From positions 117,554-181,553 of the forward strand of contig JAFSPM010000001.1 of the NCBI GenBank assembly GCA_017442855.1: 64,000 nt of DNA, in the 5' to 3' direction. The stretch is from Bacteroidaceae bacterium (GTDB lineage Bacteria; Bacteroidota; Bacteroidia; Bacteroidales; Bacteroidaceae). How positions within the stretch are numbered: the first letter of the stretch is position 1; every line of letters starts with the position of its first letter. The position numbers were made by a program, and so were the translations under genes. The notes beneath the pieces are model-generated. The model was not told where the DNA came from and did no database searches. It worked only from the letters and a program-made list of their open reading frames with translations. Shown piece after piece: positions 1-64,000 of the stretch.

Positions 1-1111
1 AAATGTAGAAGGTTGTATCTGACGCCCCACGTACGACACAACTCATTCTTCCCACCAACGAATCAGCTCCATATTGTTGCATGGTATCAATCATCAAACC
101 ATTAGCGCCACTACCACTGAGTGATTTCATTAAAGCTGTGGGCAATGCTCCAACAAACGTAGTATCAACTCCTGTTAAGCCCACCAGCCATCCAATGCCA
201 TTCACTAAAATATCCATTGCACCAGATGCGCGAAAAACACCTATTCCAACAAGGAATGCCACCAAATAGGGGATGATTCTTACAGCAGTGGTAAACCCTT
301 CTTTCGCTCCATCTATGAACGCATCATAAACTTTTGCTTTTTTCCATACCCCCCACGCTATAAAAATAATGATGATACCAAAGAGAATAATGTTAGCTAC
401 TAATGTAGAGTAGGTACCCATAGTTTCTCGGCTAACTGTCAGAAATAACCACATCAACAGGCTGAAAAACAATGCTATTCCTACAACCAATGATAGGATA
501 GCCTTGTTAAACAAATTAATATGCTGGCTTATGCTGACTACGGTAATGCCCACAATAGTAGAGATGGTGGTAGTAATTAAGGTTGGAATGAATATATCTG
601 TTGGTTGAGCTGCTCCCATTTGGGCACGATACATCATGATGCTGATAGGAATAAGAATAAGGCCTGATGTATTGATAACCAAGAACATGATCATAGGATT
701 GGTTGCCGTATCTTTCTTTGGGTTAAGCGATTGCAATTCTCCCATAGCTTTAAGACCTAAAGGTGTTGCAGCATTGTCTAATCCTAACATATTGGCACTT
801 AGATTCATAAAGATAGATCCTAAGGCTGGATGTCCTTTGGGAATATCAGGGAAGAGCTTGCATAGTACAGGACTTAGGAATTTGGATAAGGCATTAATCA
901 TGCCACTTTTCTCGCCAATCTTCATGATACCTAACCAGAAAGCCAGTAAACCGGTTAGTCCTATAGCTATCTCAAAAGCATTTTTAGAAGAATCAAAAGT
1001 CGAGTTCACAAGCGTAGTAAAGATTTCTGTATCGCCAGTAATAAGAAGCTTGCTTAATGCAACACAGAAAGCAACAACGAAAAAAGCAACCCAAATATAA
1101 TTAAGTACCAT
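1..1111 (-). CDS. SpmA/SpmB-type nucleoside-recognition (Gate domain) membrane protein, partial
   Basis: This reading frame starts at the ATG at 1111 and runs off the left edge, giving about 370 visible residues. It opens MVLNYIWVAFFVVAFCVALS and is hydrophobic throughout, with many predicted membrane helices. It contains the GLTGLLAFWLGIMKIGEKSG and LGLDNAATPLGLKAM segments typical of spore maturation protein A, followed by an SpmB-like half with GSGANGLMIDTMQQYG and VVRGASDTTFYI. Fused SpmA-SpmB proteins of roughly 400 residues are common in non-sporulating Bacteroidetes, so the sporulation name does not imply spores. The transported substrate is unknown. Only the last few dozen residues should be missing. 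Confidence 0.85.
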   Translation of the reverse strand, partial: MVLNYIWVAFFVVAFCVALSKLLITGDTEIFTTLVNSTFDSSKNAFEIAIGLTGLLAFWLGIMKIGEKSGMINALSKFLSPVLCKLFPDIPKGHPALGSIFMNLSANMLGLDNAATPLGLKAMGELQSLNPKKDTATNPMIMFLVINTSGLILIPISIMMYRAQMGAAQPTDIFIPTLITTTISTIVGITVVSISQHINLFNKAILSLVVGIALFFSLLMWLFLTVSRETMGTYSTLVANIILFGIIIIFIAWGVWKKAKVYDAFIDGAKEGFTTAVRIIPYLVAFLVGIGVFRASGAMDILVNGIGWLVGLTGVDTTFVGALPTALMKSLSGSGANGLMIDTMQQYGADSLVGRMSCVVRGASDTTFYI

Positions 1112-1160
1112 GTCTTTGTCTTTTATGTTGCAAAAATACTAATATAAAAATAAAAAATAC

Positions 1161-1168
1161 TATCTTTG
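1161..1168 (+). promoter_or_regulatory. -7 box of the ruvB promoter
   Basis: TATCTTTG matches the Bacteroidetes -7 consensus TAnnTTTG and lies 26 bases before the ruvB ATG. I see no -33 TTTG at the usual distance. Confidence 0.55.
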
Positions 1169-1194
1169 TAATCTAAATATTGCAATAAGCATAT

Positions 1195-2220
1195 ATGAGA
1201 GAAGAATTTGATATACGAGCTCAACAGCAGAATGTCAGCGATAAGGATTTTGAGAACGCTTTGCGTCCATTGAGATTTGAAGATTTCAGTGGACAGGAAA
1301 AAGTGGTTGACAACCTGCGAGTATTTGTGCAAGCAGCTCGTATGAGAGGAGAATCATTGGATCATGTGTTACTACATGGCCCTCCTGGTTTGGGCAAGAC
1401 CACTCTGTCTAATATTATAGCCAATGAATTGGGTGTTGGAATAAAGATTACTTCTGGTCCAGTACTTGATAAACCAGGTGATTTAGCGGGTATTTTAACA
1501 AGTCTTGAGGAGAATGATGTATTGTTTATTGATGAAATACATCGCTTGTCACCTGTTGTGGAGGAATTCCTTTACTCTGCGATGGAGGACTATCGTATAG
1601 ATATCATGATAGACAAAGGTCCTTCTGCTAGAAGTATTCAGTTGGATCTGAATAAGTTCACGTTGGTAGGTGCTACTACCCGCAGTGGTTTGTTGACAGC
1701 TCCTTTGCGTGCTCGATTTGGTATCAATCTTCATTTAGAGTATTACGACAACGCTGTCTTACAAAAGATTATCGAACGTTCTGCTGACATTCTAGGAATT
1801 CCAATCCAAAAGAACGCCTCTGCAGAGATTGCATCCCGTAGTCGTGGTACGCCACGTATAGCCAATGCATTGTTGAGGCGTGTACGTGACTTCGCTCAAG
1901 TTAAGGGTACAGGTAGTATAGATATGTCTATTGCCCGTTATGCCTTGGAAGCATTGAATATCGACAAGTATGGATTGGACGAAATAGATAATAAGATTTT
2001 GCTGACTATCATCGATAAATTCAAAGGTGGGCCTGTGGGATTGAACACTATTGCCACCGCTTTAGGAGAAGATGCGGGCACGATAGAAGAGGTTTATGAG
2101 CCATTCCTCATTAAAGAAGGGTTTATCAAACGGACACCAAGAGGACGTGAGGTAACAGAATTGGCATACAAACATTTGGGACGTTTTCGTTTTTCTGAAC
2201 AAGGAGATCTTTTTAGTTAA
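1195..2220 (+). CDS. ruvB: Holliday junction branch-migration ATPase RuvB
   Basis: The product is the hexameric AAA+ motor that, with RuvA, drives branch migration of Holliday junctions in recombination and repair. At 341 residues it has the normal family length. Visible motifs are Walker A GPPGLGKT (62-69), Walker B FIDEIH (112-117), sensor-1 region GATTRSG (about 160-166), an arginine-finger segment PLRARFG (171-177), and the C-terminal winged helix ending near [15 protein letters not shown]. It is cytoplasmic. The flippase gene follows after only 6 bases, so the two are probably cotranscribed. Confidence 0.97.
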
Positions 2221-2226
2221 AGGATT

Positions 2227-3669
2227 ATGGCAAATTTGAAATCTCTGGCAAAAGATACTGCCATCTATGGTTTGAGCAGCATTGTAGGCAGATTTCTAAA
2301 TTATCTGTTAGTGCCAGTTTATACCATTGCATTACCAGCCTCTGGAGGTGGCTATGGTGTAGTGACCAATGTCTATGCGTGGGTAGCACTGATGATGGTA
2401 ATCCTTACATGTGGCATGGAAACAGGTTTTTTCCGTTTTGCCAATAATGGCAAGGATGAACCCATGCGCGTGTATTCCACAACTTTACTTACTGTAGGTG
2501 GTTTCTCCTTAATATTTCTTATTATAGGTTTAGCGTTCTTGCACCCTATAGCAGGATGGCTTGGCTATGAAGAACATCCTTGGTACCTTGGCATGATGAT
2601 GATGGTGGTAGCGATGGATGCCTTTCAAGCTATACCATTTTCTTTCCTTCGTTACCAAAAAAAAGCCTTACGTTTTGCATCATTGAAGTTATTATTCATT
2701 TTCTTGAACATCACTCTCAATCTTATTTATTATGTTGGGATGAATGGTCATGATGTGGGTAAGGCATTCCTTATAAACCTTATATGTACATCATTTATTA
2801 TGGTGTGCATGATTCCAGAACTGCGTGGGTTTAAATATGTGTTTGATAAGGAACTTAACCATCGGATGATGCGTTATTGCTTGCCATTATTGATATTGGG
2901 CATTGCTGGCATCCTTAACCAAGTAGCCGATAAAATAATATTTCCTTATGTCTATCCAGATAAGGCTCAAGGCATTGTAGAGTTAGGCATTTATGGAGCA
3001 TGTGTGAAGATTGCTATGATTATGGCAATGCTGACACAGGCTTTTCGTTATGCATATGAACCATTTGTGTTTGGAAAGAGCCGTGATAAAGATAGTAAAG
3101 AGGTATATGCGCAAGGAATGAAATTCTTTATTATCTTTGCTTTATTGGCCTATTTGTCTGTAGTTTTCTACCTTGATATTCTAAAGTATTTAATAGGAAG
3201 AGGCTATTGGGAAGGACTGAAAGTGGTACCCATTGTTATGATGGCAGAGGTCTTTATGGGTATTTATTTCAACCTGTCATTTTGGTATAAGCTTATTGAT
3301 GAGACGCATTGGGGAGCATCATTCTCTATTATTGGTTGTGCTACTTTGGTTTTGGTCAATGTGTTCTTCATCCCCCAATATAGTTATATGGCCTGTGCTT
3401 GGGCCGGATTCTGTGGTTATGGTGTTGCGATGTTGCTTAGCTATTTGATAGGTCAAAAGAAGTATCCTATTAATTATGACCTCAAATCCATTGGAACCTA
3501 TGTATTGTTGGCTGCTGCCTTATATGTAGCAGCCGAGTGTCTGGAGATAGAGAACTTATGGCTTCGTCTTTTCTTCCGTACCATCCTGTTGTTGATTTTT
3601 GTAGCATATATTATCAAGCGTGATTTGCCGCTGAGAAATATTCCTCTGATAAATCGTTTCATCAAATAA
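2227..3669 (+). CDS. Polysaccharide/lipid-linked oligosaccharide flippase (MATE/MOP superfamily)
   Basis: A 480-residue integral membrane protein with about 12-14 hydrophobic segments. It opens MANLKSLAKDTAIYGLSSIVGRFLNYLLVPVY, the usual N-terminus of Wzx/MurJ-like polysaccharide biosynthesis proteins. Members of this family flip lipid-linked sugars across the inner membrane; the substrate cannot be read from the sequence. It is packed between ruvB (6 bases) and a DUF389 gene (7 bases) on the same strand, so the three likely form an operon. No glycosyltransferases sit nearby, so this is probably a stand-alone housekeeping flippase. Confidence 0.85.
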   Translation: MANLKSLAKDTAIYGLSSIVGRFLNYLLVPVYTIALPASGGGYGVVTNVYAWVALMMVILTCGMETGFFRFANNGKDEPMRVYSTTLLTVGGFSLIFLIIGLAFLHPIAGWLGYEEHPWYLGMMMMVVAMDAFQAIPFSFLRYQKKALRFASLKLLFIFLNITLNLIYYVGMNGHDVGKAFLINLICTSFIMVCMIPELRGFKYVFDKELNHRMMRYCLPLLILGIAGILNQVADKIIFPYVYPDKAQGIVELGIYGACVKIAMIMAMLTQAFRYAYEPFVFGKSRDKDSKEVYAQGMKFFIIFALLAYLSVVFYLDILKYLIGRGYWEGLKVVPIVMMAEVFMGIYFNLSFWYKLIDETHWGASFSIIGCATLVLVNVFFIPQYSYMACAWAGFCGYGVAMLLSYLIGQKKYPINYDLKSIGTYVLLAAALYVAAECLEIENLWLRLFFRTILLLIFVAYIIKRDLPLRNIPLINRFIK

Positions 3670-3676
3670 TGTTATT

Positions 3677-5059
3677 ATGGAGAATAATCAGAATGAAAAG
3701 AGTGTATTTGTATTCAAATCATTCATAGAAGAATATTTGGACGTGCGTCGCGATAAAGCAGATGAAAGTGATGCAGTTAAATCCATACGTGAAGGAGTAG
3801 AAATGAAAGGAGCTACCATTTGGATTTTAATAGCTGCTATCCTCCTGGCTTCTTTGGGTCTCAATGTGAATTCTACGGCAGTCATTATTGGTGCCATGCT
3901 GATATCTCCTATCATGGGTCCTATCATGGGTGTAGGACTGGCTATTGGTTTGGGTGACTTTGATTTGATGAAACGTTCTTTTAAGAATTATTTGGTGATA
4001 ACCTTGTTTAGTGTGGTTACTGCCACCTTATTCTTCTTGATTAGTCCATCTGTTTCTGAAGGCCAGTCAGAGTTATTGGCTCGTACTTCTCCTACTATTT
4101 ATGACGTTTTCATCGCGTTATTTGGTGGTGCTGCTGGCTTTATAGCCCTTTCTACAACAAAAAAGGGATCTGTTATTCCAGGTGTAGCTATCGCTACAGC
4201 TCTGATGCCTCCGTTGTGTACGGCTGGCTTTGGTTTGGCTACTGGTAATCTGATTTATTTCCTTGGAGCGTTCTATCTATATTTTATCAATTCGGTTTTC
4301 ATTTGTGTGGCAACCTACTTGGGAACTAGGGTAATGCGCTTTAGTAGGCTTCAATATGTTGATAAAGAACGTGAGAAGAAAGTACGCAAATACATTGTAT
4401 GGGTGGTAGTGCTGACCATGATTCCTGCACTTTATCTTACTTATGGTATCTTGAATGATACGATATATGAGGGTTCTGTGAAACGCTTTGTGAATGAGCA
4501 GTTAAGTTTTGAAAATGCACAAGTGGTTGATAAAAAGATTGAGAAACGCGATGATGGGAAAGTATTACGAGTGGTTTTAGTTGGCAAGGAGGTTGCCGAT
4601 AGTACTATTTTCATGGCTCAGCGTCGTATGATTGATTATAATCTTGGTGATACTAAGTTAGTGGTATTACAAGGAGTAAGTGGCCAACAGGCAGCTACGT
4701 TGGATATCACATCAGTGCGAGCTCAAGTATTAGAGGATTTTTATAAGAATGGTGAGGTTAAGCTACAACAACAATCCGTATTGATAGATTCTTTACAAAC
4801 TATGCTGGATACTTATATTTCCTATGATGAGTTGGCTCGTGCCTTGATGCCTGAAATGAAAGTACTTTACCCTCAAGTGAGTCACTTCGCTCTTTCCAAG
4901 TCGTTAGGGATGAGTATTGATTCCGCCAAGGTTGATACGATTACCTTTGCCATCATTCAACTCAATAAGCGTATGGATGAACGTGAAAAAGGTAAAATGG
5001 TTGAATGGCTGAAGGCACGTACCAATTCTAAAGAGCTCAAATTACTGATAGAACAATAA
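3677..5059 (+). CDS. DUF389 family membrane protein
   Basis: A 460-residue protein with an N-terminal soluble stretch, then about six membrane helices (roughly residues 45-270) containing the DUF389 signature NSTAVIIGAMLISPIMGPIMG and the segment GVAIATALMPPLCTAG. The last 190 residues are soluble and resemble the extra periplasmic or cytosolic tail seen in Bacteroidetes members. The molecular function of the family is not established. It is the last gene of the ruvB-flippase-DUF389 group and ends just before a strong hairpin terminator. Confidence 0.85.
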   Translation: MENNQNEKSVFVFKSFIEEYLDVRRDKADESDAVKSIREGVEMKGATIWILIAAILLASLGLNVNSTAVIIGAMLISPIMGPIMGVGLAIGLGDFDLMKRSFKNYLVITLFSVVTATLFFLISPSVSEGQSELLARTSPTIYDVFIALFGGAAGFIALSTTKKGSVIPGVAIATALMPPLCTAGFGLATGNLIYFLGAFYLYFINSVFICVATYLGTRVMRFSRLQYVDKEREKKVRKYIVWVVVLTMIPALYLTYGILNDTIYEGSVKRFVNEQLSFENAQVVDKKIEKRDDGKVLRVVLVGKEVADSTIFMAQRRMIDYNLGDTKLVVLQGVSGQQAATLDITSVRAQVLEDFYKNGEVKLQQQSVLIDSLQTMLDTYISYDELARALMPEMKVLYPQVSHFALSKSLGMSIDSAKVDTITFAIIQLNKRMDEREKGKMVEWLKARTNSKELKLLIEQ

Positions 5060-5063
5060 AAAC

Positions 5064-5089
5064 TATCCCCGCTCAATATAGCGGGGATA
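5064..5089. terminator. Bidirectional intrinsic terminator between DUF389 gene and deaD
   Basis: A perfect 10-bp inverted repeat (TATCCCCGCT / AGCGGGGATA) with a 6-base loop, followed by a T-rich run. It sits between two convergent genes and can serve both. Confidence 0.85.
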
Positions 5090-5095
5090 ATTATT

Positions 5096-7063
5096 TTATT
5101 TCTTCTTGTTCTTTTTTGCCCATCCGTCTTCGTTGAAGTTGGGCGCTTCTCCTTTAAGATTACTGTCTTGCATAAAGAACTGCATCCAATCGTCTTTGCG
5201 ACCACGAGGTTTTGTATAGCCACGTTCTTCACGGCTGGGTTTATTCTTGGCAGCTTTCTTAGCAGCCTTGATCTCAGCCAGCTGTTTCACTACCTCTTTA
5301 TCTTTCTCGCGGGCAGAACGACGACCTTCACGTGTTGGTCTTTCATCGATTCTTTCCCTGCTTCTATGTTCAGATTTTCTGTCAGACCTGCTCTTCCCAT
5401 CGGATTTTCTGGACTTTTCCTCTTCCTCACCACCAGGGTTCGAGAACTGCACCGTGATGGCTCTGTTCTTATAACTCTTACCATTTAAAAATCTTACAAC
5501 GCGGTCGCCATCTTCTTCCCTTACTTCAAAGAAGGAGTAATTCTGCATTACATCAATTCGTCCAATTTCCACCTTGCCATGTATATGTTCGTTGACAATA
5601 CTCATCAGTATTTTGGGGTTTAGATGGTCGGTACGTCCCAAATTGATGAACAAACGGCTAAAACCTTCCTCGGCTAAACGGTTACGACTACGTTTTCCTT
5701 CTTTGCCTTCTTTTTCTTTCTTACGCTCACGTCCATTGTCAATTTCTATCTCAGGACGATTGCGGTAGTAGTCTAAGAAACGATTAAATGCGATGGAAAC
5801 GACTCTTTTCAGTACATCTTCCTTGCTCAGCCAGTCAAGTTTGCGGTAAACCTCAGACATGAATTCATTGATTTCTTCCTCATTTACCTGAACTTTCTCC
5901 AGATTATCAATTGATTTCATCAACTGCTTCTTGCAAATCTGCTGACGGGTAGGCATTTCGCCTGCTTGGAATTCATGACCGATTACCTTTTCTATATTAC
6001 GCATCTTGCCTTTCTCACGAAGGTTGATGATAGCGATAGAAGTACCCGTCTTTCCAGCACGACCCGTACGTCCGCTTCGATGGGTATAATATTCGATATC
6101 ATCTGGAAGACCATAGTTGATGACATGTGTCAAGTCATCAACGTCAAGGCCACGAGCAGCTACATCGGTAGCTACCAACAATTGTAGATGGCGTAAACGG
6201 AACTTCTGCATCACCAGGTCACGAGCGGCTTGAGACAACTCACCATGCAAACTATCAGCGTTATAGCCATCCTGCATCAGTTTGTCGGCTATCTCTTGAG
6301 TCTCTATACGAGTACGACAGAAGATGATGGCATAAATGTTAGGGTGATAGTCAACAATACGCTTCAGCGTTTCATATTTGTCCTTAGCATGCACGCAATA
6401 ATAAACATGGTTTACGTTGTGCGTACTCTCATTCTTACGCCCAATGGTGATTTCCTTTGCATCGTGGAGATAGTTCTTGGCTATCTTTTCAATTTCTTTG
6501 TTCATGGTGGCCGAGAACATCAAGGTATTTCGTGTTTCTGGCACAGCCTCAAGAATTGCATTCAAGTCTTCAGAGAAACCCATATCAAGCATCTCGTCTG
6601 CCTCATCCATTACCACGTTTTTAATGTTAGCCAGTGAAACCTTCTCGCGACGCATTAAGTCAAGTAAGCGTCCTGGTGTGGCTACTACAATGTGTACACC
6701 TTGTTTCAATGCACGTATCTGGCTTTCAATAGATGAACCACCATATACAGGTAGCACATGGACACCTTCCACATACTTGGAATAATCCTTCAAATCACCA
6801 GCAATCTGGAGACAGAGTTCGCGGGTAGGACATAGTATAAGTGATTGTGGAACTCTTTGATCCACATCCAGTTTCTGTATTACAGGCAGACCAAATGCTG
6901 CTGTTTTTCCTGTACCTGTCTGAGCCAACGCCACGACATCTGCGTCGCCACTCAGCAAATAAGGGATTACCTCCTCCTGTACAGGCATAGGGCTAACAAA
7001 CCCCAGTTCATAAATGGCGCGACAAATGTCTGCCGACACACCCAATTCTTCAAAAGTCTTCAT
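5096..7063 (-). CDS. deaD: DEAD-box ATP-dependent RNA helicase (DeaD/CsdA type)
   Basis: A 655-residue RNA helicase, predicted to act in ribosome assembly and in RNA unwinding at low temperature. The RecA1 domain shows AQTGTGKT (47-54), PTREL (79-83), DEAD (153-156) and SAT (184-186). RecA2 ends with HRSGRTGR (328-335). A DbpA-like RNA-binding fold follows at about 480-560 (FINLGRTDHLNPKILMSIV). The last 90 residues are a highly basic, Arg/Lys/Ser-rich disordered tail with RS-like dipeptides, as in CsdA-type proteins. It is a single gene with its own promoter upstream and a shared terminator downstream. Confidence 0.95.
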   Translation of the reverse strand: MKTFEELGVSADICRAIYELGFVSPMPVQEEVIPYLLSGDADVVALAQTGTGKTAAFGLPVIQKLDVDQRVPQSLILCPTRELCLQIAGDLKDYSKYVEGVHVLPVYGGSSIESQIRALKQGVHIVVATPGRLLDLMRREKVSLANIKNVVMDEADEMLDMGFSEDLNAILEAVPETRNTLMFSATMNKEIEKIAKNYLHDAKEITIGRKNESTHNVNHVYYCVHAKDKYETLKRIVDYHPNIYAIIFCRTRIETQEIADKLMQDGYNADSLHGELSQAARDLVMQKFRLRHLQLLVATDVAARGLDVDDLTHVINYGLPDDIEYYTHRSGRTGRAGKTGTSIAIINLREKGKMRNIEKVIGHEFQAGEMPTRQQICKKQLMKSIDNLEKVQVNEEEINEFMSEVYRKLDWLSKEDVLKRVVSIAFNRFLDYYRNRPEIEIDNGRERKKEKEGKEGKRSRNRLAEEGFSRLFINLGRTDHLNPKILMSIVNEHIHGKVEIGRIDVMQNYSFFEVREEDGDRVVRFLNGKSYKNRAITVQFSNPGGEEEEKSRKSDGKSRSDRKSEHRSRERIDERPTREGRRSAREKDKEVVKQLAEIKAAKKAAKNKPSREERGYTKPRGRKDDWMQFFMQDSNLKGEAPNFNEDGWAKKNKKK

Positions 7064-7094
7064 TAAAATTCTATCAATCTTGATTTTAGGGCTG

Positions 7095-7125
7095 CAAAGT
7101 TACGATTAAGTGAGCAGAAAAGCAA
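7095..7125 (-). promoter_or_regulatory. Promoter of deaD
   Basis: On the minus strand: a TTTTG -33 element (TTG at 7125-7123), 20 bases of spacer, then TAACTTTG (7102-7095). This fits the Bacteroidetes sigma-70 consensus well and lies about 30 bases before the deaD start. Confidence 0.75.
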
Positions 7126-7186
7126 AATTTTTTGCTTTTTTCGAGTGTGAGTAACTTATCTAAAATTACGATTAATTTTAAACCTA

Positions 7187-7218
7187 TTTGCGAAAATGCA
7201 ATATGTTTTTTACCTTTG
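7187..7218 (+). promoter_or_regulatory. Promoter of the GH2-GH97 operon
   Basis: TTTG (7187-7190), 20-base spacer, TACCTTTG (7211-7218): a full consensus promoter. The predicted start of transcription (about 7225) argues against an ATG at 7228 and for the ATG at 7252 as the GH2 start. Confidence 0.8.
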
Positions 7219-7251
7219 TATTAATAAATGAACCTTAAAAATCTTATTGCG

Positions 7252-9078
7252 ATGAAAAAGACATTGTTTTGGATGTCTGTAATGATGCTGACATCCGTCT
7301 GTGCGTTGGCTCAAAGTTGGAAGCCAGCTGGTGACAAAATCAAGACTACATGGGCAGAACAGGTAAGTCCTACGAATGTATGGGCTGAATATCCTCGTCC
7401 TATTATGGAGCGTGCCGATTGGAAAAACCTGAATGGACTATGGAACTATGCTATCAAGGCTAAAGGAGAAGCTACTCCAAAAACCTGGGATGGTGAGATC
7501 CTGGTGCCCTTTGCCATTGAGTCATCCCTTTCTGGTGTCGGTAAGCATGTAAATGAAACAGAAGAGTTGTGGTATCATCGTTCTTTTGATGTGCCAAAGA
7601 ATTGGACTGGCAAGCGTGTGTTGTTACATTTCGGTGCTGTTGACTGGAAGGCTGATGTGTGGGTGAATGGCATGAGTGTAGGTTCTCACACAGGTGGTTA
7701 TGTTCCTTTCTATTTGGATATTACCGATGCTCTCAATACACGAGGAACCAATCAGTTGACTGTACGTGTTTGGGACCCAACCGACAAGAGTTATCAGCCT
7801 CGTGGCAAGCAGGTGAGCAATCCAAGTGGTATTTGGTACACCCCTGTTACAGGTATTTGGCAGACGGTATGGTTGGAGCCGGTAGCTGAGGCTCACATTG
7901 CCAATTTGAAGACCACACCAGACATTGATAACCATCAGTTGCAAGTGGAAGTGCAAGCAGAAGGTCTAAATGATAAAGGTTATCAAGCTAAGGTAAGTGT
8001 GTATGACGGACAAAAGTTAGTGGCCGAAGGCGGTGCTATCAATAACCAGCCTGTGCAAGTGCAAATGCCAGCTGATGCCAAGCTGTGGACGCCAGATGCT
8101 CCTTTCTTATATACAGTGAAGGTAAGTTTGTTGAAGAATGGGGTAGAAGTAGATAAAGTTGATAGCTATGCCGCTATGCGTAAGCTCTCTACTGGAAAGG
8201 ACAAGAATGGTATTATGCGTCTGCAACTCAACAATAAACCCATCTTCATGTATGGCCCTTTGGATCAAGGTTGGTGGCCAGACGGACTTTATACAGCTCC
8301 TTCTGATGAGGCTTTGAAATTTGATATTCAGAAGACCAAGGACTTTGGCTATAACATGATTCGCAAGCACATCAAGGTGGAACCAGCTCGTTGGTACACC
8401 TATTGCGACCAGTTAGGCATTTTGGTTTGGCAAGATATGCCTAGTGGAGATAGGAACCCTCGTTGGCAAAACAAGCAGTACTTCAATGACACAGAGCTGC
8501 ATCGTAGTGCTGAGAGTGAAGCAAATTATCGTAAGGAATGGAAAGAAATCATGGATGCCTTGTACAGCAATCCTTGTATTGCTGTTTGGGTACCTTTCAA
8601 TGAGGCTTGGGGGCAGTTTAAGACTCAGGAGATTGTAGAATGGACCAAGGGCTATGACCCATCTCGTTTGGTAAATCCTGCAAGTGGTGGTAACCACTAT
8701 CCTGTGGGAGATATCCTTGACTTGCATAACTACCCACAACCAGATATGTATCTGTATGATGGTTCACGTGTGAATGTGCTGGGTGAATATGGTGGTATTG
8801 GACGAGTAATTAAGGAAAACATTTGGGAGCCAGATCGCAACTGGGGCTATGTACAATTCAATACAGAAAAAGAGGTGACCGATGAATATCTGAAGTATGC
8901 TCAGATGCTGAAAGACTATATCCCAAAGGGATTTTCTGCAGCTGTCTATACACAGACTACCGATGTGGAGATTGAGGTAAATGGCTTGATGACTTATGAT
9001 CGCAAGGTAATCAAGTTGGATGAGGCTCAACTCAGACGTATGAATTCTAGTATTAGTCACTCGTTAGATAATGAATAA
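7252..9078 (+). CDS. Secreted glycoside hydrolase family 2 (beta-galactosidase/glucuronidase type)
   Basis: 608 residues from the ATG at 7252, chosen because it begins a clear signal peptide (MKKTLFWMSVMMLTSVCALAQ) and lies downstream of the promoter. The layout is that of GH2: a jelly-roll sugar-binding domain (WYHRSFDVP, VDWKADVWVNG), an Ig-like domain, and a TIM barrel. The likely acid/base is Glu451 in PFNEAWG and the likely nucleophile is Glu512 in LGEYGG. It is predicted to be periplasmic. At about 600 residues it is a short GH2 without extra C-terminal domains. The exact substrate is not readable. The GH97 gene follows after 12 bases. Confidence 0.88.
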   Translation: MKKTLFWMSVMMLTSVCALAQSWKPAGDKIKTTWAEQVSPTNVWAEYPRPIMERADWKNLNGLWNYAIKAKGEATPKTWDGEILVPFAIESSLSGVGKHVNETEELWYHRSFDVPKNWTGKRVLLHFGAVDWKADVWVNGMSVGSHTGGYVPFYLDITDALNTRGTNQLTVRVWDPTDKSYQPRGKQVSNPSGIWYTPVTGIWQTVWLEPVAEAHIANLKTTPDIDNHQLQVEVQAEGLNDKGYQAKVSVYDGQKLVAEGGAINNQPVQVQMPADAKLWTPDAPFLYTVKVSLLKNGVEVDKVDSYAAMRKLSTGKDKNGIMRLQLNNKPIFMYGPLDQGWWPDGLYTAPSDEALKFDIQKTKDFGYNMIRKHIKVEPARWYTYCDQLGILVWQDMPSGDRNPRWQNKQYFNDTELHRSAESEANYRKEWKEIMDALYSNPCIAVWVPFNEAWGQFKTQEIVEWTKGYDPSRLVNPASGGNHYPVGDILDLHNYPQPDMYLYDGSRVNVLGEYGGIGRVIKENIWEPDRNWGYVQFNTEKEVTDEYLKYAQMLKDYIPKGFSAAVYTQTTDVEIEVNGLMTYDRKVIKLDEAQLRRMNSSISHSLDNE

Positions 9079-9090
9079 ACCATTTTATTT

Positions 9091-11058
9091 ATGAAGAAAA
9101 TAGTATTAGCAGCAATAACACTCTGCTTTGCTTGGAGTGCATCAGCTGAGAAAGAATTTAAGCTGACTTCTCCCAATGGTAGGGTTACTGCTGAAATTTC
9201 ATTGGATGATCAGCTCACTTATTCTATTTCTTTGGATGGAAAAGAAGTGATGGATGATTCGCCTATTGGTGTTACGTTAACTACTGGCGAGGTATGGGGA
9301 TTGAATCCCAAACTGAAGTCGAAAAAGACACAGAAGGTGGATCAGATGATTCCATCTCCCATGTATCGTGCCAATCAATTACGTGATAACTACAATGCAT
9401 TGACACTGACTTTTAAGGGCGATTATGGTGTAGAGTTCCGTGCTTATGACGATGGTATTGCCTATCGCCTGACCACCACTCGCAAGACTCCATTTGTCAT
9501 TCAGAAAGACAACACTGCTTTCGAGTTTGATGACGATGATAATGTGATTGCATCTTACGTTCGTGAGGATTACAAGGATGGTGACTTCACTGCTCAGTTT
9601 GGTTCTTCTTTTGAGAATCTTTACAGTGAGTACAAAGTAAAGGATATGAAGAAAGACCGCCTCACTTTCCTGCCAGTAATGGTGAAGACGGATGATGGCA
9701 TTGTTTGTATTACAGAAACCAACTTGGAAAGTTATCCTGGTCTTTATCTCTTGGGTACTGGTTCTGACAAGATGCAAGGCATCAATGCTCCTTATCCCAA
9801 GACCATGAAGCAAGGTGGACATAATATGTTGCAAGAACGCGTGAGCGAGGGTGAGAACTTTATCGCCAAGATCGCTGGTCCACGAACCTTCCCTTGGCGA
9901 ATTGCTGTAGTGGCTAAGGAAGATAAAGACATAGCTGCCAGTACATTGGGCTATCTTTTGGGTGAACCTTCTCGAGTGGCCGACTATAGCTGGGTAAAAC
10001 CAGGTAAGGTGGCTTGGGATTGGTGGAACGATTGGAATATCTCTGGTGTAGATTTTCGTGCCGGCATCAATACGGAAACCTATAAGTATTATATCGACTT
10101 TGCTTCACAGAAGGGTATTGAGTATGTGATTCTGGATGAAGGTTGGGCCGTAAACCTTAAGGCTGACTTGTTGCAGATTATCCCTGAAATCGATCTCAAG
10201 GGTATTGTGGATTATGGCAAGCAGAAAGGTGTGGGCATTATCCTTTGGGCTGGTTACTGGGCTTTCAACCGTGATATGGAGAATGTGTGCAAGCACTACT
10301 CAGATATGGGTGTGAAGGGTTTCAAGATCGACTTCATGGATCGTGATGACCAGCTGATGACGGAATTTATGTATAGAGCAGCTGCTACTTGTGCCAAGTA
10401 CCATTTGATGGCTGACTTCCATGGAACCTATAAACCTTCAGGCTTGAACCGTACCTATCCCAATGTAGTGAACTTCGAAGGTGTGCATGGTTTGGAACAG
10501 ATGAAATGGGAGTCTGGCACCGACCAGTTGAAATATGATGTTACTATCCCATATATCCGCCAGGTTGCTGGTCCGATGGACTATACCCAAGGAGCTATGC
10601 TGAATGGTGGCATCAGGAACTATCGTCCGTCTAACTCAGAACCTATGAGTCAGGGCACTCGTTGCCATCAGTTAGGCTTGTATGTCGTGCTGGATTCTCC
10701 ACTCAACATGCTGTGCGATTCTCCTACGAATTACTTGAAAGAGCCAGAATGTACCGATTTCATCGCAAAAATACCTACTGTTTGGGATGAAACGCGTATC
10801 CTTGATGGTAAGGTGGGCGAGTATATCGTAACAGCTCGTAGAAGTGGTAATACTTGGTATGTGGGTGGTATCACCAATCGTGAGGCAAGAGATCTTACAA
10901 TAGACTTGTCGTTCCTCAGCGGAAAGAAGATGCAACTCTTCAAGGATGGCGTGAATGCCGATCGCAAGGGTTCCGATTTTAAGTTGACAAACGAGACTGC
11001 TGGTAGGATGACCATCCATTTGGCTCCTGGTGGAGGCTTTGCTGCCAAGATTCAATAA
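9091..11058 (+). CDS. Secreted glycoside hydrolase family 97, likely retaining alpha-galactosidase subtype
   Basis: A 655-residue protein with signal peptide MKKIVLAAITLCFAWSASA, an N-terminal beta-sandwich (about 25-280), a TIM barrel (KVAWDWWNDWN, YVILDEGW), and a C-terminal beta domain, the standard GH97 layout. In GH97 the inverting alpha-glucosidases (SusB) lack a catalytic Asp on strand 4, while retaining alpha-galactosidases use Asp415 and Glu470 (BtGH97b numbering, from memory). Here Asp414 in GFKIDFMDRDD and Glu469 in GVHGLE fall one residue away, so the retaining type is inferred. It probably acts with the GH2 enzyme on a mixed alpha/beta-linked galactoside or glucoside. No SusC/SusD pair is in the window. 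Confidence 0.88.
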   Translation: MKKIVLAAITLCFAWSASAEKEFKLTSPNGRVTAEISLDDQLTYSISLDGKEVMDDSPIGVTLTTGEVWGLNPKLKSKKTQKVDQMIPSPMYRANQLRDNYNALTLTFKGDYGVEFRAYDDGIAYRLTTTRKTPFVIQKDNTAFEFDDDDNVIASYVREDYKDGDFTAQFGSSFENLYSEYKVKDMKKDRLTFLPVMVKTDDGIVCITETNLESYPGLYLLGTGSDKMQGINAPYPKTMKQGGHNMLQERVSEGENFIAKIAGPRTFPWRIAVVAKEDKDIAASTLGYLLGEPSRVADYSWVKPGKVAWDWWNDWNISGVDFRAGINTETYKYYIDFASQKGIEYVILDEGWAVNLKADLLQIIPEIDLKGIVDYGKQKGVGIILWAGYWAFNRDMENVCKHYSDMGVKGFKIDFMDRDDQLMTEFMYRAAATCAKYHLMADFHGTYKPSGLNRTYPNVVNFEGVHGLEQMKWESGTDQLKYDVTIPYIRQVAGPMDYTQGAMLNGGIRNYRPSNSEPMSQGTRCHQLGLYVVLDSPLNMLCDSPTNYLKEPECTDFIAKIPTVWDETRILDGKVGEYIVTARRSGNTWYVGGITNREARDLTIDLSFLSGKKMQLFKDGVNADRKGSDFKLTNETAGRMTIHLAPGGGFAAKIQ

Positions 11059-11085
11059 ACATCGGTTTATATACAATGAGTAAAT

Positions 11086-11117
11086 AGGGTGTGCTGATAA
11101 TGCATACCCTTTTTTTG
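11086..11117 (+). terminator. Intrinsic terminator of the GH2-GH97 operon
   Basis: A 9-bp stem (AGGGTGTGC / GCATACCCT, one G-T pair) followed by a run of T residues, about 30 bases after the GH97 stop. Confidence 0.8.
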
Positions 11118-11162
11118 TGTCCTGTCTTATTTGTATTCTTTTAAAAGAGATAAGAGAAAGAA

Positions 11163-11250
11163 CTGTTCCCCCCCAGGGGAACTGCTTGTTCCCTTTGGGG
11201 GAACAGTCTGTTCCCTCCTTGGGAACAAAAGGGAACAGATATCAGAACAA
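11163..11250. repeat. 22-bp-period array of GTTCCC..GGGAAC palindromes (4 units)
   Basis: Four consecutive 22-bp units start at 11163, 11185, 11207 and 11229. The first three each carry an inverted pair GTTCCC/GGGAAC with variable centres. The GGGAAC arm recurs at 11177, 11199 and 11221, with a decayed CAGAAC at 11243. The array lies between convergent genes, past the GH97 terminator. The period is not a multiple of three and there is no open reading frame. Confidence 0.85.
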
Positions 11251-11298
11251 GTGTAAAGCTTATTGCTTTTCCGTCTTTAGAAGATAGATAGCAGGATT

Positions 11299-11750
11299 TT
11301 AGAAAATAGATAGCAGGATTCCAATAAGGATAATGTATCTCACCGCCTTGCCTATGGTCATGGCGGTAATAGTGATGGGCAAGTTGCTTCGCATCAGTCC
11401 TAAGGCCACAGCTATAGGTCCGCCAATGAAAGGCAGAAAGGCAAAGAAAGCCATCCAGGCACCTTTGCCTTGCAAGAACTTTTGCGCTTTGAGTACGTGC
11501 TTTTCCTTGATATGGAAATATTTCTCAAGCCATTCCATCTTGCCTAAGCTACCCAACCAATAACAAGTCATGCCTCCCATCGTATTGCCGATGGTAGCAG
11601 CAATAAGGATGCCTATCGGGTTCAATCCCAACGAGAGAAGTCCTGTAAGTACAAGTTCAGAGCTGAAAGGAATCAGACTACCTGCCAAGAAAGCGGTGAG
11701 CAACATACCCACATAGCCCCAGTCGGTCATCAGTTGAATAAATGCATCCA

Positions 11751-11751
<1 letters not shown>
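11299..11751 (-). CDS. Small VTT/DedA-like (YqaA-type) membrane protein
   Basis: A 150-residue membrane protein with about four hydrophobic segments. It shows the DedA/VTT features: GSLIPFSSELVL near the N-terminus and FFAFLPFIGGPIAVALGLMR in the second half, containing the conserved F-x-P-x-x-G-G pattern. DedA-family proteins are linked to lipid flipping and membrane homeostasis; the role of short YqaA-type members is unclear. It is the last gene of a long minus-strand run and shares one base with the preceding gene. Confidence 0.8.
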
Positions 11752-13968
<2,217 letters not shown>

Positions 13969-16170
13969 TTAGAGGTTATCTTCAAAATACTGAGTCATCT
14001 TTTCATATAGATGTACGGCATCCTTACCAGAAACACCATGCTGGTGTCCAGGGTAGAGGAAGAGGTCGGGTTGTACTTTGGCATCTACACAAGCCTTGAT
14101 AAAGCCCAACGTATGCTGAGGCACGCAAGTTCCATCTTGGTAACCATGTATCATCAACAGTCGTCCTTTCAAGTTGCCTGCCAAATTACGTAGGTTGGTT
14201 TCTGCATAGCCCTCTGGGTTGTCTTGAGGGGTATCCATATAGCGTTCACCATACATCACCTCATACCATTGCCAGTCGATGACTGGTCCACCAGCAACAC
14301 CTACTTGGTAAACATCGTTCATACGCAACATCATGCTGGTGGTCATGTGTCCGCCAAAGCTCCATCCATGCACACCCATACGGGACTTGTCAACATAAGG
14401 CAGACTCATCAGGAATTCAGCACCTTTGCGTTGGTCCTTGGTCTCCTCCACTCCTAAGTGGCGGAAGGTAGCCTGCTCAAATTCCAATCCACGGTTCTCG
14501 CTACCACGGTTGTCCAAGCAAAACATCACATAACCCTTGCTGGCCATGTAAAGTTCCCAAGCACGGGCACCATAACGCATGTTGGCTGAGATGTTTTGTG
14601 CATGAGGACCGCCATAGACATACGTCACAGCTGGGTATTTCTTATTGGCATCGAAGTTTACCGGTTTAATGATGCGATAATAAAGGTCTGTCACCCCATC
14701 AGCGGCTTTGATGGTGCCCGTCTCTATTTGTGGCAAAGCAAAGTCCTTCAAAGGATCCTCTGCTGTCAGAAGGTTGATAGCCTTTGCCAGCCCTTTGCCT
14801 GTAGTATCATAAACGTCTATCTTGCGGGCAATGGTAGGAGTAGCATAACTGTCAAACAGATAAGATCCAGAGGCAGATACTTGTGCCCTATGAACACCCT
14901 CACAGTCATTCAGTGTGGTCTTTGCTCCCGTCTTGACATTCACCTTATAAATATTGGTCTGCAAAGGGGATACTTCTGTAGAGGAATAGATGATTTCTTT
15001 CTTTGCTTCATTGAATCCCAAGATGCCTTGTACCAGCCAGTTGCCTTTTGTCAACTGAGTAGTCTTTAAAGACTCTTTGTAAGTAAAACTACCCACAGAA
15101 TGCTTCTCTGGATAAACACTTGTTTGTGTATCCATCAGGTAAAGATGATTGAAACCATCTCGTTCACTCTGATAAATGAACTTGCTCTGATCCCAAGGCA
15201 AGAATACGATAGGGTTCTCAGGTTCTACATACTTAGGATGCTCTTCTTCGTAGAAAACACCCATCAGTTTACCTGTCTGAGCATCGTACTGGCACAACTT
15301 GGCATGATTCTGTTCACGGTTCAGTTCTACGAGCCAGATGCTTTTTTCATCAGGTGCCCAACTGATATTGGTGAAATAGCGATCGGTTGGATCTCCTGCG
15401 TCAAGGTAAATTGTTTTACCTGATTTTACGTCATATACGCCAACAGTTACCTTATGTGAGGTCATTCCGGCCATCGGATAGCGAATAGGGGTAGGCTCTG
15501 CTATACGGGCATCGATATCTACCAATGGATATTCTGCCACCAAACTTTCATCCATACGGTAGAAAGCCAACAGGTTGCCTTTGGGACTCCAGAAGGTACC
15601 TTTGCTGATGCCAAACTCATTGCGGTGCACGCTTTGTCCCACTAAAATGCCTTCAGGCTCGTTAGTCAGTTGAATCCCATTTACAAAGAGGTTGTTCTTG
15701 ACGGTATAGGCCAAGTTACAGCTTTCACTATTGAAATCAGCATTAGCTGCTCCTCTAGGCATCTCCTGTTTTGCCACAATAGCTTCGCTCTTCCAGTCCA
15801 GTACATATAAGCCTGTACGGGTGCGTATTAGCATCTGAGTCTTGCCAGGCCATAACAACTGGACATTTTGCAGAGTAGGTACATTGGCATCTACTTTGTT
15901 TTTCTTCAATAGATCCGTTACTTGTTCAATAGTCAGCAACTCAGTTTCTTTGCCGTTCTTCAAGTCAACGGTCACCATCCTATCAATATCAGGCTTTACC
16001 AATACGTCACCCCACCATTGCAAACCATAGATGTTTTCTGCATAGCGGTATGTCTCACCTCCTGGAAGCAAATCATTCAAGGTTAACGTTTTCAGTTCCT
16101 GAGCCATAAGATTACCCATTGTTAAAGCACCTACCAATAGCAGTGCCGTTCTCTTTATCATCTGTATCAT
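13969..16170 (-). CDS. Dipeptidyl peptidase IV-like serine peptidase (S9), exported
   Basis: A 733-residue protein with signal peptide (MIKRTALLLVGALTMGNLMAQ; the start could be the third codon later). It has an N-terminal beta-propeller (DPPIV_N) and a C-terminal alpha/beta-hydrolase. The catalytic triad is readable: Ser604 in GWSFGGHM, Asp679 in HGYQDGT and His711 in GHQHGV. Such enzymes remove Xaa-Pro or Xaa-Ala dipeptides in the periplasm, and asaccharolytic or proteolytic Bacteroidales carry several. It begins one base after the methyltransferase gene ends and precedes purD by 15 bases. Confidence 0.93.
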   Translation of the reverse strand: MIQMIKRTALLLVGALTMGNLMAQELKTLTLNDLLPGGETYRYAENIYGLQWWGDVLVKPDIDRMVTVDLKNGKETELLTIEQVTDLLKKNKVDANVPTLQNVQLLWPGKTQMLIRTRTGLYVLDWKSEAIVAKQEMPRGAANADFNSESCNLAYTVKNNLFVNGIQLTNEPEGILVGQSVHRNEFGISKGTFWSPKGNLLAFYRMDESLVAEYPLVDIDARIAEPTPIRYPMAGMTSHKVTVGVYDVKSGKTIYLDAGDPTDRYFTNISWAPDEKSIWLVELNREQNHAKLCQYDAQTGKLMGVFYEEEHPKYVEPENPIVFLPWDQSKFIYQSERDGFNHLYLMDTQTSVYPEKHSVGSFTYKESLKTTQLTKGNWLVQGILGFNEAKKEIIYSSTEVSPLQTNIYKVNVKTGAKTTLNDCEGVHRAQVSASGSYLFDSYATPTIARKIDVYDTTGKGLAKAINLLTAEDPLKDFALPQIETGTIKAADGVTDLYYRIIKPVNFDANKKYPAVTYVYGGPHAQNISANMRYGARAWELYMASKGYVMFCLDNRGSENRGLEFEQATFRHLGVEETKDQRKGAEFLMSLPYVDKSRMGVHGWSFGGHMTTSMMLRMNDVYQVGVAGGPVIDWQWYEVMYGERYMDTPQDNPEGYAETNLRNLAGNLKGRLLMIHGYQDGTCVPQHTLGFIKACVDAKVQPDLFLYPGHQHGVSGKDAVHLYEKMTQYFEDNL

Positions 16171-16171
16171 A

Positions 16172-17779
16172 TTATTCTTCCTTTTTTGCTTTCATTTCAC
16201 GCTTCTTGCGCTCCGGATACGACTCTTTGCGAGGCTTCCTATCACCGTCTTTACGGAAAGGTCTGTCGCCATCTTTGCGGAATGACTTGCCTTCTCCATC
16301 TTTACGGAAAGGTTTTTTCTCTCCGTCTTTTCGGAAAGGCTTTTTGTCACCAAATGACTTTTTCTCTCCGGAAGGTTTTCTGTCGCTATTCTTGCGGAAA
16401 GGTTTGTCTCCCTCCTTACGGAAACTCTTCTCGCGTTTTTCTTTCAGTTCAGGATGAAGTTTTACTTCTTCCAAACGTTTCTTCTTGGCTTCCGCTTTCT
16501 CATATCGTTCCAACTCTGCCAGACGGTGTTGTTCAGGAGTGAGCCATTTGCTATGACTGACACGTTTCTTTGGCTTTTCTTCCTTGTCGCCTTCTTTGTC
16601 TTTGTTCAGTTCCTCGCCAGCTTCACGGAATTGCACATACTTGCCCTCAAAGATTTCATATTCTCTGAAAGAACACTCCAATTCACCGTTCAATACGGCA
16701 ATTTTGCGGGTGGGCTTCAACCCAATCTGGTCAAAACATTCATCACGATAGCTCAATATCCAAGCTTGTCCACCCACAAACGCATGCTTCAGTCTTTCAC
16801 CAATAGTGGCATACAGTTCCAGGATATTGTCAGATGATATTCTCTCGCCGTAAGGTGGATTGGTAATCATCACAGATTTCTCGGCAGGTTGCACGAAATC
16901 CTTGATGTCTCTCATCTCCACGTCTATGATGCGTGTCATGCCTGCACGTTTGATGTTGCCACGAGTGGTAGCCACCATCTTAGGATCGATGTCATAAGCG
17001 TAAATATGATGTTCGAAATCTCGTTCATTTGACTCATCGTTGTAGATAGATTCCAACAGTTCTGCATCAAAATCGGGCCACTTCTCAAAAGCATAGCCTT
17101 GCGTTCTGAAGATGCCAGGAGCCATATTCTTGGCTATCAAGGCAGCTTCAATGGGCAGGGTGCCAGAACCACACATAGGGTCTATAAAGTCGGTCTCTCC
17201 TTGCCAACCGGTCATCATAATCAAACCAGCTGCCAGCACTTCATTCAGAGGTGCTTTACCCGTTTCGGCACGATATCCACGAATGTGGAGCGATTCACCA
17301 GAAGAGTCGAGAGAAAGCGTACATTGGTTATCATTGATATGAATGTTGAGTACGATATCAGGGTTCTTCACGCTGACACTCGGACGTTTACCTTCTTTGT
17401 CGCGAAAATAGTCAGCAATGGCATCCTTTACCTTGTAGCTGACATACATAGAATGGCGGAAATGCTCACTATGAACCGTAGCATCCACGGCAAAAGTCTG
17501 ACCTACAGACAGGTAATCACCCCATTCTACGTTCTTAACTGCTTCATACACCTCGTCGGCCGTGTTGGCTTCAAACTGTTTGATGGGCTTGAGGATGCGC
17601 AAAGCAGTGTGTAGTGAGAAATTGGCCAAATACATCATGCGTTTGTCGCCAGTGAAACTCACCATTCGCTTACCTGTCTCAATGTTTTCTGCGCCTAATG
17701 TAGCCAGTTCTTTCGCCAGTACATCTTCCAATCCTTGGAAGGTTTTGGCTATCAATGTAAAGTTTTCGTTATATTGCAT
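16172..17779 (-). CDS. THUMP-domain 23S rRNA guanine-N2 methyltransferase (RlmL/YpsC type) with repetitive basic tail
   Basis: A 535-residue protein. The N-terminal THUMP RNA-binding domain (about 1-160) is followed by a Rossmann methyltransferase: DPMCGSGTLPIEAALIA is the SAM-binding loop and NPPYGER the catalytic N-P-P-Y motif. Residues after about 400 form a Lys/Arg/Asp-rich tail with repeated FRKDGE/FRKDGD units, likely disordered and RNA-binding. It lacks the second methyltransferase domain (RlmK) of E. coli RlmL, as is usual in this phylum. Its first 11 bases overlap the end of cysE. Confidence 0.9.
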   Translation of the reverse strand: MQYNENFTLIAKTFQGLEDVLAKELATLGAENIETGKRMVSFTGDKRMMYLANFSLHTALRILKPIKQFEANTADEVYEAVKNVEWGDYLSVGQTFAVDATVHSEHFRHSMYVSYKVKDAIADYFRDKEGKRPSVSVKNPDIVLNIHINDNQCTLSLDSSGESLHIRGYRAETGKAPLNEVLAAGLIMMTGWQGETDFIDPMCGSGTLPIEAALIAKNMAPGIFRTQGYAFEKWPDFDAELLESIYNDESNERDFEHHIYAYDIDPKMVATTRGNIKRAGMTRIIDVEMRDIKDFVQPAEKSVMITNPPYGERISSDNILELYATIGERLKHAFVGGQAWILSYRDECFDQIGLKPTRKIAVLNGELECSFREYEIFEGKYVQFREAGEELNKDKEGDKEEKPKKRVSHSKWLTPEQHRLAELERYEKAEAKKKRLEEVKLHPELKEKREKSFRKEGDKPFRKNSDRKPSGEKKSFGDKKPFRKDGEKKPFRKDGEGKSFRKDGDRPFRKDGDRKPRKESYPERKKREMKAKKEE

Positions 17780-18695
17780 AATTCTTAAAGTTGTCTATTT
17801 CTTTGGCACGGTTTTGGGTAATCCTTGCTCCTGGTCTCACGTCTTCTGTCACCCAGATGTTGCCACCTACGGTAGCACCCTTTCCAATAGTGACTCTTCC
17901 CAAGATAGTGGCATTAGAGTAGATGATCACATCGTCTTCCAGTATAGGATGGCGAGGTATGCCTTTGATGGGTTTGCCATCGGCATCCAACGGAAAACTT
18001 CTGGCACCCAGTGTCACACCTTGATATAGTTTCACATTGTTGCCAATCACACATGTCTCGCCAATCACAACGCCAGTACCATGGTCGATGGCAAAGCTGT
18101 TGCCTATTTGAGCTCCTGGGTGTATGTCAATACCTGTTTCGCTATGTGCTTGCTCAGTGATGATGCGAGGAATCAAAGGTACACCCAGTAACAATAATTG
18201 GTGAGCAATACGGTAGTTGGTAATGGCTCTAATGGCAGGATAGCAGGAGATTACCTCACCATAGTTGTGAGCAGCAGGATCTCCATTATACATAGCTTCC
18301 ACATCGGTAGCCAGTATACGTCTTAAGTCGGGCAACGATGCCAAAAACTCCACAGCTATTTGAGCAGCTTCTTTTTGTTGACAGTCGGTACATCCACCAT
18401 CTTCATCGATATCATAGAAGCAGAGTCCTGCCAGAATCTGACCTTTCAACAGGTTATATGCTTTCTCTGTATGCACACCTATATGATAGGTAATGGTGCG
18501 ACTGTTTACAGCCGAATTGCCGAAGTAGCCTGGAAAGAGCAAAACCCTTAACTCTTCCACTAAGGTGTGGATGGTGTTGGATGAAGGAAGCGGACTGTCA
18601 TCCGAGTGGCGATGGAACAAGCCTTGGTAAGATTTACTATCCGACAGCTCCCTTACCACGTTAGCCAATGTTTCTGAAAAGTTGCCTGCCTGCAT
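17769..18695 (-). CDS. cysE: Serine O-acetyltransferase
   Basis: Makes O-acetylserine from serine and acetyl-CoA, the substrate of the cysteine synthase encoded divergently. The 308-residue protein has an alpha-helical N-terminal domain and a C-terminal left-handed beta-helix with hexapeptide repeats (IHPGAQIGNSFAIDHGTGVV, VKLYQGVTLGA, ATILGRVTIGKGATVGGNIWV). It is of the longer SrpH/EpsC-like type seen in Bacteroidetes. It heads the long minus-strand run and faces cysK across 100 bases that hold both promoters. Confidence 0.93.
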   Translation of the reverse strand: MQAGNFSETLANVVRELSDSKSYQGLFHRHSDDSPLPSSNTIHTLVEELRVLLFPGYFGNSAVNSRTITYHIGVHTEKAYNLLKGQILAGLCFYDIDEDGGCTDCQQKEAAQIAVEFLASLPDLRRILATDVEAMYNGDPAAHNYGEVISCYPAIRAITNYRIAHQLLLLGVPLIPRIITEQAHSETGIDIHPGAQIGNSFAIDHGTGVVIGETCVIGNNVKLYQGVTLGARSFPLDADGKPIKGIPRHPILEDDVIIYSNATILGRVTIGKGATVGGNIWVTEDVRPGARITQNRAKEIDNFKNYAI

Positions 18696-18716
18696 AAAAC
18701 ATTAAAATTTATTACG

Positions 18717-18724
18717 CAAAGTTA
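18717..18724 (-). promoter_or_regulatory. -7 box of the cysE promoter
   Basis: TAACTTTG on the minus strand, 21 bases before the cysE ATG; no clear -33 element. Confidence 0.5.
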
Positions 18725-18745
18725 CTATTTTTATTGGATTATTCA

Positions 18746-18753
18746 TATCTTTG
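18746..18753 (+). promoter_or_regulatory. -7 box of the cysK promoter
   Basis: TATCTTTG, 42 bases before the ATG at 18796. Its position makes the in-frame ATG at 18751 unusable as a start. Confidence 0.55.
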
Positions 18754-18795
18754 CTCCGACAAAACTTTATTATTAACAATTTAAACGTAACTACT

Positions 18796-19743
18796 ATGGC
18801 AAAAATTGCTAAACAGCTTACCGAGTTAGTGGGCAACACACCACTGTTAGAGCTGACGAATTTTAAGGTAAAAAGAGATCTGCAAGCAAACGTTATTGCA
18901 AAACTCGAGTATTTTAATCCTGCAGGAAGCGTAAAAGACCGTGTGGCTTTGGCTATGATTGAAGATGCTGAGGCTAAGGGCATATTGCAACCTGGTGCTA
19001 CTATTATCGAACCAACCAGTGGCAACACAGGCGTAGGTTTGGCTTTCGTATCATCTGCAAAAGGCTATCATCTGATACTTACGATGCCTGATACCATGAG
19101 TGTGGAGCGTCGTAACCTGTTGAAAGCGTTGGGTGCCAAGGTGGTACTTACTCCAGGTGCTGAAGGCATGAAGGGTGCTATTGCCAAAGCTGAGGAATTG
19201 CAGGCAAGTACACCTGGAAGCTGGATACCCCAGCAATTCAAGAACCCTGCCAATCCTGCCATCCATGTAAAGACTACTGGTGAAGAAATATGGCGTGATA
19301 CCGATGGGAAAGTAGATATTTTTGTGGCTGGTGTAGGTACTGGTGGTACCGTAAGTGGTGTTGGGTTGGCACTAAAGCAGCACAATCCACAAGTAAAGGT
19401 GGTAGCTGTCGAGCCTGCCAGTTCTCCTGTACTGAGTGGCGGAAAGTCTGGTCCACATAAGATCCAAGGCATTGGAGCTGGTTTCGTACCAGATAACTAT
19501 AATCCAGCAGTAATTGATGAGGTGCTTACAATTAATAATGATGAGGCTATCTTGGCAAGTCGCCAAGTGGCTCAAAGTGAAGGCTTGTTGGTAGGCATTT
19601 CTTCTGGAGCAGCTTTGGCTGGTGCCGTAAGATTGGCGCAACGTCCAGAAAATAAGGGCAAGACCATTGTGGCCTTGTTGCCTGATACTGGAGAGCGCTA
19701 TCTCTCCACCGTTTTATATGCATTCGAGGAATATCCTCTATAG
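18796..19743 (+). CDS. cysK: Cysteine synthase A (O-acetylserine sulfhydrylase)
   Basis: A PLP enzyme that converts O-acetylserine and sulfide to cysteine. It is 315 residues from the ATG at 18796 ([20 protein letters not shown]). The PLP lysine is Lys47 in [10 protein letters not shown]; the substrate loop [10 protein letters not shown] and the glycine-rich [10 protein letters not shown] that holds the PLP phosphate are present. It is divergent from cysE, which supplies its substrate, so the two form a cysteine-synthesis pair. A hairpin terminator follows within 35 bases. Confidence 0.96.
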
Positions 19744-19774
19744 GTCATATAAAGCTCCTCTCCTCAGCAAACAG

Positions 19775-19803
19775 ATAGCTCCCCAAACAGGGAGCTATTT
19801 TTA
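19775..19803 (+). terminator. Intrinsic terminator after cysK
   Basis: Stem ATAGCTCCC / GGGAGCTAT with a 6-base loop followed by T residues. Its left arm is the unit that is tandemly expanded 40 bases downstream. Confidence 0.85.
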
Positions 19804-19824
19804 TATTGAGTTCCTCGTCTCAAC

Positions 19825-19888
19825 AAACAGATAGCTCCCCAAACAGATAGCTCCCCAAACAGATAGCTCCCCAAACAGATAGCTCCCC
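19825..19888. repeat. Four tandem 16-bp copies of a terminator arm
   Basis: AAACAGATAGCTCCCC is repeated four times head to tail (19825, 19841, 19857, 19873), with a fifth copy upstream at 19769. A single complementary arm GGGAGCTAT follows at about 19895, so only one copy at a time can pair to form the terminator hairpin. Confidence 0.9.
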
Positions 19889-19917
19889 AAACACAGGGAG
19901 CTATTTTATATACAGCT

Positions 19918-19949
19918 CCTCCCCTCGTGAGGGGAGGTGCCCGAAGGGC
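19918..19949. repeat. Two small GC-rich hairpins (REP-like)
   Basis: CCTCCCC/GGGGAGG around TCGTGA, immediately followed by GCCC GAA GGGC. The pair lies between the convergent cysK and rnr genes and resembles GC-rich dispersed repeats common in Bacteroidales intergenic DNA. Confidence 0.6.
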
Positions 19950-19976
19950 GGAGGGGTCTTGCGAAGGAATCTTCTT

Positions 19977-22118
19977 TTATGCCAGTTCGAAATCCAACTG
20001 TTTCTTTTCCAAGTCGGCTCTCGACACTTTCACTTTCAACACATCACCCAACTGATAAACATGATGATCTCTACGTCCACGTAAACAATAGTTCTTCTCG
20101 TCAAACTCGTAGTAGTCATCGTCCAAATCTCGCATAGGCACCAAGCCTTCACATTTGCTGTCATTCAGCTCTACATAGATGCCCCATTCGCTGATGCCTG
20201 ATATCACGCCCTCAAATACTTGTCCTATCTTGTCGGCCATAAATTCCACCTGCTTGTACTTGATGGAAGCACGCTCGGCTTGAGCGGCTACCTCTTCCAT
20301 CTTGCTCGATTGCTCGCACATGCTCTCATACTTCTTCAGGTTTGCACTGCGTCCTTCTTCCTCTAAATAGTGAGTCAACAGGCGATGCACCATCATGTCA
20401 GGATACCTTCGTATAGGTGAGGTGAAGTGGGTGTAATAATCGAATGCCAAGCCATAGTGACCGATATTGTGGGTACTATAATAGGCTTTCATCATGGCAC
20501 GAACGGAAATGGTCTCAATAAGGTTCTCCTCTTTCTTCCCATGTACGTCGTTCAGCAAGTTGTTCAACGACTTGGTAATATCGTTTCTACTGCCACTGGT
20601 CCTGAGTTTGTAGCCAAAGCGAGAAATGAATTGCGACAGGTTCTCCAATTTTTCTGGATCAGGCAAGTCGTGTACTCGATAAACAAATGTCTTGGCTTTC
20701 TTATCTTTGCCCACCTTACCAATCCTTTCGGCTACCGTGCGGTTGGCCAGCAGCATGAATTCCTCAATCAACTTGTTGGCATCTTTCGATTCCTTGAAAT
20801 ACACGCTCAAAGGTTTGCCCTTTTCGTCAATATTGAATTTTACCTCCACGCGGTCAAAGTTGACAGCTCCGTTCTTGAAACGTCTCTCCCTCAGTTTCTT
20901 TGCCATCTTATCGAGCACCAATATCTCATCGGCATACTCACCCTTTTGGCTTTCGATGATGGCCTGTACCTCGTCGTAGCAGAATCGACGATTGCTTCGG
21001 ATAATGGTATGTACAATGCGAGATTTCCTCACGTATGCATCTTCATCCAACTCAAAAATCACTGAATAAGCCAATTTATCTTCGTCAGGTCTGAGCGAAC
21101 AAAGGTTGTTGCACAGCTTTTCTGGCAACATAGGGATAGTTCGATCCACCAAATAAACAGATGTGGCCCTGTTCAGAGCTTCTTTGTCGATGATGCTACC
21201 TTCCTCCACATAGTGTGTCACATCGGCAATATGAACACCCACTTCCCAAAGTCCGCTTTCTGCTTTACGGATGGACAAAGCATCGTCAAAGTCCTTTGCA
21301 TCGGCAGGGTCACAGGTGAATGTCAGTACGTTGCGGAAGTCCTCACGCTTAGCAATCTCTTCTTCCTTAATCTCAGTGCTAATCTTCTCAGCAGCTGCTA
21401 CCACCTTTTTGGGATACACATAAGGAAGTCCGAACTCGGCCAAGATAGCGTGCATCTCGGCATTGTTGTCACCAGCAGGACCCAGGATGTCGATTACCTC
21501 CCCAATGGGGTTCTTGAATTCGTTAGGCCATTCCATCACTTTCACTACGGCCTTATCGCCATCTTTGCCCCCTTTCAGCTTGTCCTTCGGGATGAAGATA
21601 TCGTTGGCCAATGTACGACTTTCCGTCAACAAGAAAGCATACGACTTGTTCACACTCAACGTGCCCACAAAAGTATCGTTGCTTCGTTCCAATATCTCCA
21701 CCACTTCAGCTTCTATCATGTGGCGTTTTCTTTTGGCGAAGAACGAAACCTTCACCTTGTCGCCATTCATGGCATGGGCCGAGTTGCGTTCGGCGATAAG
21801 TATAGGGTCGCCTCCATCGTCAGGGATGAAAGTATTCTTGCCGTTGCTCTTGCGTTGGAAAGTACCTGTCATCTCTATACCACGATTGTTCAGTTTATAG
21901 CGGTGCTTACTCGATTCCTTGATGAAGTCATCTGCGATGAAATCGTATAAAATCTCCATACACAGCATCTTCAAAGGATGAGTGGTGAGCCTCAGTGAGT
22001 CGAAAATATACTTTTGTGGCAATTCATCAGTAGGATGCTGTTGAAACAGTGCCATCAGTAACTCCGTAAGCTGTTGTTTGTTCATGCGCTTACCCGCTTT
22101 CTTTTCCTTTTTGCTCAT
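19977..22118 (-). CDS. rnr: Ribonuclease R
   Basis: A 3'-5' exoribonuclease able to degrade structured RNA. The 713-residue protein has an N-terminal winged-helix region, cold-shock domains, the RNB catalytic domain with the metal-binding DPADAKDFDDALSIR motif, the HYGLAFDYYTHFTSPIRRYPD segment, and a C-terminal S1 domain (GQVFEGVISGISEWGIYVEL). It is cytoplasmic. It follows the two-domain esterase gene by 12 bases on the same strand, so they may be cotranscribed. Confidence 0.95.
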   Translation of the reverse strand: MSKKEKKAGKRMNKQQLTELLMALFQQHPTDELPQKYIFDSLRLTTHPLKMLCMEILYDFIADDFIKESSKHRYKLNNRGIEMTGTFQRKSNGKNTFIPDDGGDPILIAERNSAHAMNGDKVKVSFFAKRKRHMIEAEVVEILERSNDTFVGTLSVNKSYAFLLTESRTLANDIFIPKDKLKGGKDGDKAVVKVMEWPNEFKNPIGEVIDILGPAGDNNAEMHAILAEFGLPYVYPKKVVAAAEKISTEIKEEEIAKREDFRNVLTFTCDPADAKDFDDALSIRKAESGLWEVGVHIADVTHYVEEGSIIDKEALNRATSVYLVDRTIPMLPEKLCNNLCSLRPDEDKLAYSVIFELDEDAYVRKSRIVHTIIRSNRRFCYDEVQAIIESQKGEYADEILVLDKMAKKLRERRFKNGAVNFDRVEVKFNIDEKGKPLSVYFKESKDANKLIEEFMLLANRTVAERIGKVGKDKKAKTFVYRVHDLPDPEKLENLSQFISRFGYKLRTSGSRNDITKSLNNLLNDVHGKKEENLIETISVRAMMKAYYSTHNIGHYGLAFDYYTHFTSPIRRYPDMMVHRLLTHYLEEEGRSANLKKYESMCEQSSKMEEVAAQAERASIKYKQVEFMADKIGQVFEGVISGISEWGIYVELNDSKCEGLVPMRDLDDDYYEFDEKNYCLRGRRDHHVYQLGDVLKVKVSRADLEKKQLDFELA

Positions 22119-22130
22119 GTCTCTATTGTA

Positions 22131-23921
22131 TTAGTTTTTATTCGTAAATCCGTTGGCTACCAGCCAGCTATAGAAGGCTTCCTGCCACGAACCGTTAGGC
22201 GTGTTTTTATCGGCAGAAGGACCATTACCTCCAAACAAGCCACCTGTCTTGTCGCCATAAATATGCAATTCGGCATCCACTCCCGCTTTCTTCCATTCCA
22301 TAAACAGTGCCAGACAACCAGCTGCTACACTGGGATGGTCAGCATGTACGCCAATAAACAACTTGGGAGCATTCTCTGGTACGATGACATCATCCAGAGC
22401 AGGACCATAAAGTGAGCACAGGAAAGCCGGCATCAGTTCAGGAGTAGCCTTTACGGTAGCATTAACAGCTACACCACCACCAGCTGAATAGCCCATAAAA
22501 CCTATCTTGTTTTCATCAATGCGCCATTCTTTGGCATGTGCTTTAACAATCTTCATCGCCTCCAAGGCATCGTTCAATGCATTGTCTATTTCAGGGTCTC
22601 CATCTTTCATTACCGAAGGGTTGGCATTGGCATTTTTGATGATGTCAAATTCCGTAACGGTAACTGTGCGAGGCAAGCCCTTGCTTTTATCCACCTTGCT
22701 CATGTCTGGGAAACTGTTTCTCAGACGATATTTCAAACCAATGGCTGCTATGCCTCTGGCGTTCAACCAACGGGCAATGTCTTGAAACTCGCTTTGCCAA
22801 GAGAGCGACACCAAAGCGCCTCCGGGACAAATAATGACCGCCGTTCCTGTGGCTTTATCGGCATCTGGCAGACTTACGCTGATGGTGGGATCAGTCACTT
22901 TTTCATATCTTACTACCTCGCCAATATCATTGGTGTTCGCCACTTCATTATTAGGCATTGCCTCTTTATAAAGACGCATGGTTTCCACCTTGTCGAAACC
23001 TTTTTGTGTGATTTCCCAACCCTCGAAGTCGTTGCCTTTGTCGCTATAGCGGAACAGATTCTCATATTGCTTCTTGCCCTTCAGCTGATAGTCCAACCAA
23101 GTTCTCGCCATTTGTCCGAAGGCACCCCCCTGATGCTCATGATATGTAGATACATGCCCTACACTGGGGTAAGTTGCCAACACCACGGGCACATGGTTGA
23201 TGCGTTTGAAGTCATCCCTACCATTAGGTGCGGCATCATCTTCTTTGCCACCCAGCATATATATAATAGGAGTGGTGAGCTTTTGAAGGTCTGCTTTGGT
23301 AATCATGCCATCGAGGGCACTTCCTGGTTGGAAGGCACCTGTGTTCATGCCCACCACCGTTTTGATGCGAGGGTCACCAAGTGTGCCCATAATCAGTGCT
23401 TGTATGCCTCCGCATGAATAACCCATAGCTGCTACATTTTGGGTGTTTACTGTCTGATATAGCTCGCTTCCTGGTCGTTGGCTCTCTTTCTCCAACCAAT
23501 TCAAAGCAGTATTTACCAGCGATTTGGCATCATTGTTTTTCAAGGTAGATTTCTCATCGTCTATCTCCCATATCTTAGCTTCATTGGGGTCATGTTCTTC
23601 GCTCCATTCTCCTACAGCCATCAGCACATAGCCGTGTGAGGCTATCTCTGTCAGGAACTTGGCATAGGGTTGCGAGCTTCGATAGCATCCTCCGTTACCA
23701 AACAATACTACAGGCAAAGCACCTTCTACCTTACTGGCTGATTGTATGTCACTTGGCCGATAGATGGTAAAGCCGGGCAAACCTTCATCGTCAGTCATCA
23801 CTGCCTTATAAGGACCAGATCCACCACCATCCATCACTACGCAATGCTTTGTCTGTGCTTGGATGCTCACCCATCCAGCCATTACCAGAGTCAATGAAAT
23901 GAATAATTTGTTCATAGTCAA
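22131..23921 (-). CDS. Exported protein with two different alpha/beta-hydrolase domains in tandem
   Basis: A 596-residue protein with signal peptide (MNKLFISLTLVMAGWVSIQA; the start may be the third codon). The first domain (about 25-290) is dienelactone-hydrolase/PET-hydrolase-like, with nucleophile motif GYSCGG, a likely Asp in GGKEDD and a likely His in VGHVS. The second (about 340-590) resembles the BD-FAE/acetyl-esterase family: oxyanion segment CPGGALVSLSW and nucleophile motif GYSAGG. Where relatives have a G-H-G-F-G catalytic histidine it reads GLFGG, so the second domain may be inactive. The substrate could be an acylated polysaccharide, but this is inference. Confidence 0.82.
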   Translation of the reverse strand: MTMNKLFISLTLVMAGWVSIQAQTKHCVVMDGGGSGPYKAVMTDDEGLPGFTIYRPSDIQSASKVEGALPVVLFGNGGCYRSSQPYAKFLTEIASHGYVLMAVGEWSEEHDPNEAKIWEIDDEKSTLKNNDAKSLVNTALNWLEKESQRPGSELYQTVNTQNVAAMGYSCGGIQALIMGTLGDPRIKTVVGMNTGAFQPGSALDGMITKADLQKLTTPIIYMLGGKEDDAAPNGRDDFKRINHVPVVLATYPSVGHVSTYHEHQGGAFGQMARTWLDYQLKGKKQYENLFRYSDKGNDFEGWEITQKGFDKVETMRLYKEAMPNNEVANTNDIGEVVRYEKVTDPTISVSLPDADKATGTAVIICPGGALVSLSWQSEFQDIARWLNARGIAAIGLKYRLRNSFPDMSKVDKSKGLPRTVTVTEFDIIKNANANPSVMKDGDPEIDNALNDALEAMKIVKAHAKEWRIDENKIGFMGYSAGGGVAVNATVKATPELMPAFLCSLYGPALDDVIVPENAPKLFIGVHADHPSVAAGCLALFMEWKKAGVDAELHIYGDKTGGLFGGNGPSADKNTPNGSWQEAFYSWLVANGFTNKN

Positions 23922-24041
23922 TCCTTGGTTGTTTACCTTGCGAAGATAATAAAAAAGGGGAACATTAGCAATTGATTTTTCATAAAGTAGAAATCATGGA
24001 GTGGAAAAACTTAAGTTACTACAAGCGTAATGCATAAAATT

Positions 24042-24137
24042 TCTTGTATACAAGATAAAAATATAATTTTCCCAACTTTTTTCTTGTATACAAGATAAAA
24101 TTAGTATATTTGCACTAAATTTTAAGTATAAAAGATA
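24042..24137 (+). promoter_or_regulatory. Three 40-bp-spaced palindromic sites over the ATPase promoter
   Basis: The perfect 14-bp palindrome TCTTGTATACAAGA occurs at 24042-24055 and 24082-24095. A degenerate third copy (AAGTATAAAAGATA) lies at 24124-24137, up to the start codon. The central GTATA recurs at 24046, 24086 and 24126, exactly 40 bases apart. The second site covers a TTG (24084-24086) 18 bases before TATATTTG (24105-24112), so a bound protein would block the promoter. Confidence 0.75.
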
Positions 24138-25342
24138 TGAATGCTTTAATTAGACAAACTTATCTTGATAGTATTGAGAAATATCTAGGCAAGAATATCA
24201 TAATCATTTTGACAGGTCAACGACGAGTTGGCAAAAGTTATATTCTTCGTTTGTTACGAGATAAAATTAAAACAGACGAACAGATTAATGCCATTTTCAT
24301 AGACAAAGAAAAAAAAGAATTCGATTATATCAAGACATACCAGGATTTAAATAGTTTTATTGATGAAAGGCGTGACAAAAGAAAGCGAAACTTTATTCTT
24401 GTCGATGAGATTCAGGAGATAGAAGAGTTTGAAAAAAGTGTGCGTAGCTACTATGAAGAACCTGACATTGAGATTATTATCACAGGTTCCAATTCCAATA
24501 TGTTAAGCAGTGATTTGAGTACACGTATAGGTGGACGGTATAAAGAAGTCTATGTCCAGGCTCTTAGCTATAACGAGTTCATGCAATTTCATCAGTTGCC
24601 AGATTTAGACGATACCTTATCTAAGTATATCCTTTTCGGAGGCCTCCCTGGTTTGGTGAAAATGGGACTTGACGAGCAAGATGCGCTTGAGTACCAGACT
24701 GATGTTTATCATACAGTACTATTAAAAGATGTCATTATGCGTAATCAGATACGCAATGTTCCTTTTCTTGAGAATTTGGTACGTTTTCTTGCAGACAATA
24801 CAGGTAAAATAATATCAGCTAACAGCATAGCTAAATATATGAAGTCGCAAGGAGAAAATGTCACTTCAACCATTGTCACAAATTATCTGAAGTATTTTTG
24901 TGATGCCTATGTTACCCATAAAGTGAACCGTTATGATATTCATGGGAAAAAATTGTTTGAGAGCAACGATAAGTACTTTTTTGAAGATCACGGCATCCGT
25001 AATGCTTTAGCAGGAGGAACACGCGAGGGTGACATTGAGAAGGTAATTGAAAATATCATCTACAATCATCTCATTCGTCTTGGCTACGAAGTAACAGTAG
25101 GGCAGTTACAATCAAGCGAAGTAGATTTCGTATGTACCAAGCCTGATGGCAGAAGAGTATATGTGCAAGCATCCTATATCATAGCTGATGATTATACTCG
25201 TGAGCGTGAATTTGGCAATCTTCGAGCCATAAAGGACAACTATCCCAAGTATGTCATATCTATGACTCCTTTAGTCACTCGTAATGATGATAACGGCATC
25301 ACTCATTTGCATTTGAGGAAGTTCCTGACAGAAGGGTTGTAA
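24137..25342 (+). CDS. AAA ATPase with C-terminal DUF4143 domain
   Basis: A 401-residue AAA_14-type ATPase: Walker A GQRRVGKS (27-34), Walker B FILVDEIQEI (about 94-103), arginine-rich sensor region GGRYKEVY. The C-terminal DUF4143 domain contains SSEVDFVCTKPDGRRVYVQASY, which resembles a PD-(D/E)XK nuclease core. These proteins are numerous in Bacteroidales, often strain-variable, and their function is not established; proposed links are to mobile or defence functions. It stands alone between repeat-rich non-coding stretches, with a probable operator array upstream. Confidence 0.88.
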   Translation: MNALIRQTYLDSIEKYLGKNIIIILTGQRRVGKSYILRLLRDKIKTDEQINAIFIDKEKKEFDYIKTYQDLNSFIDERRDKRKRNFILVDEIQEIEEFEKSVRSYYEEPDIEIIITGSNSNMLSSDLSTRIGGRYKEVYVQALSYNEFMQFHQLPDLDDTLSKYILFGGLPGLVKMGLDEQDALEYQTDVYHTVLLKDVIMRNQIRNVPFLENLVRFLADNTGKIISANSIAKYMKSQGENVTSTIVTNYLKYFCDAYVTHKVNRYDIHGKKLFESNDKYFFEDHGIRNALAGGTREGDIEKVIENIIYNHLIRLGYEVTVGQLQSSEVDFVCTKPDGRRVYVQASYIIADDYTREREFGNLRAIKDNYPKYVISMTPLVTRNDDNGITHLHLRKFLTEGL

Positions 25343-25733
25343 TACAACTATTATTTCATTTACCAAACATTTGCTTGTCTTTTTCTTGAGATGAACAGTC
25401 TGCTGCCATTAGGGACATAAAGCCCCCAAGTCAGCATCCTGTTTTGGCAAATGGAAAAACATTAAAGCTTTATAGCCCAAAATCAAACAAAAAACATCAT
25501 TTAGTAGTTCAAGTGAATTACCTATACAGGGCTATTCGTTCTATATCATTCTGACGATTTTACCAAATAAATCCCCCTCTTTTTAATCGAATCACTCATA
25601 AAATAATTTGTACCATTATGTCTCAGATACATAGTTGACTTCCATCCATCATCTCCAATAAGACTGATTAAAAGATTCGGTTGGGTTTGCGTGTTTTGAG
25701 CTTTAACACCAAAATAAAAAAGAATTTTGTTTA
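25343..25733. other. Non-coding stretch after the ATPase gene
   Basis: AT-rich, no recognisable gene apart from the doubtful minus-strand frame listed separately. I see no clear terminator hairpin or RNA gene here. Confidence 0.5.
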
Positions 25734-25743
25734 TTACCTTCAC
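25546..25743 (-). CDS. Doubtful small ORF (65 aa)
   Basis: A 65-residue frame opening with GTG inside the left arm of the 200-bp inverted-repeat element. The C-terminal half (MYLRHNGTNYFMSDSIKKRGIYLVKS) has a protein-like composition, but I recognise no family and the start lies in a repeat. It may be a gene remnant or chance. Confidence 0.25.
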   Translation of the reverse strand: MKVINKILFYFGVKAQNTQTQPNLLISLIGDDGWKSTMYLRHNGTNYFMSDSIKKRGIYLVKSSE

Positions 25744-25933
25744 CCTTCACCTTTTCTTAAAAGATGCTGATATTTATAATCTTTTTAGGTGAAGGTAGGG
25801 GTGAAGGGTGAAGGTTGAGGTCAAGAATGGGTGACGGACGGGTGAAGGATGGTGAAGGTTAACGGCTTTAACCTTCACCTAGATAGAATATGTGTTTCAT
25901 GATATATCTTGAAAAGGTGAAGGGTGAAGGTAA
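25734..25933. repeat. 200-bp MITE-like element with 23-bp perfect terminal inverted repeats
   Basis: The 23 bases at 25734-25756 are the exact reverse complement of 25911-25933; both are built of the word GTGAAGG or its complement. Further GTGAAGG copies (25789, 25801, 25808, 25842, 25852, and GTGACGG at 25831) lie inside, and 25851-25879 forms its own 12-bp hairpin (GGTGAAGGTTAA / TTAACCTTCACC). There is no coding capacity for a transposase. Confidence 0.75.
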
Positions 25934-25946
25934 AAGTTTTAATTAG

Positions 25947-26254
25947 CTTACTACTAGTAAACCCACCGCTTACTACTAGTAAACCTATTGCTTACTACTA
26001 GTAAACCTATTGCTTACTACTAGTAAGCCGATATATTCTCGAGAGAATCTTGAGACGAGAACCGTTCTCAAAGGCAACGAGAACCGTTCTCGTTAGCGAC
26101 GAGCTACGTTCTCGCTTATTTCTTTCTTCATGGAGATATTTAGAACACATTTTGGAGGCTTAAAATTTAGTTGAACTAAGCGGGTCGTTTAAAAGAAGTA
26201 AAAGGAGGGTTTACTTGAACTAAGCCGCCCTTTTACTTGAAGTAATAGGAGAGA
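25947..26254. repeat. 22-bp-phased array of three palindromic word families (14 units)
   Basis: Fourteen consecutive 22-bp steps. Family A, CTTACTACTAGTAA, starts at 25947, 25969, 25991 and 26013. Family B, GAGAACCGTTCTC and a variant GAGCTACGTTCTC, starts at 26057, 26079 and 26101, preceded at 26035 by the related palindrome ATTCTCGAGAGAAT. Two weakly related steps follow (26123, 26145). Family C, TTAcTTGAAcTAA-like, starts at 26167, 26189, 26211 and 26233. All starts fall on one 22-bp grid although the words differ. Confidence 0.88.
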
Positions 26255-26328
26255 AGTTTTCGATCAATCATTTTGTGGAAAAATAGAACACTTTAGCCGT
26301 TGACTAAGCTTCGTTTTTTTTCTCCCTC

Positions 26329-26372
26329 GTTAGGAAAAAATATTTTCCTAGTTAGGGAAAAAGTTTTTGCTA
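26329..26372. repeat. Two further 22-bp units, shifted phase
   Basis: GTTAGGAAAA..TTTTCCTA (26329-26350) and GTTAGGGAAA..TTTTTGCTA (26351-26372) are 22 bases each and palindromic, but offset about 8 bases from the grid of the array upstream. They precede the 3' end of the exonuclease gene. Confidence 0.7.
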
Positions 26373-26413
26373 ACGTTCTAGCATAGATAAGGGAAATTTA
26401 GGACATTATATTG

Positions 26414-26932
26414 CTACAGTAAGTCGAGGGCAATAGCGGCACAAGCCTCGGCGTCGGCCAATGCGTGGTGGTGATGTTGCAAGTCGAAGCCACAAGCGGA
26501 GGCAACAGTGTGAAGTTGGTGGTTGGGTAGGGAGTGCCCGAATTGGCGACGGGCAGCTAAAAGGGTATCATAGAAAAGATAGTCGGGGTAGTCTAATTGA
26601 TAGACCTTGAAGACGGCCTTCAAGCAACCTTCGTCGAAACGGGCATTGTGGGCAACAAAGGGCACATCGGTCTTGTCAGGAAAGATTGCAGCAATTCGTT
26701 GCTCAATCTCTTTCCATACTTTCGGGAAGATTGGGGCATCATCAGTATCGTTGGGGGTAAGACCATGCACTTGTTGGCACCAATAGTTGTAGTAATTGGG
26801 CTCTGGTTGGATAAGCGAATAGTAGGAATCGGCCACCTCGCCATTACGCACAATGACGATGCCCACCGAACAAACACTACATGGTTGTTGGTTGGCAGTT
26901 TCAAAATCGATGGCTACGAAATCCCTAAGCAT
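26414..26932 (-). CDS. DEDDh 3'-5' exonuclease (DnaQ/epsilon-like)
   Basis: A 172-residue stand-alone exonuclease. The metal ligands are readable: Exo I FVAIDFETAN (Asp9, Glu11), Exo II AHNARFDEG, and Exo III HHHHALADAEACA with the DEDDh histidine and final Asp. The family includes the Pol III epsilon subunit and many small exonucleases; with no polymerase domain and no partner gene the exact role (repair or RNA processing) is open. It lies downstream of the flavodoxin gene, separated by a strong terminator, and ends at the repeat-rich stretch. Confidence 0.9.
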   Translation of the reverse strand: MLRDFVAIDFETANQQPCSVCSVGIVIVRNGEVADSYYSLIQPEPNYYNYWCQQVHGLTPNDTDDAPIFPKVWKEIEQRIAAIFPDKTDVPFVAHNARFDEGCLKAVFKVYQLDYPDYLFYDTLLAARRQFGHSLPNHQLHTVASACGFDLQHHHHALADAEACAAIALDLL

Positions 26933-26946
26933 TTGTATAATTAAAG

Positions 26947-26984
26947 AGAACAGGCTCTTCTGATGATTCAGAGGAGCCTGTTCT
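26947..26984. terminator. Strong hairpin terminator between flavodoxin and exonuclease genes
   Basis: An 11-bp perfect stem (AGAACAGGCTC / GAGCCTGTTCT) continues through one T-G pair into a further 5-bp stem TCTGA/TCAGA around a 4-base loop. It lies 17 bases after the flavodoxin stop on the minus strand. Confidence 0.8.
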
Positions 26985-27001
26985 TATAAATAGGTGAACT
27001 A

Positions 27002-27823
27002 TTATCTGTCAACAGCAGTGAAGTAAGGAGCTACATCACCATTTTCCTTGGTAACATAAACATCCATCGTGCCTCCCATTCCGCCTTCAGCTACAAACTT
27101 ATAGTCGGTGCCTTTTGAGGTAGTACGGCTACCAGCGCTGATTACCTTAGCGCCCTTCATCATTGGGTAGGTAGAGATGGCTGCATCGAAGATGGCGGTC
27201 TCGTCAGCTGTAGGAGCTTGCTGTGCTGAATAATCGGCCAATACCTCGTTCTCGCCTTCCATCAGACCTAATGAGATCAACACACGGTCAACGGTAGCAG
27301 GCATTTTGTCCATCAGAGAAGCACGAACATTAAATGACTCTGGAATATTGATGTTAGGAACATCTTTCTTCAAGTTCTCAGCACTCTCCTTTACACCACT
27401 ACTACCACTGGTGCAGAAAGGAACAACGGTCTTGCCGCTGAGAACGCCACTTGCCACAAGGGTCTTCACTGGCTGAGCGTAGGTACCAAACCAGATAGGA
27501 TAGCCGAAGAAAATCAAGTCGTAGTCAGCTACGTTGTGCGCCAATGGCTTCAGCTCTGGCAAAGTATTGCTTTCTCTCATCTTACCTGAGAGCTGGAGCA
27601 ATTCCTGATAGTCGGTAGGTAATTCCTCGACGGTCTGGATAGCCTCGATATCGGCACCCGTCTTCTGCTGGATGTACTCAGCAATCTGCTTGGTGGTGTT
27701 GGTCACTGAATAGTAGAGCACCAATACTTTCTTGGCAGGTTCTTCTGCCTCTTCTGCCTTTGGCTTTGATGCGCAAGCTGTTACTAACATGCCTGCCATC
27801 AACATCATAAATAACTTTTTCAT
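27002..27823 (-). CDS. Lipoprotein with flavodoxin domain
   Basis: 273 residues from the ATG at 27823 (another ATG is two codons upstream). It begins with a lipoprotein signal (MKKLFMMLMAGMLVTAC, lipid Cys17), an Ala/Glu linker, then a flavodoxin fold: VLVLYYSVTNTTKQIA is the FMN-phosphate loop, followed by FFGYPIWFGTYAQPVK and PFCTSGSSGVKESAENL. The last 70 residues (about 205-273) are an extra domain I do not recognise. Flavodoxins are normally cytoplasmic, so an exported, membrane-anchored version is unusual; it may move electrons in the periplasm. The partner is not evident. Confidence 0.88.
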   Translation of the reverse strand: MKKLFMMLMAGMLVTACASKPKAEEAEEPAKKVLVLYYSVTNTTKQIAEYIQQKTGADIEAIQTVEELPTDYQELLQLSGKMRESNTLPELKPLAHNVADYDLIFFGYPIWFGTYAQPVKTLVASGVLSGKTVVPFCTSGSSGVKESAENLKKDVPNINIPESFNVRASLMDKMPATVDRVLISLGLMEGENEVLADYSAQQAPTADETAIFDAAISTYPMMKGAKVISAGSRTTSKGTDYKFVAEGGMGGTMDVYVTKENGDVAPYFTAVDR

Positions 27824-27890
27824 TTGCATTAAAGCTTAATATGTTTCAAAATTTGTTTACTTTACGCTTCAGCTTTCCGTCTTAACAGGT

Positions 27891-28069
27891 TCAATATGTA
27901 ACACACACAGGTTTTATTTCTATACCTCCGGTAGCCTGATTTAAGTCGTCCTCGCTCAGTTCCTTCTTCATAACTACTTGCTCATCAGCGTCATTGGCGG
28001 TGATGGATACTTCTTTTTCATCGTTGTTGAGCTCAATGTTCAGCACTCGCTTTTCTTTTTTTCTTCCAT
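27891..28069 (-). CDS. Short peptide with double-glycine-type leader; frame broken or GTG-started
   Basis: On the minus strand, an open frame from the GTG at 28046 to the TGA at 27891 encodes 51 residues ending in KKELSEDDLNQATGG followed by IEIKPVCVTY. LSEDDLNQATGG resembles the double-glycine leader end (LSxxELxxVxGG) of exported or modified peptides. The better-placed ATG at 28069, just after a TACCTTTG box, is in a different frame and stops after 9 codons; one extra A in the seven-A run at 28054-28060 would join it to give 59 residues. It could be a GTG start, a slippage-controlled gene, a mutation or a sequencing error. Confidence 0.5.
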
Positions 28070-28087
28070 GGTATTTAATTTTGGGAG

Positions 28088-28095
28088 CAAAGGTA
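28088..28095 (-). promoter_or_regulatory. -7 box upstream of the double-glycine peptide
   Basis: TACCTTTG on the minus strand, 18 bases before the ATG at 28069 and 41 before the GTG at 28046. No -33 element is evident. Confidence 0.45.
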
Positions 28096-28148
28096 AGGAT
28101 AAAAAAGGGTTGGTGTAGCTTAAAGCATAGAAAATTAAACTTTTTTAT

Positions 28149-28156
28149 TACATTTG
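28149..28156 (+). promoter_or_regulatory. -7 box of the YhhN gene
   Basis: TACATTTG. Transcription would start at about 28163, so the ATG at 28161 is unlikely and the ATG at 28173, after the purine-rich AAGAGGCGG, is preferred. Confidence 0.5.
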
Positions 28157-28172
28157 CAGCATGAAGAGGCGG

Positions 28173-28805
28173 ATGGGCATATTATTCATGGTGTTCTTGG
28201 TACTGGCGGCAATGTATTTTGCCCCCGTGAGGCTACCCAGCAAATTGGCTTACCCTGTGGCTTTCTTAGGATTGATGGCCTTGCTTGACTATAAGCATAT
28301 CGGTATATCGATGGCGTTGGGCTTGGTGTTTTCAGCTTTGGGCGATTGGCAAGGCACACAAGCCAATTTCTTAGGTCAGATGGGATGCTTTGCCTTGGCA
28401 CATGTGGCGTATATTGCCTATTTCATCAGCCGACTGAAGCACAAGCCTGATTGGAAGTTAGTTGTTTCAGCTATTATACCTTGTTTAATAATAGGGGTGG
28501 TGGCCATCTTTTGGGTGATTCCTGAAGTGCCTAAAGGCATTTTGCAAATTGGTGTTAGTATCTATTGTGTGCTGATACTCACGATGATGTGGACGGCCTT
28601 TCTGCAAAAAGATTGGCTCTTTGCATTGGGTGCCGCTTTGTTTGTTTGCTCTGACTTTATCTTGGCTTGGAATAAGTTTGTGAGTCCAATAGATAATGCC
28701 TCTTGGTGCGTTATGGTGCCTTATTATGGGGCACAATGGATATTGTTCTATAGGGCTACAAGCGTTGCATCAGGCGCTTGCTCATGTACTTCACAGGGAA
28801 GATGA
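28173..28805 (+). CDS. YhhN/TMEM86 family membrane protein (lysoplasmalogenase-like)
   Basis: About 210 residues with seven to eight hydrophobic helices and the conserved acidic residues of the YhhN family in ALGDW and CSDFILAWNKF. Animal TMEM86 members cleave the vinyl-ether bond of lysoplasmalogens; bacterial activity is less well shown. The last 50 bases overlap the 3' end of the convergent permease gene, which is a long overlap, and the C-terminus (ATSVASGACSCTSQGR) encoded there looks atypical and may be a recent extension. Confidence 0.8.
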   Translation: MGILFMVFLVLAAMYFAPVRLPSKLAYPVAFLGLMALLDYKHIGISMALGLVFSALGDWQGTQANFLGQMGCFALAHVAYIAYFISRLKHKPDWKLVVSAIIPCLIIGVVAIFWVIPEVPKGILQIGVSIYCVLILTMMWTAFLQKDWLFALGAALFVCSDFILAWNKFVSPIDNASWCVMVPYYGAQWILFYRATSVASGACSCTSQGR

Positions 28806-29982
28806 CGGAGAGGGCTCCTACTGCTAATACGGTGATGAAAATAAGCAGTACATCAGTGAGATGCACACTCACAGGGTAGGCCTCGACGATAAAGTTGTTG
28901 CCTAAGGAGATGATGCCAAAATAATGTTGAATAAGACATAGTATCACTCCTAATACGATGCCTGCAATTGCTCCGTAAGCCGCTATGAGCCAACCCTCAA
29001 ACATAAAGATACGCTCGATCAGTTTATTGTCGGCACCTAAGTTGCGCAAAGTTTCCGCATCTTCTCGCTTATCTACAATCAGCATGCTCAGCGAGCCAAT
29101 CACGTTGAAGGTAGCAATAATTAGGATGAAAGTCAGGAACAGATAGGAAATGAACTTCTCAATCTCCATGATGCGAAACACGTCGGCTTGCTGTTCAAAG
29201 CGGTTCTGTACCTGGAAATCGTTGCCTAACATTTCTCTCATCTTGGCTTGTACTCGGCGCTCGTTAGTGCCTTGTTTCAGTTTTATCTCCATAGCCGATA
29301 CCTCATCGCGATAGCCAAAGAGCTGACGAGCAAAATCCATACTGGTAAGGATATATTGCGTATCGTATTTCTCTTGGTTGACCAAAAAAAGGGAACCAGG
29401 CGAGTGCAGATAGCCTCTGGCAAAAGCTGCTCCTGGGTTGGCAATGTTCACGCGTACATGTTGCTTGGGGGCAATGACGAGCAACGGATCGACAAACTGC
29501 AAGCCTGTACCCAATGATGAGGCTACTCCCATGCCTAAGATGCCGTAATTTACGCCTTCTTCCTGTAAGAGAAATTGTTGTCGGCCATAGAGAATGCTAT
29601 CAATCTCGGTAATTTGGGTAAATGTATCATCTACTCCTTTGATAGTTACCATCAGTTGTTTGTCCTTATATTGCACCAAAGCGTTTTCCTCGATGGTAGG
29701 CATAGCTATTTCCACCTCTGGCATTTGGAGTATTTGCCGAATTCTGCTATCGTCCTTACTGAACACCTTGCCTTGTGAAGCAGTGATTTTCACTGGGGCA
29801 TCGAAAGCAGTAAACAACCCTTCCACCATCTCGTGAAAGCCATTGAATACCGATAGGGTACACACCAAAGCGAGGGTAGCCAAAGCTACTCCGCATACTG
29901 ATATGGCAGAGATGATGTTGATGGCGTTGTGTTTCTTCTTGGCAAAGAGATAACGCTTGGCAATATAAAGCGGTAGGTTCAT
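28756..29982 (-). CDS. LolC/LolE-family ABC transporter permease
   Basis: A 408-residue protein with one N-terminal membrane helix, a large periplasmic domain (MacB_PCD-like, about 45-260) and three C-terminal helices (FtsX domain). It starts MNLPLYIAKRYLFAKKKHNAINIISAISVCGVALATLALV, typical of LolC/E. In the Lol system such permeases extract lipoproteins from the inner membrane together with LolD. A LolD-type ATPase is encoded 25 kb away (53862-54515) and is a plausible partner. Its start overlaps the rbfA stop by 4 bases. Confidence 0.87.
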   Translation of the reverse strand: MNLPLYIAKRYLFAKKKHNAINIISAISVCGVALATLALVCTLSVFNGFHEMVEGLFTAFDAPVKITASQGKVFSKDDSRIRQILQMPEVEIAMPTIEENALVQYKDKQLMVTIKGVDDTFTQITEIDSILYGRQQFLLQEEGVNYGILGMGVASSLGTGLQFVDPLLVIAPKQHVRVNIANPGAAFARGYLHSPGSLFLVNQEKYDTQYILTSMDFARQLFGYRDEVSAMEIKLKQGTNERRVQAKMREMLGNDFQVQNRFEQQADVFRIMEIEKFISYLFLTFILIIATFNVIGSLSMLIVDKREDAETLRNLGADNKLIERIFMFEGWLIAAYGAIAGIVLGVILCLIQHYFGIISLGNNFIVEAYPVSVHLTDVLLIFITVLAVGALSVIFPVKYMSKRLMQRL

Positions 29983-30374
29983 TGACTATTCAGATAATCT
30001 TCTTCCGGACCTTCTGGGGTTTTGTAACCATCGCCCTTCGCCTCTTTGATGAGGTTGTCGATATGCTCGGCATAATCCAACGAATCGTCAGCAAAGAACT
30101 TCAGTTCGGGGATGATGCGTAGTTGGTGGCGAACACGCTGACCTAAGTCATATCGTATGGTGCGCATATTGCTGGTGATATTCTTCAGCAACTCCTCTGA
30201 TTTCTCTGAGGGGAAAATGCTGAGATATACCTTGGCGATGCTCAGGTCAGGACTAATGCGAACGCCGCTTACAGACACCAAAACACCATGCGTGCCTTGG
30301 GTCTGCTTTTGGAACAAGTCGCTTAATTCTTTCTGAATCAAGCGAGAGATTTTATTCTGTCGAGTACTATCCAT
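29979..30374 (-). CDS. rbfA: Ribosome-binding factor A
   Basis: A 131-residue 30S maturation factor of the KH-like fold. The start MDSTRQNKISRLIQKELSDLFQ and the internal VSGVRISPDLSIAKVYLSIFP and RIIPELKFFADDSLDYAEHID segments are characteristic. It binds pre-30S subunits in late 16S processing and cold adaptation. It is translationally coupled to the downstream Lol-type permease by a 4-base overlap, an arrangement common in Bacteroidetes. Confidence 0.93.
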   Translation of the reverse strand: MDSTRQNKISRLIQKELSDLFQKQTQGTHGVLVSVSGVRISPDLSIAKVYLSIFPSEKSEELLKNITSNMRTIRYDLGQRVRHQLRIIPELKFFADDSLDYAEHIDNLIKEAKGDGYKTPEGPEEDYLNSQ

Positions 30375-30429
30375 AATAAATTGATAAATTTAAATTGATA
30401 ATTAATACCCCTCAGTCAGTAAGCTGACA

Positions 30430-30451
30430 GCTCCCCTTAATTAAGAGGAGC
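30430..30451 (-). terminator. Hairpin at the 3' end of the YfhO gene
   Basis: GCTCC..GGAGC with AATT centre (nearly perfect 9-bp stem, one mismatch) spans the YfhO stop codon. The T-run lies on the plus-strand side, so its role as a terminator for the minus-strand gene is uncertain. Confidence 0.4.
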
Positions 30452-33010
30452 AGTTTTTTTAACATTTTTCTTTATATAAATACCTAGAACGGCAAGAGTT
30501 GCAATGAGCAAAAGTATCAGAGCACCATAGGCGATGGTTTCCGTCACATGGATGCTCTGTGGGTCAAATGTCATCTGGATGGTGTGATTCCCTGCTGGCA
30601 CATAGAGCGTGCGTAACACATAGTCGGCACGTGCCAACTCTACAGGCTGACTATCGATGGTTACTTGCCAACCATCGGGGTAATATACTTCTGAAAATAC
30701 AGCTACTCCGTCAGATGGGTTCTGAGTTTGGTAAGTCAGGCTATTGGGTTCATATTCGGTAAGTTCAATAATGGCATCGTCAGCTACCTCGAAAGTGGTG
30801 GCGTTGTTCAGTGCCGACTTGAATTGATTATCTACCACAGCTGTTACATGTGAGTTGCTGGTGGTGGTCATGTCGAGTTCTTCATCGGCATTGGCCACAT
30901 AGCTTACTTCTTTGACAAACCAAGCATTACCTAAAGCATAGGGATTTTCCAAAGGCAACTCTCCTTCTTTGGTCGGTAGGATAAAATACCTGGTGTTAAG
31001 CATATTAAGGGCATGGAACTTGGACGGATCTACTTGTTCCATATCTCCTCCTGCATTAGCAATTTCCTCATAGGCATCTTGCATCTCCGTCTTGAGACAA
31101 ATCTCTATCAGTTCGTTATACCTGCGTAACTTGGCTGCATGATAACCGCCTACATTCTTGTGCCAATAGGAGGTGTTGTTTTCATTGAAAGCACTAACGG
31201 CAAAGTTCAATACACGATAGTCGGGGTCAGTATCTTCCAAAATGTATTTGTCGGCTTCCGACTGGGCAAAGGTGGTGGTTTGTATGCTTTTATCTACAAA
31301 CTGGTCGTCGTAGAGGTAACGCTTGTTTACTTGCCACATATCAAACAAGCAGAGCAGGGCAATGCCACCAATGGTGAACTCCTTGCGCAACTTGCCCTTG
31401 AAGAAAAGGAATAAAATAACGACACCAATAAGGACAATAATAAGTGAGCGCAAGGCATCAGCAGAAACCATAGCGGCACGCATCTCACTTAAATTTGCCA
31501 TGATGCTTGCTAACTCGTTGGCAGGGATACCTCCTTGGTCAACAGCACTTTGCAACATCTGTGCCTCTTGAGCAGGAATGAATTCGGTAAAGGTACCAGG
31601 GGAGAGGTAGATAAGCAAGCTAAGGCCGGCGGTCAACAATAGAGGAATTGATAATTGAGCTATGCTCCAATTCTGTCGCGACTCGGCCAAACCGATGCCA
31701 GCATCTTTGGCGCTCGCTGCTCCAGAAAGTGACAATTGACCATTCTCGATAATCTGCTTGAGTGCTAACATTGCCAACAAAGGGATGGTGAACTCAGCTA
31801 TGACCAAGATGGATGAAACTGCACGGAACTTATTATACATCGGCACATAATCGATGAAGAAATCGGTGACTGGCATGAAGTTCTTACCCCATGAAAGAAT
31901 GATGGAGAAAAGTGCCGCTCCTAAAAGTGCCCATTTCATCGGTCCTTTTACGATAAAACAACCCAAAAGGAAGAGGAAAAGCACGAAGGCACCCACATAA
32001 ACAGGACCAGATGTTCCTGGTTGGGTACCAAAATACTGTGACAAGGTACCATATAAGCTGCTATACCTTGGATTGGATTTGGTCATAGCAGCTTTGCTTT
32101 GGTTAATGGCTACCGAAGCACCACCTTTGAAATTGGGAACTAACAAGGTTAGCGTCTCATCTACACCATAGCTCCATTGGGTAATGTATTCCTTGTCTAA
32201 CCCACCCGTAGCCGAAGAGCCAGCAGAAGGATGTTGTGTCAATTCACTTTTGCCTCGCATGGTTTCCAAGCTGTAGGTATAGGTGTGGTACAGGTTACTG
32301 AGGTTGATGGCAACACCTACTAAACCAGCTACTACCAAAACAACTGAGGCTTTCAGGAATTGGGGCATCGTGTGTTGGCGATAGGCCTCTATGCCAAAAG
32401 CGATAACCATAAAGAGCATTACGAACAGGAAGTAATAACTCATCTGCACATGGTTAGAGAGTATTTGCAAGGCTACAAATAGGGCAAAGACAATGCCTCC
32501 CTGCCAAATCTTTCCTCGATAGGCCCATACCATACCAGCTATCGTGGGTGGAATGTATGCTAAGGTGACGAATTTCCAGATATGTCCTGCGGCTATAAGG
32601 ATAAAGAAATAGGAGGAAAATCCCCACAAGATACCTCCCAATGCCGAAAGCCAGGGCGACATACCAAAAGCACGAAGCAGGATGTAAAAGCCCAACAGCA
32701 TGATAAAAGCTAAGCGTACATACTCCGGAAACCATAGTTCATAGACGTTGCCCACTTTCTTCAACGTATCGGTGGAATCGTAAGAAGGTGAAATCTGGTA
32801 AGTAGGCATGCCACTAAACATAGAATTGGTCCAACGGGTACGCTCACCCGTACGCTCGTAATACTCCTTGGCTTCCTGACCAGCAGCTGCTCCGGCAGTG
32901 GTGTCGTGCTGGAAAAGGATCCTTCCCTCAAAGTCGGCAGGATAGAAATAAACGAACGAGATGACTGCAAATATCAGTATGGCAATGATGTCGGGTATTA
33001 TCTTCTTCAT
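30437..33010 (-). CDS. YfhO family membrane protein (GT-C-like)
   Basis: An 857-residue protein with about 12 membrane helices and a large extracytoplasmic C-terminal domain ending in one more helix, the standard YfhO layout. The family belongs to the GT-C membrane glycosyltransferase group; Gram-positive YfhO adds sugars to lipoteichoic acids, but the Bacteroidetes acceptor is unknown. The first loop (DFEGRILFQHDTTAGAAAGQE) carries the acidic residues expected for GT-C enzymes. It is a single gene with its own -7 box upstream. Confidence 0.85.
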   Translation of the reverse strand: MKKIIPDIIAILIFAVISFVYFYPADFEGRILFQHDTTAGAAAGQEAKEYYERTGERTRWTNSMFSGMPTYQISPSYDSTDTLKKVGNVYELWFPEYVRLAFIMLLGFYILLRAFGMSPWLSALGGILWGFSSYFFILIAAGHIWKFVTLAYIPPTIAGMVWAYRGKIWQGGIVFALFVALQILSNHVQMSYYFLFVMLFMVIAFGIEAYRQHTMPQFLKASVVLVVAGLVGVAINLSNLYHTYTYSLETMRGKSELTQHPSAGSSATGGLDKEYITQWSYGVDETLTLLVPNFKGGASVAINQSKAAMTKSNPRYSSLYGTLSQYFGTQPGTSGPVYVGAFVLFLFLLGCFIVKGPMKWALLGAALFSIILSWGKNFMPVTDFFIDYVPMYNKFRAVSSILVIAEFTIPLLAMLALKQIIENGQLSLSGAASAKDAGIGLAESRQNWSIAQLSIPLLLTAGLSLLIYLSPGTFTEFIPAQEAQMLQSAVDQGGIPANELASIMANLSEMRAAMVSADALRSLIIVLIGVVILFLFFKGKLRKEFTIGGIALLCLFDMWQVNKRYLYDDQFVDKSIQTTTFAQSEADKYILEDTDPDYRVLNFAVSAFNENNTSYWHKNVGGYHAAKLRRYNELIEICLKTEMQDAYEEIANAGGDMEQVDPSKFHALNMLNTRYFILPTKEGELPLENPYALGNAWFVKEVSYVANADEELDMTTTSNSHVTAVVDNQFKSALNNATTFEVADDAIIELTEYEPNSLTYQTQNPSDGVAVFSEVYYPDGWQVTIDSQPVELARADYVLRTLYVPAGNHTIQMTFDPQSIHVTETIAYGALILLLIATLAVLGIYIKKNVKKTAPLN

Positions 33011-33031
33011 AACTGTTTTATCTTATTGCTG

Positions 33032-33039
33032 CAAAAGTA
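33032..33039 (-). promoter_or_regulatory. -7 box of the YfhO gene
   Basis: TACTTTTG on the minus strand, 21 bases before the start codon. Confidence 0.5.
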
Positions 33040-33088
33040 ATAAAACTTTAGGGAAAAACAGCTGCATAGGGTAAACATTTAAGCTATG

Positions 33089-34201
33089 TTAGGCAAGTAG
33101 ATGGTAAACGCCACCCACCAAAGCTTTCACGACTCCTTTCATCTCTAAGCCGAAAAGCAGCGAGGTGAGTTGATGTATTGGCATGTTGGCTTCGACAGTC
33201 AAGGTATTGACATGCAGGTCGCCTCTTTGTTGCAGGAGATTGACTACCAATGTTTCTTCGTCAGTAAGATCCACAAACAGATTGCGTTGGATGGCTTCTG
33301 GCTTGGCAGAAGGAGTTTGCCAGCCCATAGCATTTACAAAGTCTTCGGCATTAGTGATTAAAGAGGCTTTATTGTCTCTGATAAGGTGGTTACATCCTTT
33401 CGATTTTTCATCATTGATCCTTCCTGGAACTGCAAAGCAGTCTCTGTTATAGGTATTTGCTAAAGAGGCCGTAATAAGTGAACCACCTTTTGAAGCAGAT
33501 TCCACTACAATCGTGACATCTGTCATGCCTGCTACAATGCGATTTCTCGATATGAAGTTGTACGCATCAGGCTCTGTATCCGTTAAGAATTCAGTGAGCA
33601 ACCCGCCATTGGATAACATCTCTTTTGCTATTTGTCGATGTTGAGAAGGGTAGATTCTATCTAAACCATGTGCCAATACACCTATGGTAGTCAGGTGGTT
33701 GTCTATCGCTGCTCGATGCGAATGGACATCGATGCCATAAGCCAAACCGCTAACTATCGTGGCATCTGGGCACAGGGCAGACAGATCCCTTACAAAATCA
33801 GCACAAAACTGTTTGCCATATTGGGTGGCCATGCGGGTTCCCACCATTGATACCATATGCAGACGATTTAGGTCTGCATTGCCTTTAAAAAACAATACAA
33901 TGGGAGCATCTTCACATTCCCTGAGTCGGGAAGGGTAGTTCTCATCCTTTATGGTGAGGCAGGTAATGTGGTTCTTTTCTACAAAGTTCAATTCCTTTTC
34001 TGCCCTTTTGAAGGCATCAGGACAATCTAGCATGTTCACCAAACGCTGACTGACATCAGGTATTAGTTCGCGTAAATGCAGACGGTTCTCAAACACGGCA
34101 GAAGCACTGCCCACTTCATCAATCAAACGCTTGGCATTGATGTGGCCGACACCTTCACAAAGAGTCAAGGCAATGGCACAAGTCTTTTCATCGTTGGTCA
34201 T
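33089..34201 (-). CDS. dprA: DNA processing protein DprA
   Basis: A 370-residue single-strand DNA-binding protein that loads RecA on incoming DNA during transformation and is widespread even in bacteria not known to be competent. The Rossmann-like core shows VSMVGTRMATQYG, TIVSGLAYGIDVHSHRAAI and LAHGLDRIYPSQHR, with an N-terminal HhH-like region (LCEGVGHINAKRLI) and a C-terminal winged helix (LTSLLFGLEMKGVVKAL). It follows the thioesterase gene by 20 bases, as the third gene of the U32-thioesterase-dprA group. Confidence 0.94.
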   Translation of the reverse strand: MTNDEKTCAIALTLCEGVGHINAKRLIDEVGSASAVFENRLHLRELIPDVSQRLVNMLDCPDAFKRAEKELNFVEKNHITCLTIKDENYPSRLRECEDAPIVLFFKGNADLNRLHMVSMVGTRMATQYGKQFCADFVRDLSALCPDATIVSGLAYGIDVHSHRAAIDNHLTTIGVLAHGLDRIYPSQHRQIAKEMLSNGGLLTEFLTDTEPDAYNFISRNRIVAGMTDVTIVVESASKGGSLITASLANTYNRDCFAVPGRINDEKSKGCNHLIRDNKASLITNAEDFVNAMGWQTPSAKPEAIQRNLFVDLTDEETLVVNLLQQRGDLHVNTLTVEANMPIHQLTSLLFGLEMKGVVKALVGGVYHLLA

Positions 34202-34221
34202 CGTTATGAAAGCTTTTAAGT

Positions 34222-34623
34222 TTATAAATAATTAGCAAATAATTCATCAAACATCTCACCTCTGGTCAACACGCCATTCTCTACGCAGACGGCATCGACG
34301 ACCCCTCTTAGACATAGTTTGTTGTCGCTTTTTCGGAAGATATCTTGGTAAAATACAAATCGGATGCCTTCACGTTGCATGTATAGTTTACTAACAAACT
34401 CGTCTCCACTATGAAGAGGTACCTTAAATGTCATAGTAATTTTTGACACCACTACATCTATGCCTCGCTGATGGAGGTCAGCAAAACTCACCCCTGTGGT
34501 CAACAGGAACTCATGCCTGGTATGTTCTAAGTAATGCTGGTAGTTGGCATTGTTGACAATGCCTTGAAGGTCGCATTCGTAGTCGCGTACCTTCATTTCC
34601 AGCTCGTAGATGTATTTACTCAT
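34222..34623 (-). CDS. Hotdog-fold acyl-CoA thioesterase (4HBT family)
   Basis: A 133-residue hotdog protein. It contains RDYECDLQGIVNNANYQHYLEHTRHEFL, the D-x-x-G-I-V-x-x-x-x-Y-x-x-Y-x-E motif of the 4-hydroxybenzoyl-CoA thioesterase/YbgC family with its catalytic Asp. It is predicted to hydrolyse acyl-CoA; the chain specificity is not readable. Its start overlaps the U32 peptidase stop by 4 bases and dprA follows. Confidence 0.88.
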   Translation of the reverse strand: MSKYIYELEMKVRDYECDLQGIVNNANYQHYLEHTRHEFLLTTGVSFADLHQRGIDVVVSKITMTFKVPLHSGDEFVSKLYMQREGIRFVFYQDIFRKSDNKLCLRGVVDAVCVENGVLTRGEMFDELFANYL

Positions 34624-35894
34624 GACTCTAATCCTTTAAATTGTAACATTTCATGGGTGCTCACCAACTTAAACAGTTTGTCGGAAGGACGTATCTTCTC
34701 TACTTTCAGCGAGAAATGATCACCTTTGTGTACGGTCTGTACGGGCTTGAGGTTCACTCTTGCTTCTTCCAACGTGAGGAAGATGGCTCCTGTGGTAGGA
34801 CCAGTTATCAGCATTTTGTCACCTACATTCAGTTCGGCAGCTTCGCAAAGGAACTCTGCCACACCTATGTTGTTGAAATATTTGATACCCTTACCTACAT
34901 AGATTTTACGCTCGGTTGCTGCTGATCCGTAGGTGTGTGTCCACTCGCCTAAACGTTGCCCCAGATAGTAACCATTCCAGAAACCACGATTGAATACGGT
35001 GCTTAGTCGTTCATCCCATGCTTTTATCTTTTCATCAGAGTAGGTACCGTCAATCACGCTCTCGATAGCCTCACGATAACATTCGGCCACAATGCGTACA
35101 TACTCTGGTCCCCTTGCCCTGCCTTCTATCTTAAACACCCTCACACCAGCATCCATCATCTTGTTGATGAAATGGATGGTCTTTAAGTCCTTGGGTGACA
35201 TAATGTACTTATTATTAATTTGGAGTTCGTCGCCAGTATCTCTGTCTGTTACCACATACCCCCTGCGGCATATCTGACGGCATTCGCCTCTGTTGGCCGA
35301 TTTGTTCTCTTCTTGCAGAGAGAGATAACATTTGCCAGAAACGGCCATGCAAAGGGCTCCGTGGCAGAACATCTCGATACGAACTTGCTGACCACTCGGT
35401 CCGCAGATGTTTTCTTCTTCAATATGACGATGTATCTCTGCCACCTGCTCTAAGTTCAATTCGCGAGCCAAAACCACTACATCGGCAAACTGGGCATAGA
35501 ATTTCAGCGCTTCTACATTGCTGATGTTCAGCTGTGTACTCAAATGTACTTCTTGTCCGATGCTTCGCGCGTAAGTCAGTACGGAAATGTCCATGGCAAT
35601 CACGGCACTGATGCCTGCTTCTTTGGCGGCATCCACAATGGTATGCATTTGTTCCATGTCAGCATCATAGACAATCGTATTGACAGTCAGGTAACTCTTG
35701 ATGCCATGCTCATTACAGATAGCCGCTATCTCACGCAAATCAGCTATGGTAAATGGGTTAGCGGAATGTGAACGCATATTGAGTTGCCCCACTCCGAAAT
35801 AAACAGAGTTGGCGCCAGCCTGAATAGCTGCCTGTAATGAATCTCTTGACCCTACAGGTGCCATGATTTCAAAGTCATTGATGTTATATTTCAT
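34620..35894 (-). CDS. U32-family protein, TrhP-like (tRNA U34 hydroxylation)
   Basis: A 424-residue member of peptidase family U32. The diagnostic stretches are present: APVGSRDSLQAAIQAGANSVYFG at the N-terminus, the VRIEMFCHGALCMAVSGKCYLS signature, and the Cys pair in NRGECRQICRRGY that probably binds a cofactor. E. coli TrhP (YegQ) of this family takes part in prephenate-dependent hydroxylation of tRNA U34 to ho5U; this role is inferred by similarity. It is the first gene of a coupled three-gene unit and is divergent from another tRNA modification gene, dusB. Confidence 0.85.
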   Translation of the reverse strand: MKYNINDFEIMAPVGSRDSLQAAIQAGANSVYFGVGQLNMRSHSANPFTIADLREIAAICNEHGIKSYLTVNTIVYDADMEQMHTIVDAAKEAGISAVIAMDISVLTYARSIGQEVHLSTQLNISNVEALKFYAQFADVVVLARELNLEQVAEIHRHIEEENICGPSGQQVRIEMFCHGALCMAVSGKCYLSLQEENKSANRGECRQICRRGYVVTDRDTGDELQINNKYIMSPKDLKTIHFINKMMDAGVRVFKIEGRARGPEYVRIVAECYREAIESVIDGTYSDEKIKAWDERLSTVFNRGFWNGYYLGQRLGEWTHTYGSAATERKIYVGKGIKYFNNIGVAEFLCEAAELNVGDKMLITGPTTGAIFLTLEEARVNLKPVQTVHKGDHFSLKVEKIRPSDKLFKLVSTHEMLQFKGLES

Positions 35895-35936
35895 AGCTTA
35901 GTGACATTTGAGTGTGCGAAGTTAGTGATTTTTCTT

Positions 35937-35944
35937 TATCTTTG
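35937..35944 (+). promoter_or_regulatory. -7 box of the dusB promoter
   Basis: TATCTTTG, 51 bases before the ATG at 35996. It excludes the in-frame ATG at 35912, which lies upstream of it. Confidence 0.55.
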
Positions 35945-35995
35945 CAAAATATTGATAACAATGATGCTTTGACCGTTATCGATTCTTGGAAATAC

Positions 35996-36979
35996 ATGAA
36001 AATAGCAAATCTGGATTTAGGGAATTATCCTGTGTTTCTGGCACCGATGGAGGATGTTACTGATCCTGCCTTCCGACTGATGTGCAAACGTTTTGGCGCA
36101 GATATGGTATATACCGAATTTGTGTCGAGCGATGCTTTGGTGCGTTCTGTTAATAGTACGATGCGCAAGCTGAACATCAGTGACGAAGAGCGACCAGTGG
36201 CCATTCAGATTTATGGTAAGAACACCGATGCGATGGTGGAAGCTGCCCGCATGGTAGAAGAGGCACATCCCGATGTGATTGACCTTAACTTTGGTTGTCC
36301 CGTTAAGAAAGTGGCAGGTAAAGGAGCTGGGGCAGGCTTGCTCCGTGACACCCCCAAGATGTTGGAGATTACTCGTGCCGTAGTGGATGCCGTGAGATTG
36401 CCAGTAACGGTGAAAACACGTTTGGGCTGGGACGATAACAACAAAATCATTGTGGATTTGGCAGAACAACTACAGGATTGTGGCATAGCTGCTTTGACGA
36501 TTCATGGCAGGACGCGTGCACAGATGTATACTGGTGAAGCCGATTGGACGTTGATAGGCAAGGTGAAAGAGAACCCTCGTATTCATATACCCATTATAGG
36601 TAATGGAGATATCACTACCCCCGAACGGGCCAAGGAATGCTTCGATAAATATGGTGTAGATGCCGTGATGATAGGTCGTGCTTCGTTTGGCAGACCATGG
36701 ATTTTCAAGGAGGTGAAACATTTCCTGCAGACGGGAGAGTTGTTGCCACCTCTCAGTGCCGAGTGGCGACTGAATGTGTTGAGACAAGAGGTATTGGATA
36801 GCGTCAATTTGCTGGATGAGCGTAGAGGCATTCTGCACGTAAGGCGCCATATTGCCGCAAGTCCTTTATTCAAGGGCATTCCCAATTTCCGTGAAACACG
36901 TATTGCGATGTTGCGTGCGGAAACCAAGGAAGACTTGTTCCAGATTTTCGATGGCTTAGACTTGAGTCAGTTTACATAA
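35996..36979 (+). CDS. dusB: tRNA-dihydrouridine synthase B
   Basis: An FMN enzyme that reduces uridine to dihydrouridine in the tRNA D-loop. It is 327 residues from the ATG at 35996 (MKIANLDLGNYPVFLAPMEDVTDPAFR). The catalytic Cys lies in LNFGCPVKKVAGKGAGAGLL, and FMN-binding segments VKTRLGWDD, TIHGRTRAQMYTG and PIIGNGDI are visible. It is cytoplasmic. It is divergent from the TrhP-like gene, so two D-loop/anticodon tRNA modification genes share one intergenic region. Confidence 0.93.
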   Translation: MKIANLDLGNYPVFLAPMEDVTDPAFRLMCKRFGADMVYTEFVSSDALVRSVNSTMRKLNISDEERPVAIQIYGKNTDAMVEAARMVEEAHPDVIDLNFGCPVKKVAGKGAGAGLLRDTPKMLEITRAVVDAVRLPVTVKTRLGWDDNNKIIVDLAEQLQDCGIAALTIHGRTRAQMYTGEADWTLIGKVKENPRIHIPIIGNGDITTPERAKECFDKYGVDAVMIGRASFGRPWIFKEVKHFLQTGELLPPLSAEWRLNVLRQEVLDSVNLLDERRGILHVRRHIAASPLFKGIPNFRETRIAMLRAETKEDLFQIFDGLDLSQFT

Positions 36980-37012
36980 ACTTGGCAACGACTCAGCATC
37001 AATCAAGCAAAC

Positions 37013-37978
37013 TCAATTCTTCTCCAACTTTGCACAAGTCTTCCTGAACAGCCAGGATGTAAATACATACAGCAGATAGCCAGAGATCCAGCCGGCAAAT
37101 ACATCAATCACATAGTGGGCTTGGATATAAACCGTAGCAATACATAACAAGATATAGAAAGGTAACATACAAAATGCCAACTTCTTGCTGCTACGCCACC
37201 CCATCAGCATGATGATGGTGGATACGCCCACATGTGAACTTGGGAAAGCTGCTGTTGGTCTTTCTCCCACAGCTTGAGAGCCTTCAACTAAACTATAAAA
37301 GAATCCTTGTCCATGTTCTGTCCCAGGCAAAAGTTCTGGGTGCAGGTTGAAATAATCGCCTACGGCAGGGAACACTCCTGCCAATACATTCTCCTCGCCG
37401 ATGGCAGGGAAATAGAACTGAGGACCTGCCACAGGTAGTACAATATAAATAATGTAGTAGAGGAAAAACGAAGACATCAGCACGAAGGCAACTTTCTCAA
37501 ACAGGTCGAAACGCATCACAAAATGCCAACAAACGATGGCTGCAATGAGTGGAAAATAAGCAAAATAGCCCATATTCAACGGTTCGCTTACCCAAAGCTG
37601 GGGTAATTCTTGTTGAAACCAATAGGCTGGTTGGGAACCAAACAAGGTTTGTTCTGCTTGGGCAAAGATATGGTCAAGGTTAGGTAATAGTCGATTAAAC
37701 TCAAATGTATCTGAATACCAATAAGTCAATAGCGACATCTGAAAAGCAATGCGCAAGAATGCGGTCACCTTACAAGGATATTTCCGATACACTGAGATAA
37801 AAACGAAGGTACCTACAACAATTAAAGCCCTTCCCATCAGCATTTCTCCCGGATGATCCATTTGGTGATACAAGATGATGATGGCAATGGAGGTCAGGAA
37901 AGTATAAATCAAAGAAGCTCCTTCCACGAAATACTGCCCTTTGCTGGGACCCATCTTATTTAGCCAGCCTAAAGCCAT
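37013..37978 (-). CDS. PAP2-superfamily lipid phosphatase/transferase
   Basis: About 321 residues from the ATG at 37978, which overlaps the epimerase end by 10 bases (another ATG lies at 37996). The protein has six to eight membrane helices. The PAP2 catalytic motifs are FPSSHVGVST and HYVIDVFAGW, with Arg in the GERPTAAFPSSH segment. The family removes or transfers phosphate-linked headgroups at the membrane surface. The long form with FPSSHVG resembles Aur1-like inositol-phosphoceramide synthases, and Bacteroidales do make sphingolipids, but this is only a possibility. It is the last gene of a three-gene unit. Confidence 0.82.
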   Translation of the reverse strand: MALGWLNKMGPSKGQYFVEGASLIYTFLTSIAIIILYHQMDHPGEMLMGRALIVVGTFVFISVYRKYPCKVTAFLRIAFQMSLLTYWYSDTFEFNRLLPNLDHIFAQAEQTLFGSQPAYWFQQELPQLWVSEPLNMGYFAYFPLIAAIVCWHFVMRFDLFEKVAFVLMSSFFLYYIIYIVLPVAGPQFYFPAIGEENVLAGVFPAVGDYFNLHPELLPGTEHGQGFFYSLVEGSQAVGERPTAAFPSSHVGVSTIIMLMGWRSSKKLAFCMLPFYILLCIATVYIQAHYVIDVFAGWISGYLLYVFTSWLFRKTCAKLEKN

Positions 37979-38976
37979 CCTGCCTCCTTGTACCATGCAA
38001 TGGTCTCTTTCACACCCTTGTCTAATTGATACTGAGGTTTATAATCTAATTCCTCAATGGTGGGTGTGATGTCGCAACGCCAATTTCGTTGAGACATGAT
38101 TCGATATTTGTCGGTATTAAGCGTACTGGTGGTGTGGTGCAGGTTAGCCCACCACTCAGCTATAATGGATATCAATTTCAAAGCCCAAAGTGGGGCGCAG
38201 AAACGTAATACCTTCGTCGCTTTCAGTTCTCGCATGATAAGGTTAGAGAAAGTACGACTTTGATAGACTTGTCCGTCACTAAGGAAGAAGACCCTGTTGC
38301 TTACTCCCTTATCAATGCCTAAAAAGATAGCTTGTACAACGTCTTTCACATATACGAAGGTAATGTCCTGACGTTTGTAACCCACTGATAAATCCAAGTG
38401 TTGCTGTATGGATTTTGCCATCAGGAAGTAGTCCTTTTCTCTGGGACCATAAACTCCTGTAGGACGAAGAATCAAGTATGGAAAATCACTTAAACCTTGC
38501 AGATATTGCTCCATTTTTAGCTTACTCTTTCCATAGGCCGTATTTGGTTGGGGAATATCGTGTTCTGTAATTGGTTGGTAATCTTTTTCGTGAATAGGAC
38601 CAAAGACACTTAATGTACTGATGAAGATAAACAGTTTTGGAGTTTGCCCTGTCGCAATCAGTGCTTCCACCAAATATCTACTTTGTTGGTAGTTCACTCG
38701 GTCGAAATCCCTTTTATCAGCACATTTGGTCACCCCGGCACAATGCACAACATAGGTAAAGGCACCATACTTGGAAGCATGTTCCTTCAGTTGTTCTTGT
38801 AAAATATCAGGGTGTGTATAATCAAGTTCAATAAAATGGATGTCAGGATGCTGTAAGTAGGCCTTGCTGCTACTTTTCCTAATAGCAGCCCAAGTGGAAA
38901 AGCCTTTGCGTATAGCTTCTTCCACGACAAAGCTACCTATAAATCCGCTTGCCCCTGTAACCAGAATATTGTCCAT
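37969..38976 (-). CDS. NAD-dependent epimerase/dehydratase (extended SDR)
   Basis: 335 residues from the ATG at 38976 (MDNILVTGASGFIGSFVVEEAI), chosen because it opens directly with the NAD-binding G-x-x-G-x-x-G motif and avoids overlap with the dipeptidase gene. The catalytic Ser-Tyr-Lys set is present (FISTLSVFG, then NTAYGKSKLKME). Substrates of this family are nucleotide sugars or steroid/dihydroflavonol-like molecules; the one here is unknown. Placed 13 bases after the C69 dipeptidase and overlapping the PAP2 gene, it may act on an envelope lipid or sugar. Confidence 0.85.
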   Translation of the reverse strand: MDNILVTGASGFIGSFVVEEAIRKGFSTWAAIRKSSSKAYLQHPDIHFIELDYTHPDILQEQLKEHASKYGAFTYVVHCAGVTKCADKRDFDRVNYQQSRYLVEALIATGQTPKLFIFISTLSVFGPIHEKDYQPITEHDIPQPNTAYGKSKLKMEQYLQGLSDFPYLILRPTGVYGPREKDYFLMAKSIQQHLDLSVGYKRQDITFVYVKDVVQAIFLGIDKGVSNRVFFLSDGQVYQSRTFSNLIMRELKATKVLRFCAPLWALKLISIIAEWWANLHHTTSTLNTDKYRIMSQRNWRCDITPTIEELDYKPQYQLDKGVKETIAWYKEAGWL

Positions 38977-38989
38977 GATTCGTTTCTTC

Positions 38990-40651
38990 TTATAGCGACT
39001 TGATATCTTGTGCGTTCTCTGGCATAACATACCTGTCGCCTGTTCCTTTGCTGATGGCTTCACGGAACATCTGGTCATATCCAGGCGTAGCTCTTTGGCC
39101 TTGAATCACCACACCGTTCTCCGATGGCTTCACTATCTGGTCGTTGTGCTTCACTGCAATTAGACGGAAAAGCTTGTCCCAACGTTCCATCATCTGCTTC
39201 GTATAAGCAGCAGTCTTATTAGTAAGGTAAGTGGCTTTCTCACGTTTCGTAAGATTCTCTACATCTTTCAATACCTGCTCTTGGTCGGCAGCATAGAAAT
39301 CCTCCAACTCCTTCTGTGCATCACGCAAGTCGCCTATCATCACACTATAACGTGGGTAAATCATGTTGGCTACCACATTATTCACCCAGAAAGCACTCTT
39401 TTCGCTATACACATTGCTTTGGTTGTTTTCTCTACGGAAAGCCTCTGGCACTTCCTTGACGCCACAATACACTGGTACGTAGGCAATCATGTTGGCATCA
39501 TCGCAGTTGAAGTACATTATGCCACCCACATCGTCTGGCAGCCAGTTGCGCAACTGAGATACCAGCGTAAAGCCAGATTGTGGTGTACCAATGGCACGCT
39601 CACGGAAGTACTTCTTGCCGTTTACCTCCCAGTTCATAGGTAATGGACGATAGGGAGAGCTCCAAGGACCAGCACTCATATCAGCTGTCATGTCAAGAGG
39701 TGTCCCTTCGTAGTGGTCACGCATATCGTTCATGATATCACGAACAGATACCTTTTGTGCGGGTTTGATGTAAAGAGGCAGGTGGTCGCATACATCAAAC
39801 TGACCATTGATATAGGGTAAATATTGGTCCATTTCTGCTACATCGGCTACGTGATGACGGAAGAAACTCCATACACGGGCATCGGCATAACGCACGTTCT
39901 CGAATGTCAATGGACAATATGCATCACGGAAACTGAAATCCTCGTCCTTTCCGCTGAAGTAGCCTTTCTCGCGAGCGAAAGAAATCACATCTTTAGAATA
40001 TAGGCAGTTTTTAGGGTCTTTTAGTGGGAACTGACGAATACGGGAGATATTGGCATGAGCACAGATACAGTCATCTGGAATACGAACAGCCACCCATACA
40101 GCACCTTTGCGACCAGGTCCCTTACCCATGATTTCCAATATCCATGCCTCGTTCTTATCACAAACAGTAATCGTCTCACCCGTACTATTATAACCATATT
40201 CTTGCAATAGGTCGGTCATGATGATAATGGCTTCACGTGCAGTTGCTGAGCGCTCCAGACCTAATTGCATCATAGTATCATAATTCAACAGACCTTCAGG
40301 GTTCTGCAGTTCCAATCGACCATCAAAGGTGGTTTCAACGATGCTCACTTGCTTCTCATTGATATACCCTATCACGTCGTAGGTATATTCTACCTGGTCA
40401 ACATAGCCTCTTACTTGACCATTGTTACCCCAACCACGGATAGCGATTTTTTCTCCTGGTTCATGTCTGCCGCCAGGTGTGCGACTCATGGATCCTGCAA
40501 AACCGTATCCATCACAATTATAGGTACAAATAACAGAGCCGTCAACAGAGGCAGCCTTGCCAACTATCAGGTTAGTGCATGCTTCAACAGGAGTTGAGAG
40601 TTGTATGGCAGCAATTGCCAACAATGATACAAAGAGGTGTTTAGTTCTCAT
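38990..40651 (-). CDS. Exported C69-family dipeptidase (PepD-like Ntn hydrolase)
   Basis: A 553-residue protein with a signal peptide (MRTKHLFVSLLAIAAIQLSTPVEA). The residue after the cleavage site is Cys25 (ACTNLIVGK), which would become the N-terminal nucleophile of this Ntn hydrolase family. The internal DGSVICTYNCDGYGFAGSM and EAWILEIMGKGPGRKGAVWVAVRIPDD segments are typical. The enzyme should cleave dipeptides in the periplasm. It is the first gene of the dipeptidase-epimerase-PAP2 unit. Confidence 0.92.
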   Translation of the reverse strand: MRTKHLFVSLLAIAAIQLSTPVEACTNLIVGKAASVDGSVICTYNCDGYGFAGSMSRTPGGRHEPGEKIAIRGWGNNGQVRGYVDQVEYTYDVIGYINEKQVSIVETTFDGRLELQNPEGLLNYDTMMQLGLERSATAREAIIIMTDLLQEYGYNSTGETITVCDKNEAWILEIMGKGPGRKGAVWVAVRIPDDCICAHANISRIRQFPLKDPKNCLYSKDVISFAREKGYFSGKDEDFSFRDAYCPLTFENVRYADARVWSFFRHHVADVAEMDQYLPYINGQFDVCDHLPLYIKPAQKVSVRDIMNDMRDHYEGTPLDMTADMSAGPWSSPYRPLPMNWEVNGKKYFRERAIGTPQSGFTLVSQLRNWLPDDVGGIMYFNCDDANMIAYVPVYCGVKEVPEAFRRENNQSNVYSEKSAFWVNNVVANMIYPRYSVMIGDLRDAQKELEDFYAADQEQVLKDVENLTKREKATYLTNKTAAYTKQMMERWDKLFRLIAVKHNDQIVKPSENGVVIQGQRATPGYDQMFREAISKGTGDRYVMPENAQDIKSL

Positions 40652-40697
40652 ATTTTAGGTATTTTTATTTTTCAAGGTGCAATTTTCGGCATTTTTA

Positions 40698-40727
40698 TTG
40701 AGAATTGCAAACAAAGTTATAATTTTG
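40698..40727 (+). promoter_or_regulatory. Promoter of the serine hydrolase gene
   Basis: TTG (40698-40700), 19-base spacer, TAATTTTG (40720-40727), 30 bases before the ATG. Confidence 0.65.
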
Positions 40728-40757
40728 TGGTATTGTAACCTTTAAAAAGACAAAGTA

Positions 40758-41828
40758 ATGAAAAACAAACTTCTTTTAGCAGGTATGCTGTTGATGGCAT
40801 TGACAGCATGCAAGAACAACAACAAGCAGGACGCTGTGGAGATTATTAACCTGCCACGCATTGAGACACCAACTGCTGTCGCAATGGCAATGGATGGGTA
40901 TTTAAAAGGTGTTGAGGATGCTCAGCAAGATTTGCATAGCATTATGGTGGTACAGCATGGCAATGTGATATATCAGAAATGGTTGAGCGAAGGTGAGGAG
41001 AATAAGCCTCATATCCTTAACTCGGTAAGCAAGACTTTCACTTCGGCTGCTGTTGGTCTGGCTATTTCAGAGGGCAAACTTAGCCTTACCGACAAGTTGG
41101 TGGATTTCTTCCCAGACAAGTTGCCAGCAGAACAGAGCGAATACCTCAAAGCTATCACCGTGCATGATCTGTTGACTATGAATTGTGGGCATGATACCGA
41201 TCCAACGCGTGTTATCCGCAATGCCGAAGAAGGCGACTGGATCAAGGCTTTCTTGGCTTATCCTGTTGAGCACAAGCCTGGTACCTTCTATTGCTATAAT
41301 AGTTTGGGTACTTATATGTTGTCAGCCATTGTTCAAAAGGTAACAGGTGAAAAGGTAGTTGATTACCTGATGCCTCGTCTTTTCGAACCATTGAACATTG
41401 AAAAACCAGAATGGCAGGAGAGCCCACAAGGCATCAATACAGGTGGTTGGGGGCTTTTCCTCAAGACTGAAGACTTGGCAAAAATGGGTCAGCTCATTCT
41501 TCAGGGTGGTAAGTGGAATGGCAAACAGGTGTTGCCAGCTAATTATGTAGAAGAGATGCAGAAAGCCCAAGTGCCATGTGTGCCAGCAGGCATTAAGCCT
41601 CAACAAGCTGCAGAGCTGGGCTTGAATAAGGAAAACAGCGACTGGGTACAAGGTTATGGTTATCAAATGTGGCGTTGTCGTCATAATGCTTTCCGTGCTG
41701 ATGGCGCTAATGGACAATATATTATCATTATTCCCGATAAAGATGCTGTAGTAGTTACTACTGCAAATATTGGTGATATGCAGGCTGAGATCAACCTGAT
41801 ATGGGATCATATCTTACCGGTGCTGTAA
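40758..41828 (+). CDS. Lipoprotein serine hydrolase (beta-lactamase class C/esterase family)
   Basis: A 356-residue protein with a lipoprotein signal (MKNKLLLAGMLLMALTAC, lipid Cys18). The active-site SxxK is Ser89-Val-Ser-Lys92 in LNSVSKTFTS, and the second motif appears as the Tyr-Asn-Ser variant in YCYNSLGTYML. The late HNAFRADGANGQYIIIIPD holds the H/K-x-G region. These proteins are usually esterases or D-alanyl peptidases rather than drug-resistance enzymes, and nothing here indicates resistance. It is monocistronic and ends at a strong terminator. Confidence 0.9.
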   Translation: MKNKLLLAGMLLMALTACKNNNKQDAVEIINLPRIETPTAVAMAMDGYLKGVEDAQQDLHSIMVVQHGNVIYQKWLSEGEENKPHILNSVSKTFTSAAVGLAISEGKLSLTDKLVDFFPDKLPAEQSEYLKAITVHDLLTMNCGHDTDPTRVIRNAEEGDWIKAFLAYPVEHKPGTFYCYNSLGTYMLSAIVQKVTGEKVVDYLMPRLFEPLNIEKPEWQESPQGINTGGWGLFLKTEDLAKMGQLILQGGKWNGKQVLPANYVEEMQKAQVPCVPAGIKPQQAAELGLNKENSDWVQGYGYQMWRCRHNAFRADGANGQYIIIIPDKDAVVVTTANIGDMQAEINLIWDHILPVL

Positions 41829-41848
41829 TATATATGATGCTTATAAAA

Positions 41849-41880
41849 AAAGGCGTGCCAATCAGCACGCCTTTACTTTT
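41849..41880. terminator. Bidirectional terminator between serine hydrolase and phosphatase genes
   Basis: Perfect 10-bp stem AAAGGCGTGC / GCACGCCTTT, 6-base loop, flanked by A and T runs on the two sides. It serves both convergent genes. Confidence 0.9.
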
Positions 41881-41892
41881 TAATAGTGTTCT

Positions 41893-43299
41893 TTACCACT
41901 TTACGCCAGAAACTTTGGCTATCTTACGGATAATATCTGTATTGTCCATTCTGCCTGAGAATTCTTGACTACCAGCGCCTATGGCAAATACAGGAACATA
42001 AGCTGCCGTGTGACTACCAGATGACCACAGCAAACATGCTTGCTCAGCCATTACCTGCTTGGCAACCGTTGCCAACGCTTCTGTGCGAGAATACAAGTTC
42101 TCATCAAACTTAGCCTTGTTTTTGGTGAAGGTTTCCTCAAAGCAGTCACGCAACTGTTTTTCCTGCTCCCATGTAATGGTTATTTCTTTCCAGAAGCCCA
42201 TCTTCTCGCTCAACAAAGCCTTGGCATCTTCCCAAGTAACCTTATCCTGCTTACGAAGGTCGGTGATATATCTAGACAACACATCAATAGATTGCTTTTG
42301 GTTAGCCAATACCTTTAGGTTCAAGGCATAACCACCACTTGAACGACCCATTGACAAACCACCTGTTTCGTGGTCTGCTGTAACCACAATAAGAGTCTCT
42401 TTTGGATGTTTCTTGTAAAACTCGTAAGCCACTTTCACAGCATTGTCCATATCCTCCAATTCGTATGCCATTGTAGCAGCATCATTACCATGACCAGCAT
42501 AGTCGATTTTACCACCTTCAACCATCAGGAAGAATCCCTTCTTGGCATCCTCCTTCATCAGGAAATCGATGGCGCTTTCGGTAATCTCAGGCAAGGTCAG
42601 GTCGCCTGGTTGACGATCGATGGCATAGCGCAAACTGGTTTGGTTGTTTTCTGCCTTCTCCATCAGTATCATCTTTTTGGCACCATCACGCTTTGCCTTA
42701 TACTCATTCACACCGCGAGCTAAAGTATAGCCAGCCTCCTCAAAGATAGGGAAGATACTGGGAGCATCCTTTCCGTCGTAGGTTTTTTCAGGTTTTTGGA
42801 ATCCACTGCCTGCAAAGAAGTCGAAGTTTGACTTTGGCAACCATAAGGCAATTTCATAATACATGTTTCTATTTATTTCATGTGCATAGTGGGTTCCAGG
42901 AGTAGCATGGTCAATGCTTACTGAAGTCGTGATACCCACTCGCTTGCCTGCCTTCTTGGCCTTTTCAGCAAATGATTCTACAGGGTTTTTGTCAGCATCC
43001 ACGCCCATAGCACCATTGTAAGTTTTTACACCCGTTGCCAATGCGGTACCAGCAGCAGCAGAGTCAGTAACAGAGCTGGAAGCAGAATGAGAGTTAGCAT
43101 GGCTTGCTACTGGGAATGAAGGGAACAACAAAGGCTTGATACCTATACGTCCTTCAACTTCAGCCAGAAACATCTCTGTTGTGTTTACCTGATTCAGGCC
43201 CATGCCATCACCAATAAAATAAAATACGTATTTAGCTTGTTGGGCATGTATTTGACATACTGCCATTACAAGCAACAATGCAACAAATAACTTTTTCAT
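41893..43299 (-). CDS. Alkaline phosphatase (PhoA superfamily)
   Basis: A 468-residue periplasmic phosphomonoesterase with signal peptide MKKLFVALLLVMAVCQIHAQ. Metal and catalytic motifs are readable: YFIGDGMGLNQ (first Asp), VTDSAAAGTALATG with the nucleophile Ser, MVEGGKIDYAGHGND, and VTADHETGG. The last His would be in SGSHTAAYVPVFAIG. It is likely used for phosphate scavenging. It is a single gene, convergent with the serine hydrolase gene; I see no obvious Pho-box. Confidence 0.94.
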   Translation of the reverse strand: MKKLFVALLLVMAVCQIHAQQAKYVFYFIGDGMGLNQVNTTEMFLAEVEGRIGIKPLLFPSFPVASHANSHSASSSVTDSAAAGTALATGVKTYNGAMGVDADKNPVESFAEKAKKAGKRVGITTSVSIDHATPGTHYAHEINRNMYYEIALWLPKSNFDFFAGSGFQKPEKTYDGKDAPSIFPIFEEAGYTLARGVNEYKAKRDGAKKMILMEKAENNQTSLRYAIDRQPGDLTLPEITESAIDFLMKEDAKKGFFLMVEGGKIDYAGHGNDAATMAYELEDMDNAVKVAYEFYKKHPKETLIVVTADHETGGLSMGRSSGGYALNLKVLANQKQSIDVLSRYITDLRKQDKVTWEDAKALLSEKMGFWKEITITWEQEKQLRDCFEETFTKNKAKFDENLYSRTEALATVAKQVMAEQACLLWSSGSHTAAYVPVFAIGAGSQEFSGRMDNTDIIRKIAKVSGVKW

Positions 43300-43473
43300 A
43301 AATCAAAATATTAATAGTTGTGATGGCAAAGATAATAAGAAAATGTTCTTACTAAATCATAGTTGGACAATAATTATTTGCTGTTTATGACAATTTTTAG
43401 TTTTTAAACCATGAAATTATGATTTGTTGAAACTTTTTTGCATTTATTTAGATTATAAGAAGTATATATAGCG

Positions 43474-43481
43474 TATATTTG
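43474..43481 (+). promoter_or_regulatory. -7 box upstream of the HU gene
   Basis: TATATTTG, 54 bases before the start at 43536, in an AT-rich leader. No clear -33 element. Confidence 0.5.
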
Positions 43482-43535
43482 TAACAATATTTGATAATAA
43501 TCTTTTAGATAGAAAAACAACAATTGATCAAAAAT

Positions 43536-43811
43536 ATGAATAAATTTTGTTTCGTAAAAGAATTGGCACGTCGATTACAAATCACCGACACAGCAGCAAA
43601 AGCCTTTGTAGATGAGTACAATAATTTGGTAATTGACAAGATGTGTGAAGGCGAGGAGGTTAAGCTTCAATATTTTGGCAAATTCATTCCTCACCGTCAG
43701 CCTAGACGTCCAGGACGTGATCCTCGTAATGGTGAGTATCATGATATTCCTGAACGTATAACCATTAAGTTCAAAGTAAGTGCAAATGTTTTGGACAAAC
43801 TTAATGATTAG
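43536..43811 (+). CDS. HU/IHF-family DNA-binding protein
   Basis: 91 residues from the ATG at 43536 (MNKFCFVKELARRLQITDTAAKAFVDEY). The fold is that of HU: two N-terminal helices, a strand pair with QYFGKFIPHRQPRRPGRDPRNGEYHDIPER as the DNA-clasping arm (R-x-x-R-x-P-R-N-G/P pattern with a Pro), and a C-terminal helix. It should bend and compact DNA. It is monocistronic, with its own promoter and terminator, in a Bacteroidales-type paralogue family. Confidence 0.93.
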   Translation: MNKFCFVKELARRLQITDTAAKAFVDEYNNLVIDKMCEGEEVKLQYFGKFIPHRQPRRPGRDPRNGEYHDIPERITIKFKVSANVLDKLND

Positions 43812-43840
43812 GGGGTAGGAAAGAAGATAATTTTAGAAAA

Positions 43841-43875
43841 GGAGCGGCGTCTATCGACAGATGTCGCTCCTTTTT
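43841..43875 (+). terminator. Intrinsic terminator after the HU gene
   Basis: 12-bp stem GGAGCGGCGTCT / AGATGTCGCTCC with two G-T pairs and a 6-base loop, then five T residues. Confidence 0.88.
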
Positions 43876-43974
43876 ATCCAAAAATTATGGTCGCTGATTG
43901 TTAAATTATTCAACAATCTTCATGCTGGGCAGAAATCGTGCTGTTTTTTGCAAGGTGGATTGCACAAAATTCAT

Positions 43975-43982
43975 TATATTTG
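43975..43982 (+). promoter_or_regulatory. -7 box of the pta-ackA operon
   Basis: TATATTTG, 32 bases before the pta ATG at 44015; it rules out the longer reading from 43898. Confidence 0.55.
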
Positions 43983-44014
43983 CAGCTAAACAATTAACAA
44001 AAACAGAAAAATCT

Positions 44015-45028
44015 ATGAATAAACTAATCCAAGGTATTATTGAACGTGCCAAGGCTAACCGCCAACGCATTGTTTTACCTGAAGCTACCGAAGAACGCAC
44101 ATTGAAGGCTGCCGACCGTGCTTTGGGCGACAACATAGCCGACATCATCTTGATTGGTGACATCAAAGAGATTCACCGCATGGCCGATGAGTTTGGCTTG
44201 AAAAACATTGATAAGGCCACATTGATTGACCCGCTGGACAATCCTAAGGCTGAGGAATATGCTCAATTGTTGGCTGAGCTTCGCAAGAAAAAGGGAATGA
44301 CCATTGAGCAGGCTCGCGAGTTGGTGAAGAATCCACTTTATTTGGGCTGTATGATTATTAAAACAGGTGATGCAGATGGACAAATTTCTGGTGCCCTGAG
44401 TACCACGGGCGATACCCTTCGTCCTGCTCTCCAAATCATCAAGTGCTCTCCCGGCATTACTTGTGTCAGTGGCGCTATGCTGATGATTACCCAGCAACCG
44501 CAGTTTGGTGAAAACGGTGTGTTGGTGGTAGGCGATGTGGCCGTAACCCCAATACCTGATGCTAATCAGTTGGCACAGATTGCCGTTTGTACGGCAGAGA
44601 CGGCTCGTGCCGTTGGTGGCTTTGCCGATCCTAGAGTGGCGATGCTTAGCTTCTCTACCAAGGGATCTGCTTCTCATGAAGTGGTGGATAAGGTGGTTGA
44701 GGCTACTAAGTTGGCGAAAGAGATGGCTCCCGAACTGAAGATTGATGGTGAGTTGCAGGCAGATGCTGCTTTGGTGCCATCCGTAGGTAAGAAGAAAGCT
44801 CCAGGCAGCGAAATTGCAGGCAATGCCAACGTATTGGTATTTCCCAACTTGGAGGTGGGCAATATAGCCTATAAGTTGGTACAGCGTTTGGGTGATGCTT
44901 TGGCTATTGGTCCTATTCTTCAGGGTATTGCCCGTCCGGTCAATGACCTAAGCCGTGGATGCTCTATTGATGATGTGTATTATATGATTGCCATCACCTC
45001 ATGTCAGGCACAGGCAGCTAAAAAGTAA
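44015..45028 (+). CDS. pta: Phosphate acetyltransferase
   Basis: Interconverts acetyl-CoA and acetyl phosphate in acetate fermentation. It is 337 residues from the ATG at 44015 (MNKLIQGIIERAKANRQRIVLPEATEERTL), the short single-domain Pta type without the regulatory N-terminal domains of E. coli. Typical segments are PLYLGCMIIKTGDADGQISGALSTTGDTLRPALQ and MLSFSTKGSASHE. It is cytoplasmic. ackA follows after 17 bases, the classic substrate-level phosphorylation operon. Confidence 0.96.
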   Translation: MNKLIQGIIERAKANRQRIVLPEATEERTLKAADRALGDNIADIILIGDIKEIHRMADEFGLKNIDKATLIDPLDNPKAEEYAQLLAELRKKKGMTIEQARELVKNPLYLGCMIIKTGDADGQISGALSTTGDTLRPALQIIKCSPGITCVSGAMLMITQQPQFGENGVLVVGDVAVTPIPDANQLAQIAVCTAETARAVGGFADPRVAMLSFSTKGSASHEVVDKVVEATKLAKEMAPELKIDGELQADAALVPSVGKKKAPGSEIAGNANVLVFPNLEVGNIAYKLVQRLGDALAIGPILQGIARPVNDLSRGCSIDDVYYMIAITSCQAQAAKK

Positions 45029-45045
45029 CCTAAAAATAGTGAATA

Positions 45046-46248
45046 ATGAAGATTCTAGTATTAAATTGTGGTAGTTCGTCAATCAAGTATAAATTGTTTG
45101 ACATGACAGATAAATCCGTCATCGCTTCTGGTGGAATTGAAAAGATCGGCCTGGCTGATTCATTCCTAAAGTTTGCATTACCTGACGGCGAGAAGAAAAT
45201 TGTGCATAAAGACATCCCAGAGCATACTGTGGGTGTGGAGCTGATTCTCCAAACATTGATTGATCCTCAGTATGGAGCCATCAAGAGTTACGATGAAATC
45301 GATGCTGTGGGTCACCGTATGGTGCATGGTGGCGAGCGTTTCACCGAGTCAATGTTGCTGACGCCCGAAGTGCTCAAGGAATTCGAGGCATGCAATGACC
45401 TGGCTCCACTTCACAACCCTGCCAACTTGAAAGGTGTGAATGCAGTGAAGGCCATCCTGCCTAACGTACCTCAGATTGGTGTGTTCGACACCGCTTTCCA
45501 TCAGACGATGCCTGACTATGCCTACATGTACGCTTTACCTTATGAGTTCTATGAGAAATATAAAATACGTCGTTATGGCTTCCATGGTACCTCACACCGC
45601 TTCATCACCCAGTATGTTTGCGAATATCTGGGCGTGAAGAAGGAAGGTCTGAAACTCATCACTTGCCACATTGGCAATGGTGCATCCATCGCTGCCATCA
45701 AGGATGGTAAAGTGTTGGATACCTCTATGGGCCTCACGCCATTGGAGGGTCTCATCATGGGTACCCGTAGTGGTGATGTCGATGGTGGTGTGATAACATT
45801 CCTTGAAAATAAATTGGGCGTGAATGCTGCACAGATGAGCGACCTTTTGAACAAAAAGAGCGGTATGTTGGGCATCACGGGCGTATCCAGCGACATGCGT
45901 GAACTCGAGGTGGCACAGAAAGAGGGCAATCCTCGTGCAATCTTGGCTGATAAAATGTATAACTATCGTATTAAAAAATATATTGGTGCTTATGCTGCCG
46001 TCCTGGGTGGTGTCGATGTCATCGTCTTCACAGGTGGCGTGGGTGAGAACCAAGCTAGTATGCGTGCCAATACCCTCGAGGGTATGGAATTCTTGGGTGT
46101 GAAGATAGATCCCGAACTGAACAAAGCTACCGTAAGAGGTAAGGAAGGTATCATTTCAACCCCAGACTCCAAGGTGAAAGTGGTAATCTTGGCTACCGAT
46201 GAAGAGCTGATGATTGCCCAAGACACCATGAACATTGTGAAAGGCTAA
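45046..46248 (+). CDS. ackA: Acetate kinase
   Basis: Transfers phosphate from acetyl phosphate to ADP, producing acetate and ATP. The 400-residue protein has the ASKHA fold: MKILVLNCGSSSIKYKLFD at the start, HRMVHGGERF, VFDTAFHQTMP, RRYGFHGTSH, CHIGNGASIAAI, SMGLTPLEGLIMGTRSGDVD and FTGGVGEN. It is cytoplasmic and the second gene of the pta-ackA operon; a strong terminator follows. Confidence 0.97.
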   Translation: MKILVLNCGSSSIKYKLFDMTDKSVIASGGIEKIGLADSFLKFALPDGEKKIVHKDIPEHTVGVELILQTLIDPQYGAIKSYDEIDAVGHRMVHGGERFTESMLLTPEVLKEFEACNDLAPLHNPANLKGVNAVKAILPNVPQIGVFDTAFHQTMPDYAYMYALPYEFYEKYKIRRYGFHGTSHRFITQYVCEYLGVKKEGLKLITCHIGNGASIAAIKDGKVLDTSMGLTPLEGLIMGTRSGDVDGGVITFLENKLGVNAAQMSDLLNKKSGMLGITGVSSDMRELEVAQKEGNPRAILADKMYNYRIKKYIGAYAAVLGGVDVIVFTGGVGENQASMRANTLEGMEFLGVKIDPELNKATVRGKEGIISTPDSKVKVVILATDEELMIAQDTMNIVKG

Positions 46249-46264
46249 AAGTTAAAAATCTATC

Positions 46265-46310
46265 AATACTGCGCAAGATTTTCCATTTTCTTGCGCAGTA
46301 TTCTTGTTTT
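46265..46310 (+). terminator. Intrinsic terminator of pta-ackA
   Basis: Perfect 13-bp stem AATACTGCGCAAG / CTTGCGCAGTATT with a 12-base loop, followed by TCTTGTTTT. Confidence 0.9.
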
Positions 46311-46358
46311 AGGCTCATTATGTAGTAAAAGAGTAATCACTTAAAGTAAGGAAAGGGC

Positions 46359-47330
46359 ATGGATATGAAGAAGGTTTTATTTACTTTGGCTTTCGGTTTT
46401 GCGCTCATCAGCTGCGGAACCATGTATGATACTTACGATGGAACTGGATACACTAACTATACTTATGGTTATGATCAGGAGTATGTCATCTACAATAATG
46501 GCTATCGCTACGGCTACGAAGCTGGCGTGATTGACGCTATCACTAACCGTATGGTTTTGGCTATGGCACTCGACCAGGCTCGTGCTGCTCGTCTGCTGGA
46601 GCTGAACAGAAGGTATTTCTATATCTTCCACAGCATGCCAAACTTTAGCTTTGGTTACTTTGACTTCAACCCAGGACCTCCACCACCACGTCGCAATCCT
46701 GTTGGACCTGGTTACTATGGTGGTTCTAACCGTCCTCCTTATGGTAGCGGCTATGGCAATAATGGCTATGGCAACTATACTGGACGCGGACAGGGTGGAT
46801 ACCGTTCTAACTACGATGTCAATATGACGGAGCACGACCTCCAGGCTGCCGCTAAGGAATATACCCGCAGCGTGAAGTCTATCGTGGGCAACCAGAACTA
46901 CACCGTGTTTGAGAGCAGGGTACGCGATGACGCCAAGAAGGCTAACCAGAAGGTGAACGCCGTACGCGTGAACCCTAACCTGAACGCTGAGAGGGTTAAC
47001 AACAATACCACCACCAATGGTACTGTTCCAGCTACCCGCACTCGTACAGGTAACACCAGCACCAATGTTCGTACCAATACCAATACGAATACGGGTACTG
47101 CAACGACTCCTACTACCAGCGGTACCAGAGTACGTAGCAACAATAATACCAATACTACTACTCCTACTACCAACAGTACGAGGGTTCGTAGCAACAGCAA
47201 CACTACTGCTCCTGCATCAACAACCATTGGTACAAGAGTACGTAACAACAACAGCAACTCTGGCAGTAGCAGCACTACTACCACTACTACTACCAACACT
47301 TCTACCCGTACTCGTACGCGTACAAGATAA
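46359..47330 (+). CDS. Lipoprotein with Gly/Tyr-rich middle and low-complexity Thr/Asn/Arg tail
   Basis: A 323-residue protein; the start could also be the ATG two codons later. It has a lipobox (FALISC, Cys at about residue 20), a Tyr-rich stretch (YTNYTYGYDQEY), a helical segment, a Pro/Gly/Tyr-rich linker (about 108-150), and a helix (EHDLQAAAKEYTRSVKS). The last 120 residues are built of Thr, Asn, Ser and Arg with repeated GTRVRSNNN/STRVRSNSN units. I recognise no family. It is anchored in the envelope; the tail may be a surface-exposed spacer. It is monocistronic between two strong terminators. Confidence 0.8.
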   Translation: MDMKKVLFTLAFGFALISCGTMYDTYDGTGYTNYTYGYDQEYVIYNNGYRYGYEAGVIDAITNRMVLAMALDQARAARLLELNRRYFYIFHSMPNFSFGYFDFNPGPPPPRRNPVGPGYYGGSNRPPYGSGYGNNGYGNYTGRGQGGYRSNYDVNMTEHDLQAAAKEYTRSVKSIVGNQNYTVFESRVRDDAKKANQKVNAVRVNPNLNAERVNNNTTTNGTVPATRTRTGNTSTNVRTNTNTNTGTATTPTTSGTRVRSNNNTNTTTPTTNSTRVRSNSNTTAPASTTIGTRVRNNNSNSGSSSTTTTTTTNTSTRTRTRTR

Positions 47331-47343
47331 TGAAGAATATAAA

Positions 47344-47385
47344 ATAAAAATGGAGAATGGCAACATTCTCCATTTTTATTATTTT
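47344..47385 (+). terminator. Intrinsic terminator after the low-complexity lipoprotein gene
   Basis: A 16-bp perfect stem around a GCAA tetraloop (core TGGAGAATG / CATTCTCCA) flanked by A-run and T-run. Confidence 0.92.
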
Positions 47386-47400
47386 CAACGGTCGCTTTTA

Positions 47401-47450
47401 GAACAGCGAGCCCAGACCCAAGCCAGCTTGATCTATGCTGAGTCGCGATA
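47401..47450. repeat. Dispersed repeat, copy 1
   Basis: Contains CAGACCCAAGCCAGCTTG and CTATGCTGAG; it aligns with a second copy at 53677-53725. It lies between a terminator and the cdaA 3' end. Confidence 0.55.
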
Positions 47451-47463
47451 AAGTGGACTGTAA

Positions 47464-48228
47464 TTATTCTTCTGAGGTCAGTAGTCGTTCCAGTTCTTCA
47501 GCACTCAGCTTCAGGAAAAACTCTCCCTTCTTGGCAACAGAGATACTGCCCGTCTCTTCGCTTACGATAATGGCCAGGGCATCCGTTTCTTGCGAGATAC
47601 CCATACCGGCTCTATGGCGCAAGCCCAACTCCTTGGGTATGTCTAAGTTATGAGCTACTGGCAAGATACAGCCTGCCGCTTTGATGCGCTTGTGGCTGAT
47701 CACCATCGCTCCATCGTGCAGCGGACTATTCTTAAAGAAGATGTTCTCAATCAAACGCTGGTTGATGTTGGCGTCTATGGTGTCACCCGTACGTACGATG
47801 TTGTCGAGCGGTACATTACGTTCTACCACAATCAAGGCACCTACCTTTCCCTTCGACATGTTCAGACAAGCCATCACAATGGGCAACACATCTTCATGTG
47901 TGCTTTGGTTATCCTTACTGCCGAAAAACAGTTTCACAAAAGCGCTGGCACTATGGTGCGAACCTAATGAGAAGAGGAAATGACGTATCTCGTCCTGGAA
48001 GAGTACGATGATGGCAATCACACCCACACTGATTAGTTTGTCAAATACCGTACCCAGCAACCTCATTTCCAGTATCTGGGTTACTACCAGCCAGATAATC
48101 ACAAATATCATCAGACCCGTAAATACCTTTATTGAGCCTGTTGATTTCATCAGCTTGTAGATGTAGTACAGCAATGTAGCTACCAGCAGGATGTCAATCA
48201 AATCTTTAATGCCAAATTGGAAAAACAT
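47464..48228 (-). CDS. cdaA: Diadenylate cyclase CdaA
   Basis: Makes cyclic di-AMP from two ATP. The 254-residue protein has three N-terminal membrane helices (about 8-75) and a DAC domain with the DGA motif (172-174, HDGAMVI) and the RHR motif (204-206, GLRHRAGMG). It is anchored in the inner membrane. It lies 13 bases downstream of folP on the same strand; the folP-cdaA pair is the usual Bacteroidetes arrangement (in Firmicutes cdaA goes with ybbR-glmM instead). Confidence 0.95.
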   Translation of the reverse strand: MFFQFGIKDLIDILLVATLLYYIYKLMKSTGSIKVFTGLMIFVIIWLVVTQILEMRLLGTVFDKLISVGVIAIIVLFQDEIRHFLFSLGSHHSASAFVKLFFGSKDNQSTHEDVLPIVMACLNMSKGKVGALIVVERNVPLDNIVRTGDTIDANINQRLIENIFFKNSPLHDGAMVISHKRIKAAGCILPVAHNLDIPKELGLRHRAGMGISQETDALAIIVSEETGSISVAKKGEFFLKLSAEELERLLTSEE

Positions 48229-48241
48229 ATCTTATTCTGTT

Positions 48242-49099
48242 TCAGTTATCTTGGTTAAACTCATACTGCTTCACGTTTTGCCAAAGTCTGATGGCTTCCA
48301 CAGCTTCTTTCACATCGTGCACCCTCAGGATGTTGGCACCCTTGCTCAGGGCGATGGTATGCAGCACGGTGGTACCGTTCAGGGCTTCTGCGGGAGTGAT
48401 GCCCAGTGTCTTATACACCATCGACTTCCTCGACACGCCTACTAAAAGAGGCAGCTGGAAGATATCGAACTCATTCAGGTGGGCCAAGAGCTCAAAGTTG
48501 TGTGCCAGCGTTTTACCAAAGCCAAACCCTGGGTCCAGGATGATGTCGTTCACCTTCATCTCATGCAAGATCCTCACCTTCTCGGCCAAATGCAGCATCA
48601 CCTCCTTCAGCACATTCTCGTAGTGGGGTGCTTGTTGCATGTTCTGTGGCGTCCCCTGCATGTGCATAATAATATATGGTACGTGTGCGCGTGCGATAGT
48701 GTCAAACATGTTGCTGTCCAACTCGCCACCTGCGATGTCGTTGATGATGGCCACGCCATATTCCTCAATGCACATCTTCGCCACATCGGCCCTGAAAGTA
48801 TCCGCAGAAACTATGGCATCGGGAGCTTCCTTTCGCAGAACTGCCAACCCCTCACGTAGTCGCTTCATCTCTTCCTCCATCGGCAGATCGTCGGCTCCCG
48901 GACGAGACGAGTAGGCACCCATATCCAGCATGTCTGCCCCCTCCGTCAGCAATTGCCTTACTCGCCGAGCCACTTGTTCGGCAGTCTGCGCTCTGCTGTC
49001 CTCGAAGAACGAATCGGGGGTCAGGTTCACGATGCCCATCACCTTGGGTGTTGACAAGTCCAGCAGCTGTCCGTTGACGTTTATGGTTCCTGTAAACAT
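48242..49099 (-). CDS. folP: Dihydropteroate synthase
   Basis: Condenses p-aminobenzoate with dihydropterin pyrophosphate in folate synthesis; target of sulfonamides. It is 285 residues from the ATG at 49099, preferred to the ATG at 49123 because a -7 box sits at 49121-49128. Signature segments are VMGIVNLTPDSFF, DMGAYSSRPGAD, IINDIAGG and DPGFGFGKTLAHN. It is cytoplasmic, cotranscribed with cdaA and divergent from murF. Confidence 0.95.
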   Translation of the reverse strand: MFTGTINVNGQLLDLSTPKVMGIVNLTPDSFFEDSRAQTAEQVARRVRQLLTEGADMLDMGAYSSRPGADDLPMEEEMKRLREGLAVLRKEAPDAIVSADTFRADVAKMCIEEYGVAIINDIAGGELDSNMFDTIARAHVPYIIMHMQGTPQNMQQAPHYENVLKEVMLHLAEKVRILHEMKVNDIILDPGFGFGKTLAHNFELLAHLNEFDIFQLPLLVGVSRKSMVYKTLGITPAEALNGTTVLHTIALSKGANILRVHDVKEAVEAIRLWQNVKQYEFNQDN

Positions 49100-49120
49100 A
49101 AGTTTCTGTGTTTTTGATGA

Positions 49121-49128
49121 CAAATGTA
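49121..49128 (-). promoter_or_regulatory. -7 box of the folP-cdaA operon
   Basis: TACATTTG on the minus strand, 21 bases before the ATG at 49099. Confidence 0.5.
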
Positions 49129-49140
49129 CGGAAAAAACAT

Positions 49141-49148
49141 TATTTTTG
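49141..49148 (+). promoter_or_regulatory. -7 box of murF
   Basis: TATTTTTG, 22 bases before the murF ATG. Confidence 0.5.
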
Positions 49149-49170
49149 CATGAAATAAACCCAAGAAATT

Positions 49171-50520
49171 ATGATAGAAACACTTTATCAGCTTTTTCTG
49201 CAGTGCAACGGCATCACCACCGATAGCCGTAATTGTCCGCAGGATTCGCTTTTTATAGCCCTCAAGGGAGAGAATTTCAACGGCAACGCCTTTGCGGCCA
49301 AGGCTCTCGAGGCAGGATGTAAGTATGCGGTGATAGATGAGGCTGCCTTCCTTCCTGAGGGCGACGCTCGCTATATTTTGGTGGATAACTGCCTCCAGAC
49401 TTTTCAACGTTTGGCCAACTACCACCGCCGTCAGCTAGGGACTCCCATCCCCACTACGACACTTGATGCGGGCATCCCCATCATCGGCATTACGGGCACC
49501 AATGGCAAAACTACCACCAAGGAGCTCACCGCTGCCGTTCTTTCCAAGAAATACAATGTGCTCTATACACAGGGCAACCTCAACAATAGTATCGGTGTAC
49601 CGACTACGGTGTTGCGCCTGAAACCCGAACATCAGATAGCCATTATCGAGATGGGAGCCAGTCATCCGGGCGACATCAACGAGTTGGTGGATGTTTGCGA
49701 ACCCAACATCGGACTGATCACCAATGTAGGTAGGGCACACTTGTTGGGCTTCGGCTCTTTCGAGGGGGTGAAGCGCACCAAGGGCGAGCTGTACGATTTC
49801 CTCAAGGCTACCAACGGTGAGGTCATCGTCAATGCCGACAGCACCGACTTGATGCAGATGATAAGCGAAAGGGAGTTGAACCAGCGAGCCATCTATTATG
49901 GCGAGAAAGCCGATGACAGCCTCTCCGTGCGTGGTGAGATAGTGGGACACTCGTCCTTCCTGCATTTCCGTTGGTCAACGGTCAATGGTCAACGGTCAAC
50001 GTTTTATGACGTTCAGACCCACCTCATTGGTGACTACAACCTCAGCAACATGCTGGCAGCCATCACAGTAGGCATCCGTTTTGGTGTGGCGCCCGAAGAT
50101 ATCTGCGATGCCTTACGCTCCTACGAGCCCCACAACAACCGCTCGCAGCTGACCAAGACGGAACACAACACCCTGATTATTGATGCTTATAACGCCAATC
50201 CTACCAGCATGAAAGCTGCCCTCGATAATTTCTATCACATGGAGGCAAACGACAAGATGCTGATTCTTGGCGAGATGCGTGAGTTGGGCGCCGACAGTCA
50301 GCAAGAGCACCAGCGAATCGTGCAACTCATACACGACTATGGTTTCCAGGATGTGTTGTTGGTGGGTGAGGAGTTCATCAAGACGGGCACAGCCTTCCGC
50401 TGTTTCAGCGATGTCAATGCCTTGTCAGAAGTATTGAAAGCTCACCAGCCCCAAGGCAAGACCATCCTCATCAAGGGATCTAACGGAACGAAACTATTTA
50501 CCCTGCCCGAACTTCTGTAG
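49171..50520 (+). CDS. murF: UDP-MurNAc-tripeptide:D-Ala-D-Ala ligase
   Basis: Adds D-Ala-D-Ala to the peptidoglycan precursor in the cytoplasm. The 449-residue protein shows the Mur ligase layout: N-terminal UDP-binding domain (ITTDSR), the ATP loop GITGTNGKTTTKE, the central IIEMGASHPGDI and NVGRAHL, and the C-terminal domain with IIDAYNANPTSM. A run of heptamers GGTCAAC/T (49973-50000) encodes the odd stretch RWSTVNGQRSTFYD, probably a surface-loop insertion. Its 3' end overlaps the convergent VanZ gene by 27 bases. Confidence 0.95.
   Translation: MIETLYQLFLQCNGITTDSRNCPQDSLFIALKGENFNGNAFAAKALEAGCKYAVIDEAAFLPEGDARYILVDNCLQTFQRLANYHRRQLGTPIPTTTLDAGIPIIGITGTNGKTTTKELTAAVLSKKYNVLYTQGNLNNSIGVPTTVLRLKPEHQIAIIEMGASHPGDINELVDVCEPNIGLITNVGRAHLLGFGSFEGVKRTKGELYDFLKATNGEVIVNADSTDLMQMISERELNQRAIYYGEKADDSLSVRGEIVGHSSFLHFRWSTVNGQRSTFYDVQTHLIGDYNLSNMLAAITVGIRFGVAPEDICDALRSYEPHNNRSQLTKTEHNTLIIDAYNANPTSMKAALDNFYHMEANDKMLILGEMRELGADSQQEHQRIVQLIHDYGFQDVLLVGEEFIKTGTAFRCFSDVNALSEVLKAHQPQGKTILIKGSNGTKLFTLPELL
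49973..50000. repeat. Four GGTCAAY heptamers inside murF
   Basis: GGTCAAC, GGTCAAT, GGTCAAC, GGTCAAC in direct tandem. Words of this kind are familiar from intergenic repeats in Bacteroidales; here they are inside a coding frame, which stays open. Confidence 0.8.
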
Positions 50521-50895
50521 TACCTTTGGCAGGAGATAGATACCCACCATAGCGGCGAGGATAACACCCAATGAGTTGGCACCAAAGTCCAGCCATTCGC
50601 CGCCACGGTACTCCGTGCAGTATTCCTGCAACAGTTCCACTACGCCGCCATATACCAGCGGACAGACGAACGCTCCTATCCAGGCATGCCACATAGGGGC
50701 GTTGGTCTTTTTCCTTCCCCTGTAGAACTCCAGCCACAACAAGCCAGCCATCACGAAATACATGCCTGTGTGTACCAATTTGTCAATACCTGGCACATCA
50801 TCCAACTCTGTCTGTGGGGGCTTGAAAAAGGAGAGGAATGTCACCAACAAAATGATGGCAATAGAGAACGGATATCGTAAGATAAATGCTTTCAT
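50494..50895 (-). CDS. VanZ-family membrane protein
   Basis: A 133-residue protein with four membrane helices and the VanZ-like segments DKLVHTGMYFVMAGLLWLEF and EYRGGEWLDFGANSLGVILA. VanZ itself gives low-level teicoplanin resistance, but most VanZ-like proteins, including short stand-alone ones like this, have no known role. It overlaps the 3' end of murF by 27 bases and is divergent from the transporter gene. Confidence 0.85.
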   Translation of the reverse strand: MKAFILRYPFSIAIILLVTFLSFFKPPQTELDDVPGIDKLVHTGMYFVMAGLLWLEFYRGRKKTNAPMWHAWIGAFVCPLVYGGVVELLQEYCTEYRGGEWLDFGANSLGVILAAMVGIYLLPKVLQKFGQGK

Positions 50896-50920
50896 ACGTA
50901 AAATCTTTATAATTGTGGCG

Positions 50921-50948
50921 CAAAAATACGAATAATTGTGTATTTTTG
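50921..50948. promoter_or_regulatory. Divergent -7 boxes for VanZ and transporter genes
   Basis: TATTTTTG occurs on the minus strand (50928-50921, toward VanZ) and on the plus strand (50941-50948, toward the transporter at 50996). No clear -33 elements. Confidence 0.45.
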
Positions 50949-50995
50949 CACCTAAAATCTAAGAAATCAATAAATATTGATTTGTATCAGGCATT

Positions 50996-52360
50996 ATGAG
51001 TAACGAGAGTAGGGTTAACTTTGGAAGCAAGATAGGAGCCATCTTGGCAGCGGCAGGCTCAGCCGTAGGCTTGGGCAACATCTGGCGTTTCCCGTATCAG
51101 ACGGGCAACGATGGTGGTGCTGCTTTCATCCTTATCTATATTGTTTGCATCCTTTGTTTTGGCATCCCCGTCATGATAGCCGAGTTCACCATAGGTCGCC
51201 ATTCCCGTTCCAACACAGCCAGGGCTTATCAGATACTCGCTCCAGGCACCCAGTGGAAGTGGGTGGGCCGTTGGGGCGTACTCACGGGTTTCCTCATCCT
51301 CAGCTACTATGCGGTGGTGGCAGGGTGGACACTCGAGTATTTCCTGCAGGCGGCTGGCAATACCTTTATAGGTAAGACTCCCGAACAGTTTACCGAGTCG
51401 TTCACTACCTTCACAGCTAGTCCGTGGCGCCCCGTGATGTGGTTGGCCCTGTTTATGTTTGCCACCCATTTCGTTATCGTCAAGGGCGTACAACAAGGCA
51501 TCGAGCGTTCGGCTAAGATCCTCATGCCCGTACTCTTCGTGCTGCTCATCATCATGGCCATCTGCTCTGTGATGTTGCCCGGCTCTGGTCCGGGTTTGGA
51601 GTTTCTGCTCAAGCCCGACTTCAACAAGGTCAACTCGGGCGTGCTGCTCTCGGCCATGGGACAGACGTTCTACTCTTTGAGTCTCGGTATGGGATGTTTG
51701 TGTACCTATGCCTCTTACTTCCAGAGCGATACCAACCTCACCAAGACGGCCTTCAATGTGGCAACCATCGATAGCTTGGTGGCCACCCTGGCTGGTTTGA
51801 TCATCTTCCCCGCTGCTTTTTCGGTAGGCATACAGCCCGATGCGGGCCCCAGCTTGGTATTCATTACGTTGCCCAATGTGCTCACGCAGGCTTTTGCCGG
51901 ACTGCCTTGGCTCACCTATATCCTCAGCACCGCCTTCTATCTTTTGTTGGCGTTGGCTGCCCTCACCTCCACCATCTCCATGCACGAGGTGGTGACGGTC
52001 TATCTGCATGAGGAGTTCAAGATGAGTCGTCGCAAGGCTGCCTGGCTGGTCACCTCGGTATGTGGCATCATCGGTGTCTTCTGTGCCTTGTCTATGGGTG
52101 TTGGCAAAGACTACACCCTCTTTGGCATGAACCTGTTTGATATCTTCGACTTCGTCACGGCCAAGCTGATGTTGCCGCTCGGAGGCTTCTTCATCTCCAT
52201 CTTCACGGGATGGTACCTCGATAAGAAGATTTTGCGCGATGAGCTCAACAGCGGTGGTCATCTGCCTCTGTATGTCTATAAGGCCATCGTCTTCATCCTG
52301 CGTGTGGTGGCACCTATCGGCATTGGCTTCGTGTTCATCAACGAGTTAGGTGTCTTGTAA
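50996..52360 (+). CDS. Sodium-dependent amino-acid-type transporter (NSS/SNF family)
   Basis: A 454-residue inner-membrane transporter of the LeuT fold with about 11-12 helices. The N-terminus NFGSKIGAILAAAGSAVGLGNIWRFPYQTGNDGGAAFIL contains the family's sodium and substrate site in helix 1 (A-A-A-G-x-A-V-G-L-G-N). Members co-import amino acids or related amines with sodium; the substrate is not readable. A ComEA-like HhH gene begins 12 bases later. Confidence 0.93.
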   Translation: MSNESRVNFGSKIGAILAAAGSAVGLGNIWRFPYQTGNDGGAAFILIYIVCILCFGIPVMIAEFTIGRHSRSNTARAYQILAPGTQWKWVGRWGVLTGFLILSYYAVVAGWTLEYFLQAAGNTFIGKTPEQFTESFTTFTASPWRPVMWLALFMFATHFVIVKGVQQGIERSAKILMPVLFVLLIIMAICSVMLPGSGPGLEFLLKPDFNKVNSGVLLSAMGQTFYSLSLGMGCLCTYASYFQSDTNLTKTAFNVATIDSLVATLAGLIIFPAAFSVGIQPDAGPSLVFITLPNVLTQAFAGLPWLTYILSTAFYLLLALAALTSTISMHEVVTVYLHEEFKMSRRKAAWLVTSVCGIIGVFCALSMGVGKDYTLFGMNLFDIFDFVTAKLMLPLGGFFISIFTGWYLDKKILRDELNSGGHLPLYVYKAIVFILRVVAPIGIGFVFINELGVL

Positions 52361-52372
52361 CCAGCTCGCATT

Positions 52373-53374
52373 ATGTGGCAATTTTTCAAAGATTATCATT
52401 TCTACCGCCCCGCAGAGAAGCGTGCCATCGTGGTGTTGCTCACCCTCATCGTGCTTACTATCGGCGCTACCTTCTGGTATGAACGAACACACCAGCTTGT
52501 CCTCTCGCCTGAGGAAGCTGCTGCTCTCCAGGTTTTTGCCGACTCTCAGCAGCAGCAAGCTGGTGATCGTCGTACCGACATTTCAACGGAAACTGCTGCC
52601 CAGCAGCGTTTGGAGCCTTTCGACCCCAATACAGCCGACACGTTAACATTGGTACAATTGGGCCTTCGTCCTTTTGTTGTGAACAATGTGTTGCGCTATC
52701 GTGCCAAAGGGGGCGTGTTCCGTCAGGCATCCGACTTCCGCAAGATCTATGGGTTGACCGACGAGGAGTTTACGGTTTTGGCGCCTTATATCGTGATTCG
52801 TTCCACCTCCGAAGTGTCTTCTGTCCAGCGCCAAGAGTCTGTAGCACAGACCTCTTCTGATGGGTCGTCAAGGTCGTATGGCTCAAGCCGCCAAACATGG
52901 CAGCGGAACGAGGTTGCCCATCAGGATTCCGTCCCTTCTCTTTTGAAAGAAGCTTCTTATGAGAAAATAGAGAAATACGAGCCTGGTACGCTGGTCGATT
53001 TGAACAAGGCCGATACTACCGAACTCAAGAAGATTCCAGGCATCGGCAGTGCCATTGCCCGCATGATAGTCACTTACCGTACTCAGCTGGGTGGCTTTTA
53101 TGAGGTCGGGCAACTTCGCGACATCCATCTTGATGCCAGTCAGTTGCAGTCGTGGTTCGCCATCGATGAGGCCGATATCCGCAAACTTTCGGTTAATTCC
53201 TTCAGTGCCGACCGCCTTCGTCGCCATCCTTACATCAACTTCTATCAAGCCAAGGCTTTGGTCGAGCATCGTCGCAAGCACGGTGCCCTCACTAGTCTTC
53301 AGCCTTTCGTCCTCTACGAAGAGTTTACAGCCTCCGACCTAGACAGGCTCTCTCACTACCTCTCTTTTGACTGA
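52373..53374 (+). CDS. Membrane-anchored helix-hairpin-helix (ComEA-like) protein
   Basis: A 333-residue protein with one N-terminal membrane helix (about 20-38) and then a soluble part with several HhH-type units: FDPNTADTLTLVQLGLRPFVVNNVLRYRAKGGVF, VDLNKADTTELKKIPGIGSAIARMIVTYRTQLGGF, and a third near the C-terminus (HPYINFYQAKALVEHRRKHG). These are DNA-binding hairpins as in ComEA, which pulls DNA into the periplasm during transformation. With dprA elsewhere in the window a DNA-uptake role is possible but not shown. Confidence 0.85.
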   Translation: MWQFFKDYHFYRPAEKRAIVVLLTLIVLTIGATFWYERTHQLVLSPEEAAALQVFADSQQQQAGDRRTDISTETAAQQRLEPFDPNTADTLTLVQLGLRPFVVNNVLRYRAKGGVFRQASDFRKIYGLTDEEFTVLAPYIVIRSTSEVSSVQRQESVAQTSSDGSSRSYGSSRQTWQRNEVAHQDSVPSLLKEASYEKIEKYEPGTLVDLNKADTTELKKIPGIGSAIARMIVTYRTQLGGFYEVGQLRDIHLDASQLQSWFAIDEADIRKLSVNSFSADRLRRHPYINFYQAKALVEHRRKHGALTSLQPFVLYEEFTASDLDRLSHYLSFD

Positions 53375-53416
53375 TTATGTCTGCATATTTTTATTAAAGG
53401 TCCTTATCATCAACAT

Positions 53417-53572
53417 TTGATGCTAAAAGGACTGATTCTCCAAGGCTAAAATTTCTTCATTTTTGCTAAGAAAAAATAGACGAGCGCTTCGCGACTCTTA
53501 TTTGATTTTTTCTCTTTACGCAAAAACTCGAAATTTCTAAACGCCTCTCCGCATATGTCCTTTTAGCATCAA
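53417..53572. repeat. 156-bp MITE-like element with 16-bp perfect terminal inverted repeats
   Basis: TTGATGCTAAAAGGAC at 53417-53432 is exactly reverse-complemented at 53557-53572. The interior is also an imperfect palindrome (AAATTTC..TTTTTGC against GCAAAAA..GAAATTT), so the whole element can fold into one long hairpin around GAGCGCTTCGCGACTC. There is no coding capacity. Confidence 0.8.
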
Positions 53573-53861
53573 GTTGCTTTACGATTGCCTTTATTATCAA
53601 TTTGGGAAAAGCCTTGTTGGTCTAATCCGACATTCTTTTCTGCAGCGTTAAAAAAATCGTGAAAGTTTGTGCAAACCGAACGCAGAGCCAAGCTTGCTTG
53701 AGCTATGCTGAGGTGCAGCCAAGATTCTGTAAAGTTTTCTGTATAAAAACGCAAACAGGGCAGAGCGTTATGTTTTTTTGCGTTTTAAGAAAACGAGAGC
53801 GATTTTTAGCGGAAGAAATGCAGTCGGAGTAGACCAATATGCTGGGGAAAAAATAAGAAGA
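53573..53861. other. Non-coding stretch between HhH and lolD genes
   Basis: Holds the second copy of the dispersed repeat and otherwise no gene that I can support; a 61-residue minus-strand frame here is made largely of repeat sequence. Both flanking genes converge on this region. Confidence 0.5.
53677..53725. repeat. Dispersed repeat, copy 2
   Basis: CGAACGCAGAGCCAAGCTTG and CTATGCTGAGGTGCAGCC; matches the copy at 47401-47450 with a few changes. In translation it gives the SIAQASLALRS-like string that I recall from many small hypothetical ORFs in Bacteroidales. Confidence 0.6.
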
Positions 53862-54515
53862 TTAGACGATAATTCCGTCTTTGAGGCGAATAACCCTGTC
53901 CGTCATTTGCGCCAAAGACTCATCATGCGTCACGATAACGAACGTCTGCCCCAGACGGTCACGAAGATCAAAGAAAAGACGATGCAGCTCCAGCTTGTTC
54001 TGCGAGTCAAGACTGCCCGAAGGCTCATCAGCCAGCACCACGTCAGGATGATTCACCAAGGCCCGCGCCACCGCCACACGCTGCTTCTCACCCCCCGACA
54101 ACTCGTTCGGCTTATGCTCCGTACGCTGCTCCAACCCCATGAACGTCAGCAGCTCCAACGCCTCCTGCCGCGCAGCCTGACGCTCCTTGCCCGCAATCAG
54201 TGCCGGCAACATCACATTCTCGATGGCCGTAAACTCAGGCAGCAGTTGGTGAAACTGAAACACGAAGCCGATGTGTTGGTTCCTGAACGCCGACAAAGCC
54301 CGCTCTCTCAGCTGCAGCACATCCTGTCCGTTGATCATCACCTTGCCCCCATCCGGCACATCCAGCGTACCCATGATCTGCAGCAAGGTCGTCTTCCCTG
54401 CGCCACTTGGTCCCACGATACTCACCACCTCGTGCTGTTTGATGTCTAAGCTGATGCCCCGCAGTACTTGCAGCGAGCCAAAGCTCTTCGTTATGTTTTC
54501 CAGATGAATCATCAC
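53862..54515 (-). CDS. lolD: LolD/MacB-type ABC transporter ATP-binding protein
   Basis: A 217-residue ATPase: Walker A GPSGAGKT (35-42), signature [15 protein letters not shown], Walker [14 protein letters not shown]-loop VTHDE. The short length, the LQIMGTLD sequence and [19 protein letters not shown] fit LolD, the motor that releases lipoproteins from the inner membrane. A LolC/E-type permease is encoded at 28756-29982. It overlaps the upstream antiporter gene by 4 bases, an unusual partner. Confidence 0.85.
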
Positions 54516-56644
54516 AATTGTTTTTTAAACCATTTATATAGCCACATGCCAATCTTCTCATACAGCTGTACATCGTTGCTGCCAAGAGGCTTCGAGAAGG
54601 TAATCGTCTCCTGCACTGCATCGCCCATCTGATCGGGAAATACCAGCATCAGACTGCTATTGTTGAAGTACGTGCCAATCTGCTTAGGCAGCTCCTCAAA
54701 CAGCGGGTTGTACGATATCGAGCCCCTGCGTGCGCTCACAATCACCAGCAGATGGTCGTAGCTCACATAGCCCGTCAGCAGCAGCAGGTCGTCCCATTTC
54801 TCCAAGTTAGAGAAGTTCGTGCGCGTCTGCTTATATTTCGTCTCCACAAAGTTCTGTATGTAGCCCGTGGTCTTGTCGTTGGCAAAGAAATGCACACGGC
54901 ACCCCATCGCCGCCCCCATGCGGCACACGTTACGCAACCATTTCTGGAAGCCCGCCTCATACTCAGCCTTCGGCGGCACCGCCACCACGATGCGCCGTAT
55001 GGTGCTCAGCGGCATCAGGAACTTAGCCACAATCACCTCACGGTGCAGACTCTTCAGCAGGTTCTCCGTCACCTTGCCATAGAACGAGTCCATGATGTTC
55101 ATCTTGCGGTGCAAGGCCACCACGAGGCACGACGCATCCTGTTCCTTTGCCGTGTGTATGATGCCCGACGATATGTTCACGTCATAGCGACTCAGCTGTA
55201 CCAGCTTCACGTTCGCCCCCGCAGCCGCCTTCGCCGCCTTGTTCAGACACAGTCGCCCCTTCATCTCACTCTGCTCCGTACCCGCATCCGTCATCACGTG
55301 CAGCGCCAGGATATTATCCTCGAATGTTGTGCTCCTGATCATCAGTGCCAACTCCATCAGGTAGTCAATCGTGTCGAGGTATGCCACCGGAATCAGAATC
55401 TTCTCCGTCGAGCGACGCTGGTGTTCGTCAGGTTGTGTCTCGGCCATCGCTATCTGCCTTGCCGCGTTGTCCGTCACCAACGAACTCACGATGCACGTCA
55501 CCAGAATCAATAGGATGGTACCATTCAGCACATCCTCGTTCAGCAGTCGGCTACCGTCAGGCAGTATGATGTTATAGCCCACCATCACCGCCGCCAGTGT
55601 GGCCGCCGCCTGTGCCGTACTCAGTCCGTATATCAGTCGCCGCTCTATGCCCTTCAGTCCGAAAATCTTCTGCACCAAGAACGATGCTATCCACTTGCCC
55701 GTCAGCGCCACGCCAATCATCACCGCCGCCACCTCCAGCGCGTTCAGACTCCCAAACAGCACATGCAGGTTGATGAGCATACCCACGCCAATGAGGAAAT
55801 AAGGGATGAACAGCGCGTTACCCACAAACTCCAGGTGTCCCATCAGCGGCGACACCTTCGGTATCATCCTGTTCAGCACCAAGCCCGTGAGGAAAGCCCC
55901 CAGGATGCCCTCCATGCCCGCCAGCTCCATCAGTGCTGCCGCCAGGAACACCAGTGCCAGTACGAAGATATACTGCGTCACCACCTCGTCGTAGCGGCGG
56001 AAGAACCAGCGAGCGATGCGTGGGAACAGTACGATGATCACCGCCCCAATCACGATGATTTTGCCCACCAGCAACAGCCAGTAGCCCCCACCGGCATCAC
56101 CACTGTGCACACCCGCCACCACCGCCAGCACCAGCAGCGTCAGCGTGTCCGTCACCGCCGTGCCACCCACGGCTATGCTCACCCCACGCTGTCCCGAAAT
56201 GCCATATTTCAGCGTGATGGGATACGATACCTGCGTGTTCGAGGCATACATACTGGCCAGCAGCACCGCCGTAGCCATGCCGTAGTGCAGGATGCTCAGG
56301 TTGGTCACCACACCGATGGTGATAGGAATGAAGAAACACAGCAGTCCCAGCGTCAGCGCCTTATACTTGTTCTCCTTGAAGTCGTTCATGTTCATTTCCA
56401 GTCCGGCCAGGAACATGATATAGTACAGACCCACCTTGCCGAACAGCTCGAAACTGCTGTCGCGCGCCAGGATGTTGAAGCCATGCTCGCCCACCAGCAA
56501 GCCCGCAATGATCATGCCTATGATGTGAGGGATACGCAGTCTGTCCAGCAAGACAGGAGCGAACAGTATAATCACCAGCACCAACAGGAATATCCAGGTG
56601 GGATCGGTAATCGGGAAACTGATATATTGGTACAACCACTCCAT
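54512..56644 (-). CDS. CPA2 cation:proton antiporter with C-terminal universal-stress-like domains
   Basis: A 710-residue protein. About 12 membrane helices (5-390) form the Na+/H+ exchanger fold ([60 protein letters not shown]). The cytoplasmic C-terminal 300 residues look like two tandem USP-type domains ([43 protein letters not shown]), which may bind nucleotides and gate transport. The gene is markedly GC-rich, with C-ending codons, compared with the first 47 kb. lolD follows with a 4-base overlap. Confidence 0.88.
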
Positions 56645-56737
56645 GCTGTCTGTTCTTAGAAGGGTAGGGAAGTCCCTTTCTCCCTACAAAATAACGAAAA
56701 ATTTCCCACTTTGCATTATTAATTGAGCAAATTGTTA

Positions 56738-56745
56738 TAATTTTG
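56738..56745 (+). promoter_or_regulatory. -7 box of asd
   Basis: TAATTTTG, 24 bases before the asd ATG. Confidence 0.5.
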
Positions 56746-56769
56746 CACTGAATTTAAACCAAAGAAGAT

Positions 56770-57777
56770 ATGAAAGTAGCAATTGTTGGAGCAAGTGGTG
56801 CCGTAGGACAAGAGTTCCTGCGTGTACTGGAAGAGAGAAATTTCCCCATCGACGAACTGCTGTTGTTTGGTTCGCCACGCAGTGCGGGCAGTACTTACAC
56901 TTTCAGAGGTAAAGAAATCAAGGTCAAGCTCCTGCAGCATAACGACGACTTCAAGGGTGTTGACATCGCCTTTACATCGGCAGGTGCCGGCACCTCTAAG
57001 GAATATGCAGAGACCATCACCAAGTATGGAGCCGTGATGATTGACAACTCCAGTGCCTTCCGCATGGATGCCGATGTGCCCCTGGTAGTGCCCGAGGTCA
57101 ACGCCCCCGATGCCAAGATACGTCCACGCGGCATCATCGCCAACCCCAACTGCACCACCATCCAGATGGTCGTAGCCCTCAAGCCCATTGAGGAGCTGTC
57201 ACACATCGTGCGTGTGCATGTATCTACCTATCAGGCAGCCAGTGGCGCCGGTGCCGCCGCCATGAAGGAGCTCTACGAACAGTACCGTCAGGTATTGGCA
57301 GGTGAGCCTGTCACCGTCGAGCGTTTCCAGTACCAGCTGGCGTTCAACCTCATCCCGCAGGTCGATGTGTTCACCGAGAACGACTATACCAAGGAAGAGA
57401 TGAAGATGTTCAACGAGACACGTAAGATCATGCACTCTGATGTACGCGTCAGCGCCACCTGTGTGCGTGTACCCTCGTTGCGTTCCCACTCCGAGGCCAT
57501 CTGGGTAGAAACCGAACGTCCTGTATCAGTAGAGGAAGCCAAGGCCGCCTTTGCCAAGGCCGAGGGTCTGGTCATCGAGGACAATCCTGCCGAGAAGAAA
57601 TATCCTATGCCACTCTTCCTGGCCGGCAAAGACCCCGTCTATATCGGTCGCATCCGCAAGGACCTCGCCAATGACAATGGTCTCACCTTCTGGATTGTCG
57701 GCGACCAGATCAAGAAAGGTGCCGCCCTCAATGCTGTACAGATTGCCGAGTACCTCATCAAAGAAAAGGCACTTTGA
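56770..57777 (+). CDS. asd: Aspartate-semialdehyde dehydrogenase
   Basis: Reduces aspartyl phosphate to aspartate semialdehyde, the branch point to lysine/diaminopimelate, threonine and methionine. The 335-residue protein begins with the NADP loop [17 protein letters not shown]; the catalytic Cys128 lies in [10 protein letters not shown] and a His/Arg set follows ([12 protein letters not shown]). It is cytoplasmic and monocistronic, with its own promoter and terminator. Confidence 0.96.
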
Positions 57778-57805
57778 CACTAAGACGAAATAACGTATCA
57801 ATAAT

Positions 57806-57836
57806 AAAGGCTGCGAAGTTCGCAGCCTTTAATTTT
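57806..57836. terminator. Bidirectional terminator after asd
   Basis: Perfect 10-bp stem AAAGGCTGCG / CGCAGCCTTT with a 5-base loop and T-rich tail; it also faces the 3' end of the convergent kinase gene. Confidence 0.9.
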
Positions 57837-57850
57837 CAATTCCCCATCCA

Positions 57851-58699
57851 TCAAATTTCCGGATGATTTATGTGATATTCCAGCAATTGCTTCATCGGCG
57901 TTAGCTCCACCGCCGTCACCACCTGCGTACCATATCCCATAGCCACCTCCTCCAGCAAATCCTTGAAGTCGTTAGCCATGTGACCCACCGCACAGAAAGG
58001 CAAGTTCTTATAGTCATATTGCAAGATGCAACGGTCGAAATACTCCTTGAAGTTACGCACCACCAACCACCTCACATAGTCATGCTCCTTCATGTTCTTC
58101 AGAAACTCAGCCACCCTTGCCAAGAACAACTCAGGCTCCTTCTGCTCATACACCAAGTCCTGCAAATTGTTAGAAGTCACGTTAAAGTGCTCATAGAAAG
58201 TCATTGCCATATCCACCGGAGCCATGTTCTTCACCACATCCGACAAGAACATACGACCCAGCGCAATAGAACTGCCCTCATCGCCCAGCAGATATCCCCC
58301 CGACAATACCGAAGCCACAATCTGCTTACCATCATAAAAGCACGATCCCGAGTGGTTAGCCAGCACACCCGCAATACCCGCATTATCCTGTAGCACCCCC
58401 CTTGCTGCCGCCAGCAAGGTAGAGTCTATCTGAACACGCGACTTAAATTGCGAAATAAGAGAATCCTCCACCTTCTTCTTACGCTCCTGCGAGCCACATC
58501 TCGACCCGTAGAAGTACACCATCTCATATCTTCTATGGAAAAAAATAGGAGGCAAGCTGAGCCTTACCATCCTGCTGATCTCTCTGCGAGTTTGGAAAAA
58601 TGGGTTAATGACCTCTGACTGCGCCTCGATCATCACCTCTTTGTCGTTTATGCAAGCCCATTCCGTACCGAACGAGCCTGTCTCTATGATTAGTTTCAT
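57851..58699 (-). CDS. BadF/BadG-type sugar kinase (GlcNAc/MurNAc kinase-like)
   Basis: A 282-residue ASKHA-fold ATPase. It has the phosphate-1 motif IIETGSFGTEWACI (an unusual T-G-S-F variant of D-G-G), GIAGVLANHSGSCFYDG, and the adenosine-region GGYLLGDEGSSIALGR, which is typical of N-acetylhexosamine kinases of the BadF/BadG family; Clostridium MurK belongs here. It is cytoplasmic. It is divergent from a NamZ-type muramidase gene, which suggests that it phosphorylates MurNAc or GlcNAc released from peptidoglycan. Confidence 0.85.
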   Translation of the reverse strand: MKLIIETGSFGTEWACINDKEVMIEAQSEVINPFFQTRREISRMVRLSLPPIFFHRRYEMVYFYGSRCGSQERKKKVEDSLISQFKSRVQIDSTLLAAARGVLQDNAGIAGVLANHSGSCFYDGKQIVASVLSGGYLLGDEGSSIALGRMFLSDVVKNMAPVDMAMTFYEHFNVTSNNLQDLVYEQKEPELFLARVAEFLKNMKEHDYVRWLVVRNFKEYFDRCILQYDYKNLPFCAVGHMANDFKDLLEEVAMGYGTQVVTAVELTPMKQLLEYHINHPEI

Positions 58700-58725
58700 T
58701 TGGATCCCCTAGATGGTTACTTTTG

Positions 58726-58755
58726 CAAAGGTAATGTTTTTTTCCATATTTCCAA
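58726..58755 (-). promoter_or_regulatory. Promoter of the sugar kinase gene
   Basis: Minus strand: TTG (58755-58753), 19-base spacer, TACCTTTG (58733-58726), 26 bases before the ATG. Confidence 0.65.
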
Positions 58756-58807
58756 TACAAAATCCCAAAAAGTGTATCGGTTACACTAAATAAATCCGCC
58801 ACTACTA

Positions 58808-58838
58808 TTGCAATCCCCGTTTTTTTGCCTTATATTTG
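58808..58838 (+). promoter_or_regulatory. Promoter of the NamZ gene
   Basis: TTG (58808-58810), 20-base spacer, TATATTTG (58831-58838), 15 bases before the ATG at 58854. A TTG at 58836 that could extend the frame lies inside this box and is excluded. Confidence 0.65.
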
Positions 58839-58853
58839 AAACCTAAATTTACT

Positions 58854-60080
58854 ATGATGAAAATACACTATTTTTCCTTTTTCGTCCTCGCCCTGCTGAT
58901 CTGCACCAGTTGTCAGGCCCGCACCCAGCGCCACGACAGCGCCCCCCAGGAAGCAGCATCTTTGGCCACCGCCAGCCCCGTCATTACCGGTGATGCCCTT
59001 ACCGAACTCTACTACCCCCTGATAGCAGGTCAGCGCGTGGCCCTCTTTGGCAACCACACCGCCCTCTTGCCCGATGGCGAGCATCTGGTCGATAAGCTCC
59101 TGCGCGACGGCCAGAAAGTCACCGCCGTCTTCTCCCCCGAGCATGGTTTCCGTGGCATCGCCGATGCTGGCGAACATGTGTCCAGCAGTGTCGATGCCCA
59201 GACAGGCATCCCCATCCTCTCGTTATACGATGGCGGCAATAACCGCCCTTCGGCAGCCTCCATGAGTAAGTTCGATGTCCTCTTGGTCGATATCCAAGAC
59301 GTAGGCCTCCGCTTCTACACCTATTACATCACCATGTGCCGCCTCATGGCCGCCTGTGCCGATGCCGGCAAGACCGTCATCATCCTCGACCGTCCCAACC
59401 CCAACGGACATTTGGTCGATGGTCCCCTGTTAGATATGAAGTACAAGAGCGGCGTAGGCTGGTTGCCCATCCCCGTGCTGCACGGCATGACGCTCGGTGA
59501 GCTGGCGCAGATGGCCGTTGGCAAAGGCTGGTTAGGTACCAAGACCAAGTGTCAGCTTGTGGTCATCCCCTGCGAGCATTACACCCATCACACCCTGACC
59601 GACATCCAGGTGCCACCTTCGCCCAACCTGCCCAACCTGCGTGCCATCTACCTCTATCCCTCGTTGTGTTATTTCGAGGCCACCCCCGTCAGTGTAGGTC
59701 GAGGCACCGACCATCCCTTCCAGATCTATGGCCATCCCGCCATGAAGGGCCGCACCTATAGCTTCACCCCCGAGAGCCGTGCAGGTGCCAAGAGCCCCCC
59801 ACAGCTCGGCAAGCGCTGCCAGGGAGTTGACCTCACCACCCTCGACATGGACAGCCTCACTACCAAGGGCATCGACCTCAGTTATGTCATCGATGCCTAC
59901 AAAGATTTAGGCATGGGCAGTAAGTTCTTCACCGACTTCTTCGAGAAGTTGATAGGCGTCTCCTGGGTGCGCACGATGATTGTGCAGGGCGCCACCGCCG
60001 CCGACATCAAAGCCCGCTGGCAGCCCGATGTGGAGCAGTTCAAAAAGGACAGGAGGGAGTATCTGATTTATGAGGAGTGA
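58854..60080 (+). CDS. Lipoprotein exo-beta-N-acetylmuramidase, NamZ family (DUF1343, GH171)
   Basis: About 408 residues with a lipoprotein signal (MMKIHYFSFFVLALLICTSC). The DUF1343 core follows: GQRVALFGNHTALLPDG, AVFSPEHGFRG, DAGEHVSSSVDAQTGIPILSLYDG, DVLLVDIQDVGLRFYTYI-like and LDRPNPNGHLVDGP. Characterised NamZ enzymes remove MurNAc from the non-reducing end of peptidoglycan fragments. It is anchored in the envelope and divergent from the BadF-type kinase. Codons are strongly C-ending. Confidence 0.9.
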   Translation: MMKIHYFSFFVLALLICTSCQARTQRHDSAPQEAASLATASPVITGDALTELYYPLIAGQRVALFGNHTALLPDGEHLVDKLLRDGQKVTAVFSPEHGFRGIADAGEHVSSSVDAQTGIPILSLYDGGNNRPSAASMSKFDVLLVDIQDVGLRFYTYYITMCRLMAACADAGKTVIILDRPNPNGHLVDGPLLDMKYKSGVGWLPIPVLHGMTLGELAQMAVGKGWLGTKTKCQLVVIPCEHYTHHTLTDIQVPPSPNLPNLRAIYLYPSLCYFEATPVSVGRGTDHPFQIYGHPAMKGRTYSFTPESRAGAKSPPQLGKRCQGVDLTTLDMDSLTTKGIDLSYVIDAYKDLGMGSKFFTDFFEKLIGVSWVRTMIVQGATAADIKARWQPDVEQFKKDRREYLIYEE

Positions 60081-60139
60081 AAACTGAAAACAATATCAAA
60101 ATAGGTAGCTTTATAGTCGAAAATCAGCCCATTTTTAAA

Positions 60140-60359
60140 GGAGTGCCTTCTACGGGTGCTCGCAGTATCTGCTACGGGTCGTTCCAAAGCCTCCCATGAG
60201 TCATCGCAGTATCTCCTATGGGGGTATGGCAGATACTGCGACGGGTGATAGCAGATACTGCATCTGGTGGTGGCAAACCTTCCGTCACCTGATAGCAAGT
60301 TCTCCCTTCACTCATAGCATACTTTCCTTTTGCTCATAGCAGCTATTCCCATCAAAAAC
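60140..60359. repeat. 22-bp-period degenerate array (10 units)
   Basis: Ten consecutive 22-bp units start at 60140, 60162, 60184, 60206, 60228, 60250, 60272, 60294, 60316 and 60338. Shared positions are AGCA at the unit start, a central TCC/TGC and TCAT/TGAT at the end. Units 2 and 4 carry GCAGTATCT, units 5 and 6 its reverse complement AGATACTGC, so neighbouring units can pair. There is no reading frame across it. Confidence 0.85.
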
Positions 60360-60695
60360 AACCACAAAATCCATCACAAAAATGTAGCGAACATCATTAC
60401 GAGTAGAAGGACTGCTGGCTGTTGTTTGAGTGCAACGCGGTTAATTATTAATGTCTCTGTTACTTTTGAGTTTGTGATATTATGGAGGTGGAACAAAATG
60501 AAGAAGGGGGAAGTGATTGGCTTCCCCCTTCCTTTTTGATTATGTTTTCTGACTTTATTTGCTAATAGAGTATTATTTGTAGCGAATTTGTATTTTAGGA
60601 TTTGAGAACTGCAATCTTGGCAAAATTTACTATATAAAAGTAACAAAAGTGAACCCTTTAATGGATTAGTTTCATAATACTAATCTGAATAGAAT
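60360..60695. other. Non-coding stretch before the NVEALA cassette
   Basis: AT-rich; contains a strong terminator hairpin (60503-60536) but no gene that I can support. Short frames on both strands here lack any recognisable feature. The terminator suggests either a short untranslated RNA or the remnant of a lost gene upstream of it. Confidence 0.45.
60503..60536 (+). terminator. Strong intrinsic terminator without an obvious upstream gene
   Basis: Perfect 11-bp stem GAAGGGGGAAG / CTTCCCCCTTC, 7-base loop, then CTTTTT. The nearest plus-strand gene (NamZ) ends 420 bases earlier. Confidence 0.85.
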
Positions 60696-60742
60696 AATTA
60701 TATTTTAATTATATCTCATACAAGTGGTTATATCTATATTTG
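60696..60742 (+). promoter_or_regulatory. Promoter of the NVEALA cassette with paired AATTATAT boxes
   Basis: Two direct AATTATAT boxes (60696-60703 and 60707-60714, 11 bases apart) lie ahead of TATATTTG (60735-60742); the second box ends 20 bases before the -7 box, in the -33 position. The same arrangement with identical spacing recurs at 63770-63816. Confidence 0.75.
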
Positions 60743-60766
60743 CAATATAATTATTGTAATGAGGAT

Positions 60767-61648
60767 ATGAATGCTAGGATTAAGATAGGATTTTGGATGA
60801 TGTCATTAGTTGCCTTCGCATCATGTAAGAACAATGCTAATACTAATATGATTTCTAATATTGTGCGTGAGTGGCAAGGCAAGGAAGTCTTGTTCCCAGA
60901 CAATCCTGTGTTTACTATCTATGGTCTGGATACGGTTGATTACAAATTTAGAAATGCTGACTATAAGGTTGTGAGTTATGTGGATTCGGTGGGGTGCCTC
61001 AGTTGCAAATTACAGCTTGACAAGTGGAAGGATGTCATTCGTCGAATTGATTCGGTTGCAGATGTCCGTGTGTCATTTGTATTCTTTTTCTCTCCAGAGA
61101 AACAACGCGATGTGGCTTATGCCACCAAGAGCGGAGGGTTCGACCATCCCATAGTGTTGGACCTGAAAAATGAATTCAATACTTTGAATCACTTTCCCGT
61201 TGATTTCAACTTTCAGACCATGTTGCTTGATAAAGACAACAAAGTGGTAACCATAGGTAACCCTGTGCAAAGTCCTAAAATTTTGGATCTGTTCCAATCT
61301 GTCATCTTAGGTCTTGATAAAGATTCAAAGCCCCATGTTACCTTGACGACAGCAAGCATTGATCAGTCTGCCATTGACTTCGGACAAATGAGTCTGGGTG
61401 AAAAGCAGGAAAGCACCGTTAGGCTTACTAATACTGGCAATAAGCCGTTAGTTGTACAGGATGTGGTAGTGTCGTGTGGTTGTACCAAGGTGAAATACCC
61501 GGAGGCTCCCATTTTGCCAGATCAAACAGGAGAAGTTGTTGTCAGTTATGACCCAGATAAGAAGGGTGGGTTCCATAAAACCATTACCTTGTATTGCAAT
61601 GCAGAACAATCTCCACTTCGGATTTCCATAAGTGGAAGAGTCGTATAA
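60767..61648 (+). CDS. Lipoprotein with thioredoxin-like CxxC domain fused to DUF1573
   Basis: 293 residues from the ATG at 60767 (after GAGGA); a longer reading from a TTG inside the -7 box is rejected. It has a lipobox (LVAFASC, Cys20). A thioredoxin-like region follows, with SVGCLSCKLQLDKW (Cys77-x-x-Cys80) and FVFFFSPEKQ. The C-terminal DUF1573 beta-sandwich (about 190-293) reads AIDFGQMSLGEKQESTVRLTNTGNKPLVVQDVVVSCGC. It is predicted to act at the outer face of a membrane. As first gene before a Cys-rich NVEALA peptide it is a natural candidate for its thiol oxidation or reduction partner; this is inference. Confidence 0.87.
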   Translation: MNARIKIGFWMMSLVAFASCKNNANTNMISNIVREWQGKEVLFPDNPVFTIYGLDTVDYKFRNADYKVVSYVDSVGCLSCKLQLDKWKDVIRRIDSVADVRVSFVFFFSPEKQRDVAYATKSGGFDHPIVLDLKNEFNTLNHFPVDFNFQTMLLDKDNKVVTIGNPVQSPKILDLFQSVILGLDKDSKPHVTLTTASIDQSAIDFGQMSLGEKQESTVRLTNTGNKPLVVQDVVVSCGCTKVKYPEAPILPDQTGEVVVSYDPDKKGGFHKTITLYCNAEQSPLRISISGRVV

Positions 61649-61680
61649 CTTTTTTATTAACCATTTAAACATATAGTATT

Positions 61681-61920
61681 ATGAAGAAGATTTTAATGAG
61701 CGTAGCCCTTGTATCAGCAATTGCTATTGCTACTGGCTACAGTATGATTGGCTCTGAAAAGAGCGATGTGAATATGAGTGATTTGGCACAAACTAATGTG
61801 GAGGCACTGGCACAAGCACTTCCACGTCAATGTGAATGTCTTCCCGCTGGCGTGTGTTGTGATTGTAAACTACAAGTAGAATGGGGCAAAACCGCAGACA
61901 GGTCAATGCAAGATGATTAA
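61681..61920 (+). CDS. NVEALA-family exported Cys-rich peptide
   Basis: A 79-residue protein: a signal-like N-terminus (MKKILMSVALVSAIAIATGY), the NVEAL motif (residues 39-43, QTNVEALAQ) that defines the Bacteroidales NVEALA family, and a short tail with five cysteines (51, 53, 59, 60, 62: CECLPAGVCCDC). The family is known only as small exported proteins found near 6-bladed propeller lipoproteins; the function is unknown. Its stop overlaps the next gene by 8 bases, so translation is coupled. Confidence 0.88.
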   Translation: MKKILMSVALVSAIAIATGYSMIGSEKSDVNMSDLAQTNVEALAQALPRQCECLPAGVCCDCKLQVEWGKTADRSMQDD

Positions 61921-62926
61921 AGATTTATTCCATTTCGTTTTATTATGTATTATCAGCATTCTGACAATAAACTGTCAGAATGCTGAAGGTATTGAGAAGA
62001 AACAAAATAGTCGCAATAAAGTTGTCAGTGTCAAAGATAATATCAAACTGATTGAGACAGATAGCATTTTGATAAGCGATTTCTCTTATATCAAGGTGCT
62101 GGGAGATTACGCTGTGATTCCCGACTTGAAGTCGTCAGATAAATTAGTGCATTTGTTTGATAAGGAAACGATGGCCTATATTGCCAGTACAGGAGATTTG
62201 GGTCAAGGCCCGGGGGAGATTTCATCCATTGCTGGAGTGGCTTACGATAATGACAGGGATTGTCTGCAAGTCGTGGATTATGGAAGCAAAAACATCTACA
62301 ACTTCGTTGTTGACAGTGTCAAGATGAATCCGGACTATTTGCCGACTGTCAAGCAGAAGTTGCGGAATGATATCATTCCTTATGAATACCACTTCCTAAA
62401 CGATACTTTGAGCTATGGTGCATTTATCAGTCTCAATGCAAGCCGTTCAAGCAGCATGAGGATAGGTAAGTGGAATCTGCTGACAGGTGAGATGCAACTG
62501 CACAACCATGAGCATCCTGCAACCGCAAACAATGTGGTTGTTTATGATTACTCAAGCAAGCATGACCTGATAGTGGAGTGTAGCAACAAATATGACTTGA
62601 TTAATATTTTCGATGGTCAGCTCAACTTGAAATCCCGTATTTATGGTCCGGAATGGGAAGAGAACGGAGATGATAGACAGCATTTCCTAAGTGTAGTTTT
62701 TTATAAGAATTGGATTATCGCAGCGTATAGTGGGAAGAGGGCTTCAGAAGACAGAATGCCAACGATTTGTTATGTTTTCGACTTGAAGGGCAACTATGTC
62801 AAGACTTTGGATATAGGATATAAGATTTGGCGCATGAGCGTGGATGAAAACCTCTCACGTTTGTATTTTTCCTTCCAAGACGCATTTCAATTTGGTTACT
62901 TGGACTTGAAGGGGTTATTAGATTAA
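61913..62926 (+). CDS. 6-bladed beta-propeller lipoprotein (TolB-like_6/BF2992 type)
   Basis: A 337-residue protein with a lipobox (ISILTINC, Cys21) and a propeller-like repeat pattern. The motif GQGPGEI (97-103) is characteristic of the 6-bladed beta-propeller lipoproteins that accompany NVEALA peptides in Bacteroides. It may bind the peptide at the cell surface or in the periplasm, which is inferred from the constant neighbourhood. It overlaps the NVEALA gene by 8 bases and precedes the signal peptidase gene by 8. Confidence 0.87.
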   Translation: MIKDLFHFVLLCIISILTINCQNAEGIEKKQNSRNKVVSVKDNIKLIETDSILISDFSYIKVLGDYAVIPDLKSSDKLVHLFDKETMAYIASTGDLGQGPGEISSIAGVAYDNDRDCLQVVDYGSKNIYNFVVDSVKMNPDYLPTVKQKLRNDIIPYEYHFLNDTLSYGAFISLNASRSSSMRIGKWNLLTGEMQLHNHEHPATANNVVVYDYSSKHDLIVECSNKYDLINIFDGQLNLKSRIYGPEWEENGDDRQHFLSVVFYKNWIIAAYSGKRASEDRMPTICYVFDLKGNYVKTLDIGYKIWRMSVDENLSRLYFSFQDAFQFGYLDLKGLLD

Positions 62927-62934
62927 ATATATGA

Positions 62935-63771
62935 GTGAGGAGATGGCTTAACATACTAGTTAATATAACGTTCTATGGCAGCTGGGCTGTGGTGATCTAC
63001 CTGCTGCTGCAAGTTTTTCTCTTGGTGTCGTTCAAGGTGCCAACCAATTCTATGGTGCCTACAATGATGCCAGGGGACTTTATATTGGTGGAGAAGCTAA
63101 GTATGGGGCCAAGACTGTTTAACGTGTTCAAGGCGCTGAGGACGGAGGATGTGAAGATATACCGTTTGCCCGGGCTGAGGGGCATCAGGCGAAATGACCC
63201 CGTGGTGTTTAATTACCCTTACGAGTATGGCCGATGGGACAGCGTGAGGTTTCATGTGATGCAGTATTATACGAAACGTTGTATCGGTTTGCCTGGGGAT
63301 ACCATCAGTATAAAGAATGGATTGTATATGATGGGGGAGTTAAAGGGAGGCATTAAGCAAGGGCAGATGGAAATGGCTATGCTGTCGGACAGCATCATTC
63401 AGGCGAGGTATCATGACCCGATATATCCTGAGGCATCAGCTGGTGAGGGAATGGGCTGGACTTTGAAGGATTTCGGACCGCTACCAATTCCCAAACGGGG
63501 GCAAAGGGTGAAGATGGACTCAACTGCCTGGAAGCTCTACCATCAGTTGGTAGAGTGGGAGCAGAAGGGGGAGGTGGCGATAGACAGTGATTATACTTTC
63601 ACCCACGACTATTACTTCATGGCAGGCGACAATGTGGTCAGCTCCATAGATTCCCGCTTCTGGGGCTTGCTGCCGGATGACTACATCGTGGGTAGGGCTT
63701 GGCGTATTTGGAAGTCGGTTGGAAGGGATGGAAAGACGAGATGGGACAGGGTGATGAAAAAAGTGGAATAA
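62935..63771 (+). CDS. Type I signal peptidase (S26), cassette-specific copy
   Basis: 278 residues starting at a GTG (62935): a start further downstream would cut into the membrane helix (about 5-33). Catalytic Ser39 lies in PTNSMVPTMMPGD and the general-base Lys114 in YYTKRCIGLPGD; MAGDNVVSSIDSRFWGLLPDDYIVG is the conserved box near the C-terminus. It removes signal peptides at the outer face of the inner membrane. Placed directly after the NVEALA and propeller genes it may process the peptide. A six-codon frame opened by the ATG at 62931 overlaps the start. Confidence 0.88.
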   Translation: MRRWLNILVNITFYGSWAVVIYLLLQVFLLVSFKVPTNSMVPTMMPGDFILVEKLSMGPRLFNVFKALRTEDVKIYRLPGLRGIRRNDPVVFNYPYEYGRWDSVRFHVMQYYTKRCIGLPGDTISIKNGLYMMGELKGGIKQGQMEMAMLSDSIIQARYHDPIYPEASAGEGMGWTLKDFGPLPIPKRGQRVKMDSTAWKLYHQLVEWEQKGEVAIDSDYTFTHDYYFMAGDNVVSSIDSRFWGLLPDDYIVGRAWRIWKSVGRDGKTRWDRVMKKVE

Positions 63772-63816
63772 TTATATTTCAATTATATTTCTTGCGAATG
63801 GTTATCGCTACATTTG
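63770..63816 (+). promoter_or_regulatory. Second copy of the paired AATTATAT promoter
   Basis: AATTATAT at 63770-63777 and 63781-63788, then TACATTTG at 63809-63816; spacings equal those at 60696-60742. The first box begins inside the signal peptidase stop codon. Confidence 0.75.
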
Positions 63817-63841
63817 TAAGATATAAAAATGAAAGATTAAT

Positions 63842-64000
63842 ATGAAGATAAGAACTGGAATAGGAATTTGGTTGGTGGCTGGTTTGTGCATGGCTTGTAA
63901 CAGTAAGACTGGCAGTAACGACACTTCAGAAGAAGGAGTGAATGAATTAGCTCAGGCAGAGCCAAATGAGGTTACTACCATTACCTTGAGGCGGCAGGCG
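63842..64000 (+). CDS. Lipoprotein, 5' part only (start of a second cassette)
   Basis: Fifty-three residues are visible before the window ends: MKIRTGIGIWLVAGLCMACN with a lipobox (lipid Cys19), then a Ser/Asn/Glu linker and the beginning of a folded region (EVTTITLRRQA). The first residues resemble those of the lipoprotein at 60767 (MNARIKIGFWMMSLVAFASC), and the promoters match, so this is probably a paralogous first gene of another NVEALA-type unit. The domain content is not visible. Confidence 0.75.
   Translation, partial: MKIRTGIGIWLVAGLCMACNSKTGSNDTSEEGVNELAQAEPNEVTTITLRRQA

Follow-up and report, generated by a model that had tools for sequence, protein, structure and literature searches.

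Cooperative operators and centromere arrays carry palindromic sites at a spacing of two helical turns. Other described systems that bear comparison with the locus studied here are the iterons of plasmid and satellite Rep origins, CRISPR arrays, and the REP/BIME elements, for which the abstract of PMC2817692 gives a copy number of >100 per genome. In the open-access full-text literature, to which our search was confined, we found no description of arrays in which different palindromic words keep a common 22-bp step. We analyzed one such array in a stretch of 64,000 nucleotides, hereafter the window, which forms the end of contig C15 of a Bacteroidaceae genome (G000; 2.76 Mb, 80% complete).

The original prediction had placed several unrelated palindromic words on one exact 22-bp grid between two converging genes. 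Direct reading of the sequence bears out this placement: 12 of 12 words start at 25947 + 22k, with the family A word CTTACTACTAGTAA at 25947, 25969, 25991, and 26013 and the family A' units TTAGTTGAACTAA, TTAAAAGAAGTAA, TTACTTGAACTAA, and TTACTTGAAGTAA at 26167, 26189, 26211, and 26233, respectively. The shifted-phase pair of 22-bp units noted after the array corresponds to family D, whose period is 22 and whose start lies 4 bp off the grid, and the two flanking ORFs do converge (Table 1). TRF detected four arrays over this region, three of period 22 (A, C, and D) and one of period 44 (A'). The palindrome centers step by 22.0 bp within family A and by 21.5 bp, not exactly 22, at the A-B and B-C junctions; from family C to A', the distance is 88 bp in sum, across an intervening weak palindrome. 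Spacers between the words are 8–9 bp long. The view of the words as unrelated has to be qualified: A, A', and the spacers have parts in common. The 480-bp left flank of the array contains eight copies of CCTTCAC, counted on both strands. The right neighbor, which we take to resemble a DnaQ-type exonuclease, is referred to below as the exonuclease-like gene. The window gave no Rfam match at the gathering threshold.

Table 1. Arrays, word families, and neighboring genes in the window
Feature	Position	Strand	Description
Second array	11165–11320		GTTCCCN5GGGAAC units at 11188 and 11210, looser N6 unit at 11165
Left neighbor, AAA_14 + DUF4143 ATPase	24137–25342	+	Flank, outside the array
Iteron region	25737–25930		Direct and inverted GGTGAAGG/CCTTCACC words flanking an AT-rich core
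Word family A	25947–26034		Four 22-bp units, TTACTACTAGTAA; TRF period 22, 94% match
Word family B	26035–26056		Single unit ATTCTCGAGAGAAT
Word family C	26057–26122		Three units: GAGAACCGTTCTC at 26057 and 26079, GAGCTACGTTCTC at 26101
Wordless grid positions	26123–26166		Two 22-bp slots (26123, 26145), no clear word
Word family A'	26167–26254		Four units of TTA(C/G)TTGAA(C/G)TAA type; TRF period 44, 2 copies
Word family D	26325–26372		Two CCTMGTTAGG units alternating with an A/T palindrome; period 22
Right neighbor, 172-aa protein	26414–26932	-	Flank; served to find the orthologous site
Third array	60152–60349		Nine consecutive 22-bp rows of varying words (GCAGTATCTSCT, GCAGATACTGC, CATAGCA...)

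Two further lag-22 arrays are present in the window. In the second array, two units TTTAGAARATAGATAGCAGGAT occur at 11276 and 11298, 88 bp past 11188, and the last unit overlaps the 3' end of an ORF at 11299–11751 (-). The third array has a lag-22 score of 30/44, and its palindromy is not significant (p = 0.40).

The words of the window's array are re-used in the source genome. A, B, C, or D words are found at ten loci, the window included, the others being C6, C12, C14, C15:80k, C28, C31, C37:307k, C44, and C47; only A-type words are seen at C37:307k and at C14, which lies about 0.2 kb from the end of its contig. The order of the units varies: A-B-C-D at C6, C-B-A at C15:80k and C47, B-A-B-C at C12, and A-B-A' at C28. 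Among directly successive junctions of the A or A', B, and C families (named by eye), 16 of 16 fall within 2.5 bp of a multiple of 22 and 15 of 16 within 1.5 bp, although homologous loci have a common history and these junctions are therefore not independent events. Off the grid, and outside these 16, are the A-to-A' distance at C47 (48 bp), the A blocks at C15:80k (76 bp), and the steps to D; the off-grid A-to-A' gaps and family D speak against the reading of the arrays as binding sites that we develop below. ATTCTCTAGAGAAT, allowing at most one mismatch, occurs at seven places in the genome, all seven within arrays that also hold A or C words. Exact places in the 80%-complete genome, with variants not counted, number 8 for the A word, 12 for the C word, and 10 for the GTTCCC word of the second array. 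The ten exact GTTCCCN5GGGAAC places, where 0.16 would be expected by chance (arithmetic from base counts alone), lie at four loci and are all in a 22- or 44-bp register, and most of their N5 loops differ, CCGTA or its complement recurring three times. At one mismatch, 16 places were found, 15 of them in five arrays; this count is only twice that of a backwards control (8), so the weight rests on the exact places and their register.

Two named genomes of a species-genome collection, from which the window's own or very near genomes may have been left out, match the A-A pattern: RUG12062, an uncultured Bacteroidales, and RGIG9675, a Bacteroidaceae from yak, in which one of the loci is an ortholog of the C47 array. 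The C word is present in 10 of 99 genomes of the group, at one place each in the nine other than the window's own, and is thus not common to the group as an array. Viral contigs yielded no confirmed locus when searched with the A-A pattern and with the VapE, 460-aa family, and DUF6078 proteins described below.

Because the same words are re-used at ten loci, some of the phase preserved at these loci could reflect common descent. A single ancestral A-B-C-D element with iterons might have been copied around the genome as a dispersed modular repeat of the REP, MITE, or BOX kind, bringing its grid along. Some of the ten loci have unique stretches in common, seven of the ten adjoin iteron regions (by eye), and the presence of the array at the orthologous site varies between species, all of which would be expected of such an element. 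A copied element does not account for the changed unit order on the same grid, for the 29 of 36 intergenic arrays without an iteron-like flank, or for the fact that arrays of other words, also in other species and in a second family of the order, step by 22 bp as well, as shown next. We regard it as quite unlikely for the arrays in general, and it survives mainly for the A-B-C-D subset; the arrays described below suggest that independent arrays of unrelated words all step by 22 bp, which speaks against it.

With ORFs of at least 90 aa masked, we scanned intergenic DNA at each lag for places where at least 28 of 44 bases match those one lag away. The scan covered 119 kb of intergenic DNA in seven samples, drawn from six genomes of the group: 400 kb of contig C37 and the window (both G000), 100 kb of Prevotella oral taxon 299, and 200 kb each from G134, G057, G085, and G039. 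The intergenic 22-bp peak predicted for the source genome and its relatives was found: lag 22 gave 36 places versus 4 at lag 21, 7 at lag 23, and 21 at lag 44 (one array may count at several lags), and the remaining 33 lags in the range 14–50 together gave 26 (~0.8 per lag), lag 33 contributing 1. The outcome that had been named as refuting the prediction, no excess of 22-bp periodicity in other intergenic DNA, is thus not what the genomes show. The lag-22 places were distributed as follows: 10 in C37, 3 in the window, 8 in G134, 4 in G057, 7 in G085, 1 in G039, and 3 in Prevotella; the single place of G039 is no more than was seen at some of its other lags. First-order Markov resampling produced 0.000–0.005 such places per lag and sample, and periodic places are therefore not due to chance. 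Some arrays step by 21 or 23 bp, another point against the binding-site reading. Perfect 12–13-bp palindromes in the C37 sample showed no lag-22 peak.

The arrays occur in several gut and mouth bacteria of the order Bacteroidales and, as far as sampled, are restricted to this lineage. The outgroups, four genomes listed under the same class, four under the same phylum, and 200 kb of E. coli K-12, together supply 94 kb of intergenic DNA; they gave 2 places at lag 22, no more than at their other lags. Parabacteroides distasonis, which belongs to another family of the order, gave 4 places at lag 22, 2 at lag 23, and 1 at lag 21 in three 50-kb pieces (15.6 kb intergenic). Its arrays lie near 36755 in L322 and near 25499, 34692, and 37435 in L324 (the locus being inferred from gene tables), and as a named commensal this species is usable for bench work on 22-bp arrays. 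TRF, with coding DNA included, detected 34 period-22 arrays in 1.364 Mb of the group versus 4 in 1.0 Mb outside it.

The arrays lie between genes. When all DNA of the 400-kb C37 sample was considered, the 10 windows with at least 28/44 matches at lag 22 were the 10 places of the intergenic scan, which indicates that the arrays avoid genes. By gap type, 14 of the 36 arrays are in convergent, 15 in tandem, and 7 in divergent gaps; convergent gaps are over-represented (14/36 versus 63/316 gaps overall, p = 0.007).

A common step does not entail common words. The 36 arrays carry many, examples being GTTCCC-N5-GGGAAC, GCAGTATCT/AGATACTGC, TCCCGTAGTAGA, and CATAGCGAACG in the source genome, TTTACTTCCGCTAAA in G134, TTCCTAACTAGGAA and TATGGACAT in G057, CCACGGCCGTGG and TTTAAAAGGAAC in G085, CCTATAGGCGG in G039, and AAAAGCATTGCTTTT in Prevotella. 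We assessed palindromy in arrays that had been picked by direct repetition only, by comparison with copies in which the 22 columns were permuted. At p < 0.05, 11 of 36 intergenic arrays (Fisher 3e-8) and 10 of 18 VapE-linked arrays (Fisher 5e-9 when the 15 from other genomes are combined) were singly palindromic, the combined Fisher values being too small since related loci are not independent; the other 25 of 36 intergenic arrays did not reach significance singly, which counts against the binding-site reading. A narrower, first palindromy score was weaker (p = 0.0008 outside the window's genome), and in upstream regions a palindrome-lag score gave no signal outside the window's genome, whereas a direct-lag score gave one. 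Between successive palindrome centers of different words, 49 of 87 distances fell within 0.5 bp of a multiple of 11, compared with 175 of 1178 in a C37 control, although the 11-bp class is inflated, as a pair of equal palindromes at a 22-bp distance generates an extra center midway; the 21.5-bp (10) and 43.5-bp (6) classes are unaffected by half-way centers. The best single period of these different-word centers was 10.6 bp.

Compensatory evolution of the palindromes was considered and rejected: single cases are suggestive (CCTAGTTAGG / CCTCGTGAGG), but the general test, comparing neighboring units, failed, with 117 of 334 doubly changed pairs still pairing where one-third is expected (p = 0.27), a result that weighs against the binding-site reading.

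Palindromic units could also act as RNA, in the form of tandem stem-loops serving as terminators or stabilizers at 3' ends. The bias toward convergent gaps would agree with this, as would predicted folding, which is better than in resampled copies, with mean z values of -1.67 and -2.06 on the two strands and values below -2 in 13 and 20 of the 36 arrays, respectively. On the transcribed strand of 24 arrays, G.U and A.C mismatches did not differ significantly (20 versus 12, p = 0.11; 77 versus 75 under a relaxed count, p = 0.47), which makes RNA hairpins less likely. In addition, A/T-rich words would form weak stems, a precise two-turn step is not needed by hairpins, and 7 of 36 arrays are in divergent gaps. 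We consider this explanation very unlikely.

A mutational origin, without selection, is to be weighed against the same data. In Bacteroidales, replication, repair, or template switching might duplicate ~22 bp at palindromic seeds in a fixed 22-nt step, so that each array would have grown from its own seed and then drifted, hence the differing words. Many words with one step across arrays, the likeness of adjacent units, the lack of a compensatory signal, and the 25 arrays without significant palindromy of their own are all in line with such copying. It does not readily explain that phase is kept across dissimilar words in changed orders, that GTTCCC arms persist at five loci with mostly different loops and spacers, or that convergent gaps are favored, and it would need to act almost only between genes. 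The placement of arrays 108–162 bp before seven genes of one family, described below, is a further difficulty. On balance, copying in a fixed step appears unlikely; if it were nevertheless the cause, the arrays would record a lineage-specific mutational mechanism with a two-turn step.

The site of the window's array was compared in ten other species by reading the DNA that lies downstream of the exonuclease-like gene. The two most similar species, G134 and G027 (protein identities of 90% and 84%, respectively), keep both iterons and 22-bp units there, with lag-22 scores of 31/44 and 33/44, respectively. Their iteron words are CTCTTCAC and CTTACAACC, as opposed to CCTTCACC in the window, and their palindromes are partly other (TTCTCATGAGAA for B and CCTCGTGAGG for D). 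No array was found within the first 760 bases at the site in G057, G023, G013, G069, G071, G006, G114, and G008, the last of which retains an iteron fragment. Of the marks of a MITE- or BOX-like mobile repeat, namely defined ends, a target duplication, and empty sites, neither ends nor a clean empty site were found at the orthologous site. Across other species, 11 of 58 flanks of exonuclease-like genes have an array, two of which (G134 and G027) are the orthologs of the window site.

A comparison of L059 with L044 seemed at one point to indicate purifying selection, as the array has 2 differences in 305 bp and the next gene is 12.6% diverged. This interpretation was abandoned: the low-divergence tract (L059:7200–9100 versus L044) spans the array, the iterons, and most of VapE, and because it continues into coding DNA, recombination explains the low divergence equally well.

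A subset of arrays adjoins ~400-aa helicase genes that combine a VapE-like with a DUF3874 domain (as scanned in three of them). In a set of 22 VapE loci taken from a larger match list (L056, L054, L059, L114–L131, and L133; a 712-aa C31 homolog, L132, with 29/44 at lag 22, was dropped), 18 have a lag-22 array (at least 26/44) no farther than 1.5 kb away, upstream in nine cases and downstream in the other nine, corresponding to 18 of 44 flanks, one of which is only 553 bp long. In 13 of the 22 loci, VapE has three or more copies of one 7-mer on either side, the word differing by locus, and in 10 of the 13 the two sides are in opposite orientation (by eye); such two-sided iterons resemble an origin with its own initiator. 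The idea that the arrays are part of VapE/iteron mobile elements fell once they appeared throughout intergenic DNA, and because flanks of exonuclease-like genes also have arrays, VapE is an enriched neighbor, not the owner. Iteron-like flanks accompany 7 of 36 intergenic arrays versus 11 of 420 random positions. By eye, the array-iteron-VapE block is apparently inverted between L056:8050–10237 (G000) and L114 (G008), both blocks lying between related TolC and response-regulator genes.

Beyond VapE, an array often precedes a small gene encoding a DUF6078, an HU-HIG-like, or a ~460-aa family protein. An array accompanies 9 of the 30 DUF6078 genes read, including the seven most similar to the query, in which it starts 108–162 bp before the matched gene start; the closest DUF6078 proteins have array words in common (by eye). 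It is this placement before seven genes that fixed-step copying does not explain. Of HU-HIG-like genes (one of two scanned), two loci have an array, with a step of 21. The ~460-aa family, with one match each in 9 of 158 genomes (L194–L202) and no Pfam hit for the one partial sequence scanned, has a 22-bp array directly upstream in three of the nine genes and a 23-bp array in one. The 23-bp-step array, at L197, consists of ACCTCTNNAGAGGT-type palindromes whose arms vary per unit. Seven of the nine genomes also have a short VapE gene (the other two were outside that draw). Sequence searches of the PDB with the two candidate proteins yielded no usable match (best E values of 0.37 and 0.38).

The best explanation of these findings, to which we give an even chance of being correct, is that the arrays are sites for dimeric DNA-binding proteins bound side by side. 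Each ~22-bp unit would be an imperfect palindrome for one dimer of a putative DNA-binding protein, and the dimers would abut along the helix, each covering about two turns. A unit would then work only at a two-turn step from its neighbor, whatever its letters, and mutual contact between the bound proteins would keep the phase across word families. The variety of words might reflect several members of one protein family, each recognizing its own word, or a single protein of loose specificity. That the step is common to changing words argues for a geometric constraint, and side-by-side dimers of ~22 bp each are consistent with both the step of about two turns and the lack of a rise at lag 33. 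We infer that a protein contacting one face of the DNA at every second turn, as proposed in the original prediction, is still the best reading, with the proviso that, at 10.5 bp per turn, a 22-bp step amounts to ~2.1 turns and the units would rotate slowly along the array. The likeliest function would be a local nucleoprotein block that separates neighboring transcription units, and the convergent-gap bias fits such a border role. In a subset of loci, the array may instead be the operator of the adjacent DUF6078, HU-HIG, or ~460-aa family gene.

A more far-reaching possibility, which we consider doubtful, is an unrecognized nucleoprotein system across the Bacteroidales, in which related dimeric proteins, each with its own palindromic word, would co-polymerize on 22-bp arrays between genes, whose borders they would mark or insulate. 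If true, it would represent sequence-addressed bacterial chromatin in which the spacing is conserved and the words change quickly. That many unrelated words in one bacterial order follow one spacing rule points strongly to a common physical constraint on its intergenic DNA. The arrays provide a ready bait list for finding the protein, which would alter our view of gene borders in gut commensals.

Compared with the known systems, the arrays resemble each in some respects. With CRISPR they have regularly repeated, partly palindromic units in common; their spacers are 8–9 bp rather than unique and ~30 bp. With plasmid and satellite Rep iterons they have in common tandem sites of ~22 bp and, in a subset, the adjoining VapE-type helicase gene. 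An array beside an initiator and origin is seen in this subset (18/22 VapE loci) and not in the class as a whole, in which 29 of 36 arrays have no iteron-like flank, and the iterons here are a separate region of 7–8-bp words beside the array. REP/BIME elements, which are associated with a Y1 (RAYT) transposase and GTAG/CGTC tags, are like the present arrays short extragenic palindromes in small arrays with several sequence families per genome, and extragenic palindromic units are what we observed (all C37 places intergenic; palindromy in 11/36). They differ from the present arrays in copy number, each word here having few exact copies (8–12 places in the 80%-complete genome), and in the 22-bp step that unrelated words here have in common. 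Cooperative operator and centromere arrays are similar in that, at some loci, the array is just upstream of a possible regulator gene. The best period of 10.6 bp between different words and the common step of 22 would suit sites on one helix face, but the 11-bp class is inflated by half-way centers and 22 bp makes 2.1 turns. The arrays described here differ from cooperative operator and centromere arrays in occurring in several families of one order and in mixing many words on one grid, and no regulator gene was found for the window's array.
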